A DNA stretch of 64,000 bases from NCBI RefSeq assembly GCF_037975245.1, contig NC_092578.1, positions 9,466,359 through 9,530,358 on the forward strand, written 5' to 3'. This stretch comes from Apostichopus japonicus (lineage: Eukaryota; Echinodermata; Holothuroidea; Aspidochirotida; Stichopodidae). How positions within the stretch are numbered: the first letter of the stretch is position 1; the number at the start of each line of letters is the position of its first letter. Below the pieces are notes generated by a model. That model was not told where the DNA came from, made no database searches, and saw nothing but the letters and a program-made list of their open reading frames with translations. A program made the translations under genes and the position numbers. Shown here one piece after another: positions 1-64,000 of the stretch.

Positions 1-3000
1 GAGAAGATAAATTCTTATGATACATTGCACTAGCTTAGTAACTTCATTTCACTGAGACACCATGTTTGTTGTTGTCTGTTATGGTACAGTTTGTTCAATT
101 GTCTTGAAGCCTTGTGATATCTAAATTCTGGATACTTGTTACTCCCATTGTCCACTCTTGTGTCCTTGATGAATGGTATTTAAATACTGTAAGCTGAGAA
201 ACTGCTTTGACATCAGCTATTTCAAAATTGTCCGTATCCATGTTAACAACGTTCACTATGCAAATCCATAGCTTTCACTGGAGAACAAGAAATATGACAA
301 TCATCTTACGTAAAGTAGAGAAGCACACATTTATTAATGAAACAATCCAACACAAATACTTCCAGTTCCAACCCTTATATCTGCTTGCAAAACATCCATC
401 ATGCCATAACGCAATGCTGTGCTGTACTGTTCCTCTAAAGGATGTTCTGTACATCTGTAATGTGAAATGAAAATGGAAAAAAGACATATTTAAGGCATTG
501 TGTGAGGACAGAAGTGTCACAAAGATATACCTGTTCAAATGATTTTCCAAGATATGATTTATTTGATTTTAATAGCAAAAGAGACATTCAGGCTCATGGC
601 CAAGGTAACTGGGTTGGAGCCAGCATAAATGTTATGTTTGTTTATTCACTGAGATTGTAACTTGCATTCATTGTAATAATTAAAAATTATTGTTCAAATC
701 TGGGTGAAAGTAGACCCCTTAATGATGCCCCTAACATGTTAAACTAAAAATATAGCTCACACTCAAAATTTGCCAAAAATGTCAATGTCTTTGCTGATAT
801 GAAACTATATGCACATGACAACCTGATCAGATGACAACTACAGTATAGGCAGTTAAGAGTAACTATCTTTAAGCAGTGCAAGTACTGTACTGTATGTACG
901 AATGATGCCACATCATCATGAAACATTAAAAGAAAACATAAAGAGAAAAGAATAAATGTGCAATTTTTTAACACAAACTGCTTCAGACAGGTAGGTAGCA
1001 CATTCTACAAGATTGGTAAATGTCTTTATTTTTCAGAGATAAGGAAAAATACTACAGGTACTGTTATCATTAACTTGTGGGGTTTGAACATTTTTGGGTC
1101 TCTCACATTTACAGACCTCCAGTGGCTGTATTAGCACCATATTTAGCACTACATGTCTATGTCATTAATATAACATAATACAATAAATGTATAAATGTGT
1201 CCAATGTCCTAAATCTGGTTAGTCATATACAGTCCTACAGTAGTAGACTGCAGACCTAGTTAAAATGTAGACTTATTTACAGCATGGAATGGTTACAGTA
1301 TGTACATAAAAAAATTACCAGTCTCCATTGGGGTATAGCTGCTGGAGTGCATTGCTGCATCAGCCTCTGTTGGGCATGGCCTTTCATTGAGGAACTGGTG
1401 TTATCTTTTCTGGTTGATCAGTTTGGATACCAACCTCTCGAGTTTCTTAATTGGGCACACACCTTCAACTGAATAAGACAAATAATACCGGGATGTGCAA
1501 AGTTAATAATATATCAGAATGCATACTGTACGCATAGCAGGGAAGTGCTCATGAATATTTGAGTGCCAGGCAGATTGGGCGGTAGTGTGATCCACACCCT
1601 GGGAGAGGGATTTCATGGGTGGGGTACCCCCCCCCCCCCAAATGGACAAATTTGGCACATGAAGTATGCTTAGGTGGTGCTTTATTCCTATTCTGTGCCA
1701 TATATTCTCCCAGATTTTGGTTATGGTAAAACTTATTAAATTATCATCAAAAAGTGTTGGGCGAAAAAAGTTAAATACTGTTTGTGCGGGGCGGCATTCA
1801 GAACTGCTGGGCGTACAGTAGCTGCCCAGTGTGAGCAAATCCCTGACAGTGTGAATTATATAACTTCCAACATAAATTACTGAATACCACATTTTGCCCT
1901 TCACTAAATAGTCAAAAATTCAAATCAATTTTGCAAACACAGAACAGTAATAACACTACTAGTTAATACAGAACTTTGCTATTGGCACCATAAATTCATC
2001 ACATCTGCTTTATGATTTACAGTATGTATAGTGTCAACTCTGCAAGTATTCAAGAATGGTCCATTTACTAATATAGTGCAAACCTAAACTAGTGATGTGC
2101 AACAATTTCTATTATATTTCTTATTTCTATGTTAGTAGTATACACCTGCAGTATTATAACTCATCTACTAATACCTTACATACACTAAATGTCATAACGT
2201 TTGATGTTACAATGGCAATGTCCCAGTAGGCTTGCTCATAAACTAATATGTCACCAAATTTCATCATGTTCAGGAATGCATAATTGCTTTCAAAAATATA
2301 GCTAGGCTTTGCTTATTTCCAAGACTAAAAATTACGGAATATTCTACAGGTGTGCCCTAAACAATGAAGTGTTTAAAAGATATATACTATAGAAACATGA
2401 TATGGTATATAAATGGGTGACCATTCTAGTTCTCTCACAAATCAGTAGTATCATTTTCATTTTGTATAATATTTAAAACTGCATGATCAGATTATGTGTA
2501 GAGCTATGAAGCCTACGATGTTGTTATATTTTGGCAAATGTCTTTAATTTCTATATCATGATGAAATTATCAATTATTGTAAGACGGACTCAACAACCCC
2601 CGGAATGGTGCGTCATGTCCGATGAAGCGCATATTTGGTGCGTTATTACAACTACAATATGTGCTTCAGTGTCCGTCAATGTGCCATGCATGGTGTATCC
2701 TTTAAATTAAATGTGATAAATTTTGTCGAACATAAAATGGTGGCATTCACAATTATTGGTGACATTGATTTGTTTATGTTGTCCTTGATTTTATGATTAA
2801 ACAACGATGATAGCAAACTATCATGTTATGAATGCATAAACATGTGAACAATATCTACTATCCTTCACTAATTCAACAAAGGAGCCTGTAGAGCTAGTGT
2901 AGCTTCTTTCTGAGAAGGCTTTTGAGTTTTGAATTAATTTGGAAAACTTAGTAATATCAGTTATCACTTTACACTACAGTTACAGGAAAAGCCGCTACCG

Positions 3001-3064
3001 TTTTTTTTAAGTTACTATACCAAGTTGGGAGTATTATAGGCAAACTCTAATTTGGGTGAAAGAG
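1..3064. other. No gene recognised
   Basis: AT-rich sequence with only short chance frames on both strands and a poly-C run near 1628. I see no splice-phased coding segment and no TTL-domain motif that would continue TTLL4 from the right. It is probably intron of TTLL4 or intergenic DNA. Confidence 0.5.
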
Positions 3065-3073
3065 TTTAAATTA

Positions 3074-3347
3074 CAAAGTGGCTATTCTTACGACTAGTCG
3101 TAACAATAATTCCCTTTTACGCATGCACAGTTGCTTTAACGTGGCTATTTTTATGACTAGGAGTACTCTTTTTACGACTAGGAGTAACAATATTTTCCGG
3201 TTAAGGGTTGGGTTAGGGGTTAGGTGTTAGGTTTACCCCTACTACATGCGCAGTTGCTTTATTTACTTTACTGCGCATGAATTCGCCGATGTCGTAAGAA
3301 TAGTTTATAAATAATTGTTACGACTAGTCGTAAGAATAGCCACGGCC
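3074..3347. mobile_element. MULE-like MITE with 9-bp target duplication
   Basis: A 274-bp non-coding element. Its ends hold a 30-bp perfect inverted repeat, 3078-3107 against 3314-3343, beginning GTGGCTATTCTTACGACTAG. The 9-bp sequence TTTAAATTA flanks it at 3065-3073 and 3348-3356. Nine-base duplications with long terminal inverted repeats are typical of Mutator-like elements, so the family call is inference. The inside holds GGTTAG-like runs and no coding frame. Confidence 0.7.
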
Positions 3348-4193
3348 TTTAAATTAATGCGTATATACATTTTTTCTTTGCAAGTGGAGAATCATCCACA
3401 GCTAAAGTGGCTATGCGGATTGACAAACAAGTGAAGCAAAGTAAATATCCTAGCCTATGCATATTAGACTTAAAAAAGTAAAAGAACCCAATGCCTTAGT
3501 AACTTAATTCATCTTGGAATTGCTCAGCAGATTCGAGGTTATTTCACCACTTAAGAACCCATTCTCAGACAAAAAAAAGACAAAACTGAAATGGCTACAC
3601 AAATTAGTAGTCTATAACTGAGAATGACCATGCATGCAAATATGCAGTAAATTTTCAAGTTGTCAGACTAATTTATTTGTTGCTAGGAACTCTATAATTG
3701 TGCTGGTAAAGTAGAGTAGGAAATGAAAACAGTCACTTTATTGCGTATAGGCCCGTCCCTCACGTATCTCATTGCATACTAGACTTACAGTTACAAAATA
3801 AATATGCCCATATCAAAAATGCTCTTGACAGGAATAACCATCAAATTGAGGCAGGCTCTCCATGGTGCATAATTTTATAAATCTGGGCCTGGAGCTAGGC
3901 TACAGTAGTCCTACTTTTGCTATTGCTCCGCTCATGAGAAGTTGCATTTCTTTCGAGTTTAATTTTCTTGTGGGGAGATCTCCCTACCAAATCCATATTA
4001 CACTAATGTAGGCTAAGTCCTATTCATATTTGCAAAGCTACCGAATCATAAACCAAACACATGATACCGCACACTTCCATACTGATCATGCTTAGTAGGC
4101 GAATATAAGTAGAAAAGCATAAATAACACTTCATGAAATGTTCGGCCTAGGCTAGGCTACAGTTTGTACAGCAGCCTGCACTGCAGTGCATGG

Positions 4194-4399
4194 ACACTGC
4201 GGAGTTCGGACACCAAAGCCTTAAAACACCCCAAAACTATATCTCATGGTATAAATCACCAAACTATACTTGATATGGTTGGGTCATTTTGGAGAGAAAA
4301 TAACTGTAGCTTCGTAGTTTTTCGTGCAATTGGCTCTTGCTGTAGGTTGTCTCATCGTGAAATCGCGTATTTCTTAGGGGTGTCCGAACTTCGCAGTGT
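4194..4399. mobile_element. Short MITE, ACACTGCGGAGTTCGGACACC ends
   Basis: About 206 bp bounded by a 21-bp inverted repeat with one mismatch: the left end runs from ACACTGCGGAG to GGACACC, and the right end reads as GGTGTCCGAA to GCAGTGT. A longer relative with the same ends and much of the same interior lies at 15281-15754. No coding frame is inside. The superfamily cannot be set because no clear target duplication is visible. Confidence 0.6.
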
Positions 4400-4626
4400 T
4401 CCAAACTTCGCAAAACTGACTATACTACTACTGTACTAGCCTATGTCTCTCGGTGTATTAGTTGCCTTAGTTTGTAGTACTGGTAGTAGTAGGCCTAGCT
4501 AGCATGATCTATTGAACAATATAACAATGAAGCCTACGGCAGACCAAACACTTCGGCTGGAAAACAGTATGCAGTAGCCTAAATAGTGAATATATAACGT
4601 TAGTCGTTAGCATAATTTGCTGCCTA

Positions 4627-4690
4627 CCTTCTCGAATGATCTGCCATGCCAGTAAATGCTCCGCGAAGGTAGCATTGGTCATTTTGTCGA
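4627..4690 (-). CDS. Possible first coding exon of an unknown gene
   Basis: On the minus strand, an ATG near 4686 opens a short frame reading MTNATFAEHLLAWQIIRE and ends at a good splice donor (GAAG|GTAGGC) near 4630. The sequence upstream on that strand, up to about 4870, is CpG-rich with NotI- and BssHII-like GC motifs, as at a promoter. I do not recognise the peptide and found no second exon. A second frame across the same DNA, starting MPKAVTNKTD, ends at a TAG inside the donor. It could equally be a non-coding first exon or chance. Confidence 0.25.
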
Positions 4691-5291
4691 TCCCCGATCT
4701 CTGTTTCAGTAGATCGTTTCTGGAGACCCAGTCCACGTACGTAGCACCAGCTCAAGTACACTTTTAATTTCATGTCCGTTTTGTTGGTCACTGCTTTTGG
4801 CATTGGGACCCACAATAAAGCAACCTGTGCCTTCCACCTCAACAGCGCGGCGACGCGGCCGCATTATACACGTTACGTGTGTTATGCTACCACTGCATGA
4901 AACTGTGCTATATATTACGTATATTTACATACAGGGTACACTGTACACTGGCAGTGTATTACAAATACCGTGTCACGTGATTAACGGTGAACCATCGAAA
5001 CATATGAAATTGGCCCGCCCTCTAAAAATTTCCTAGCTGAGAGTGTGCTTTTAAATTAGTCGTTAGGACTTATAAAACAATTGATTGACATTTACATTCA
5101 TGCCTGGTCTGAGTAAAGGATGTCCTTATAATTGGATGTCCTCCTTTTAGCCCTAAAGGAACATTCCAGATCATAAGAATATGTTAAAGCTGAATATCCA
5201 AACATTACCAGCAATAGTTGTTTTTCCCCCTTTTTAACCATGGACTATGAAATATAAAGACAGGAACTCTGCCTAAGATCATTTCTTTATT

Positions 5292-5645
5292 AAAGAGAGG
5301 CTACTACTATTAAAGAGAGGCTACTACTATTAAAGAGAGGCTACTACTATTAAAGAGAGGCTACTACTATTAAAGAGAGGCTACTACTATTAAAGAGAGG
5401 CTACTACTATTAAAGAGAGGCTACTACTATTAAAGAGAGGCTACTACTTTTAAAGAGAGGCTACTACTATTAAAGAGAGGCTACTACTATTAAAGAGAGG
5501 CTACTACTATTAAAGAGAGGCTACTACTATTAAAGAGAGGCTACTACTATTAAAGAGAGGCTACTACTATTAAAGAGAGGCTACTACTATTAAAGAGAGG
5601 CTACTACTTTTAAAGAGAGGCTACTACTATTAAAGAGAGGCTACT
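5292..5645. repeat. 20-bp minisatellite, about 17.7 copies
   Basis: A nearly perfect head-to-tail array of the 20-mer taaagagaggctactactat. Two copies carry A to T near their end (ctacttt). The array runs straight into the SINE-like repeat at 5646, with the last unit cut after ggctact. Near-identity of the units indicates recent expansion. Confidence 0.95.
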
Positions 5646-5683
5646 CAATCATACGGCCCGAGTTCGAGTCACTCTGAGATTAA
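5646..5683 (+). repeat. SINE-like repeat copy 1, 5' fragment
   Basis: A fragment of a tRNA-headed interspersed repeat that contains a B-box-like GTTCGAGTCAC. It continues after the TTAA transposon at 7527-7693. The two parts joined match the minus-strand copy at 45955-46220, which has no transposon. Confidence 0.7.
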
Positions 5684-7526
5684 AGACCAACTATGGAGAC
5701 TTTTCGATGAACATAAAATCCCACCATTTTGCATGTATGTAATCCTTAACTCACTCCAATTACATTGCTGTAATTAACTTTACCAATTTCGGACGTTAAA
5801 TACGTGAAAAATGGGAAGAAAAGTCAGCTTTTTATGAAACCTGTTTCAGACATTCCTGAAACATTCCGAAGACATCAGGTGACCATGTGACGTCACTGTT
5901 TGTATACCTCACTCACAACAATACTTTTAGTGTGTAAAGTTGTATACTTGAGCTGCCAAAAACATCAACGATATTACTCCTTTTCCCCCGAAATGCCACA
6001 ATTCTGTGTTGTTGGAGGTTGCAGTTATACCTCATCCAACAAAAGCATCAGCTTTTTTAGATTTCCGAGTAAAAGAACCGACGTAAAACGCCGCAGACTT
6101 TGGATCAATTTTTGAGATCCACGCAGAAAGATTTTTCAGCACCCGGAGTATCTCATGCCCATGAGTCCACATGCATGACCCTGCCTCTGTGTAAGCTGCA
6201 AATGTATCATTCTGCGAAAGTTATATTCTGTCGATAGCTGTGTTGGACCATGGCCGGACATAGCTAATGTGAAATTGACCGTTAACAAGCTCTGGACGTC
6301 CTTACATGTAACATTATATCACGCAATTGACAGTATAATATTTACCGTAAGAGATGACCGTGTATATACCGTGCCTATAGGGTAGCATTGTTAGTACATG
6401 TATGGCTCATAGCATGTGTAAATAGTCATGCTGTAGGATTTCATCGTATTTATCTATTTCCTTTGTTGTATTCCAGTATCGTGAGTTCGTGATACATTGT
6501 GTTATATTGTCCGTTATGTTTATTCCGGCATCTGCATGGTCCAAGGAGTTGTATAAAAACGGTTCTATGTAGCGATCGGACGTTTTATTTCGTTAGTGAC
6601 TGTCTTGTGATTGTGGGATGTAACTGGTCAAGGCCTGTTTCAACTAGACTTAACTCTATGGAATTACACAGAGTCACGGTAGTATTTCGCCCAGGATTGA
6701 ACGAGAAACGTGGATTTGAATATTCACTGCTAAATTTTGTTTATTGAAAGGATACTTTTTCTGTGTTTGTACTTTTGGATATTTAAACGAGTAAGTACCA
6801 TGTTCAGCTGAAGCTTAGTCATGTATATGCTACCCTGGTCGATTCGGGTCAGCGTCTTCTCGTAGTTGTTCGATTATGTTTAGTGTCTTTTTGGTAATTC
6901 GTTGACAGTAACGTAAGCCATTTTCCCGTCACATATCACGCATGAGGCATCTTTTAGGTCTATTCTTCTGTTCAGTTTACGGTATCTTGCGATCATTTTG
7001 TATTACGGAATCGCCAAGCTGCTTGCATGTTCTACAGTATATTGTACCGTACGGACCTATTGATGCTCCGCTATGTAAAAGATGCTTCCATTTGAGTGGA
7101 AATTTTGCTAATGAAATAACCAATTTAACTAAAATTTCTGCTTATAATTGTCTTAAAACTAGTTGTTAACCTTCATGTGTTCTTGTTTTAAGCTAACAGC
7201 TTTTCAAACGCTCGAAATTGGAAGTCAAAAACAGTACAATTGATCGCTATCTGTGTACAAACAGTGCCTATATCAGCGTTTGATTTTCGCGGTATACAAA
7301 CAATGACGTCACACGGTGACCAGAGGCTCCTTTGGGTCAATCTCTGTTTTCAGACATTCCAGAGGTTCATGTCACGTTACTACCCAAAATGTCCATTTTC
7401 GTGGTCGTTTTTTGATGGGTTAAAGTAGGTTTTCGAAGATTATTTTTTACACATGTTGATTATGGGTATGTAAACTCCTAAATTAATGGAAATCGCAAAA
7501 AAAAAATTTGCCTCCATAGTTGGTCT
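5684..7526 (+). mobile_element. TTAA-flanked THAP transposon, Kolobok-like, degenerate
   Basis: An 1843-bp element with a 15-bp perfect terminal inverted repeat (AGACCAACTATGGAG at the left, its complement at the right), flanked on both sides by TTAA. It sits inside a SINE-like repeat whose paralogue at 45955-46220 keeps a single TTAA at the matching point (46115-46118), so both ends and the 4-bp duplication are fixed by an empty site. It carries the start of a THAP zinc finger (5993-6115). TTAA duplication with a THAP domain is known for Kolobok transposases; piggyBac also uses TTAA but has no THAP. No intact transposase was found, so it is non-autonomous. Confidence 0.8.
5993..6115 (+). pseudogene. 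Broken THAP-domain frame inside the TTAA transposon
   Basis: From the ATG at 5993 the frame codes for 40 residues beginning MPQFCVVGGC and ending RRRLWINF before a stop. This shows the first part of a THAP C2CH finger: the C-x4-C pair at residues 5 and 10, the FRFP motif and the conserved Trp. After a likely one-base frameshift near 6108 another frame reads LRSTQKDFSAPGVS, resembling the next part of a THAP domain, but the closing C-x2-H pair is not evident. It is probably a relic of a THAP DNA-binding transposase. A host THAP gene is unlikely because it lies between transposon ends. Confidence 0.65.
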
Positions 7527-7693
7527 TTAATGTATGTCATCCAGTTACAGAGTTGTTGACAATTGACAATTCATAATCATGGACGTTAAATATGAATCTA
7601 AGAGACTGACTTCGGTTCAGCTTGCGGCTTTGATAAGCCAATGATGGCTTCTTCGCAAATTCCTGCTTGCAGGAGAATCTAAAATACATACAT
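7527..7693 (+). repeat. SINE-like repeat copy 1, 3' part
   Basis: Continues copy 1 after the transposon. It shares blocks around ccagttacagagttgttgac, gacgttaaatatgaatctaa and ttcctgcttgcaggag, and the tail ctaaaatacatacat, with the copy at 45955-46220. The shared 3' end supports a family with a defined tail. It lies just downstream, in gene sense, of TTLL4 exon 7. Confidence 0.75.
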
Positions 7694-7721
7694 ACTGAAT
7701 CATAAGAGGAAGGTGACTTAC

Positions 7722-10700
7722 TTCATAGTTGCGAATCTAGTCAGACCATCATCGTAGACATAGACCCTCAGAGGATCGAAGGAAGACACGTACACGTAGA
7801 GACGCAGGTCAAACTTGCTGCCGTTGATGAGGTAAGGCTTGGAGAGATATTTCTGAATGATCACAGACTTCCTGCGAGGAATCTGGCTCCATTTGTGAAT
7901 GACACGGACCCCGATCCCACGAGCAGAGGCAGGCTATGTTGGAAAAGACAGCAAAAACAGCCAATAAGAAGGATACCTGGGGAGCACTATCATGAATAAT
8001 TTACTACAAAAATTTACTACAAAAATTTCACGATAAGATTCAAAATACAGAGAACATTGCCAGCTTAGCCATCGATCTATAACTATCGCATTTCAAGGAT
8101 AAATCAACATGAAGGATTAAGAAAGGAAAGTAAAGCTTTTGAAGAACAAGTTTGCAATGATGACATCACACATAACCTACTTGTGCTTCACTTCCTGAGA
8201 TATGGAAGGTTTCAGCTAGTCTAAAATAGGTTACATTCAATCACACGTATCTCAAGTTAAGGACGAGATATTGAGATGGAGTTTCCCATTAAACAGTGTG
8301 GCATAGTTTGCTTTTTAAGGTAAATATTACATTGTATGCAACCGGAATATTCCTTAAACATTAAATGGTGCTCTCATTAAACCAGAAGAGAATGGCGATT
8401 AACACCGAGAAACTCACCGGCTTCATAATCCACTTTTGCTTTGAGCTGCCGTCCTCCCAGGCCCGCTTGAGAAGCTTCAGATCGAATGGCAAGACGAACG
8501 TTTGGGGGAAAAAATTGTATTCTTTCTTCCCATAATGCAGCTGCATTTTGTACAAGTTCTTCCAAAGGCGATCCTTGCGACCCATTTGGAAGGAGCCGGG
8601 AAAGTGATTAATCTTGAGAAGAGAAGTAGATTGTAACAGTTTTCAATTCCTATTTTCAAAAATTTGCAATCCAGTCAAAGGTTTTTATTAAGCAAAAGGA
8701 AAAATGTAAAACACTGACAATAAAATCAAATAGAATTCTTTGAAATATCGAACATTTTTTGGAAAGAATAGTTGAACCAGTGACTCCTGGAAGATAAATC
8801 TGTTTGATGTTAATTGAAAAATTCCATTCTTATTTTTGGGATCAACCCCTCTAAACGGTTCTTTGCATGGTGAAGAACCCTGCACAGATGACTACTTTGG
8901 ATGCAACCCATGGCTGGAACATATATGTGACAATTTAAATAAGAAATTCCAAAACTGCAATAGACAAACTGTATATAAAAATTTCAAACAACAGGTTCGT
9001 CAAGTTATTTCTTTTCTATTTTTAATTTAATGTACTACAGAGATTGCTACATGACATTTATAGACAACTTTTGTCTTTAGGTCTCTGACATTGTGAAAAC
9101 AACACAAAGGACACTGCAGTCCTTATTTGAGGGAACTTTTTCATAAGAAATTACAGATGATGTGGATTTTAAAAATCAAAGGAATGCCCGAGAACTTACA
9201 AAACCACAACTGAATGGGAAAAAAATCCCACTTTTTGTAGAAAATTTTGAAGTCAGCTTTGTTTAACATTACATTTACTAAGTTGGATCTTGCTGTTATT
9301 GAAATAGTTACAGTTAAATAATGCTATATAAACTCAAAAGTTAAATTTAGTTACCTTTTGATAGTCCTTGATGGCTCGAAATCCACTTCCTTTCATGTGT
9401 TTTCCCCAATAGCCTAACCACTCGTGAGGTTCTTAAAGAAAGCATTGACAAGTTTAAAGAAGATTCTACACTTTGAAGGTCTAACAAAATTTAAAACAAA
9501 ATTTTAAACAAATAACAAACGAAGGAACTTATCACAATGTTTTGAAATGACACAAAACATGAAATAAATTGTCTCTTGTGCATGCAGAAATAATTAGCAT
9601 AAGAATTGTCCAAATGATGACATTGCAGTAGAATTTCCCTTCAATCAAAATGACAAAGACTCACTGGGGCCAGCTTAAGGTCAGCACATCAACAACAAAG
9701 ATATGTGCAAGTTCATGTTGTTTCTATGTCAGTAACTGGTACTACAAGGGTCAGTGGAGGCAAAATTGCAGAATTCAAGGAGAATGGCAGACTACAAGGA
9801 AAATGGCAGAATTGTCTCCATAATGTACAGTTTGAGAGAAAAACTACAACTATCTTGTATGAAAATGGTGTTCCTCACTTTTGCAAATGAATTTAATTTC
9901 TTTTACAGAAATCTGAACAAAATACAGAATCAGCCGCTTACTTTTCGTGGCTCGGAATCCCGATCTGGCGATGCAATTCTTCACGACGTGTGGAGTCACG
10001 GTGCTCATCCTCCACTTGAGCAGCTTGCGTAGATCCCACGGTAACGGTACAACTAAAAATATATATTGTCAAGAGTAAAATTATTAGATACTGCATAGCA
10101 TTTAAAGCTACTTCATAAACTTCCAATATTTCAGTCAAAATTATAAGAATTAACTAATTGACACTGTATCCCTTAGAAATGATCTCTATTCTCTAGCATT
10201 ATATTTTTTTTCTTCTTGGAAACCAATCAGTAGCAGACTTCATCCTTGAGTGCTGCATATATAACAGAGTTCATTGGGAACCTCTCTTTACTTTCCATGA
10301 GGAAGTAAACCCTTTCTTGAGTGAGATCACAGAGCACATTTTGAACATTTTGAAACAAATTTCATATCAAAGTCTTCTTACAAATGAATTGCACAGGATG
10401 AGAAATGACTGTGAAAATGAATATATATTTGACCTTCACATGGTGACAGGTTATATTTGCAGAGACACATTTCAATTACGGTAACCATAACCCTAATTAC
10501 ACTACTTTGCCAATATTATAAAACAGTCAGTAACACTACATCTAAGAACCTTAAGAAAACGAGAAATTTGCAAAGTTATAACCCTCATGGAATGGTATCT
10601 TGGTTAACTTTTCTCGCCGTTTTCTTTCCCAGACTGTATTCTGAATGCTTTGAATTACGGTAGCATAAAAATTGTACAATAACCTTAAGTCAAAAGAATA

Positions 10701-11866
10701 TATATTACCAGTGGTCATTCTCACTGTGAGATTCAAGACTTATCTATGAATAAATATCTCCCTTTCTCCCAAACAGTTGCCACAGGCCAGACTTGGACTG
10801 CACCTTGTTCTCTGATTGTTTTCTGCACAGAACTGTACTTTTAGTGCTAATAATTGCTGTCATATTGCTTGTAACGTTACTATGTATTAACGAATGCAAT
10901 AAGTGTTAGTGTTATACATTGCAAGATATAAAACTAGGACCTAAGATGATGTTTCTCCCTGTCAGCCTCAAAATGACCACAGACCCTGAATCAAACGGCA
11001 GCTACCTTCTCTAATATTTTATTCACAAACTGTGTCCTGAACAATAGAAAGACTGGGAATGAAGGTTGTAGTGACCTTCGAGGGACCCTTGGGGGAGGGT
11101 GGGGGCAATGTAATAATGTGACCAGTTTGGTAGATCGGAGAGTACATGTATAGGAGACAGGAATGAAGTAAATACTTCACAATCATTATATCATTATTGC
11201 CAATAATACGAACACCCTCAACGTTTCTCAGGAGTGATGTTAGCTCATACCTGAACTTACCTTTTTCTCCATCTGCAACAAAGTTAACAGTGGGAGGGAC
11301 ATTGCTGAACAGGCTTGGAGAGAGGGCCGGGTGAGCTTCATCATTCCCAGTGGTCAACATGTGGAGGAGAGACGACCCACTTCTCGAGGCAAGGATTGAC
11401 CTTGTGTAGCCGTTGGACGGCACTGATTTACCGGCTGGAATGACCGGTGGCTTGTAAGAGTGTCCACTGGCTATGGAATAACCATCTGATTCATCTATTT
11501 GCGATAATGGAGATAAGTGAGAATAGAACATTGTGTTGCTATTAAAATAGATGTTGTCCTCCTATCATCGAAAACCAGTCTTTGTTTTGGAGGTTGGAGG
11601 GATCGTCCTGGGTTTGTGTCGCAACCGATGGCAGTGTTCGACCCAGCCTGCTAGAGATTTGGACACCACAGCTAAGTGCATGCCATACTGATACCATGTA
11701 GATATGCTTCATTACATGTTAAATGTGGATCTAAAACAAACGATTGTAGAGCAGGAATCTCTTTCTGAACAGTAGAGCAATATGTTCACGTAACCCATTT
11801 GTATGATTTATTTTAATTGAAAATGTCTACTGGCCATTGGCAAACATGCACTTACTCCTCAGACAT

Positions 11867-11953
<87 letters not shown>

Positions 11954-14445
11954 TCTGTCTAGAACTAGTAAGTTAAGCTACACAACACATTCTAGAGTCT
12001 ACTCTCTCTCTAATTGTTTATACTTCCTGTTTCACAACATTAATGATCCCTAATCATTATTAATTCATCTTGAAAGCCCTCTTACAGAGATCTGTCTCCA
12101 ATCTATACCTTATTACTTGAGAAATGACAAATATCTATACCCATGTAACAAACAAAAAATAATGTCTGCATGCCCGCCCAAATCTAGTAATATTGAGTGA
12201 TGGCGCAAGATCTAAACATGCAAATTAGTAGCTTGCAGGGACTGTAAGTGTAGAGTAGATGCTAACAGACAACGTCTACCATTAATGCACCTGGACACTA
12301 CAAAGTATTGGAGTTTATTCGAAGGGTATAAAATCAAATAAGAATGTCAATGAGACCTCTCAGAACCAAACCAGAATGGTGACAGACAGTTGTTTTTACA
12401 ATATTGACCACAATGTAGTGAATGACTTCCAAATGTTGTACTTAAGGCAAATTGATTATTAGTTGGGATATTTCTGAGATTAAGTAAATATTTTGCCATG
12501 CTTGTGAGAAACCAGGACGTACAAGGATACTGACTCACTGAGGATAACACCCACTTTCATTCTAGAAACTAGAAGGATGCAGATTCCATGAGGAATGCAA
12601 CTTTTATAAAGCAAGGAACCAGCAAGGAAACTTAAAATTTAGAATGGGAGGGATAAAAGGTAATAATATAATTCAAAGGTTTTCATAAAAGAGCTCAAAT
12701 ATCAGGAAATACAAAACAGACATACCGTCTTCACCACCTTCATCGTCCAACCCATCCAAACCATCGTCCTCATCAAAATCATCCAGAGAAGCGCCATCCC
12801 CGGGAAGTCTCTCGCTGGTAGATTTAGAGCAAAAACAATCCCAAATGAATATTGAAGAAGGATACACTTAATGTCAAACTTGAAATTGTTTCTGATTACT
12901 TCTCATTCACTGACACACACACAGAATTTTTATATTAAACTGTGCCTCTTTTCAGCTTGCTTTGGATTTTGTTAGTTTAACCACATCTCTGAAGCTTGTA
13001 TCATATTTTCTCCAGGTTATGTATTCTTGGTCAAGTTTATTAAGAGAAACAAAATTTGGTTTCATAGTGGTGTAGTCCTTATACGAAAACGACATCAAAG
13101 ATATTATATTGCACGTTGTCAACATCTGCATACAGAGATTAAATTTTCACACCTTTATATCTAAACAGCCAGACACACTTTGAAGCTTGGGGTTGGACTA
13201 ATAAGATGTGATCTAATTTGCCAGTTCTGTATCTATATATTTTAATTCAGACTCAGATGTTTCTTTAGCATCAATTCTTAAACCAGTTTTTGCATTTAAC
13301 AGGTTCTCAAAATCATTGCAATGATTGCACTCTGTAATTGAATATCCAAGTTTAAGCAAAAGCAAATTTATCTCTCTTGATTGTTTTAATCAAGTGTGGT
13401 AATGCTCTGTCTTACCAATCACAATAATAAAAATGGTGATTAATAAAACAGAAGACTTCAACTTAAAACTACCATCATGCCATTTTTAAGTCAAAAGTTA
13501 GTTAACTTTATTAAATTCCAAAATGTCACTTGGTGCATAATTTGATTGAGTAACACATGTATGCATGTATGTATACAATACTTTGACTTTGATAAGCAAG
13601 GCTTGTCAAATTTTTTGTCTAATTAAGTAATTTGGTCTAACAAAATAAAAATGGCATAAATACATTACACATAAATGTGGCATTGTGACTACTCTTCACA
13701 AAACTAATAAAATTCATCTTGACAAATAAAACAGGCAAACTTTAGCTCTCTGCCTTAGAAATAGTTCTTACTTTTCAAGAGGATTAAACTCTGAGCCTTC
13801 ATTTTCTTCTTCTACGTCACACCAGCTTTCACTGTCATTATCGGAATCGTCGATAGCGACCCTGTTCTTCTGCGATAGTTCTTTCTTCGTGAGGTGAGTG
13901 GTGCCCGATGCTTTGAGATCACCTTTATCATAGATGGGCTTTGGGCTGATCACTGACTGTAAAGAATGAGAGAGGTGCTGTGAGGATGTCCTCTGCACTT
14001 TCTGTCCAGCGTCATTGTTCGCACCACCAGCCCTCGATGACGCAACGCTTGAACGGCTTTTGCTGCTAGTAGGACGAGAATATCTGGGTCGGCCAGTTGG
14101 TGGCTTTGAATGTATTTGACTTCTGGAATGAATTTGAGAAATTGCGCCATCTCTTGGGGACTTGGAACTTTTGGACGATTTGCTTCTAGCACTCACAGGG
14201 TGTCCATGTCCAGCATTTACCGTTGCAGGGTGACCACCGTCGCTGCTGAGAGAACGATGGAAGGAGGCAGGCTTTCCTGGGATCAGATCATTTTTATACC
14301 CATTGACTTTAACAGGGCTTCTTAAAAGCGGGCGTTCAACTTGTTGTCTCAACGGCAGGGGCTTGAGATTCCCAGACAGAGCAAGGTTCTCCAATCCACG
14401 TTGCAAGGTTGACCTTATTTCATCAATTTCATTGGCAGTGGCCAT
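7722..14445 (-). CDS. TTLL4: Tubulin polyglutamylase TTLL4, 5' part (seven coding exons)
   Basis: TTLL4 is a TTL-family ATP-grasp ligase that adds glutamate side chains to tubulin and other proteins. Exons in gene order: 14445-13772, 12814-12726, 11494-11261, 10052-9942, 9431-9355, 8612-8418, 7933-7722, all with GT/AG borders and matching phases, giving 530 residues. Residues 1-330 are Ser-rich with acidic runs (DDSDNDSESW, LDDFDEDDGLDG), a poorly conserved tail in this family. The family core follows: SLFSNVPPTV, LPWDLRKLLKWRMSTVTP, WLGYWGKHMK, NHFPGSFQMGRKDRLWKN, the ATP-grasp stretch KWIMKPPASARGIG (about 455-468) and KFDLR (500-504). The order and wording match vertebrate TTLL4 more closely than other TTLLs. 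The CDS is incomplete: HLTNYS and later catalytic motifs were not found below 7722, so the rest should lie left of the window. The start is the first ATG in frame; upstream non-coding exons are not resolved. Confidence 0.9.
11868..11947. repeat. (TA)n microsatellite
   Basis: About 80 bp of TA dinucleotides with one interruption near 11911, in TTLL4 intron 2. Such tracts vary in length and can extrude cruciforms. Confidence 0.95.
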
Positions 14446-14999
14446 AACAATATTAACTGATCTGACTCACAAAGTTCTTGTCTTACAATGTCTGCTTCCA
14501 GTGAATTCTTGTATACCTTGCTCCAACATGCACAAATTTGCCATTTTGTGAGACTGTATTATACCACCTGTCCAAATAAACATAGGAAAATAAATTTAAA
14601 CTTTTAAACAACATTTACTCTTCACTCAAACGATATCAAACGTTGGGATCTGCTTAACTTCCTGCCAGATATACTGTAAGGCTAGCAGTAGCAAAATACA
14701 ACAAATAAGTTATGTTTGCATAGCACAATGCTGGCAGACCAAAGCTTTGACATTATTTAACTGTTCTTCCCCAGTGCATGCCCACAAATGTGACAGCTCA
14801 GAAAAATCACACAAAATATATAATATTTCATGGCATGAATAGGTTGGGATTAAAGTCATGTTTGCATCAAAATTGAGAGGGATAACATTGTGGCTCTGTA
14901 TATCAGAACCTCATGGTAAATCACTTTTGTTCTCCCAGAAACCAAGATGAGAGCCAGTAAGACTTTGGGTATGCACTCTATTTGCTCTTAGAGTGTGAC

Positions 15000-15900
15000 A
15001 GTTCACATCACGATGACAGCTAAAGACACAGCAATGTTATGGTTTATTATTACTAATATACTGTAGGCTAGTAGTAGTCCTGAATGACAATCAAAATTTT
15101 GGAATTTGTTGGTAGCCTAGGCCAATATGTCCTAATATTTATTATTTTTGCTCTAAGGTCTGGGCATTGATCCCCCCCCCCCCAACATCACAATGACAGC
15201 TAAAGACACAGCAATGTCATGGTTTTCGTATAGTATTACGTAATGTAGCGTAATAGGCTAGTAGTACTGTAGTAGCATGGACACTTCGGAGTTCGGACAC
15301 CTACTGTAAGCCTTAAAACACCCCAAAACTATATCTTCTGGTCTAAATCACCGGAAAATATACTTGATATGGTGGGAGAATTTTGTTATATTACGATACA
15401 CGGCCAAACTTTCTTTCCTGCAAACTGTTTTCACGTTGTATTCCAAGAAGATTCTTCGTGATTGTGGAACTGGTATTTCTTTGCTAGAGTATTGCGAAGT
15501 TCGGACACCCAACCCACAGTGTGGCGCTGGTGATAAAATTGGTGGCGCAGTTGCTCTTTCAGTAATTATAACAGACTTCATAGATCTCCGTCATTTTATT
15601 GACAAATATGTAAGTACTTTACTACTTACTTGCACATGGGTCATTTTGGAGAGAAAATAACTGTAGCTTTGTAGTTTTTCGTGAAATTGGCTGTTGCCAT
15701 AGGTTGTCATGGTGAAATTGTGTATTTCTTAGGGGTGTCCGAACTTCGCAATGTTCCGAACTTCGCAATACTGACTATACTAGTAGTAGTAGGAATGACA
15801 TTCAAAACTATGGGCAGTGTTCTAACTCAGGTAGCCTAGGCCTATATATGTCCTAATATTGATTATTTTTGCTGTAGGGTTTGGGTATCCCCTGCCCCCC
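15000..15900. repeat. Locally duplicated intergenic blocks
   Basis: The block with atgacagctaaagacacagc occurs at about 15010 and again at 15190. The block with tagcctaggc, then tgtcctaatatt and a poly-C run, occurs at about 15112-15182 and again at 15830-15900. The second pair brackets the larger MITE at 15281-15754. These look like segmental copies generated with the MITE. No gene is present. Confidence 0.6.
15281..15754. mobile_element. Longer MITE copy of the 4194 family
   Basis: About 474 bp with the same GGAGTTCGGACACC and GGTGTCCGAACTTCGCA ends as the copy at 4194-4399. It shares the flanking interior (ccttaaaacaccccaaaact; gtcattttggagagaaaata) and adds about 270 bp of middle sequence. 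The extra part contains another inverted terminus-like GCGAAGTTCGGACACCC near 15494, suggesting nested or tandem termini. Confidence 0.6.
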
Positions 15901-17260
15901 ACTGGGATTGGATCAAATTTCGGACCTGCTCAGGTCCTAGTATCACACAGCCCTAACCTGGCCTGACACTTCGTGACAGTGGACTAACGAGTAACGTATG
16001 AGTCTACCTGGCTCTCTTCACAAGCTGGAGATTCTGTCTACATGCAAACGAACTTGGACAATGTTGTGCAAATAATTGGGCGTATCTTGGCAGTGAATCT
16101 AGACTAGGCCTATGAGGCAATATCCTATATACTACTACTTACTAGATAGGCTTGTTTAACTGTTACTTTGTTAGGCCCATGTCCAACCTAGGCCTATCCG
16201 CCTATGGCCTAACTTTATAATTTAGGCTACAGTACAGCGGCCTCTGTACTGAATCGATCTTAAGTTATAAAAGTTACGAGATGAACTCATTCCTATTACC
16301 CTATGAGCAATTGGATAGGTAGCTAAACACGGACATACGCTTTCTTTTAGTCCAGTCATATCGTCAGATATACAGACCGGTCTGCCCGAGATAGGCCCAA
16401 CTGGTTTTACAACTATACAGCGATCAACGGAACCAATGTGTGCGAAGGTGAATTATCTTTGATCGAACTAATTACACTGTTCCAGTACAGTACGTTATGT
16501 TACGGTGGCAACCAGATGTAAACGGATAGTGTAAGTACACATGCCATGCTCGACGGGGAGCATGTTGATAACTATGGGAACGCTAAGATGCCATAAATGG
16601 ATGGCATATTTGTTGTTTCTGGAGATTTTCAACGAAATTGTTGATTGATAATGTTATAAATAATAGAAAATAATTACAAGTTAATAAATTTCTTTAACAA
16701 TAATTAGTTAGTACCGATATGCAAAATGATAACAAATGTTACATATAAGATTTCACTTTTCTTGCGGATAATAGCATACATGCCACGTATTATATTTTTC
16801 AAGTGCTTCATTTCCTATTTGAGTAACGTGAGGAGCCAATATATTTCATATGAATCTACACTTTCTATTATAGTTATTTTTCTCAGTTATCAAATGTTAT
16901 ACAAGTTATACAAATGTTAGCAATTGAACATTTTGCACGACCGAAATTCTTCAGATATCAAACTTGAAGGGAATTTCAATGGCAGCTAGGTTAACGCTAT
17001 CATAAATAAGCCTAAAATAATTTCACTGTGTGGTGTCGATATCGCAAATCCTTTTTGGCTTTCTACTTTTGCATAAACGCATCCATCTATTAAGTTTCGG
17101 TTTGCAATCATCCTATATATTGAGTAGGCCTATGTCGTACCGGCTTCAAAGGTAAACACCGACAATGAATGTTATCTTGAACTATTGTAGCACTGTGGTA
17201 ACCCAGACCATGGAAGAAGAAGAGAACTGAATGCCCAGACAAAGTATATCGATTTTCAAG
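15901..17260. other. No gene recognised
   Basis: AT-rich intergenic sequence on both strands with only chance frames. It may hold 5' non-coding exons of TTLL4, which I cannot define from sequence alone. Confidence 0.4.
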
Positions 17261-17263
17261 CAG

Positions 17264-17660
17264 GTTCACAGAGAATAATCGAAACGTCAGGCCGACTTAC
17301 TTTTACACATTCTCTTACACAGGCTCTCTAGTGGATAAACAGTTTGCTAACAGTTTTATTTTACATTGTTTTTTAGCTGCTCTGTTACTGTATCCCTTCG
17401 GGTGATCCTCCTTTTCTACTTTGTATTTGTATTTGTACTTGTATTTGTATTCTTGTGTTTCAGTGTTTTATTCATTTTTGTCATATACTCATCCCGCTGT
17501 CTCTTTGTGTTCACCATGCTCATTAACCTTTCTGTATTCTGTGCGTGTTTTTGTCCCTTCTGTTACTGTTACTTGTCATTTAGCCTCTGAAGTAGATCCT
17601 GCTGGGATCGAAACGTCAGGCCAACAATTACTTTTACACAGGTTCACATAGAGCATAATA
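17264..17660. repeat. Interspersed repeat with duplicated GAAACGTCAGGCC block
   Basis: The motif atcgaaacgtcaggcc followed by acttttacaca occurs at 17278 and at 17610, and caggttcaca at both ends, so a block of about 330 bp is bounded by direct repeats. Class is not assigned. The open frames inside come from pyrimidine-rich DNA. Confidence 0.5.
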
Positions 17661-18060
17661 ACTGGCGTTACTGAATCAGTCTTATCTGAGAACTGATCAG
17701 GATCACTTGACTCAATATAAGATGTAATCGTTGTTGACTGAATCAGTCACTATATCGATGTACCAAGCATTGTTGGTAACACATTTATTTACCGTTTGCC
17801 TGGACTGGAGCCGGTGGACCCAGCGCATTGACAACAGGCTGTATGACCTATGAGTGTATATATATATATATATTCGCGTTAGGTAGTTGCCTGGTCAGGG
17901 GCATTGTCAGTCAGTGAAGTTAGGTCTCGTCCATATGCCTCCTCCCCTTCTACAGTGGCTATTTTTTTCAGTTGCTTCAGCTTGAATTAGGAGTTGGGCA
18001 AAGTTCAGTTTGAACACTCTTGCCAATTATTACCTCTTCATCACCGTAGATTCATTGGAT

Positions 18061-18235
18061 AACCAGGCAGCTGCTACTCTAACATGGCGCTGCTACTCTA
18101 ACAGGGAGCTGCTACTCTAACAGGGAGCTGTTACTCTAACAGGGAGCTGTTACTCTATAACAGGGAGCTGCTTCTCTAACCATGGAGCTGTTACTCTAAC
18201 AGGGAGCTGCTTTACTCTAACCATGGAGCTGTTTA
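18061..18235. repeat. About 22-bp minisatellite (gctgctactctaacaggga)
   Basis: Seven or eight imperfect copies of gctgYtactctaacagggag, with variants such as taaccatggagctg. It is non-coding. Confidence 0.85.
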
Positions 18236-19131
18236 TAGCTCCATGCTCTAACTATAGTAGCAGTTCCGTGGGATATCTATAGGCTATACGAGACTTCATA
18301 CGTTCTTTAGCATTTCCTTCATCGTTATACCAAGCCATGTGGGCTGCTAAAGCCTACGTCAAAGTATACACGAACACGGGACATATGAGTTAATATTTTA
18401 TAAATAGCAATCGGATATACATATTGTTAACACTGTCAGACATCATAATATGAAGTTGATGGAGGTGTGGTCTCTAAAGTACAACGATATATAAGTATAA
18501 CGTTAGAGATCCTAAAAATATTGACGATATAAACAAGCCATACAAACGTTAAAGAACATGCGTCATATATAATTTTGCAGATCGTTTTGGTATACTAAAC
18601 TTGATGCTAAGTGCAAAAACTTCAGTAAATTTCCTAAGTTTGGAACATTTATCAAGTGTGAAAGAAGTCAATTCAATGTTCTTTCTACGCTTCCGTAGAA
18701 TATCCTATTGGCATTGAAGCAACAGGTCGGAGTTGCAACCACCGTTTTCGAACTGGGACAGGGGAGGGTGCTAGATGTTATGTGGTCAAGGGTAAACTTT
18801 TGAAACCATTTTACAGAGTTTTCCACTGTTACGGTTATACCGCAGATACTTGATAGATACTTATGCACTGTGCATTAGCTTTTTTTTTGTAATATTCTGT
18901 CAACCAGTGGGAAGGGGGTTGAGCATTCTTGATTTGGGGGTGGGGGTTACAGTTTTGTAGTAATGGTCCGTTAAGCCTTAGATTCGACAACCCCCTCCCC
19001 CACCCTCCAACCACACGACCGTCGAGCTTGTCACGCCCTCGGCCTACATTCATGCCCGTAGTCAGGAATTCTGGGATTGAGGGGCTCCACCAATAAGAAC
19101 ATTGCTTTCGGTTAGCCGCAATTGCATTATC

Positions 19132-20146
19132 CAGTGGCGGCGGAACCGGGGGGGGGGGCTTGGGGGGGCTCAGCCCCCAATGAAAAAGTTGAGGGGGCAA
19201 ATGCATGATAAGCCCCCCCAATATTTACCAAGGCTCCGAAACGTGCATCTGCCCATTTTTCAATGCATACTTGTCGATCTGTCCGATGCACACGTATACT
19301 ATATAGGTGTAATAATTTTAGTAATTGCTGGGGGACCCTCGGCCCGTCCCCTAGCTATAGACCACATTGTCACCCCAACCGCGTCTTCACGCCCCGTGAA
19401 AAGTGGAAGCAGTGAGTGTGAGTACCGGTAAGCGTAACACAACTTCGTCTTAGGCCGATGACTTGCCTCATTTCAGCCAGTTCTCCAACATCCCCTTACT
19501 TAGTGGCGGAGCGTCCATATATACAGTCAGGGGGCGGATGCCCCCCCCCCCCCCGACGGACTCAAATGGACTGCTGGCGCCCTTTTCAGCTTTTCACTAC
19601 TTTTTACTTATTCGCGATTATTGACTATTTTATTGCGCTCTCATATACCTATTGACATTTGTCATATTCTGTTGGTGTAATTTTCCGACAAAATGGCGAC
19701 GACACCTATTTATTCTCCGTTTATCTGCAAATTAGCAAGGCCCGGAAAGGGTCATTTCCTGCAATCTAGGGAGTATCTTTACTCAAAAATTTTCGGTAAG
19801 CTCCGCGCCAACCTGTGGTGACGCTCCGCTTAGATAGTGTCGAAAGCGCCCCTATAGACCATTCTGCCCCCCCCCCTGACCAATACACCATCGAATATAC
19901 AAATTACAATGTTTTTACAGACTTCAACGTGCAATCTGAGAAATTGCAGGCTTGAGACCCATATTTTAGGGCTAGGTATTCGCAGCATAAAACACTCGGG
20001 AATTGCCGTTTCCGGCCATCTGGGGTTTGAAAAAAACCCAAAATTTTCTTGTACGCTCCGCGCCAACCGATGGTGGCGCTCCGCTTAGATAGTCTCCACA
20101 CGTTAGCCCCCCCCCCCCCAATAATTTTTCCGTTCCGCCGCGCCTG
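19132..20146. mobile_element. Non-autonomous hAT-like element with 8-bp target duplication
   Basis: A 1015-bp element beginning CAGTGGCGGCGGAAC and ending GTTCCGCCGCGCCTG, near-inverted 15-bp ends with CAG...CTG termini. The 8-bp GCATTATC flanks both sides (19124-19131 and 20147-20154). CAG termini with 8-bp duplications are typical of the hAT superfamily. The inside has poly-G and poly-C runs near both ends and two copies of a segment with gctccgcgccaacc..ggtg.cgctccgcttagatagt (about 19800 and 20055), so it is composite. No transposase frame. Confidence 0.75.
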
Positions 20147-20154
20147 GCATTATC

Positions 20155-20650
20155 AATTAACAAATAAACACAGGACCTGCCGTTCATTTCATCCCTAATC
20201 TACTTCGACTTTTTCTGTCTCTAGAATATAAAGATTTTGTCCGTGGTTTATCCGCTTGATATTTCTTTTACTGAATTAGAAGAAATATAATCCATAATAT
20301 ACGGTACGTAAATGAAGAAAACGCAGGTCATAATTGTGAATATTTATGTTTTCTTGAGAATACTTCATTTTTCTACAAGTCACTAAACAGAGGATCGGTG
20401 CATGCCGAAACCCAAGCGTGTCAATATATACCACATGGTTTCTTCTCATCCCAGTCTCCCATATGTAACCCATGGTCGGCATCGATACGTATGTGACTCA
20501 GGAGGGTGTTGCTAAATAGCTTCTTGACCGGTCGATCCCTGCAGCTGAAAACGGCATATGTCTACATGCTTACCCCACCCAAAGGTTCAGCCGAGTTTGT
20601 TGGTGGCGGAGCCGACGAGGGGAAGGGATGACTGAAAAAGACGCTGACTG
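20155..20650. other. No gene recognised; left flank of the snRNA array
   Basis: Unique-looking sequence between the hAT-like element and the first recognisable array segment. No coding frame or RNA signature is seen. Confidence 0.4.
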
Positions 20651-20832
20651 TTTTGTAGTTCCGCGAAATTTGACAAGCTGCAGTCTCTGAAGTATCAAAT
20701 TGTGTGACATATTCGAACATTCATGCGACTACGGCTTTTTCCACTCATATAGCTAGCACGTTTTAGCAACAAAACGTTGCACACCGGCACCGTTAGTACC
20801 TACATGACAGCGATCTTTTCAGACACAGAGCA

Positions 20833-20874
20833 GTCGACATAGAGACCCTTCTACAATAGGGTCTCTACGTCGAC
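20833..20874. repeat. 42-bp palindrome in the leftmost array unit
   Basis: The arms GTCGACATAGAGACCCT and AGGGTCTCTACGTCGAC pair over 17 positions with one mismatch, with an 8-nt loop. It lies where other units have the spacer before the SL-like block. Nothing like it is seen in the other units. Confidence 0.8.
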
Positions 20875-20956
20875 ACCAGAGCCGTATATGATAATAAGGT
20901 AATAATAAACCAAATTGTCCAGTACGTTGTTTACAAAGAAAATTAGTTTTTTATTA

Positions 20957-21100
20957 GCTCGTGAATGGGAGCCGAGAGAAATTGCATATGCCGACGATAT
21001 TTTACGTCGTCATTGCGGGGTATTGGGATAAGTTTTCAATTAGCAATAATCGCGTCTCGGATAAACCTCATTGACTACGATATCGCCTCTGCGCAAAGAT
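20957..21100 (-). ncRNA. U4 snRNA copy 1, diverged, weak Sm site
   Basis: A 144-nt U4-like gene with the conserved 5' stem-loop, the U6-pairing segment GATTATTGCTAATTG and the ATACCCCGC block. It differs from the other copies in two ways. The Sm site reads AATTTCTC instead of AATTTTTC, breaking the U run. The 3' terminal hairpin has another sequence, GCTC/GAGC with an 8-nt loop, but still pairs. It may be an old pseudogene or a variant. Confidence 0.75.
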
Positions 21101-21562
21101 ACTCATTGAGTCCTTAGTATTGTTTGAGTACTTCGTTGAGCGTTCGTTTTTCATAGCAGATACAGTTTTTACCAATTAGCCTTATTTTCGATGCTAAGTA
21201 AAATAATTTATTCTGAAAAAAAAATAACTTACGTGTTTTTAGTACGCAATATGAAAAAAATAACGGATGGGAGAATGACGAAAGTGGTATATACAGGATC
21301 AATGTCAATTAACCCTCGTCAATGTCGCGATCCTAAAAGCTCATGAATATTCATTGCAGGATCTCCAAGCACACTCTTAATCAACGGATGGCGTTATTAT
21401 ATCGGTCCTGTCTAGTTCCGCGAAACTTGACAAGCTCAAGTCTCCGAAATCACTGAGGATTACTTTGAATAACCTGCACATTCCCTAACTACTAAAGTAA
21501 CTAAAAGCTCCAGTATTCACTAACCACCTTGTGAACTTCTTATTAGTTTGAGATTGATATAA

Positions 21563-21706
21563 GCCCATCTATGTGAGCCGAGAAAAATTGCATATGCCGA
21601 CGATATTTCACGTCGTCATTGCGGGGTATTGGGATAAGTTTTCAATTAGCAATAATCGCGTCTCGGATAAACCTCATTGACTACGATATCGCCTCTGCGC
21701 AAAGAT
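21563..21706 (-). ncRNA. U4 snRNA copy 2, intact
   Basis: U4 base-pairs with U6 in the U4/U6 di-snRNP of the spliceosome. On the minus strand from 21706 the gene reads ATCTTTGCGCAG, then the 5' stem-loop with GTCAATGAGGTTTATCCGAG, the U6-pairing GATTATTGCTAATTGAAAAC, CCCAATACCCCGC, a central hairpin GACGA/TCGTC, the Sm site AATTTTTC and a terminal hairpin GCTCA/TGGGC. Total 144 nt, the usual animal U4 length. It keeps the shared array upstream region, where a Pol II snRNA promoter should lie, so it is a candidate functional copy. Confidence 0.95.
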
Positions 21707-22368
21707 ACTCATTAAGTCCTTAGAATTGTTTGAGTACTTCGTTGAGAGTTTGTTTTTCATAGCAGATACAGTTTATACCAGTTAGCCTTCTTTTCGATGC
21801 TAAGTAAAATAATTTATTCTGAAAAACGAATAACTTACGTGTTTTTAGTACGCAATATGAAAAAAATAACGGATGGAGAATGACGAAAGTGGTATATACA
21901 GGATCAATGTCAATTAACCCTCGTCAATGTCGCGATCCTATAAGCTCATGAATATTCATTGCAGGATCTCCAAGCACACTCTTAATCAACGGATGGCGTT
22001 ATTATATCGGTCCTGTCTAGTTCCGCGAAACTTGACAAGCTCAAGTCTCCGAAATCACTGAAAATTACTTTGAATTACTTTGAAGTACCTGCACATTCCC
22101 TAATTAGTAAACAGTGTGACATATTCGAACTTATTTACGTCTTTTACTAACTAAATCTCTGTAGCAACGAATGTTGCCCACCGGAACCGTTAGGACACAT
22201 ATGACAGCGCCCTCTTCCCATACGCTTAAGATCCTCATTATCCATACCTCGATAGGAGATATCAGTATGAAATGTATACTGCTTTGTGAAGGATATATGC
22301 GTAGGAAAGGTGCCCTTTTTCATGGATATGCACTTTCTGTATAGATTATATCCTTGCAATTAAGCTGA

Positions 22369-22482
22369 ACTGTGATTATAAGGTAATGCACAGTCACAGT
22401 CCCGATGAAGGGGGCCCTCGGTTGAAAGCGGATCAGTCGTTCGGTAGTTTGGTTTTCGTGCCCAGGTTCTTTCCTGGGCGAC
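22369..22482 (+). ncRNA. SL-like RNA candidate, copy A (stem II changed)
   Basis: First of twelve 114-bp blocks. Stem I pairs ACTGTGATTA with TAATGCACAGT (one bulged G), and its 5-nt loop TAAGG holds the donor-like AAG|GTAAT. A U-rich GGTTTTCG precedes a terminal hairpin GCCCAGG/CCTGGGC, then gacttttt. A TATA-like tatagattatat lies about 30 bp upstream. In this copy stem II (CAGTCCC) has lost most of its partner: gatgaagggggccctcgg replaces gatgcaaggggactgggg. The layout resembles spliced-leader RNAs, but the Sm site is not canonical. It could instead be part of a retroposon, because its 3' part recurs in the U4 insertions. Confidence 0.35.
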
Positions 22483-23250
22483 TTTTTCTTCAAAAGTATT
22501 GACAGTTCTATTTCTCTTTATTCTAGTTGAAACCCCCATCTCAATATCTTGTTCCTAACTCAAGATATTTAGTTTGACTAAGTCTTCAACTACCCCAGGA
22601 AGTTGCATCACAGTATAGCGAGTCTATGATGTCATCTGGGCAAATGCTCATCAATAGCTTTACTATAGGCTATTATAAACTACTGGCTGATTTATCCTTG
22701 AAACTTAATGCAGTCGGAGTGCTTGCTTATAGCTGTTCTCTGCCCCCCCCCCCCCCCTCTCTCTCTCTCTCTCTTCTCTGTGTACTTAAATTTTCATTTT
22801 TCTGTATTTATAATTTAATTTAAAAAAATGTACCGTTTTGTAGAAATAATCTTTTCCAAATATAAATGATAATAAATGATTAAGAAATAATATAGCAACA
22901 TAAAGACATTTTTAGCCGAAATACCCTAAGGTCATCATCCATTCTGCTGTTGTCAGATGCATGTACAAAATATCACAAACGTTGAAAAATATCATATCTT
23001 GTGGATACAAAATGCTATGACGGTATGGTCTTCTCGCTAAGATACTGAACATTTTCAGCAGTTTTTTGCTAAGCAGTCAACTTTAGCTACCAGAATATCC
23101 CTTTGAATGTTCATTTCTCATAGAACGCTTCAGAAATACCAGGCAGTAAGCTACAAGAAGCACTTCACCATTAACGTTTAAGTTCTAGTCGTGAGCTCCA
23201 GTATTCACTAATCACCTTGTGAACTTCTTATTAGTTTGAGATTGATATAA

Positions 23251-23590
23251 GCCCATCTATGTGAGCCGAGAAAAATTGCATATGCCGACGATATTTCACG
23301 TCGTCATTGCGGGGTATTGGGATAAGTTTTCAATTAGCAATAATCGCGTCTCGGATACTTTTTAAGAAAAAGTCACCCAGGAAAGAACCTGGGCACGAAA
23401 ACCAAACTACCAAACGACTGATCCGCTCTCAGCCCCAGTCCCCTTGCATCGGGACTGTGACTGTGTGATCATCGTCAGGTGTGTATCACCATTCCCGAAG
23501 GGAACAGATACTACACATGATCTTAGCCAAAAGGCCGAGAAGCGTCTCGGATAAACCTCATTGACTACGATATCGCCTCTGCGCAAAGAT
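23251..23590 (-). pseudogene. U4 copy 3, interrupted by full-length U2-headed insertion
   Basis: U4 nt 1-49 (23590-23542) and the remainder (23356-23251) are separated by 185 bp plus an 11-bp duplication of ATCCGAGACGC. The break falls in the 5' stem-loop, next to the U6-pairing region, so a mature U4 cannot form from this copy. Confidence 0.93.
23357..23541 (-). mobile_element. U2-headed retroposon, most complete copy
   Basis: Read on the minus strand the insert with its target site starts CGCTTCTCGGCCTTTTGGC, then TAAGATCATGTGTAGTATCTGTTC. This matches U2 snRNA from nt 3 to about nt 43 with one change, including the branch-site-pairing GTAGTA. Then come a TTCCC/GGGAA hairpin, an unassigned ~40-nt segment, and about 105 nt nearly the same as the 3' part of the plus-strand SL-like block (CAGTCCC stem, GGTTTTCG, GCCCAGG hairpin, gactttttctt). 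An 11-bp ATCCGAGACGC duplication flanks it, as for LINE-mobilised RNAs. SINEs with U1/U2 heads (SINEU) are known; membership is inference. Confidence 0.85.
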
Positions 23591-24258
23591 ACTCATTAAG
23601 TCCTTAGAATTGTTTGAGTACTTCGTTGAGAGTTTGTTTTTCATAGCAGATACAGTTTATACCAGTTAGCCTTCTTTTCGATGCTAAGTAAAATAATTTA
23701 TTCTGAAAAACGAATAACTTACGTGTTTTTAGTACGCAATATGAAAAAAATAACGGATGGAGAATGACGAAAGTGGTATATACAGGATCAATGTCAATTA
23801 ACCCTCGTCAATGTCGCGATCCTATAAGCTCATGAATATTCATTGCAGGATCTCCAAGCACACTCTTAATCAACGGATGGCGTTATTATATCGGTCCTGT
23901 CTAGTTCCGCGAAACTTGACAAGCTCAAGTCTCCGAAATCACTGAAAATTACTTTGAATTACTTTGAAGTACCTGCACATTCCCTAATTAGTAAACAGTG
24001 TGACATATTCGAACTTATTTACGTCTTCTACTACTCATAACTAAATCTCTGTAGCAACGAATGTTGCCCACCGGAACCGTTAGGACACATATGACAGCGC
24101 CCTCTTCCCATACGCTTAAGATCCTCATTATCCATACCTCGATAGGAGATATCAGTATGAAATGTATACTGCTTTGTGAAGGATATATGCGTAGGAAAGG
24201 TGCCCTTTTTCATGGATATGCACTTTCTGTATAGATTATATCCTTGCAATTAAGCTGA

Positions 24259-24372
24259 ACTGTGATTATAAGGTAATGCACAGTCACAGTCCCGATGAAG
24301 GGGGCCCTCGGTTGAAAGCGGATCAGTCGTTCGGTAGTTTGGTTTTCGTGCCCAGGTTCTTTCCTGGGCGAC
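24259..24372 (+). ncRNA. SL-like RNA candidate, copy B (stem II changed)
   Basis: Same block as copy A with the same altered stem II. Stem I, the donor-like loop and the terminal hairpin are unchanged. Confidence 0.33.
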
Positions 24373-25140
24373 TTTTTCTTCAAAAGTATTGACAGTTCTA
24401 TTTCTCTTTATTCTAGTTGAAACCCCCATCTCAATATCTTGTTCCTAACTCAAGATATTTAGTTTGACTAAGTCTTCAACTACCCCAGGAAGTTGCATCA
24501 CAGTATAGCGAGTCTATGATGTCATCTGGGCAAATGCTCATCAATAGCTTTACTATAGGCTATTATAAACTACTGGCTGATTTATCCTTGAAACTTAATG
24601 CAGTCGGAGTGCTTGCTTATAGCTGTTCTCTGCCCCTCCCCCCCCCCTCTCTCTCTCTCTCTCTTCTCTGTGTACTTAAATTTTCATTTTTCTGTATTTA
24701 TAATTTAATTTAAAAAAATGTACCGCTTTGTAGAAATAATCTTTTCCAAATATAAATGATAATAAATGATTAAGAAATAATATAGCAACATAAAGATATT
24801 TTTAGCCGAAATACCCTAAGGTCATCATCCATTCTGCTGTTGTCAGATGCATGTACAAAATATCACAAACGTTGAAAAATATCATATCTTTTGGATACAA
24901 AATGCTATGACGGTATGGTCTTCTCGCTAAGATACTGAACATTTTCAGCAGTTTTTTGCTAAGCAGTCAACTTTAGCTACCAGAATATCCCTTTGAATGT
25001 TCATTTCTCATAGAACGCTTCAGAAATACCAGGCAGTAAGCTACAAGAAGCACTTCACCATTAACGTTTAAGTTCTAGTCGTGAGCTCCAGTATTCACTA
25101 ACCACCTTGTGAACTTCTTATTAGTTTGAGATTGATATAA

Positions 25141-25284
25141 GCCCATCTATGTGAGCCGAGAAAAATTGCATATGCCGACGATATTTCACGTCGTCATTGC
25201 GGGGTATTGGGATAAGTTTTCAATTAGCAATAATCGCGTCTCGGATAAACCTCATTGACTACGATATCGCCTCTGCGCAAAGAT
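25141..25284 (-). ncRNA. U4 snRNA copy 4, intact
   Basis: Whole 144-nt gene, same as copy 2 through the Sm site and terminal hairpin, followed upstream (higher coordinates) by the array's tactcattaagtcc promoter-side sequence. Candidate functional copy. Confidence 0.95.
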
Positions 25285-25952
25285 ACTCATTAAGTCCTTA
25301 GAATTGTTTGAGTACTTCGTTGAGAGTTTGTTTTTCATAGCAGATACAGTTTTTACCAGTTAGCCTTCTTTTCGATGCTAAGTAAAATCATTTATTCTGA
25401 AAAACGAATAACTTACGTGTTTTTAGTACGCAATATGAAAAAAATAACGGATGGAGAATGACGAAAGTGGTATATACAGGATCAATGTCAATTAACCCTC
25501 GTCAATGTCGCGATCCTATAAGCTCATGAATATTCATTGCAGGATCTCCAAGCACACTCTTAATCAACGGATGGCGTTATTATATCGGTCCTGTCTAGTT
25601 CCGCGAAACTTGACAAGCTCAAGTCTCCGAAATCACTGAAAATTACTTTGAATTACTTTGAAGTACCTGCACATTCCCTAATTAGTAAACAGTGTGACAT
25701 ATTCGAACTTATTTACGTCTTCTACTACTCATAACTAAATCTCTTTAGCAACGAATGTTGCCCACCGGAACCGTTAGGACACATATGACAGCGCCCTCTT
25801 CCCATACGCTTAAGATCCTCATTATCCATACCTCGATAGGAGATATCAGTATGAAATGTATACTGCTTTGTGAAGGATATATGCGTAGGAAAGGTGCCCT
25901 TTTTCATGGATATGCACTTTCTGTATAGATTATATCCTTGCAATTAAGCTGA

Positions 25953-26066
25953 ACTGTGATTATAAGGTAATGCACAGTCACAGTCCCGATGAAGGGGGCC
26001 CTCGGTTGAAAGCGGATCAGTCGTTCGGTAGTTTGGTTTTCGTGCCCAGGTTCTTTCCTGGGCGAC
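25953..26066 (+). ncRNA. SL-like RNA candidate, copy C (stem II changed)
   Basis: Third copy with the gatgaagggggccctc variant. Copies A to C form one sub-type, found only left of 27 kb. Confidence 0.33.
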
Positions 26067-26829
26067 TTTTTCTTCAAAAGTATTGACAGTTCTATTTCTC
26101 TTTATTCTAGTTGAAACCCCCATCTCAATATCTTGTTCCTAACTCAAGATATTTAGTTTGACTAAGTCTTCAACTACCCCAGGAAGTTGCATCACAGTAT
26201 AGCGAGTCTATGATGTCATCTGGGCAAATGCTCATCAATAGCTTTACTATAGGCTATTATAAACTACTGGCTGATTTATCCTTGAAACTTAATGCAGTCG
26301 GAGTGCTTGCTTATAGCTGTTCTCTGCCCCCCCCCCCCTCTCTCTCTCTCTCTTCTCTGTGTACTTAAATTTTCATTTTTCTGTATTTATAATTTAATTT
26401 TAAAAAATGTACCGTTTTGTAGAAATAATCTTTTCCAAATATAAATGATAATAAATGATTAAGAAATAATATAGCAACATAAAGACATTTTTAGCCGAAA
26501 TACCCTAAGGTCATCATCCATTCTGCTGTTGTCAGATGCATGTACAAAATATCACAAACGTTGAAAAATATCATATCTTTTGGATACAAAATGCTATGAC
26601 GGTATGGTCTTCTCGCTAAGATACTGAACATTTTCAGCAGTTTTTTGCTAAGCAGTCAACTTTAGCTACCAGAATATCCCTTTGAATGTTCATTTCTCAT
26701 AGAACGCTTCAGAAATACCAGGCAGTAAGCTACAAGAAGCACTTCACCATTAACGTTTAAGTTCTAGTCGTGAGCTCCAGTATTCACTAATCACCTTGTG
26801 AACTTCTTATTAGTTTGAGATTGATATAA

Positions 26830-26973
26830 GCCCATCTATGTGAGCCGAGAAAAATTGCATATGCCGACGATATTTCACGTCGTCATTGCGGGGTATTGGG
26901 ATAAGTTTTCAATTAGCAATAATCGCGTCTCGGATAAACCTCATTGACTACGATATCGCCTCTGCGCAAAGAT
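26830..26973 (-). ncRNA. U4 snRNA copy 5, intact
   Basis: Whole 144-nt gene with the canonical array sequence and the tactcattaagtcc upstream variant. Candidate functional copy. Confidence 0.95.
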
Positions 26974-27643
26974 ACTCATTAAGTCCTTAGAATTGTTTGA
27001 GTACTTCGTTGAGAGTTTGTTTTTCATAGCAGATACAGTTTTTACCAGTTAGCCTTATTTTCGATGCTAAGTAAAATAATTTATTCTGAAAAACGAATAA
27101 CTTACGTGTTTTTAGTACGCAATATGAAAAAAATAACGGATGGGAGAATGACGAAAGTGGTATATACAGGATCAATGTCAATTAACCCTCGTCAATGTCG
27201 CGATCCTATAAGCTCATGAATATTCATTGCAGGATCTCCAAGCACACTCTTAATCAACGGATGGCGTTATTATATCGGTCCTGTCTAGTTCCGCGAAACT
27301 TGACAAGCTCAAGTCTCCGAAATCACTGAGGATTACATTGAATTACTTTGAATTACCTGCACATTCCCTAATTAGTAAACAGTGTGACATATTCGAACTT
27401 ATTTACGTCTTTTACTACTCATAACTAAATCTCTTTAGCAACGAATGTTGCCCACCGGAACCGTTAGGACACATATGACAGCGCCCTCTTCCCATACGCT
27501 TAAGATCCTCATTATCCATACCTCGATAGGAGATATCAGTATGAAATTTATACTGCTTTGTGAAGGATATATGCGTAGGAAAGGTGCCCTTTTCTCATGG
27601 ATATGCATTTTCTGTATAGATTATATCCTTGCAATTAAGCTGA

Positions 27644-27757
27644 ACTGTGATTATAAGGTAATGCACAGTCACAGTCCCGATGCAAGGGGACTGGGGTTGA
27701 AAGCGGATCAGTCGTTCGGTAATTTGGTTTTCGTGCCCAGGTTCTTTCCTGGGCGAC
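27644..27757 (+). ncRNA. SL-like RNA candidate, copy D
   Basis: First copy with the well-paired stem II (CAGTCCC, loop gatgcaag, GGGACTG). A G to A change gives gtaatttggttttcg just before the terminal hairpin, in what would be the Sm region; no other copy has it. Confidence 0.35.
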
Positions 27758-28523
27758 TTTTTCTTCAAACGTATCGATAGTTCTATTTCTCTATATTCTA
27801 CTTGAAAACCCCATCTCAATATCTTGTTCCTAACTCAAGATATTTAGTTTGACTGACTAAGTCTTCAACTACCCCAGGAAGTTGCATCACAGTATAGCGA
27901 GTCTATGATGTCATCTGGGCAAATGCTCATCAATAGCTTTACTATAGGCTATTATAAACTACTGGCTGATTTATCCTTGAAACTTAATGCAGTCGGAGTG
28001 CTTGCTTATAGCTGTTCTCTGCCCCCCCCCCCCTTCTCTCTCTCTCCTCTCTGTGTACTTAAAATTTCATTTTTCTGTATTTATAATTTAATTTTAAAAA
28101 ATGTACCGTTTTGTAGAAATAATCTTTTCCAAATATAAATGATAATAAATGATTAAGAAATAATATAGCAACATAAAGATATTTTTAGCCGAAATACCCT
28201 AAGGTCATCATCCATTCTGCTGTTGTCAGATGCATGTACAAAATATCACAAACGTTGAAAAATATCATATCTTGTGGATACAAAATGCTATGACGGTATG
28301 GTCTTCTCGCTAAGATACTGAACATTTTCAGCAGTTTTTTGCTAAGCAGTCAACTTTAGCTACCAGAATATCCCTTTGAATGTTCATTTCTCATAGAACG
28401 CTTCAGAAATACCAGGCAGTAAGCTACAAGAAGCACTTCACCATTAACGAATAGGTTCTAGTCGTGAGCTCCAGTATGCATTAATCACCTTGGGAACTTC
28501 TTATTAGTTTGAGATTGATATAA

Positions 28524-28844
28524 GCCCATCTATGTGAGCCGAGAAAAATTGCATATGCCGACGATATTTCACGTCGTCATTGCGGGGTATTGGGATAAGT
28601 TTTCAATTAGCAATAATCGCGTCTCGGATACTTTTTAAGAAAAAGTCACCCAGGAAAGAACCTGGGCACGAAAGCCAAACTACCAAACGACTGATCCGCT
28701 CTCAGCCCCAGTCCCCTTGCATCGGGACTGTGACTGTGTGATTATCGTCAGGTGTGTATCACCATTCCCGAAGGGAACAGATACTACACATGATCGCGTC
28801 TCGGATAAACCTCATTGACTACGATATCGCCTCTGCGCAAAGAT
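28524..28844 (-). pseudogene. U4 copy 6, interrupted
   Basis: Same insertion point and 11-bp duplication as copy 3, but 321 bp in total because the insert lacks 19 nt of its U2 head. The upstream side reads tacccatttagtcc instead of tactcattaagtcc, a variant linked to the short insertion. Confidence 0.93.
28630..28795 (-). mobile_element. U2-headed insert, 19-nt-deleted form
   Basis: 166 bp, the same as 23357-23541 except that TTCTCGGCCTTTTGGCTAA is missing, so the U2 part now starts at GATCATGTGTAG. The SL-like tail is intact. Confidence 0.88.
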
Positions 28845-29504
28845 ACCCATTTAGTCCTTAGAATTGTTTGAGTACTTCGTTGAGAGTTCGTTTTTCATAG
28901 CAGATACAGTTTTTACCAGTTAGCCTTCTTTTCGATGCTAAGTAAAATCATTTATTCTGAAAAACGAATAACTTACGTGTTTTTAGTACACAATATGAAA
29001 ACAATAACGGATGGGAGAATGACGAAAGTGGTATATACAGGATCAATGTCAATTAACCCTCGTCAATATCGCGATCCTAAAAGCTCATGAATATTCATTG
29101 CAGGATCTCCAAGCACACTCTTAATCAACGGATGGCGTTATTATATCGGTCCTGTCTAGTTCCGCGAAACTTGACAAGCTCAAGTCTCCGAAATCACTGA
29201 GAATTACTTTGAATTACCTGCACATTCCCTAATTAGTAAACAGTGTGACATATTCGAACTTATTTACGTCTTTTACTACTCATAACTAAATCTCTTTAGC
29301 AACGAATGTTGCCCACCGGAACCGTTAGGACACATATGACAGCGCCCTCTTCCCATACGCTTAAGATCCTCATTATCCATACCTCGCTAGGAGATATCAG
29401 TATGAAATGTATACTGCTTTGTGAAGGATATATGCGTAGGAAAGGTGCCCTTTTTTCATGGATATGCACTTTCTGTATAGATTATATCCTTGCAATTAAG
29501 CTGA

Positions 29505-29618
29505 ACTGTGATTATAAGGTAATGCACAGTCACAGTCCCGATGCAAGGGGACTGGGGTTGAGAGCGGATCAGTCGTTCGGTAGTTTGGTTTTCGTGCCCA
29601 GGTTCTTTCCTGGGCGAC
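29505..29618 (+). ncRNA. SL-like RNA candidate, copy E
   Basis: Typical copy: all three stems pair, and ttgagagcgg replaces the ttgaaagcgg of copies A to D, which brings it closer to the U4-insert tail (ctgagagcgg). Confidence 0.37.
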
Positions 29619-30391
29619 TTTTTCTTCAAACGTATTGACAGTTCTATTTCTCTATATTCTACTTGAAAACCCCATCTCAATATCTTGTTCCTAACTCAAG
29701 ATATTTAGTTTGACTGACTAAGTCTTCAACTACCCCAGGAAGTTGCATCACAGTATAGCGAGTCTATGATGTCATCTGGGCAAATGCTCATCAATAGCTT
29801 TACTATAGGCTATTATAAGCTACTGGCTGATTTATCCTTGAAACTTAATGCAGTCGGAGTGCTTGCTTATAGCTGTTCTCTGCCCCCCCCCCCCCCTCTC
29901 TCTCTCTCTCTCTCTTCTCTTTGTACTTAAAATTTCATTTTTCTGTATTTATAATTTAATTTTAAAAAATGTACCGTTTTGTAGAAATAATCTTTTCCAA
30001 ATATAAATGATAATAAATGATTAAGAAATAATATAGCAACATAAAGATATTTTTAGCCGAAATACCCTAAGGTCATCATCCATTCTGCTGTTGTCAGATG
30101 CATGTACAAAATATCACAAACGTTGAAAAATATCATATCTTTTGGATACAAAATGCTATGACGGTATGGTCTTCTCGCTAAGATACTGAACATTTTCAGC
30201 AGTTTTTTGCTAAGCAGTCAACTTTAGCTACCAGAATATCCCTTTGAATGTTCATTTCTCATAGAACGCTTCAGAAATACCAGGCAGTAAGCTACAAGAA
30301 GCACTTCACCATTAACGTTTAAATTCTAGTCGTGAGCTCCGGTATTCACTAATCACCTTGTGAACTTCTTATTAGTTTGAGATTGATATAA

Positions 30392-30535
30392 GCCCATCTA
30401 TGTGAGCCGAGAAAAATTGCATATGCCGACGATATTTCACGTCGTCATTGCGGGGTATTGGGATAAGTTTTCAATTAGCAATAATCGCGTCTCGGATAAA
30501 CCTCATTGACTACGATATCGCCTCTGCGCAAAGAT
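30392..30535 (-). ncRNA. U4 snRNA copy 7, intact
   Basis: Whole 144-nt gene between interrupted copies 6 and 8, with the tactcattaagtcc upstream variant. It is the last whole copy before the run of six interrupted units. Candidate functional copy. Confidence 0.95.
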
Positions 30536-31205
30536 ACTCATTAAGTCCTTAGAATTGTTTGAGTACTTCGTTGAGAGTTCGTTTTTCATAGCAGATACAG
30601 TTTTTACCAGTTAGCCTTCTTTTCGATGCTACGTAGAATCATTTATTCTGAAAAACGAATAACTTACGTGTTTTTAGTACGCAATATGAAAAAAATAACG
30701 GATGGGAGAATGACGAAAGTGGTATATACAGGATCAATGTCAATTAACCCTCGTCAATGTCGCGATCCTATAAGCTCATGAATATTCATTGCAGGATTTC
30801 CAAGCACACTCTTAATCAACGGATGGCGTTATTATATCGGTCCTGTCTAGTTCCGCGAAACTTGACAAGCTCAAGTCTCCGAAATCACTGAGGATTACTT
30901 TGAATTACTTTGAAGTACCTGCACATTCCCTAATTAGTCAACAGTGTGACATATTCGAACTTATTTACGTCTTTTACTACTCATAACTAAATCTCTTTAG
31001 CAACGAATGTTGCCCACCGGAACCGTTAGGACACATATGACAGCGCCCTCTTCCCATACGCTTAAGATCCTCATTATCCATACCTCGATAGGAGATATCA
31101 GTATGAAATGTATACTGCTTTGTGAAGGATATATGCGTAGGAAAGGTGCCCTTTTTTCATGGATATGCACTTTCTGTATAGATAATATCCTTGCAATTAA
31201 GCTGA

Positions 31206-31319
31206 ACTGTGATTATAAGGTAATGCACAGTCACAGTCCCGATGCAAGGGGACTTGGGTTGAGAGCGGATCAGTCGTTCGGTAGTTTGGTTTTCGTGCCC
31301 AGGTTCTTTCCTGGGCGAC
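31206..31319 (+). ncRNA. SL-like RNA candidate, copy F
   Basis: Typical copy except ggggacttggg, which loses one outer pair of stem II. Copy J shares this change. Confidence 0.36.
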
Positions 31320-32087
31320 TTTTTCTTCAAACGTATTGACAGTTCTATTTCTCTATATTCTACTTGAAAACCCCATCTCAATATCTTGTTCCTAACTCAA
31401 GATATTTAGTTTGACTGACTAAGTCTTCAACTACCCCAGGAAGTTGCATCACAGTATAGCGAGTCTATGATGTCATCTGGGCAAATGCTCATCAATAGCT
31501 TTACTATAGGCTATTATAAACTACTGGCTGATTTATCCTTGAAACTTAATGCAGTCGGAGTGCTTGCTTATAGCTGTTCTCTGCCCCCCCCCCCCCCTTC
31601 TCTCTCTCTCCTCTCTGTGTACTTAAAATTTCATTTTTCTGTATTTATAATTTAATTTTAAAAAATGTACCGTTTTGTAGAAATAATCTTTTCCAAATAT
31701 AAATGATAATAAATGATTAAGAAATAATATAGCAACATAAAGATATTTTTAGCCGAAATACCCTAAGGTCATCATCCATTCTGCTGTTGTCAGATGCATG
31801 TACAAAATATCACAAACGTTGAAATATATCATATCTTTTAGATACAAAATGCTATGACGGTATGGTCTTCTCGCTAAGATACTGAACATTTTCAGCAGTT
31901 TTTTGCTAAGCAGTCAACTTTAGCTACCAGAATATCCCTTTGAATGTTCATTTCTCATAGAACGCTTCAGAAATACCAGGCAGTAAGCTACAAGAAGCAC
32001 TTCACCATTAACGAATAAGTTCTAGTCGTGAGCTCCAGTATGCATTAATCACCTTGGGAACTTCTTATTAGTTTGAGATTGATATAA

Positions 32088-32408
32088 GCCCATCTATGTG
32101 AGCCGAGAAAAATTGCATATGCCGACGATATTTCACGTCGTCATTGCGGGGTATTGGGATAAGTTTTCAATTAGCAATAATCGCGTCTCGGATACTTTTT
32201 AAGAAAAAGTCACCCAGGAAAGAACCTGGGCACGAAAGCCAAACTACCAAACGACTGATCCGCTCTCAGCCCCAGTCCCCTTGCATCGGGACTGTGACTG
32301 TGTGATTATCGTCAGGTGTGTATCACCATTCCCGAAGGGAACAGATACTACACATGATCGCGTCTCGGATAAACCTCATTGACTACGATATCGCCTCTGC
32401 GCAAAGAT
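32088..32408 (-). pseudogene. U4 copy 8, interrupted
   Basis: First of six consecutive interrupted copies. Short-form insertion at nt 49 with the tacccatttagtcc upstream variant. Confidence 0.93.
32194..32359 (-). mobile_element. U2-headed insert, 19-nt-deleted form
   Basis: Same 166-bp form as in U4 copy 6, carrying tgattatcgtcagg (plus strand) where copies 9, 11, 12 and 13 have tgatcatcgtcagg. Confidence 0.88.
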
Positions 32409-33068
32409 ACCCATTTAGTCCTTAGAATTGTTTGAGTACTTCGTTGAGAGTTCGTTTTTCATAGCAGATACAGTTTTTACCAGTTAGCCTTCTTTTCGAT
32501 GCTAAGTAAAATCATTTATTCTGAAAAACGAATAACTTACGTGTTTTTAGTACACAATATGAAAACAATAACGGATGGGAGAATGACGAAAGTGGTATAT
32601 ACAGGATCAATGTCAATTAACCCTCGTCAATATCGCGATCCTAAAAGCTCATGAATATTCATTGCAGGATCTCCAAGCACACTCTTAATCAACGGATGGC
32701 GTTATTATATCGGTCCTGTCTAGTTCCGCGAAACTTGACAAGCTCAAGTCTCCGAAATCACTGAGAATTACTTTGAATTACCTGCACATTCCCTAATTAG
32801 TAAACAGTGTGACATATTCGAACTTATTTACGTCTTTTACTACTCATAACTAAATCTCTTTAGCAACGAATGTTGCCCACCGGAACCGTTAGGACACATA
32901 TGACAGCGCCCTCTTCCCATACGCTTAAGATCCTCATTATCCATACCTCGCTAGGAGATATCAGTATGAAATGTATACTGCTTTGTGAAGGATATATGCG
33001 TAGGAAAGGTGCCCTTTTTTCATGGATATGCACTTTCTGTATAGATTATATCCTTGCAATTAAGCTGA

Positions 33069-33182
33069 ACTGTGATTATAAGGTAATGCACAGTCACAGT
33101 CCCGATGCAAGGGGACTGGGGTTGAGAGCGGATCAGTCGTTCGGTAGTTTGGTTTTCGTGCCCAGGTTCTTTCCTGGGCGAC
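33069..33182 (+). ncRNA. SL-like RNA candidate, copy G
   Basis: Typical copy with all three stems paired. Confidence 0.37.
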
Positions 33183-33948
33183 TTTTTCTTCAAACGTATT
33201 GACAGTTCTATTTCTCTATATTCTACTTGAAAACCCCATCTCAATATCTTGTTCCTAACTCAAGATATTTAGTTTGACTGACTAAGTCTTCAACTACCCC
33301 AGGAAGTTGCATCACAGTATAGCGAGTCTATGATGTCATCTGGGCAAATGCTCATCAATAGCTTTACTATAGGCTATTATAAACTACTGGCTGATTTATC
33401 CTTGAAACTTAATGCAGTCGGAGTGCTTGCTTATAGCTGTTCTCTGCCCCCCCCCCCCTTCTCTCTCTCTCCTCTCTGTGTACTTAAAATTTCATTTTTC
33501 TGTATTTATAATTTAATTTTAAAAAATGTACCGTTTTGTAGAAATAATCTTTTCCAAATATAAATGATAATAAATGATTAAGAAATAATATAGCAACATA
33601 AAGATATTTTTAGCCGAAATACCCTAAGGTCATCATCCATTCTGCTGTTGTCAGATGCATGTACAAAATATCACAAACGTTGAAAAATATCATATCTTTT
33701 GGATACAAAATGCTATGACGGTATGGTCTTCTCGCTAAGATACTGAACATTTTCAGCAGTTTTTTGCTAAGCAGTCAACTTTAGCTACCAGAATATCCCT
33801 TTGAATGTTCATTTCTCATAGAACGCTTCAGAAATACCAGGCAGTAAGCTACAAGAAGCACTTCACCATTAACGAATAAGTTCTAGTCGTGAGCTCCAGT
33901 ATGCATTAATCACCTTGGGAACTTCTTATTAGTTTGAGATTGATATAA

Positions 33949-34269
33949 GCCCATCTATGTGAGCCGAGAAAAATTGCATATGCCGACGATATTTCACGTC
34001 GTCATTGCGGGGTATTGGGATAAGTTTTCAATTAGCAATAATCGCGTCTCGGATACTTTTTAAGAAAAAGTCACCCAGGAAAGAACCTGGGCACGAAAGC
34101 CAAACTACCAAACGACTGATCCGCTCTCAGCCCCAGTCCCCTTGCATCGGGACTGTGACTGTGTGATCATCGTCAGGTGTGTATCACCATTCCCGAAGGG
34201 AACAGATACTACACATGATCGCGTCTCGGATAAACCTCATTGACTACGATATCGCCTCTGCGCAAAGAT
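33949..34269 (-). pseudogene. U4 copy 9, interrupted
   Basis: Short-form insertion at nt 49. Belongs to the homogenised 1.86-kb sub-array. Confidence 0.93.
34055..34220 (-). mobile_element. U2-headed insert, 19-nt-deleted form
   Basis: 166-bp form with the tgatcatcgtc variant, alternating with copies 8 and 10 (tgattatcgtc). The alternation suggests amplification in two-unit blocks. Confidence 0.88.
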
Positions 34270-34929
34270 ACCCATTTAGTCCTTAGAATTGTTTGAGTAC
34301 TTCGTTGAGAGTTCGTTTTTCATAGCAGATACAGTTTTTACCAGTTAGCCTTCTTTTCGATGCTAAGTAAAATCATTTATTCTGAAAAACGAATAACTTA
34401 CGTGTTTTTAGTACACAATATGAAAACAATAACGGATGGGAGAATGACGAAAGTGGTATATACAGGATCAATGTCAATTAACCCTCGTCAATATCGCGAT
34501 CCTAAAAGCTCATGAATATTCATTGCAGGATCTCCAAGCACACTCTTAATCAACGGATGGCGTTATTATATCGGTCCTGTCTAGTTCCGCGAAACTTGAC
34601 AAGCTCAAGTCTCCGAAATCACTGAGAATTACTTTGAATTACCTGCACATTCCCTAATTAGTAAACAGTGTGACATATTCGAACTTATTTACGTCTTTTA
34701 CTACTCATAACTAAATCTCTTTAGCAACGAATGTTGCCCACCGGAACCGTTAGGACACATATGACAGCGCCCTCTTCCCATACGCTTAAGATCCTCATTA
34801 TCCATACCTCGCTAGGAGATATCAGTATGAAATGTATACTGCTTTGTGAAGGATATATGCGTAGGAAAGGTGCCCTTTTTTCATGGATATGCACTTTCTG
34901 TATAGATTATATCCTTGCAATTAAGCTGA

Positions 34930-35043
34930 ACTGTGATTATAAGGTAATGCACAGTCACAGTCCCGATGCAAGGGGACTGGGGTTGAGAGCGGATCAGTCG
35001 TTCGGTAGTTTGGTTTTCGTGCCCAGGTTCTTTCCTGGGCGAC
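34930..35043 (+). ncRNA. SL-like RNA candidate, copy H
   Basis: Typical copy with all three stems paired. Confidence 0.37.
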
Positions 35044-35812
35044 TTTTTCTTCAAACGTATTGACAGTTCTATTTCTCTATATTCTACTTGAAAACCCCAT
35101 CTCAATATCTTGTTCCTAACTCAAGATATTTAGTTTGACTGACTAAGTCTTCAACTACCCCAGGAAGTTGCATCACAGTATAGCGAGTCTATGATGTCAT
35201 CTGGGCAAATGCTCATCAATAGCTTTACTATAGGCTATTATAAACTACTGGCTGATTTATCCTTGAAACTTAATGCAGTCGGAGTGCTTGCTTATAGCTG
35301 TTCTCTGCCCCCCCCCCCCCCCTTCTCTCTCTCTCCTCTCTGTGTACTTAAAATTTCATTTTTCTGTATTTATAATTTAATTTTAAAAAATGTACCGTTT
35401 TGTAGAAATAATCTTTTCCAAATATAAATGATAATAAATGATTAAGAAATAATATAGCAACATAAAGATATTTTTAGCCGAAATACCCTAAGGTCATCAT
35501 CCATTCTGCTGTTGTCAGATGCATGTACAAAATATCACAAACGTTGAAATATATCATATCTTTTAGATACAAAATGCTATGACGGTATGGTCTTCTCGCT
35601 AAGATACTGAACATTTTCAGCAGTTTTTTGCTAAGCAGTCAACTTTAGCTACCAGAATATCCCTTTGAATGTTCATTTCTCATAGAACGCTTCAGAAATA
35701 CCAGGCAGTAAGCTACAAGAAGCACTTCACCATTAACGAATAAGTTCTAGTCGTGAGCTCCAGTATGCATTAATCACCTTGGGAACTTCTTATTAGTTTG
35801 AGATTGATATAA

Positions 35813-36133
35813 GCCCATCTATGTGAGCCGAGAAAAATTGCATATGCCGACGATATTTCACGTCGTCATTGCGGGGTATTGGGATAAGTTTTCAATTAGC
35901 AATAATCGCGTCTCGGATACTTTTTAAGAAAAAGTCACCCAGGAAAGAACCTGGGCACGAAAGCCAAACTACCAAACGACTGATCCGCTCTCAGCCCCAG
36001 TCCCCTTGCATCGGGACTGTGACTGTGTGATTATCGTCAGGTGTGTATCACCATTCCCGAAGGGAACAGATACTACACATGATCGCGTCTCGGATAAACC
36101 TCATTGACTACGATATCGCCTCTGCGCAAAGAT
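35813..36133 (-). pseudogene. U4 copy 10, interrupted
   Basis: Short-form insertion. The neighbouring spacer carries gttgaaatatatcatatcttttaga, also found in the unit left of copy 8, another sign of two-unit periodicity. Confidence 0.93.
35919..36084 (-). mobile_element. U2-headed insert, 19-nt-deleted form
   Basis: 166-bp form with tgattatcgtc, like copies 6 and 8. Confidence 0.88.
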
Positions 36134-36793
36134 ACCCATTTAGTCCTTAGAATTGTTTGAGTACTTCGTTGAGAGTTCGTTTTTCATAGCAGATACAGTT
36201 TTTACCAGTTAGCCTTCTTTTCGATGCTAAGTAAAATCATTTATTCTGAAAAACGAATAACTTACGTGTTTTTAGTACACAATATGAAAACAATAACGGA
36301 TGGGAGAATGACGAAAGTGGTATATACAGGATCAATGTCAATTAACCCTCGTCAATATCGCGATCCTAAAAGCTCATGAATATTCATTGCAGGATCTCCA
36401 AGCACACTCTTAATCAACGGATGGCGTTATTATATCGGTCCTGTCTAGTTCCGCGAAACTTGACAAGCTCAAGTCTCCGAAATCACTGAGAATTACTTTG
36501 AATTACCTGCACATTCCCTAATTAGTAAACAGTGTGACATATTCGAACTTATTTACGTCTTTTACTACTCATAACTAAATCTCTTTAGCAACGAATGTTG
36601 CCCACCGGAACCGTTAGGACACATATGACAGCGCCCTCTTCCCATACGCTTAAGATCCTCATTATCCATACCTCGCTAGGAGATATCAGTATGAAATGTA
36701 TACTGCTTTGTGAAGGATATATGCGTAGGAAAGGTGCCCTTTTTTCATGGATATGCACTTTCTGTATAGATTATATCCTTGCAATTAAGCTGA

Positions 36794-36907
36794 ACTGTGA
36801 TTATAAGGTAATGCACAGTCACAGTCCCGATGCAAGGGGACTGGGGTTGAGAGCGGATCAGTCGTTCGGTAGTTTGGTTTTCGTGCCCAGGTTCTTTCCT
36901 GGGCGAC
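36794..36907 (+). ncRNA. SL-like RNA candidate, copy I
   Basis: Typical copy with all three stems paired. Confidence 0.37.
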
Positions 36908-37673
36908 TTTTTCTTCAAACGTATTGACAGTTCTATTTCTCTATATTCTACTTGAAAACCCCATCTCAATATCTTGTTCCTAACTCAAGATATTTAGTTT
37001 GACTGACTAAGTCTTCAACTACCCCAGGAAGTTGCATCACAGTATAGCGAGTCTATGATGTCATCTGGGCAAATGCTCATCAATAGCTTTACTATAGGCT
37101 ATTATAAACTACTGGCTGATTTATCCTTGAAACTTAATGCAGTCGGAGTGCTTGCTTATAGCTGTTCTCTGCCCCCCCCCCCCTTCTCTCTCTCTCCTCT
37201 CTGTGTACTTAAAATTTCATTTTTCTGTATTTATAATTTAATTTTAAAAAATGTACCGTTTTGTAGAAATAATCTTTTCCAAATATAAATGATAATAAAT
37301 GATTAAGAAATAATATAGCAACATAAAGATATTTTTAGCCGAAATACCCTAAGGTCATCATCCATTCTGCTGTTGTCAGATGCATGTACAAAATATCACA
37401 AACGTTGAAAAATATCATATCTTTTGGATACAAAATGCTATGACGGTATGGTCTTCTCGCTAAGATACTGAACATTTTCAGCAGTTTTTTGCTAAGCAGT
37501 CAACTTTAGCTACCAGAATATCCCTTTGAATGTTCATTTCTCATAGAACGCTTCAGAAATACCAGGCAGTAAGCTACAAGAAGCACTTCACCATTAACGA
37601 ATAAGTTCTAGTCGTGAGCTCCAGTATGCATTAATCACCTTGGGAACTTCTTATTAGTTTGAGATTGATATAA

Positions 37674-37994
37674 GCCCATCTATGTGAGCCGAGAAAAATT
37701 GCATATGCCGACGATATTTCACGTCGTCATTGCGGGGTATTGGGATAAGTTTTCAATTAGCAATAATCGCGTCTCGGATACTTTTTAAGAAAAAGTCACC
37801 CAGGAAAGAACCTGGGCACGAAAGCCAAACTACCAAACGACTGATCCGCTCTCAGCCCCAGTCCCCTTGCATCGGGACTGTGACTGTGTGATCATCGTCA
37901 GGTGTGTATCACCATTCCCGAAGGGAACAGATACTACACATGATCGCGTCTCGGATAAACCTCATTGACTACGATATCGCCTCTGCGCAAAGAT
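37674..37994 (-). pseudogene. U4 copy 11, interrupted
   Basis: Short-form insertion at nt 49, tgatcatcgtc variant. Confidence 0.93.
37780..37945 (-). mobile_element. U2-headed insert, 19-nt-deleted form
   Basis: 166-bp form; terminal-hairpin loop ttcttt as in the SL-like blocks. Confidence 0.88.
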
Positions 37995-38654
37995 ACCCAT
38001 TTAGTCCTTAGAATTGTTTGAGTACTTCGTTGAGAGTTCGTTTTTCATAGCAGATACAGTTTTTACCAGTTAGCCTTCTTTTCGATGCTAAGTAAAATCA
38101 TTTATTCTGAAAAACGAATAACTTACGTGTTTTTAGTACACAATATGAAAACAATAACGGATGGGAGAATGACGAAAGTGGTATATACAGGATCAATGTC
38201 AATTAACCCTCGTCAATATCGCGATCCTAAAAGCTCATGAATATTCATTGCAGGATCTCCAAGCACACTCTTAATCAACGGATGGCGTTATTATATCGGT
38301 CCTGTCTAGTTCCGCGAAACTTGACAAGCTCAAGTCTCCGAAATCACTGAGAATTACTTTGAATTACCTGCACATTCCCTAATTAGTAAACAGTGTGACA
38401 TATTCGAACTTATTTACGTCTTTTACTACTCATAACTAAATCTCTTTAGCAACGAATGTTGCCCACCGGAACCGTTAGGACACATATGACAGCGCCCTCT
38501 TCCCATACGCTTAAGATCCTCATTATCCATACCTCGCTAGGAGATATCAGTATGAAATGTATACTGCTTTGTGAAGGATATATGCGTAGGAAAGGTGCCC
38601 TTTTTTCATGGATATGCACTTTCTGTATAGATTATATCCTTGCAATTAAGCTGA

Positions 38655-38768
38655 ACTGTGATTATAAGGTAATGCACAGTCACAGTCCCGATGCAAGGGG
38701 ACTTGGGTTGAGAGCGGATCAGTCGTTCGGTAGTTTGGTTTTCGTGCCCAGGTTCTTTCCTGGGCGAC
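38655..38768 (+). ncRNA. SL-like RNA candidate, copy J
   Basis: Typical copy except ggggacttggg, shared with copy F. Confidence 0.36.
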
Positions 38769-39532
38769 TTTTTCTTCAAACGTATTGACAGTTCTATTTC
38801 TCTATATTCTACTTGAAAACCCCATCTCAATATCTTGTTCCTAACTCAAGATATTTAGTTTGACTGACTAAGTCTTCAACTACCCCAGGAAGTTGCATCA
38901 CAGTATAGCGAGTCTATGATGTCATCTGGGCAAATGCTCATCAATAGCTTTACTATAGGCTATTATAAACTACTGGCTGATTTATCCTTGAAACTTAATG
39001 CAGTCGGAGTGCTTGCTTATAGCTGTTCTCTGCCCCCCCCCCTTCTCTCTCTCTCCTCTCTGTGTACTTAAAATTTCATTTTTCTGTATTTATAATTTAA
39101 TTTTAAAAAATGTACCGTTATGTAGAAATAATCTTTTCCAAATATAAATGATAATAAATGATTAAGAAATAATATAGCAACATAAAGATATTTTTAGCCG
39201 AAATACCCTAAGGTCATCATCCATTCTGCTGTTGTCAGATGCATGTACAAAATATCACAAACGTTGAAAAATATCATATCTTTTGGATACAAAATGCTAT
39301 GACGGTATGGTCTTCTCGCTAAGATACTGAACATTTTCAGCAGTTTTTTGCTAAGCAGTCAACTTTAGCTACCAGAATATCCCTTTGAATGTTCATTTCT
39401 CATAGAACGCTTCAGAAATACCAGGCAGTAAGCTACAAGAAGCACTTCACCATTAACGAATAAGTTCTAGTCGTGAGCTCCAGTATGCATTAATCACCTT
39501 GGGAACTTCTTATTAGTTTGAGATTGATATAA

Positions 39533-39853
39533 GCCCATCTATGTGAGCCGAGAAAAATTGCATATGCCGACGATATTTCACGTCGTCATTGCGGGGTATT
39601 GGGATAAGTTTTCAATTAGCAATAATCGCGTCTCGGATACTTTTTAAGAAAAAGTCACCCAGGAATGAACCTGGGCACGAAAGCCAAACTACCAAACGAC
39701 TGATCCGCTCTCAGCCCCAGTCCCCTTGCATCGGGACTGTGACTGTGTGATCATCGTCAGGTGTGTATCACCATTCCCGAAGGGAACAGATACTACACAT
39801 GATCGCGTCTCGGATAAACCTCATTGACTACGATATCGCCTCTGCGCAAAGAT
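39533..39853 (-). pseudogene. U4 copy 12, interrupted
   Basis: Short-form insertion at nt 49; shares a private change in the insert with copy 13. Confidence 0.93.
39639..39804 (-). mobile_element. U2-headed insert, loop variant
   Basis: 166-bp form whose terminal-hairpin loop reads ttcatt (plus strand ggaatgaacc). Only this copy and the next have it, marking a recent duplication of adjacent units. Confidence 0.88.
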
Positions 39854-40513
39854 ACCCATTTAGTCCTTAGAATTGTTTGAGTACTTCGTTGAGAGTTCGT
39901 TTTTCATAGCAGATACAGTTTTTACCAGTTAGCCTTCTTTTCGATGCTAAGTAAAATCATTTATTCTGAAAAACGAATAACTTACGTGTTTTTAGTACAC
40001 AATATGAAAACAATAACGGATGGGAGAATGACGAAAGTGGTATATACAGGATCAATGTCAATTAACCCTCGTCAATATCGCGATCCTAAAAGCTCATGAA
40101 TATTCATTGCAGGATCTCCAAGCACACTCTTAATCAACGGATGGCGTTATTATATCGGTCCTGTCTAGTTCCGCGAAACTTGACAAGCTCAAGTCTCCGA
40201 AATCACTGAGAATTACTTTGAATTACCTGCACATTCCCTAATTAGTAAACAGTGTGACATATTCGAACTTATTTACGTCTTTTACTACTCATAACTAAAT
40301 CTCTTTAGCAACGAATGTTGCCCACCGGAACCGTTAGGACACATATGACAGCGCCCTCTTCCCATACGCTTAAGATCCTCATTATCCATACCTCGCTAGG
40401 AGATATCAGTATGAAATGTATACTGCTTTGTGAAGGATATATGCGTAGGAAAGGTGCCCTTTTTTCATGGATATGCACTTTCTGTATAGATTATATCCTT
40501 GCAATTAAGCTGA

Positions 40514-40627
40514 ACTGTGATTATAAGGTAATGCACAGTCACAGTCCCGATGCAAGGGGACTGGGGTTGAGAGCGGATCAGTCGTTCGGTAGTTTGGTTT
40601 TCGTGCCCAGGTTCTTTCCTGGGCGAC
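40514..40627 (+). ncRNA. SL-like RNA candidate, copy K
   Basis: Typical copy with all three stems paired. Confidence 0.37.
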
Positions 40628-41391
40628 TTTTTCTTCAAACGTATTGACAGTTCTATTTCTCTATATTCTACTTGAAAACCCCATCTCAATATCTTGTTCC
40701 TAACTCAAGATATTTAGTTTGACTGACTAAGTCTTCAACTACCCCAGGAAGTTGCATCACAGTATAGCGAGTCTATGATGTCATCTGGGCAAATGCTCAT
40801 CAATAGCTTTACTATAGGCTATTATAAGCTACTGGCTGATTTATCCTTGAAACTTAATGCAGTCGGAGTGCTTGCTTATAGCTGTTCTCTGGCCCCCCCC
40901 CCTCTCTCTCTCTCTTCTCTGTGTACTTAAACTTTCATTTTTCTGTATTTATAATTGAATTTAAAAAAATGTACCGTTTTGTAGAAATAATCTTTTCCAA
41001 ATATAAATGATAATAAATGATTAAGAAATAATATAGCAACATAAAGACATTTTTAGCCGAAATACCCAAAGGTCATCATCCATTCTGCTGTTGTCAGATG
41101 CATGTACAAAATATCACAAACGTTGAAAAATATCATATCTTGTGGATACAAAATGCTATGACGGTATGGTCTTCTCGCTAAGATACTGAACATTTTCAGC
41201 AGTTTTTTGCTAAGCAGTCAACTTTAGCTACCAGAATATCCCTTTGAATGTTCATTTCTCATAGAACGCTTCAGAAATACCAGGCAGTAAGCTACAAGAA
41301 GCACTTCACCATTAACGAATAAGTTCTAGTCGTGAGCTACGGTATTCACTAATCACCTTGTGAATTGCTTATTAGTTTGAGATTGATATAA

Positions 41392-41712
41392 GCCCATCTA
41401 TGTGAGCCGAGAAAAATTGCATATGCCGACGATATTTCACGTCGTCATTGCGGGGTATTGGGATAAGTTTTCAATTAGCAATAATCGCGTCTCGGATACT
41501 TTTTAAGAAAAAGTCACCCAGGAATGAACCTGGGCACGAAAGCCAAACTACCAAACGACTGATCCGCTCTCAGCCCCAGTCCCCTTGCATCGGGACTGTG
41601 ACTGTGTGATCATCGTCAGGTGTGTATCACCATTCCCGAAGGGAACAGATACTACACATGATCGCGTCTCGGATAAACCTCATTGACTACGATATCGCCT
41701 CTGCGCAAAGAT
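41392..41712 (-). pseudogene. U4 copy 13, interrupted
   Basis: Last interrupted copy. Its 3' flank reads gagctacggtattcactaatcac, unlike the tatgcattaatcac of its neighbours, so it is a patchwork of sub-types. Confidence 0.93.
41498..41663 (-). mobile_element. U2-headed insert, loop variant
   Basis: 166-bp form with the same ttcatt loop change as copy 12. Confidence 0.88.
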
Positions 41713-42372
41713 ACCCATTTAGTCCTTAGAATTGTTTGAGTACTTCGTTGAGAGTTCGTTTTTCATAGCAGATACAGTTTTTACCAGTTAGCCTTCTTTT
41801 CGATGCTAAGTAAAATCATTTATTCTGAAAAACGAATAACTTACGTGTTTTTAGTACACAATATGAAAACAATAACGGATGGGAGAATGACGAAAGTGGT
41901 ATATACAGGATCAATGTCAATTAACCCTCGTCAATATCGCGATCCTAAAAGCTCATGAATATTCATTGCAGGATCTCCAAGCACACTCTTAATCAACGGA
42001 TGGCGTTATTATATCGGTCCTGTCTAGTTCCGCGAAACTTGACAAGCTCAAGTCTCCGAAATCACTGAGAATTACTTTGAATTACCTGCACATTCCCTAA
42101 TTAGTAAACAGTGTGACATATTCGAACTTATTTACGTCTTTTACTACTCATAACTAAATCTCTTTAGCAACGAATGTTGCCCACCGGAACCGTTAGGACA
42201 CATATGACAGCGCCCTCTTCCCATACGCTTAAGATCCTCATTATCCATACCTCGCTAGGAGATATCAGTATGAAATGTATACTGCTTTGTGAAGGATATA
42301 TGCGTAGGAAAGGTGCCCTTTTTTCATGGATATGCACTTTCTGTATAGATTATATCCTTGCAATTAAGCTGA

Positions 42373-42486
42373 ACTGTGATTATAAGGTAATGCACAGTCA
42401 CAGTCCCGATGCAAGGGGACTGGGGTTGAGAGCGGATCAGTCGTTCGGTAGTTTGGTTTTCGTGCCCAGGTTCTTTCCTGGGCGAC
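42373..42486 (+). ncRNA. SL-like RNA candidate, copy L
   Basis: Last copy, with all three stems paired, in the unit that ends with the whole U4 copy 14. Confidence 0.37.
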
Positions 42487-43249
42487 TTTTTCTTCAAACG
42501 TATTGACAGTTCTATTTCTCTATATTCTACTTGAAAACCCCATCTCAATATCTTGTTCCTAACTCAAGATATTTAGTTTGACTGACTAAGTCTTCAACTA
42601 CCCCAGGAAGTTGCATCACAGTATAGCGAGTCTATGATGTCATCTGGGCAAATGCTCATCAATAGCTTTACTATAGGCTATTATAAGCTACTGGCTGATT
42701 TATCCTTGAAACTTAATGCAGTCGGAGTGCTTGCTTATAGCTGTTCTCTGCCCCCCCCCCCCTCTCTCTCTCTTCTCTGTGTACTTAAACTTTCATTTTT
42801 CTGTATTTATAATTGAATTTTAAAAAATGTACCGTTTTGTAGAAATAATCTTTTCCAAATATAAATGATAATAAATGATTAAGAAATAATATAGCAACAT
42901 AAAGACATTTTTAGCCGAAATACCCTAAGGTCATCATCCATTCTGCTGTTGTCAGATGCATGTACAAAATATCACAAACGTTGAAAAATATCATATCTTT
43001 TGGATACAAAATGCTATGACGGTATGGTCTTCTCGCTAAGATACTGAACATTTTCAGCAGTTTTTTGCTAAGCAGTCAACTTTAGCTACCAGAATATCCC
43101 TTTGAATGTTCATTTCTCATAGAACGCTTCAGAAATACCAGGCAGTAAGCTACAAGAAGCACTTCACCATTAACGAATAAGTTCTAGTCGTGAGCTCCAG
43201 TATGCATTAATCACCTTGGGAACTTCTTATTAGTTTGAGATTGATATAA

Positions 43250-43393
43250 GCCCATCTATGTGAGCCGAGAAAAATTGCATATGCCGACGATATTTCACGT
43301 CGTCATTGCGGGGTATTGGGATAAGTTTTCAATTAGCAATAATCGCGTCTCGGATAAACCTCATTGACTACGATATCGCCTCTGCGCAAAGAT
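43250..43393 (-). ncRNA. U4 snRNA copy 14, intact, at the array edge
   Basis: Whole 144-nt U4. Array identity stops exactly at its 5' nucleotide (43393). The upstream sequence is gttgtgttctgcattgac rather than the actcattaagtcc of other copies, so it has lost or replaced the array promoter. It is divergent from PYM1, whose ATG is 260 bp away. It may be a promoterless copy, or the founder copy with its own promoter. Confidence 0.93.
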
Positions 43394-43653
43394 GTTGTGT
43401 TCTGCATTGACTAAGTTTAAGTAATACATTGTGCGCTGTGTACAATTAACTAGTGCATTTTGTAATAATTTAGGCTAGTTTGGGTTCCAACAGAAGAATT
43501 TCATTGTACTTTTTGTACAAATCGCATATTTTTATATGTATTAGTGTGAGTTTGAGGGTTAAATAATTCTTAAAAAGCAGTAATTTGAAGAGAAATAAGA
43601 ATCAACCCTCAAATTTCCATACGTCTGCCCTAATGAGTATTCATGAGGTAAAC

Positions 43654-46600
43654 ATGGCACAGTACGTTACGGACGAGAGAGGTGCGTATAAAATATCTTC
43701 GTTTTGCATTATTTAAGGGATGGAAACACCAAATAAAGTAGAAACAACGATAAAGTGGTTGATTTTCTGCAAAATGTTCAAAGGGAGTTCTCCATACTGA
43801 AAATAAGACACGTTTTTACACCATTACAATCAAGTGCTTTCACAAATGCCTCGTACAGTCTTACTTATCATAGAATCATATGAACTGTAGGACTTATACT
43901 TACATGTGGGCTAGTTCCGCGAGTGTGCTTAAAGAGCCTTTTCGTGTGCACAACACATATATAAGTTTTACAAACCAAACGACGTCCAGCAAAAGAATAA
44001 TATATACTACTAAGGCATGCCTATTTAGAACCTATTCGAAAGTGCAATCGCCAATCGCAATCTGAACACATTCTTTCTCTACTTAATTGTTAACTTATAA
44101 GTTATAGTCATACTAACCTAAAAACTGAATTTGAGTTTTGACACAGCTTAGCTATGTTCTTTTTCTATGTTCTTTTAAAGGGTGTACAGGCCTTCGGGCT
44201 ACAGGAATTTGGTTAATTTTTGTACATCCTGATCCGCTTTGTGTTAACATACTTTGTTGTTTGTATACTGTTCTTGTGATTGGATCAAATATATAATGAA
44301 ATGAATGAAAAAGACCTTCAGTTAAGGTGGCTGACCTACAGTAACTCGGCCAAGACCCCTCAATCTTTTCCAAAATCAGCTAATGGACTGTACCTAAGTG
44401 AGAGCAGTGAGCTGCATCACTTCTTCTGTTCATACCATAGTATTATTTGCCATAATCCCCACTCTGTGTCTGAACATACTTAAGCTAAACAATGTTATTG
44501 CCCTCGATAATCTCACATTAATTTATATATACTAGTTGAACATTGATCTCTTCCCCATGCAGTTCTTGCCCTACATTCTATGTAACTAACACCTGTATTC
44601 ACTGTCATAATACAAGTAATGCATACTACCTGCATTTAACTTGTTTTATATCCTTGTTCATAAGAAGACTAAAATTCTGTTCCATTACCTATGTATTTGA
44701 AAATCCGTAAACCTTCAGTTATTTCTTCCAGACGTCAACTTCAAATATACTTCAAAAGTGTAACCTGTTTTCTTCGTGGTTGGTGAGGGGGTAGGGTTAT
44801 GCGTAGTAATGTCTCACTTTTGTTTACTTTCATTTCTCTCATTTTGGGAGTGATCTACTTGTCAAGCCCACAAGGTTTTTCAGTTCACAACAAGACTTAA
44901 TTGTACTGTACCCTTCATGTTTCATCTGTACTGTATTTGTGTATTGTGTGAAAAATGAAATATAAAATGAACTGATCTGACCTAAAGGAACAACTAACAG
45001 TCTAACACCTGGGATTATTTTAATAGCCTCACTTCGGAGATTGTTCCAACCAAAGTACAGACACACATGTTTACAAGCTCGCATATAAACAATGGACTGT
45101 AAGTGTAGGGTTACCAAACAGGATTTCACGAGACATGCCATGTTGATGTTGTGTTAGAGTCCAGGCATTGTCTAGGTGGATTGATCAAATTGAAAAATTG
45201 TTTGGAATTTTGTGAAGTTTCGAAAAAGAAGTTAAAACTTAAATGAAAGTGGTAGAGCAAAAAATCACAAGCGAGGTAAAAGTCATTTGTTCTCATCTTA
45301 CATCAATTGACATGCACTTTTAAATGAACAATGCTGAGTATCATTTTCACTCGTACCCTGCCAAATCCATGTGAGAGGAGAGGGTATCCCCTCACTGAGA
45401 CCATACCAGGTCATTACAACTTGTCCCCCTACCTTCAGATAACATATGGTTACCCTGTGCATGTGTTCAAATAAAGGTTTGGAAGCCTCTCACATGTATC
45501 AATATGTGTAGTCTTGTAATGCATATGAAATTTACGATTTAGGGCAGTACAACATTCTTGTATTTAGTTGTTAAGTTATATACTCACAGTGAAATACAGG
45601 TCTTTTTAAGTTCTTTCAACCTCCCTACAGGTTACATCTTTGAGGGATGGGGGGAGGTGTTGGTAATTAATGTTTTTCCTGCTGCAAAGGACAAATGAAT
45701 TAGGCATGACATTTCTCAGAATAATTGACAGATATAAATACATGTCTGCTAAAGATGTTTGCAATGACCATTCTGCATACATGTGGGTTGTAAAAATCTT
45801 TTAATGTTATGAATGTTATCACTGGTGCGTTGTGTTTTGGTCATAACTCAACCAGAAAGTCCAACTGAGTCATGCATTGGCACGTAACCTGACATAGTCA
45901 ATTGGATCAAGCCAGTTTTGCCAGATCTAGTAAAAACCAGCCACAGTAAGCACATGTATGTATTTTAGTTCCTCCTGCAAGCAGGAACTCGCGAAGAAGC
46001 CTCAATGGCTTATCAAACCTGCAAGCTGACTGCAGGCAGTCTCTTAGATTCATATTTAACGTCCATGGTTATGAATTGTCAATTGTCAACAACTCTGTAA
46101 CTGGACCACATACATTAATCTTGGAGTGACTTGAACTGGGGACATATCACAATGATGAAAAATATGTGGGTAACACAGTGTTACAGGATGCTCTAGTCAT
46201 TCAGAAAATAAACTCTTCAAATTAAATCGACTATGTACATTTTCAAGGCATGTTTGTATTAAATTCTACAATGTGACATTCACCCGGGCATTTAAAGCAG
46301 CCTGTAGTGTAGGCCTATGCTATTAGACCCTCTTATATGACAGTAGCACCTTTTATCCTTGCAATCTGAATATTGACTGACACCATACAGTAGTAATATA
46401 CACCACTGCAAGTTATATAGGCCTTCCATTCAATGAAAGGTACAGTACTTTACCAAACAACATCACCGTCTTGAAACACTGTTATCTTGCAGGCACTTTC
46501 ATTCCTGCTACCCAAAGACCTGATGGAAGTTGGCGCAAAGAACGAAGGGTCAAAGCTGGATACATCCCACAAGATGAGGTTCCCATGTAAGTTTGTACTG

Positions 46601-48137
46601 CGGTACTTGAACCAGTATTGACAGCACTGTCTTTCTTGGAAGGTTGCTCTTTTAGAGTGGCTACAAAGTGAGCATCAGGAACCAGTTGATGGTACTGAAA
46701 TTCATGGAAAGACTATACTTACTCGTACAGCTTTTGTCACTATAGCAACATTAGAAGAAAAAAAAGGTTGTCCCAAAGCTATATGTAACTATGTATCCTA
46801 GAAATGGTAATTCCAAACCACCGGAAAATATTCTCAATGTGTCAGACTAAAAAGAACCATGGACAATTTAACTTAATGTAACAAGTTTGTTGGTTGTGAT
46901 ATATAGTCCCTTTAAAGTAAAAACCATTGATGTTTGAACAGAAATTCTCTCAGTTGTTTTCAAACTTCAAGTGTGTACTTGTTGTGTTTAAAAAGAATTC
47001 CTATAAAAAGAGAGCTGATCTGTGAGAAACAGGCTGGACCTATTGCACCCTGAACATCTCTCAGTGCCTGAAAGCACTACGTATTACTGACATTTCACTG
47101 TTTCAGATGTTGCTGTAAGTTGTTTGCCATATTTTGGATGTTAAGATACAAAGTTTGGGAATTATGAGTAGATAGAGTAGCATCATCAATGGCTGTAGAG
47201 CCGAGATGTCTTTGTTCAGCTTTGAAATTTGCTAGCGGAAGATAATATCCTTACAAATATTGCTTTCTTAAGAAACCTTGATATCAAAACAAAAATGACA
47301 GCAACATTTTGACAAATTTCAGTCACATCTGGAAAACAAAGGAACAGCTTTTTATAGTAAAGCTGTTAAACAAAATGCTCCACAATAACATCAAAGGCAA
47401 CACACTGTGATAGAACTGCTGAAGTAGTGGAGGATTATATATCTGACAAAGCAAAGCCACCTGGAACAGTCATGCCTAGAGTATGTAAGTGTTCATATAT
47501 TAATATAGATATAAACATATATCAACAAGGGATGGTGTTGCAATTTTCATCTAGCAATGTGAGGTATTATTGTATTCCATTTTGAGTTCAACAGTGCCTA
47601 TTTTCCAGAATATACGTACCAGAACCAACTTAATTATCGGAAGTCTATCAAGTGGAAATGTGCATGCCTTGATGCCCTTCATTCATGGTTCTTGTTTTTC
47701 TTTTCAACATCAGATATGAGAGCAAAGGTAAGCAATGGATGAATAGCAAACCAGCTCTACCACCCGGGGTACACTTAGATACCAAACAGAAGGAAAAACA
47801 AGCATCTCAAAACATATCCAAAGCCTCAAAGAAGAACGAAAAGAGGAAACAGAAGAAGAAGGAGAAGAGAGATACGGAAGACAACGCGAGTGGGAATGTC
47901 GACGACCTCTCTAGTCAAATGCAAGAGGCGGACATCAACAGCGAAGGAACTACCAGCAGCTTACAGAAACGACTGAAAAACGTCAGGAAAAAGCTGAAAC
48001 AAATAGCAGAATTGCAGGCCAAGGTAGATTCGGGCGAAGTCATTCCTGCCCAAGAACAAAAGGACAAATTAGCACGAAAGGCGGCATTTGAGGAGGAACT
48101 GAGAGAATTAGAGGCAAAAGAAGAAAGAAATGAATGA
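43654..48137 (+). CDS. PYM1: Partner of Y14 and Mago, PYM1 (three coding exons)
   Basis: PYM binds the Mago-Y14 core of the exon junction complex, releases it from translated mRNA and contacts the small ribosomal subunit. Exons: 43654-43681, 46493-46586 and 47714-48137, joined in phase with GT/AG borders; 546 nt, 181 residues, near the usual 200. After MAQYVTDER comes the conserved N-terminal Mago-Y14-binding block: [20 protein letters not shown], then [18 protein letters not shown], then KPALPPG. The rest is a Lys/Glu-rich stretch ([14 protein letters not shown]) and a C-terminal helical region ([19 protein letters not shown]), as expected for the ribosome/eIF2A-like part. The start is set by the first exon's ATG and family length. 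A gtaagc inside exon 3 is read through, because GKQW continues the family sequence. Confidence 0.92.
45955..46220 (-). repeat. SINE-like repeat copy 2, empty TTAA site
   Basis: Minus-strand copy in PYM1 intron 1. The head has tRNA-like boxes (gactagagcatcc and GTTCAAGTCAC), the body has ccagttacagagttgttgac and gacgttaaatatgaatctaa, and the tail is ctaaaatacatacat. It matches 5646-5683 plus 7527-7693, but with a single TTAA at 46115-46118 where copy 1 holds the 1.84-kb transposon. Confidence 0.8.
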
Positions 48138-48644
48138 CACCAATGAAGCACCAATGGGTGATCTCTGCTGTGGAGAATTCTATTGCAATCGTAGCGATAC
48201 TCGGCAGTATTCAGTGTACCTGGGTTTGTTATTCAAATCCACCGTAGAGACTAGATAGGTATATCACGGGGAGAATGAAGAAATGACAGTATGAGAAAGA
48301 TAACACGTGGTACTTCCAGTTAAGCAGTTTCTTCCATTGTTTCCACACCATTGACATGGTGACGTGGTAGGTGCATGGAAGTATTACATGCACAGTATAC
48401 CTCTAGGAACTGTCGTCAACAGGTGGTTGCCCAAGATTGATGGTCGAAATAGAGGAAATGTTGTACTATTTTTAATTGTTGTTAAAGGTTGTTCGAAGGG
48501 GCTTACTTTTTCATCCTGTCTTCCTGGTTTCACAATATCATAATCTGACGGAACTCTTTGGGTTGAGGAGGATGGTAGGAGATGGTGGATGACGGATATG
48601 AGTAGCAGATTATCATAATATTAAGTAAAATATTGTAATATTCA

Positions 48645-48650
48645 AATAAA
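48645..48650 (+). promoter_or_regulatory. Likely polyadenylation signal of PYM1
   Basis: AATAAA about 510 bp after the PYM1 stop codon. The sequence between has no open frame and would be the 3' UTR. Earlier signals are not obvious. Confidence 0.5.
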
Positions 48651-48659
48651 GTCACCACT

Positions 48660-49780
48660 TCTGTCAAGATTGCCATAGTGATCTTTCCTGAATGAAAGTA
48701 TCATCTCTTGTGAAACTCAAACTAATAAATTTTGGTTGGATTTGGATTGGCTCAACTCATTCAGCAACTAGTCACTGTTACATCTCTTTGACCATTCCTT
48801 GGTAAAAGGGAAGAGTTCAAGAGTGTAAAGTTTAGTCAACATTTTCCATAACAAAGAAAATTTTAGACTGAATGTAACAGTCCTACATGTTTTTATACTC
48901 AAATCTGAAAACACTGCAATCATTAAAGACTCGCCCCCAACCGCGCTCTGAAAAAGTTAACTTTCCGTTGCTTGCAAGTGAAGTTTTCTGCTTGTCGCTA
49001 CAAAATGCAGACAGTAATGAAACGTGATACCTTGTTATCTTTAGCTGGACCTGAGATGTACATGGCTGTATCGTTTGTACACTGTGCTGTGGGTATTGAC
49101 CGCAGCTGTATGTACTGACTGTACACTAGTGTCTAATTACCTAAGGTAGCTAGCTGTGTGCGTATTTTCTGGGATCAATAGTGGTGTCTCGCACTTCTGT
49201 TACACCTCATTTGAAACTAGGTCAGATTACAGGCATTAGACGTTTCTTTTTGCGCGAGTCTTCACACCCTTTAATGGAATCTGTGGAGACTGAGTGTTGA
49301 AATTTGCCTGGAGAGGACAATCATGGATAACCGGAAGAAATAGAGCCTGTGTAATAATTTAATGTTTCATAAGACTCATAAGAAATTTTGAATTAAAATA
49401 CCCATTAACACAAATTTTAGCCTTCAATTCAGGTCCTATGTTGCAATGGGAGTTTCCTGAAAAATAAAGATCATCTCATCAAGATAATCCTTATGGCATC
49501 CTACATTTGGAGAGTTTTAATCTTCCCACGTACATAAATGTAAATTCATGGATATGTCTGATGACAGATTGCATTATTCCAAGTAAGCACTTAGTTAATT
49601 GAACAGAAATAGCAGGGTTATATACAAATGCTAGTTTGCTTGTTCATGAGGTTGGGGAGAGGGGGTGGGGAGAGGGGGGTGGGTAGGGTAGGGTAATGAG
49701 GTTAGACAACTCAGTGTGATTAACAGCCTTGAAATATCCCTCTGGATTAGATCTTTATCAAAACTTGGATAACCGTTATG
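48660..49780. other. No gene recognised
   Basis: Intergenic sequence after PYM1 with a G-rich (ggggtgggga) run near 49655-49690. No coding frame or RNA signature. Confidence 0.4.
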
Positions 49781-50015
49781 CAGGTACTTGAATTGTGTAT
49801 GGGCAGCTAACACAGATGCAGTGCTTTATGATATGCACATTATCTAGGTACTTGAATCTGTGTATGGTACGTCAGTTAACACAATTGCAGTAATTTATGA
49901 TATGCATGTTATCTACTGTAGGTACTTGAGTCTGTGAATTGTGTATCGTCAGTTAACACAGATACAGTGCTTCATGGTCTGCAAGTTATCTAGGTACTTG
50001 AATCTGTGAATTGTG
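49781..50015. repeat. About 75-bp minisatellite, three copies
   Basis: Three imperfect copies containing aggtacttga, then gtcagYtaacacag.tgcagt.cttYatgRt and tgca.rttatcta. It lies between PYM1 and BLOC1S1 and is non-coding. Confidence 0.75.
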
Positions 50016-50019
50016 TGCA

Positions 50020-51780
50020 CGTTCCAAAATAGTGTTCAGAAATGATACTGCACTAGACATACCATTGCTGTGATCATGGGTCTAATTCAACCGTGCAAGA
50101 GAATTGGGGCTGAGAACAGGGTTGCCAGAGTTTCTGTGCTGCAATCGGCCAACTATTACACCATATATATAATTATTTTGACATTTCAACCTGTATATGT
50201 GGGGTTGGAGTTGTGTGCGTTTACAATTCATTGCAATAAGGGGAAGGGGGGGGGGGGAGTCTCTGATATGAACATACACAGGTGTAGACCAATTTGCATC
50301 AGGCCAATGACAAATTTGTCATTTTGGGTGTTTAAAAACACCAAACTGGCAATGGTAGCTGACCATGCAGACTTGTGAAACAATTTTTATATTTCCTTAC
50401 TCAGAAACTAGATTTCTTGTTTGACTTTTGAAATGAGAGAGACATACAAGGAAGGCAGATAATACACAAGAGAGGTTCCAATCCATCGGGTTTTATTCTG
50501 TTACTCTAAGAATTAAAAATAAAGCTAAGAAACAATTAATGACCAGAAATGTTTTAATATATTTCCAGATGACATGCAATGCATACTTTCTTGTATGAAG
50601 GTTTCTTATTTCTTATGTTACTGGTTACCTCCAGAAGATCTACACAACCTTGAATCATTCACAATCCTTCATGACTGTCCCTTGAAAAGCATGCTGTGTT
50701 TGTGATGTCAATTTTATTTTGCCATCTCTTCCTCACAACATTACTTGCTAACCTTAATTAAAAAGTACTTCTTAATAGTTGGCTAAAACAGATCTCAACT
50801 CATACACTTTTTCCGCCTGCATGTTGAATATACCATATCTATCGCTTTCTAAAATGACATACTTAAAATGCTCCATCTCCAAATGGTGGAAAATTTAAAA
50901 AAAATTGAATCTAACTTGTTCCACTTCTTAATTGAAATTTTTTTTTTACGGTAAACCAGTTTCATGGATTCACCTTACTAGCAATGTTAATTTTTTTTAA
51001 ATAAATCAAATTATATAGGCAGTCTCTTACCTCTGATACATCAACATTGGTTAAGGTTACTAAAGTGACACAAAAACCATAAATTTGCTTAATAAACCAC
51101 AAAGAGTCAATACCTTACTACACATTAAATATAGCATTCTCTTTTGCCGGTAATATCTACTGACATGATAATACTCATGATATTGTGCCTAGAATTGCAA
51201 ACACAAACACTCATCATGACATCGATAGAGCAAGGCAGTCTACACAGAATTTGTGGTACCATCTAGCCGTTTGGATCCCTTTTTCCTGTTTGGCCAACCG
51301 AACCAACCAAGAATAAGTGTAGTATAAGTTTGCAGTTGATGAAACCATGCTGTGGTACATCATTTCTTCAAATAAACATCAAAGAGCAAGTACTCGGGTG
51401 AATCCATTCACGTCTAGTTATTTATTTTATGTCCGCCCACAACCCTTTGTGTAGGTATTAATCATATTTGAAACCAAATTCAGAGTATACTATCCTTTAT
51501 CTCATATTCTGGAAGGGTCCCCTCACATATTCCCAGGCTCCCTTATTGACCCCATGCTCTGGGGGTGGGGGGCTGCGGCTCCTCCCCGAACCCCCTCTCC
51601 TCAGGCCTGACTGCCACACTGTCTGAGATTATGGCTACATTATCCGTAGCATGGATATAACACAAAGAGAATGCAGGTTGAATTTAAGAATGGCATTGGA
51701 AACATGACTGCCAGTTATATAAATGTATTGAAGACGGCATTGGAAGCAGATCATTTCTAGTGATATAAATGTATTGAAGA
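50020..51780. other. No gene recognised; possible BLOC1S1 3' region
   Basis: AT-rich sequence with poly-A and poly-T runs. A minus-strand AATAAA-type signal (plus strand tttatt) near 50494 could end a long BLOC1S1 transcript, but I cannot show it. A C-rich fragment at 51550-51610 resembles other ctggggg blocks near 57600 and 60330. Confidence 0.35.
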
Positions 51781-51799
51781 CTTCTGTAATGCTCTCCTT

Positions 51800-52318
51800 G
51801 ATTATCCTCTTGTACTTGATGCAAACAGCCCTCCCTTGTAAGCATAATGGTATCTCCTTCAAACAATTCTTGCAGTGACCGAGCTTTGATTATCCTCTTA
51901 TACTTGATGCAAACAGCCTTCCCTTGTAAGCATAATGGTATCCACATAAAACAATTCTTGCAGTGACCAAGCTTTGATAATCCTCTTATACTTGATGCAA
52001 ACAGCCTTCCCTTGTAAGCATAATGGTATCTCCATAAAACAATTCTTGCAGTGACCAAGCTTTGATAATCCTCTTATACTTGATGCAAACAGCCTTCCCT
52101 TGTAAGCATAATGGTATCTCCATAAAACAATTCTTGCAGTGACCAAGCTTTGATAATCCTCTTATACTTGATGCAAACAGCCTTCCCTTGTAAGCATAAT
52201 GGTATCTCCATAAAACAATTCTTGCAGTGACCAAGCTTTGATAATCCTCTTATACTTGATGCAAACAGCCTTCCCTTGTAAACATAATGGTACCTCCTGA
52301 AAACATTTCTAGCAGTGA
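51800..52318. repeat. 88-bp minisatellite, about six copies
   Basis: Units contain cttgatgcaaacagcc, cttcccttgtaagcataatgg and cagtgaccaagctttgat, with an 88-bp period (aaacagcc at about 51822, 51910, 51998, 52086, 52174 and 52262). The overlapping 82-codon minus-strand frames arise because three units (264 bp) are open in one frame. They are not a gene. Confidence 0.95.
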
Positions 52319-52680
52319 CCAAGGAAAGCGTTGGAGAGAGATTGCCCTATACATGTGTGATGATGGGTGGAACATATCTGCACCACTCTTCCCTTGTAAA
52401 CATAATGGTACCTCCTTAAAACAGTTCTATCAGTGACCAAGCAAAGCATTGGAGAGAGATTGCCCATATATGTGTGATGATGGGTGGAACACATCTGCAC
52501 CACTCTTCCCTTGTCAGCATAATGGTACCTCCTGAAAACATTTCTAGCAGTGACCAAGGAAAGCGTTGGAGAGATATTGCCCTATATATGTGTGATGATG
52601 GGTGGAACACATCTGCACCACTCTTCCCTTGTTAGCATAATGGTACCTCCTGAAAACAATTCTAGCACCACTCTTCCCTG
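52319..52680. repeat. About 118-bp minisatellite derived from the 88-bp unit
   Basis: Three copies. They share cttcccttgtaarcataatggtacctcc and cagtgaccaag with the 88-bp units, and add aaagcRttggagagag and a segment with tgtgtgatgatgggtggaac. Plausibly the 88-bp unit fused to a second sequence and then expanded. Confidence 0.9.
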
Positions 52681-52844
52681 TGACTTTTCCCCTTTTCTTG
52701 ATTACAAAAGTACTAATGGTCTGTTGTCATAATCACCCTCAAACTGACTATATTTACTTTTTACAATTTCCGATTACATTTGTACAGGGCTGAGTCACCA
52801 TTTATATGAAGGCTGTCACGTGACAGTCTTTAACACAACCTTTG

Positions 52845-55800
52845 TCAACCGGTATCTGCGAAAGAAAAAGATAAACATTACAGCAGGTTCTTGCCAAGTA
52901 TCACTAATTTCTTAGAATTTCATGAATTCTATTCGAGTATCACTCCCAAGTAAAATAATTTACTGAACAAATCAAGAAACTCTTCCAGGACTATTCAGCA
53001 CAACAAAGGCTTATTAAACGAGTAACTAGTGGAAGCTTAGAATAATTTTTGTCACTAAAGACAAATTTTTATGTACAAATATTTAATCAAACACATTCAG
53101 AAGTAAAATTGGCAATATCCAAGCCTTTATAAGTTTTCCTTCATGCTGTGAAAGTAAACTTGTCTAGTCCAGTAAATGACATCCAAATGTTGTGGGAATT
53201 AGTATTGACTCTTGTCCAAAATGTACCACAGCCAATGACAGACCAAGGTTTACAATCAAGGACAGTATATCCTGGATTTGTAGACCAATTTTACAGTTTT
53301 GACAAGTATTTGAGTTGTATTTTGCATTTGCAACTCGCACTTTCAAGTTAGCTGTAACACCACCACGAGTTGATAAAATTCACTTCATCTTAATGTCGAG
53401 TTGAATCGTTACCAGTGCGGATTTTCCTGGCTTGAGTCGTTGACCCTGGTGAATGCCTTACCTCTATGGGGGGGAGACATTCATGAATTTGTTGGAGTCA
53501 CTTTACTTTTGAAATTTAGTGGCTTTAGTCGCCATGGCTCATCAATGATCACAACGGAAAAACTAAAAGTCATACTTGAAAGTCGATATACATCCTTTGG
53601 CATTGAATAGTTTACACCTACACTTGCAAAAAGGCTGAGGTGCTGACACAGGTAAATTGTAAACCAATTAGATGTGACCAATCAGGTAGATGTGATAGTT
53701 TAAAAATAAAAACAGCTGAGGAATGCTATGCACATCCAATTTACCCCTCCCACACCCCACCCACACCACCTGCCCAAAATCCTTGATCAATAATTCCAAA
53801 AGATATCTTATTGAACTTGGTTGGAACTACCAAATAAAACGGGGCATTTTTTTAACACAAATCCACCAGGATGCTCACGTAAGGTAACAAGAAGAGGATA
53901 TGTCCTTAGAAATCCTTGACGTATGTTAAACCACTGTAAAAGCCATGTTTAACAATAATTTACCTTTGTAAGCATATTCCAGTGCACTGGCAATAGTCTG
54001 CATGTCTGATTCCAGACTCTTTGACCAATTTTCAACATCACCTAGTTCCTGAAAGAAAGAAAGAAAAAAAGAACATAAACCCTGATATTAATGACATTGC
54101 AGTCACTGTTTATCTACTGGTTTACCATATCTTCCTAATCATGCTTACATATAATACTGTGATTGATCAAGTCAGGATATATTTCTAGACTGCTCACCAA
54201 ATGAAACTTGTGAAAAATGGGACTCTCCAAATGCTAAAAAAACAGAATGCAAAAATGCATTGTGGTTTCGATGATGTAACATGAGCAGTTTTCTTCATGA
54301 ATCTGACGTAATGTTTAGTGAGGGTGTACATGTTTACAAGGGTTTCACGATTTGACCTCTGATGACCCCAAATGACGTCCACCAAACTAGAGCACCAATG
54401 GTGCAGAAGCTCATACCTTTTCGAGCTTAAAAATGTAGGGCCCACTAAACTTTATGGCCCACCAAATTTCAGGCCATTTTTCAGATTCCACCAATTTTGG
54501 GCCCATGAGGGATAACCCCCCCCCCCCCTCCTTTAGCAGAATCCTGGCCAGCTTTCTAGTCACTTCGCCCAACAACCATTTCGCCCAACTGCCATTTCGC
54601 CCAACCAGCCTGGTCATTTCGCCCAACCAGCCTGGTCATTTCGCCCAACCAGCATGGTCATTTCGCCCAACCATCATAGTCATTTCGCCCAACCAGCATG
54701 GTCATTTCGCCCAACCTTGTTGGTCATTTCGCCCAACCTTATTTTTACTAATATTCAGTCAGAATAATATTACTTTTTCTATTCCACTAGTTCAATTTGA
54801 TTTATTTTGGGTTAGGTTACTTCGTAATAGGTAAATAAAAAAGTGAGGTCCGCTCGATATCGATCGGAGTCTGAGCAGTTATTTTGGGTATAATGGGAGG
54901 ATTACACTAGTTTAGGCGTTTACGCATACAGTGGAAGTTATATTATTATACAAACACAGGGGAATCGGTCTTCATAAAAACCTATCAGACCTTACCCCTA
55001 AATCACTGATCCATCCTACTGACTAACAATTCTCGAACGTTTCCTTATTAAATTGAAAAAAAAAATATAAAATGGAATTACTATATTTAATCAATGTAAC
55101 CACTTTATCAATGTAACCACATATGTAATCACATTTAACCACGACTTCAAGTTTCCTTAATACTCGGTTCGTATCCCGTAACGTTAACAATTCCCGACCG
55201 TTTACTATATCAAACCTATCAAACCTAACCCCTAAAACACTGATCCATCCTCAAGATTCCTTAATATTCGGTTCGTATTTAGTAACGTTAAAAATTCATG
55301 AACGTTTCCTTACTAAAGTTATACAAAGTAAAGGACTTCAAGTTTCCTTAATATTCCTTAATATTCGAACGTTTACTATCAAACCTAACCCCTAACACAC
55401 TGATCAATCCTCAAGTTTCCTTAATATTCGGTTCGTATCCTGTAACGTTAAAATTTCCCGAACGTTTCCTTACTAAAGTTATACAAAGTAAAGGACTTTT
55501 TATACAAAGTAAAGTTATACAAAGTAAAGTTATACAAAGTAAAGTAAAGGACAAAGTAAAGTTTCCTTAATATTCCTTAATATTCGAACGTTTACTATCA
55601 AACCTAACACACTGATCAATCCTCAAGTTTCCTTAATATTCGGTTCGTATCCTGTAACGTTAACAATTCCCGAACGTTTCCTTTTGAAATATCATATTTA
55701 ATCAAGGTTGGGCGAAATGACCAGACTGGTTGGGCGAAATGACCAGGCTGGTTGGGCGAAATGACCAGGCTGGTTGGGCGAAATGGCAGTTGGGCGAAAT

Positions 55801-58800
55801 GGTTGTTGGGCGAAGTGTCCTGCTTCCCCTGGCCACACCACTGGCTATAATTCCTATTTTCCCCCTTTGAATCCTATTTTACCCACTCTCTCAAACAATA
55901 CCACTGACCTACCCTATTAAACTTTCTCCCCTCTACCTGAGCAGACCTGAAGCACTCCTTGCCAAAATTGTGGCTGGCTGCCTACAATACCTCAGGCTCA
56001 AAGACTTCTAAGAATCGGCAAGTGCTGATTGGCTATAGGGCTCTCATGCTTACAGTTCGACAGTTAATAACAACTCCCAGTCCTGCTATAATTCCACTAA
56101 CAGCCTCTGCAGAGCTTAACCACAAACACTGCAGAGACTGGGAGACAAATTAAAGGAGCTTTGGCAAAAGGTGAAGGCTCAGATTTTCTTAAACAATGGG
56201 GATTAATTGTAATTAATTAACTATTGACCAAAAATTATTAGGCATCACCTAATTCATACACAATCCAACAATCATCAGTTCAACTTTGAAAATGATCCAT
56301 CAAAATCTTGAGGAGATTGAGATATTTGAAAATATTACAAAAAATGACCCCCGATGACCCCCTAAATGACATTTGACCTCAATTTTCCGAACAACCCTCG
56401 TAACTCTCATCCCGAGGAACGTTGTGACCAAGTTTCATTATAACTGGCCATACACTGTACGAACAGGAGCAATTTGAAAATATAGGGCCGCGGCCCGGGC
56501 CACAAAAGACCCCTAGTTGATCTTTGATCTCAAATTCATGAACACCCTGAAGGTAAAACTTCCATAGTACTATCGTGACAAACCCTCAACATTGTACCAT
56601 GGAATCTGTAGGAGAAGAAGCATTTTGCGTATTTCCACAAAATGGCCCATTACGGCCCACATGTGACCTTTGACACCAAATTTCGGACCATCTCTGATGG
56701 CCCTATACCCAATGGTCCTTGTGTCCAAGTTTCATGAAATTCCATCAAACACTGTGCGAGTGGGAGTGGTTTTACCAATTGTTGACGGATAGAGTGATAG
56801 AGTGATAGGATGATAGAGTGATAGACGCCGCACTTTAACAATAGCTCACACCAGCATGCTGGTATGAGCTAAAAAAATAGGCTTCTTCAACTCAATATGA
56901 TAAATTCTACACACTACATTTAGAGCCAAGCTTTCAGTATAGAGATATCGCGATTATAAGGTTTTCACAATTTGACCCCTGGTGACCCCAAATGACCTTT
57001 TCCCTCCATCAAAAACAGTAGGCTTCTTGTACTCAATGTGGTATTTCTACACACTAAATACGAGATTGGTCTGACCTTCCCTTCTTGAGATATCGTGTTT
57101 ACAAGCTGGGCGTCACTCACACACACACCCATAAACACATACGCCATCATGAATGCAAAGGTTACGATTATCATCGAAACCAAAAATCAAAAGAGGGTGC
57201 TGTTTTACCAGTCCTCTCTGGTTCTGCTAAAATTGACAAGCTGTTGCTATGAGAGATGTATACTACCAGAATCATCAACAGTAGTATGGCAGTACCATAA
57301 GCTGATCACTAGAAGTATGTATATTTCTAAGTTTGCCCGTAATTAGTGAAATAGAGCTCTAATGAAACATGTGTCTAAAGTTTCAAGTCAAACTAACAGT
57401 TTTGCGCAACTTAACATGTCTTCTAAAACATGCTTTTTTATTCAGAGAAACAAAATATGGAACCTATCAGTAGTAAATCAAATGCAATGCAGAGATAATC
57501 AAGAACTGAAGAAAAAAAAAATTAACCTTTCAGATAATGAGTCATAGGATTTTAGAATTGATACCATTCGATGTCTTAACTATTATTTAGTTTTTTTTTT
57601 CTGGGGTGAACCCCCAGACTCCCCTGCATGGAAGCAGGCTTCACTGAAACCCAAGACTACCCACTCCCTACCCGGCCCTCCTTTATGATGTCATGGATCC
57701 CCATAAAGCCCTTTGTGGTTCATGTAACTTTGGGTTTTATCTCTATAAGCCTTCGTTCTATCTTAAATTTACGTCCCTGTACAATTAGTGGATATTTTGA
57801 TAATGTTGATTCCATTATGCTGCTGCAAAATAGAATTACAGTTTTCAAGAATATGCAGCACATTGTGATGTGGATGCTGTCATTATGAAATATGTTCTTT
57901 TTAAAAATTGATTTTTTCCTTTTGATAGGCATGTACTTTATTACTCTCATTGAAATGAAATACATTGAATACTGAACATCATATATTTGCATCAGAATAT
58001 AATCTGAAGTTATCAGAATATAGAAAGTGTTTTTAAAACCAGATTATCTTCCTTTTCGGATACATAAACTGCAATAGTTATGGCATTTACTCGGCCATAT
58101 GCAGATACCTTGTATCAGCCCAGTGACCAGTGCAGACCAATGTAGACGATCTGATGCTATTTTATTTTTCAAGCAATAGCCCTCATCCAACACACTTAAA
58201 GTCATCCTTTTGTGGTGGGAATCAAATGACAAATTCTGCCAGAGTCATGTTCCCCTCTGATGTCCATATATATCAAATGTCATTTCATTTCAACTTTTTG
58301 TAGTTTGCTTTATAGCAAGAGAAAGATGATGCTAAAACTAACTATACAACAATGAGGTACAGTAAAGACAAAGCACGGAAAATCTAAGAGAGCAGAGACC
58401 TGTAGGGAAGCTGATCCATCTTTAAGAAACAAAACAGCCAAATGTTAGCAGCAAGAATAAAGGTAAAGTGATGTGAAAGCTGCCAACCTTGAGAGCTTGA
58501 TTGAAGTTTTCAATCAGCTGTAACCACTGTATACTCTGTTTGGCAAAGAGAGCTGCATTAGCTTGTAGCTGCTTTGCTTCTGCATCCAACTTCTTTTCAT
58601 TGTTGTAGGCTATCGCCACTCTGTAGGAGAAAAAATATCACAAAACGATTTAAAAACACTGATTTAGTTTTTACTTATTGGTATATAGTGATATTCTTAT
58701 CTGAAAACAGCTGCAACTATATGATAATTTTTGAAAATTAGTGAATTAAGAGCGAATGTAGAGTGAAATTTGAATGAATTTAGAGGGAGTTAAGTTCAGT

Positions 58801-61800
58801 TAACAATGAAATTTAGGTTATAGTGAATACACAAATCAATTACCATGGTGTAGATGATTTGAACAGTAATTAATATAACCATAATCATCTAATGCTTCTA
58901 TTAGTCATCCATGTACTATTATAGTAGCTCACTTGATTTTCACTCTCTTCTCACTCTAACAATAAAGTGTGCTTTCAATATTTCAACAGCAATCTGAATC
59001 TCAACAATGATTGGTCATAACCTTAAAATAAAGTCTATCAATTCTGGTGTTCAATTAACATGGTACATTGGTATTACTGGTATCAATGTCCAGTATCCTA
59101 TATGGTACTATAAAGTAACAATACTAATTATAAGCTTGTACTTTGAAGCTGGGAGCCCTCACTATGAAAGTCTGACATGTCATTGTGCTACTAGGATCTT
59201 AAATCTTTTACGTTCTCTTTACATATTTTCAAGGTAGAATGCTAAAAGTGTTACTATTATTATTATTATTATTATTATTAAAGGTGTTGACACTGAAACC
59301 AATGTCATCTCAAAGAGGTTCTTTAATTTAAATTCAACATCTTCGAAACCCATTACAGACGATAAACACTGTCATAAGTAAAGAAAAACATAAAGAATTA
59401 AAGCATGAAGCTCAATGATGTCATAATATGTAGACTTGATCAAGTCATTAACCTTTTGTGCAAAAACCATTATATTTATGTTTAACTCCTAATCCGTTTG
59501 AGGAAGTTATTCATGACAGTTATCTCTATCACTTGACTATTGATAATGCTAGGGGTTTGTGTCTCCTTGGCTGTGGAGGTGGGGGAAGGGGTGGGGAGAA
59601 GGGGTGGGGAGAAGGGGTGGGGAGAAGGGGTGGGGAGAGTTGTTCATGACAGTTATCTCTATCACTTGACTATTAATTTAATAATGGTAGGGCTTGTGTC
59701 TCCTTGGCTGTGGAGGTGGGACGGAGGGGGTGGGGAGAGTTGTTCATGACAGTTATCTCTATCACTTGACTATTAATTTAATAATGGTAGGGTTTGTGTC
59801 TCCTTGGCTGTGGAGGTGGGGAGGGAGTGGGTGAGTGGGAGTTGTTTATGTCACTATCACATAGACAATTAATAATGGTAGGGTTTGTGTTTCTCCTTGG
59901 CTGTGGAGGTGGGGAGGGAGGGGTTTGTGGTGGAAGTTGTTCATGACACTATCACATAGACCATTAATGATGGTAGGGTTTGTGTCTCCTTTACAATAAT
60001 CTCAACAAACAGAACTCAGTGGCATGAGATCTGATTTCACATTGGGAGGGATGCCACTTTCAAGCAACAATATTCTTTTCAAACTCCCAGCTGATCTAGT
60101 CCTTCACAGCAAAGAAGGGGAGGGGGGAAGGAAGGGGAAAAATGTTAAGTCATAATTGAAGGGTGTGCTGGTTGTACACCCCCTTTCCAAACTCACACAA
60201 TATTTTCAATTTTTATTTGCACAACCTAAAGATCTAATTAAGATCTAATTTTAGATCAAATTTATCATCCAAACGGGTCTCAGAAAGCACCAATTGACAT
60301 CTACATTTTGTCTACAATTTCTTTTCTGGGGAAGGTCCCCCAGAGCCTACTACATGCAAGAAGGACTCATAAAGGACCACACAGGCTACAGTTTTTATGA
60401 AATCCTGGATCAGCATTAGGCCTTTCCAGAAAGGTTTATACTACTTATAAACTGAATTGGGAAAAAAATTGTGATTTGTTACCCCCTTCCCCACCCCCAG
60501 TCCCACCTTGAAATAATGTGCACACCACTGTTTTAAGCAGCATTAAACAGAGGGAAAGTGATACGATACCTGTTGTTAAGATTTTCAACCAAGGCCTTGG
60601 TTACGTTGGATGCAGATATGATAGCTTCTTTTCTTCTTCTTTCTAAAATAGAAAAAAGCTTAGGTTAAAGTAAGTATTAAGGAATTATACAACCAGTTAT
60701 AAAAGGCATGTTGTTAACCCCCTTATGTTTGGCACTTTTGGCGTTACATGGAGTGAGGCACCATCTTGAGAAGATGCCATCTTGTTTTGTTTAGTGAAGC
60801 ACGCACGTGCATAAGGAAGATTAAGAAAAAGTATTTAACCAAATTTTCATATGTCATGTATAATAAGCAGATTGTACATTTTCCCAGCTGCATATATTTA
60901 CTTTCAACCCAGCCTATGGCAACTGAAGCCAGCAGTTCTAATATGACAACAAACAATATCTAAAATTTATCATATTAACATGCCATCTCATGAAACTGTA
61001 TGAGTGATTGTGTTTATCAACCTGTACTGTAGATGCCAAAAGTATACGTGATTATAAATTTTGACAGTAAGATTTAAGTGTTACTGAATATAGTATTTAG
61101 CTTTCTTGTAACTGTACCAACATACCAAAGATTCTCTGGAAGCACATTAAAACCCACAAGTTCTCCTTCCAAGCAGGTACAAATACAGTCCCATGTTATC
61201 ATAAAAATATGAAAAATTCCACTTAGAATTGATTACAACAAACTGAGACTTACTAGCAAACTTAAAGATGGGCTTCCATTGCACTGATGTAAAATCTGGA
61301 GATTGCCCAAAGTGCTCCATGATATGCACATCTGACAATATTAGATACCAAGACAATAGGCCTACTAGTAGGCATCCTATGCTATGCTATGGCTTTTAAG
61401 TATGCAAAAAGGAACAGAAAGGAATCGGTAATAAATTATGTCCTCAAAAACGTAATGATCATTGAAGCCTTCTTACTTCTTCTAGTACACCTACTGTAGG
61501 TATAATGTACTTGCTCTACCAGTCCCCATTTATAAAGTCGCCTACATTAGACTGTATTTTAGAGAGTGGTAAGAATGAGGATGTCCATAATATTGCAAAT
61601 GCATAGCTTAAGTTATGAGCCAATATATGTTTGGAATTTCTGTGCTCAAAAGGAAGCAATGGAAACACAGAGAAGACAAAGTTTCAGCTAAATTTGTGCA
61701 TGAAACTTTACAAATTGAATACTTTCCACATATTCCACATATCTGTATATACAACCATGAAAATAATTTCAAGTCCATGTGAAAATATATTTGTTATAAA

Positions 61801-63430
61801 CAAAAAGGGCAACCAACAACATATTTCATTATGACAGGCTATGAAAGTTATTTAAGATGTCAATGATATATATTCAAACCAAAAAAGACCCAGGTTCAAG
61901 GCCAGTATACCTCTGAAACAGTTTGAAGAATTATTAAGTCAGTTGCAAAACAATAATAAGTAATTCAGTGTTTCAAAAATGTAAAGAAGCAATAGAAAAT
62001 GGTTTGACCCAAGTTGGAATATGTTTGTTTTCTCTCACATGAAAGTTTCTCAGCCTGGATGCCACTGTTATTTATTTCAGAAATGATTACGGCAGTTGAT
62101 CATAATCTTGTCTGTCATTACCATCAGCAGATGCCTTATCCAGCATGGCATCCCAAACTGCTATGTAATGCATAATGGTCAATCACTATACAAGTACAAA
62201 TATGCATAGCAGTTTTATAACACACAGTAGTATTTTAATTTTATACAAATTATACAAAACTGCTGCACAGAACTTTGCCTTTTTTGGGATTGTTCCAACA
62301 TTGGTAATAATTCTGACAACTGGTACAAATAAGGCATATACTTTTAACTTACAATCTTGTACCAGTGTAGATACCATTCAAAATAATTTTCTGACAAAAG
62401 GGAGGGGGAACTCCTATGCAGAGCCCTTTTCCTAGACCGCAACAACTTGTCTTCCTGTCTTCCATCACATACAATATGAAAACTGAGTGTAGACATGTAT
62501 TGGGATGTTATAGTGTTACAAGGACTAGAGTAAAAGTATTGCTAATCTTTGCTAATGAAATATTTTTAAGCAAGCAAAGATTAGTCTATTCTGCATCCTT
62601 TAAGAATAGCAATGAATGACTGAAGTACTTTTGTTTCACCATTCAAGTTTGCAACTTTGGAAAATCACTATAGTAGTAATTATGTGAAGAGTACATTGTG
62701 CCGAAGGGCCTAGTCTAGCTCCAACACATAAGCTGTTTGTCCTGGACATTATCAGCACATAAAATACTCAAGTTCTTTGCACTACAAAACTTATCAATTG
62801 ACATACTGGATGCATAGAGTTGCTGTAAAATGTGAGGCCCTGATAACAATACATGTACATAGAGAGTGAGTCTATATGTGGCAAGTGCTCAGATTATGAA
62901 CAATAAAATATCCTAAAGCTAATGAAAACTTCAACCAAATATATTTGCACGGGGAACGCCTTGCCAATAGAAAAAATATGCACGAATTTTATTTGATTCA
63001 TTGAAATTGCATGGACAGAAAAGTCTGACACAATTTGTTTGCGAAAGGCATATAGGCCTAGGCTAAGTACTTTACAAATTACAGTCTGGGATATGTAGGC
63101 ATATGAATGATAGCATGATCACAATTACTTGAAACTTTTAGGTGGGATTTGTGCACATGTATGCTCCCAACATGATATAATTTATCAAGGCCTAGACTAT
63201 CACGCAGTTAGGACTATGGCGCATTTAGTGCGAGTGTAAGGTGGGCCAAGCCAAGTCTAGCCTACGCCGTAGTAGTATAACCATGCAAATATACATAACG
63301 ATGAGTGTAACTAAGCATACATATGATTATATACTATAGCCTACAGGCCATAATAGCCGCTAATGTAACCTTGTATGTCTCTCCTTGCTGCCTGTTTGGC
63401 TTGATGTTCTCTGACAAGTGATGATAACAT
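52845..63430 (-). CDS. BLOC1S1: BLOC-1 subunit 1, BLOC1S1 (five coding exons)
   Basis: BLOC1S1 (GCN5L1) is a small coiled-coil subunit shared by BLOC-1 and BORC. It acts in lysosome-related organelle biogenesis and lysosome positioning, and has been linked to mitochondrial protein acetylation. Exons in gene order: 63430-63370, 60642-60570, 58620-58488, 54048-53964, 52855-52845, all GT/AG with matching phase; 363 nt, 120 residues against about 125 in mammals. Family blocks: MLSSLVREHQAKQ at the N-terminus, ERRRKEAI, then ALVENLNNRVAIAYNNEKKL, QANAALFAKQSIQWLQLIEN, FNQALKELGDVENWSKS and TIASALEYAYK. The last exon adds only the end of Asp, then Thr-Gly and TGA. It is the least certain part, as any AG followed by a short frame could serve, but the polypyrimidine tract before it is good. 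Confidence 0.9.
54561..55817. mobile_element. Foldback-type element with tandem-repeat arms
   Basis: A 1257-bp element with inverted arms. Both ends read CACTTCGCCCAACAACC inwards and match for about 90 bp. The arms are tandem copies of an about 23-bp unit (catttcgcccaaccagcctggt), about eight on the left and five on the right. The middle holds repeated blocks of tttccttaatattcggttcgtatc, gtaacgttaa and cgaacgtttcctta. No coding frame beyond a chance frame through the left arm. Long tandem-repeat inverted arms are the hallmark of foldback elements. I saw no clear target duplication. It lies in the 3' flank of BLOC1S1 exon 4, in intron 3. Confidence 0.75.
56340..56880. repeat. Interspersed repeat ending in a palindromic hairpin
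   Basis: Repeated phrases (gaccaagtttcat, ggtccttgtgtccaagtttcatgaaa, gacctttga) recur at about 180-bp intervals. The end has a near-perfect hairpin at 56844-56871, AGCTCACACCAGC against GCTGGTATGAGCT, followed by a poly-A-like run. A related fragment with tttgacccctggtgaccccaaatgacc is near 56970 and 54360. Class is not assigned; a 3' hairpin could fit a Helitron or a LINE-tail repeat. Confidence 0.5.
59256..59281. repeat. (TTA)n microsatellite
   Basis: About eight to nine copies of the trinucleotide in BLOC1S1 intron 2. Confidence 0.9.
59505..60000. repeat. About 105-bp G-rich minisatellite
   Basis: Four to five copies with gttgttcatgacagttatctc, attaataatggtagggtttg and ctccttggctgtggaggtggg. 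The first copy also contains an inner expansion of about 15 bp (gaaggggtggggaga). The G-runs could form quadruplexes. It lies in BLOC1S1 intron 2. Confidence 0.85.
60643..63369. other. BLOC1S1 intron 1, no other gene seen
   Basis: AT-rich intronic sequence on both strands with chance frames only. The donor (AAG|GTTACA) is weak at its inner positions, but exon identity and phase support it. Confidence 0.6.
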
Positions 63431-63664
63431 TTTGTGTGTATGGTCACGAAAGAATGTTACACGGCACTGAATGAGACCTCAGGTTTCACTTTGCTCGGGT
63501 TGAATCAAAGGAGTTGTCTCTGGATGATGTTTTGGAATTCTAAGTAGTTGGTACAGTAATACAGGAATCGGATTTGCGAAAAAGCGGCACAGCAAAAGTC
63601 ATGGAACGCCAAATTAACTTGGTAATCGCAGAGGAACCACCTGTTAGTCTGGGAGCCTGTCCCA

Positions 63665-64000
63665 TATGATTTCACCCCATTTAGCCCAGAAGGTTTGACC
63701 CCTTAAAGTTACTAAGACCATCTAGGTCATTCGCAAACAAATTGTCAGCTCAACCCCAGTGGTCGGGTTCGGACCCCAGACCCCTGAAAAAGACCCCCCC
63801 CCCCGGACGGGTTAATTTCACCCCATCTAGCCCATGGACCAAACTTTGTCAGAAGGAAGTAGTATGGCTGTACATTACAAAAAAGGCAAAACTGACAAAA
63901 TTCCCAGTCGGGAAGGGGTTGTCAGAGTCAGACCCCCCACTAAGTCACCCCCAGTCGGGTTGATTTCACCCCATCTAGCCCATGGACCAAACTTTTGCAA
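63665..64000. repeat. About 147-bp tandem repeat running off the right edge
   Basis: Three starts of the block atttcaccccatYtagccc, at about 63669, 63815 and 63963, with catggaccaaactttg in the last two. Each unit also has a C-rich cagtcgggttcggacccc-like segment. The third copy is cut by the window end. Non-coding. Confidence 0.8.

Follow-up and report, generated by a model that had tools for sequence, protein, structure and literature searches.

SINEU elements, SINEs with heads derived from U1 or U2 snRNA, were reportedly described from crocodilians by Kojima in 2015, and mammals have U6/snRNA-LINE chimeric retrogenes that are ascribed to template switching. How snRNA-headed SINEs come to be transcribed is a question, since the promoters of snRNA genes are external to the transcript. 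SINEU is given as a SINE class in Repbase (PMC5753468), and SINEU (Kojima 2015) is cited in PMC8010984. U2 genes are also the targets of two autonomous kinds of element, Keno, a Tx1-type LINE, and Utopia, which has a restriction-like endonuclease, and both have the same U2 3' junction (PMC4640811).

The element described here is, like SINEU, a short non-coding retroposon with the start of an snRNA as its 5' head, and more than one snRNA is likewise used. This likeness is one of head and description. By its head, the SINE would belong to the snRNA-headed class, with source-like U2 genes and an apparent exchange of its head for that of U4 as variant features. Whereas SINEU is known from crocodilians, the present host has a mitochondrial code of the echinoderm type, and its genome holds both source-like insertions in U2 genes and a U4 head. 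A search of the available literature found nothing on echinoderm snRNA-headed SINEs. The genetic code (code 9) was read from COX1 on the mitochondrial contig C35, which has AAA where Asn is conserved, AGA at positions of Ser, and ATA at those of Ile, and it points to an echinoderm; pieces of COX1 also occur on a second contig, at G000:C29:14745-31219, possibly as a rearranged mitochondrial or nuclear copy. The U6/snRNA-LINE retrogenes similarly have snRNA 5' sequence joined to another retroposed RNA, but they are ascribed to template switching, whereas the heads in this genome would be explained by DNA-level insertions at the fusion points.

U4 genes split by a U2-headed insert

The window, the whole stretch of 64,000 nucleotides analysed here (G000:C18:9466359-9530358), carries on its minus strand an array of U4 snRNA genes recognised by Rfam. 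Five are intact and identical, a sixth has 7 differences, and eight are split. An empty repeat unit measures ~1,690 bp and a filled one 1,860-1,890 bp. A DNA search of the 671.6-Mb, 35-contig assembly with U4, in which 15 of 15 candidates were scored, returned only this array and one place on contig C15. All 14 U4 genes found in the assembly thus lie in the window, with 8 of them split by this SINE, and gaps could conceal more. The features of the array are as follows.

20958..21100, minus strand: unsplit U4 with 7 differences from the other five (Rfam)
21564..21706, minus strand: intact U4, its 600 nt upstream 1 substitution from split unit F (Rfam, upstream comparison)
22389..22499, plus strand: older 5'-truncated SINE copy in the spacer (111 bp, 90%; blastn)
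23252..23590, minus strand: split U4, type F, with full-length SINE insert (Rfam U4 1-138 across the split gene; both halves match intact U4 at 100%)
23346..23356, minus strand: right duplication copy ATCCGAGACGC (U4 nt 39-49), U4 continuing to 23252 (sequence)
23357..23501, minus strand: SINE body with 3' hairpin ACTTTTT-CTT-AAAAAGT at its end (among the fetched loci, 16 copies including this one share one identical 188-nt sequence; predicted fold of the whole SINE RNA, z = -4.3)
23502..23544, minus strand: SINE head, U2 nt 3-45 (identical to U2 genes of the C16 array; Rfam U2)
23542..23590, minus strand: U4 nt 1-49, of which nt 39-49 (23542-23552) are the left duplication copy (sequence)
23591..23740, minus strand: intact upstream (promoter) region of the type F split U4 (150 nt compared with intact unit 25142, 2 mismatches)
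25142..25284, minus strand: intact U4 (Rfam)
26831..26973, minus strand: intact U4 (Rfam)
28525..28844, minus strand: split U4, type D, with 19 nt of the SINE head missing and U4 identity to nt 52 (Rfam, blastn, unit comparison)
30393..30535, minus strand: intact U4 (Rfam)
32089..32408, minus strand: split U4, type D
33950..34269, minus strand: split U4, type D
35814..36133, minus strand: split U4, type D
37675..37994, minus strand: split U4, type D
39534..39853, minus strand: split U4, type D
41393..41712, minus strand: split U4, type D
43251..43393, minus strand: intact U4 at the array edge; the common upstream region is missing right from nt 1 (84/150 upstream mismatches)

The first-pass annotation had described one U4 gene split by a 185-bp insert. 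We confirmed that a complete U4 gene at 23252-23590 (minus strand) is split by a U2-headed element together with a duplication of U4 sequence; the insert is present, but its size is corrected to about 188-190 bp, and seven further U4 genes of the window hold the SINE at the same site. In Rfam the split U4 fell at 23252-23402 and a partial match to U2 (47.7 bits, E=2.1e-6) at 23463-23546, both on the minus strand. The element itself runs from 23544 to 23357 (188 nt) and consists of a 43-nt head, U2 nt 3-45, which is identical to the host genome's own U2 genes, and a 145-nt body. U4 is interrupted at nt 38/39 and picks up again at nt 39 (23356). The last CGC of the direct repeat also corresponds to U2 nt 3-5, so that the duplication amounts to 8 bp if CGC is counted with the element and to 11 bp if it is counted with U4. 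Thus, an 11-bp repeat separate from the element, as originally proposed, is right in that the repeat is U4 sequence, but three of its letters are common to the element.

The seven other split units have 4 mismatches in 150 nt upstream relative to the intact unit at 25142. The region upstream of the U4 gene at 43251-43393 gave no match to the common upstream region of the array, and because unrelated sequence lies directly upstream of its nt 1, the array promoter is probably absent there. The spacer of the repeat unit holds a second, older, 5'-truncated SINE copy on the plus strand, which the first-pass annotation did not include; it recurs at 24279, 25973, 27664, 29525, 31226, 33089, 34950, 36814, 38675, 40534, and 42393, in the orientation opposite to that of the SINEs inside the split U4 genes.

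The eight split genes apparently arose from two insertions at the same nucleotide, type D being the second. This reading follows from the type D junction (ATCCGAGACGCGAT|CATGTG), where U4 identity reaches nt 52 as expected of a separate 5'-truncated insertion, and from the type F unit being nearer to an empty unit than to the type D units (1 vs 13 substitutions in 600 nt upstream); the upstream regions of the type D units are identical to one another. Both types do have the same nick and the same SINE subfamily, with SINEs only 1-2 bases apart, and tandem arrays convert readily. A single insertion (type F), from which a 19-bp deletion produced type D while gene conversion left the units mosaic, is therefore conceivable, but the junction and the upstream substitutions make it rather unlikely, and we retain the reading of two insertions.

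A dispersed family of U2-headed copies

A 48-nt core of the SINE, searched with ≤3 mismatches, had 1,095 matches in the genome and 0 with the reversed control, while its exact tail had 518 (control, 6). These pattern matches, together with at least 55 matches among the best-scored candidates with E down to 3e-174, exclude chance. Most dispersed copies read are flanked by exact target duplications of 5-26 bp. Copies of this kind, 188-190 bp long, non-coding, numerous, dispersed, and bounded by variable target-site duplications, have the properties of a SINE, and their head, U2 nt 1/3-45 identical to host U2 genes (Rfam U2), is of the SINEU kind. The insert belongs to a young SINE family whose dispersed copies are nearly identical, and it was probably moved by target-primed reverse transcription. 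The first-pass annotation had proposed a U2-headed, LINE-mobilised retroposon within a U4 gene, and had left it to a genome search with the insert to distinguish a SINE family from a one-off chimera; the many copies with varied target duplications support the former. Its supposition that the U2 start is contiguous with the rest of the element was also borne out, as the same body follows the U2 start in 191 exact-matching copies.

Among the matches listed, most copies start ATCGCTTC, which is U2 nt 1, and the left flanks mostly end AT|CGCTTC, again placing the start at U2 nt 1. Among 100 matches listed, the junction of head and body falls at U2 nt 45 in 74 and at nt 46-52 in the other 26, with CCTTCGGG as the commonest junction type (38/100). 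At the other end, AAAAAGT closes a perfect 7-bp hairpin, ACUUUUU-CUU-AAAAAGU. U2 3' readthrough was considered as a source of the terminal GT, but it is unneeded, as this GT is base-paired within the terminal hairpin and dispersed copies have it too. Rfam returned no match when an origin of the SINE body was sought. In 80 right flanks, positions +1 to +4 favour A (91%), T (61%), C (49%), and T (51%), a preference near U2 nt 38-41, ATCT, whose U4 counterpart is ATCC; indeed, the U4 site GTTT|ATCCG resembles the U2 site TAGT|ATCTG.

Several loci hold more than one copy. Chains of SINEs, several with different 5' truncations, occur at C2:21947347-21949240 (L022) and on C11 (L027), C5 (L010), and C16 (L014), and their copies are separated by the target duplication alone, the same nick having seemingly been reused. 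At five further loci (L065-L069), a SINE has inserted at the U2 site of another SINE's U2-derived head, which means that the element brings its target with it. A single SINE at C5:22383088-22383877 (L017) lacks a direct duplication, its flanks forming a 14-bp inverted repeat, CTAGCACGACTTAA...TTAAGTCGTGCTAG.

SINE-bearing U2 genes and a U4-headed copy

A search with U2 found a 160-kb array of 645-bp tandem units on contig C16. In the sampled parts of this array, 29 of 43 U2 5' ends were intact, 4 carried the SINE, and 10 had other insertions, mainly LINEs. The SINE-bearing genes read U2 nt 1-45, SINE body, AAAAA, and then U2 from nt 36. At this 3' junction (...CTTAAAAA|GTATCTGTTC) U2 nt 36-45 is repeated, GTATCTGTTC being the target duplication, and whole SINE units are in register with the U2 genes. 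Truncated SINE insertions in the array have a longer duplication, 18 nt in one case, and the junction classes of the dispersed copies (U2 nt 45 and nt 46-52) agree with this range. The tail joined to U2 nt 36-50 has eight exact matches: the array accounts for six, and the other two lie in an old U2 copy (C20) and in the head of a SINE (C5). A further five near matches represent SINEs that entered another SINE's U2 head. For a family of about a thousand copies in a 671-Mb genome, the presence of so many at one short U2 sequence would not be random. A SINE in a U2 gene has U2 as its left flank, the same sequence as the dispersed head, and the head may thus be explained as the left flank of the U2 target.

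Three U2 genes with the SINE (L059) have 400 nt of upstream sequence identical to that of intact neighbours. The array copies bear the private marks ATCTGATCCCTTAGGG and CCCTCGGG, and two array copies were also matched among dispersed copies: that at 31132509 is identical over 188 nt to copies at C17:2.40 Mb and C9:27.7 Mb, and that at 31133952, whose junction type CCCTCGGG is rare (1/100 of the matches listed), to a copy at C2:21.95 Mb. No copy with the commonest junction, CCTTCGGG, was found in the C16 array as assembled, so that the source of the window subfamily is missing from the assembly, was lost, or lies elsewhere. It could be that the C16 copies are recipients instead of sources. The search for a PSE motif common to the U2 and U4 upstream regions gave only a 7-nt match, which was disregarded.

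LINEs are found at the U2 site of the SINE as well. Both LINE A (L060) and LINE B (L061) are inserted in U2 genes of the C16 array, with their junction at U2 nt 36-38, and have open frames for a zinc-knuckle ORF1 and for an ORF2 with APE endonuclease and reverse transcriptase (PF03372, PF00078, PF00098). These features fit Keno, which has APE and reverse transcriptase as well, and both Keno and Utopia integrate in the same U2 region (PMC4640811). One U2 array houses two or more families of Keno-like LINEs whose frames are open; LINE B deletes U2 nt 31-37 and LINE A duplicates nt 36-50. Keno and Utopia are autonomous and LINE A stays in U2 (17 of 19 matches to its tail fall in the array region), whereas the SINE is non-coding and mostly outside U2. 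The SINE tail had no significant likeness to the tails of LINE A or LINE B (P = 0.54 and 0.24); AAAAGT alone is common to the 3' ends of the SINE and LINE A, which is not significant, and there was no significant match to LINE B. Given the confinement of LINE A to the U2 array, the location of most SINE copies outside it, and the dissimilar tails, a Keno-like LINE would be no more than a candidate partner.

The one place outside the window with U4 sequence, C15:3479668-3479718, consists of U4 nt 4-54 (96%); next come 14 nt of filler, in which TCCGAGAC occurs, and the SINE, starting at U2 nt 19. The whole is flanked by ATAATTTATTTGAACCA and ATAATTTAATTGAACCA, a 17-bp duplication with one mismatch, and belongs to an older subfamily than the window insert. 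It is the only U4-headed dispersed copy found. No dispersed copy with the window's own U4/SINE junction was found by pattern search or among all 15 scored candidates of the U4 search. A copy with a U4 head and its own duplication implies that a U4 gene once gave rise to a transcript that began near U4 nt 1, included the SINE within the gene, and was retroposed. Of the present findings, this copy would speak most directly for launch from an snRNA gene, the transcript being deduced from its structure.

A proposed cycle through snRNA genes and its rivals

We think it likely that this is a SINE of the SINEU type for which U2 genes, and now and then U4 genes, serve as launch sites, an insert in an snRNA gene borrowing its promoter. 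What can be read directly from the genome are the insertions with their duplications, the sites in U2 and U4, the undisturbed upstream regions, the identical pairs of source-like and dispersed copies, and the U4-headed copy. In the proposed cycle, SINE RNA would first enter a U2 gene at AGT|ATCTGTTC, the site of the Keno-like LINEs in the same array. The copy behind the U2 promoter would then give a transcript that starts at U2 nt 1 and covers U2 nt 1-45 (or 1-50) before it enters the body of the SINE, so that the left flank of the target becomes the head. Reverse transcription from the 3' hairpin end (AAAAAGU) into sites favouring A-T-C/T-T would yield promoterless dispersed copies. Because U4 has a related site (GTTT|ATCCG), the SINE would land there too, in the window apparently twice at one nucleotide, and array turnover would have spread one of the two to seven units. 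Finally, a SINE inside a U4 gene could be relaunched with a U4 head. Transcription from U2 and U4 promoters, movement from the array to dispersed sites, and use of a Keno-like LINE are the steps we infer.

Template switching could also join these sequences, the reverse transcriptase jumping from SINE RNA to U2 or U4 snRNA and the array copies being dead ends. Chimeric snRNA retrocopies arise this way in mammals, and the U4-headed copy on C15 does contain a junction filler of 14 nt. However, the breakpoints (U2 nt 45 and 46-52; U4 nt 49, 52, and 54) fall within the span that is duplicated by DNA insertions at the U2 and U4 sites, and genomic loci with exactly this fusion and an intact upstream region exist that are identical to dispersed copies. 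We consider template switching improbable as the origin of the heads.

Less probable still is a SINE of the ordinary kind, driven by an internal RNA polymerase III promoter in its U2 head, of which any full-length copy could be a source. U2 genes need an external Pol II promoter, Rfam found no tRNA, 5S, or 7SL match in the element, as would mark a Pol III-type head, and its T-runs (TTTT twice, and TTTTT upstream of the 3' end) would halt Pol III. Most SINEs are nevertheless transcribed by Pol III (PMC10886601). The head also holds TGGCTAAG, which by eye is loosely A box-like. That the split units yield a functional U4/U2 hybrid RNA with a regulatory role is scarcely credible despite their intact upstream regions, the amplification of type D to seven units, and the strong folding of the SINE RNA, given that the split falls inside the conserved 5' half of U4 and that tandem units are often amplified, which may happen without any effect on fitness.

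Returning to launch from snRNA genes, the analysis goes beyond the first-pass annotation with 8 of 14 U4 genes affected, U2 genes that bear the SINE and resemble sources, and a putative U4-headed progeny copy. We lean towards the view that a SINE without a promoter of its own survives only by re-entering snRNA genes, each landing creating a launch site and giving the SINE the 5' end of that gene as a new head, by insertion and not by template switching. As candidate source genes, identical dispersed copies, and a change of head from U2 to U4 occur in one genome, the question of how such SINEs are transcribed becomes directly testable. Spliceosomal RNA genes may thus serve a retroposon as both targets and launch sites, in a genome where more than half of the detected U4 genes are disrupted.
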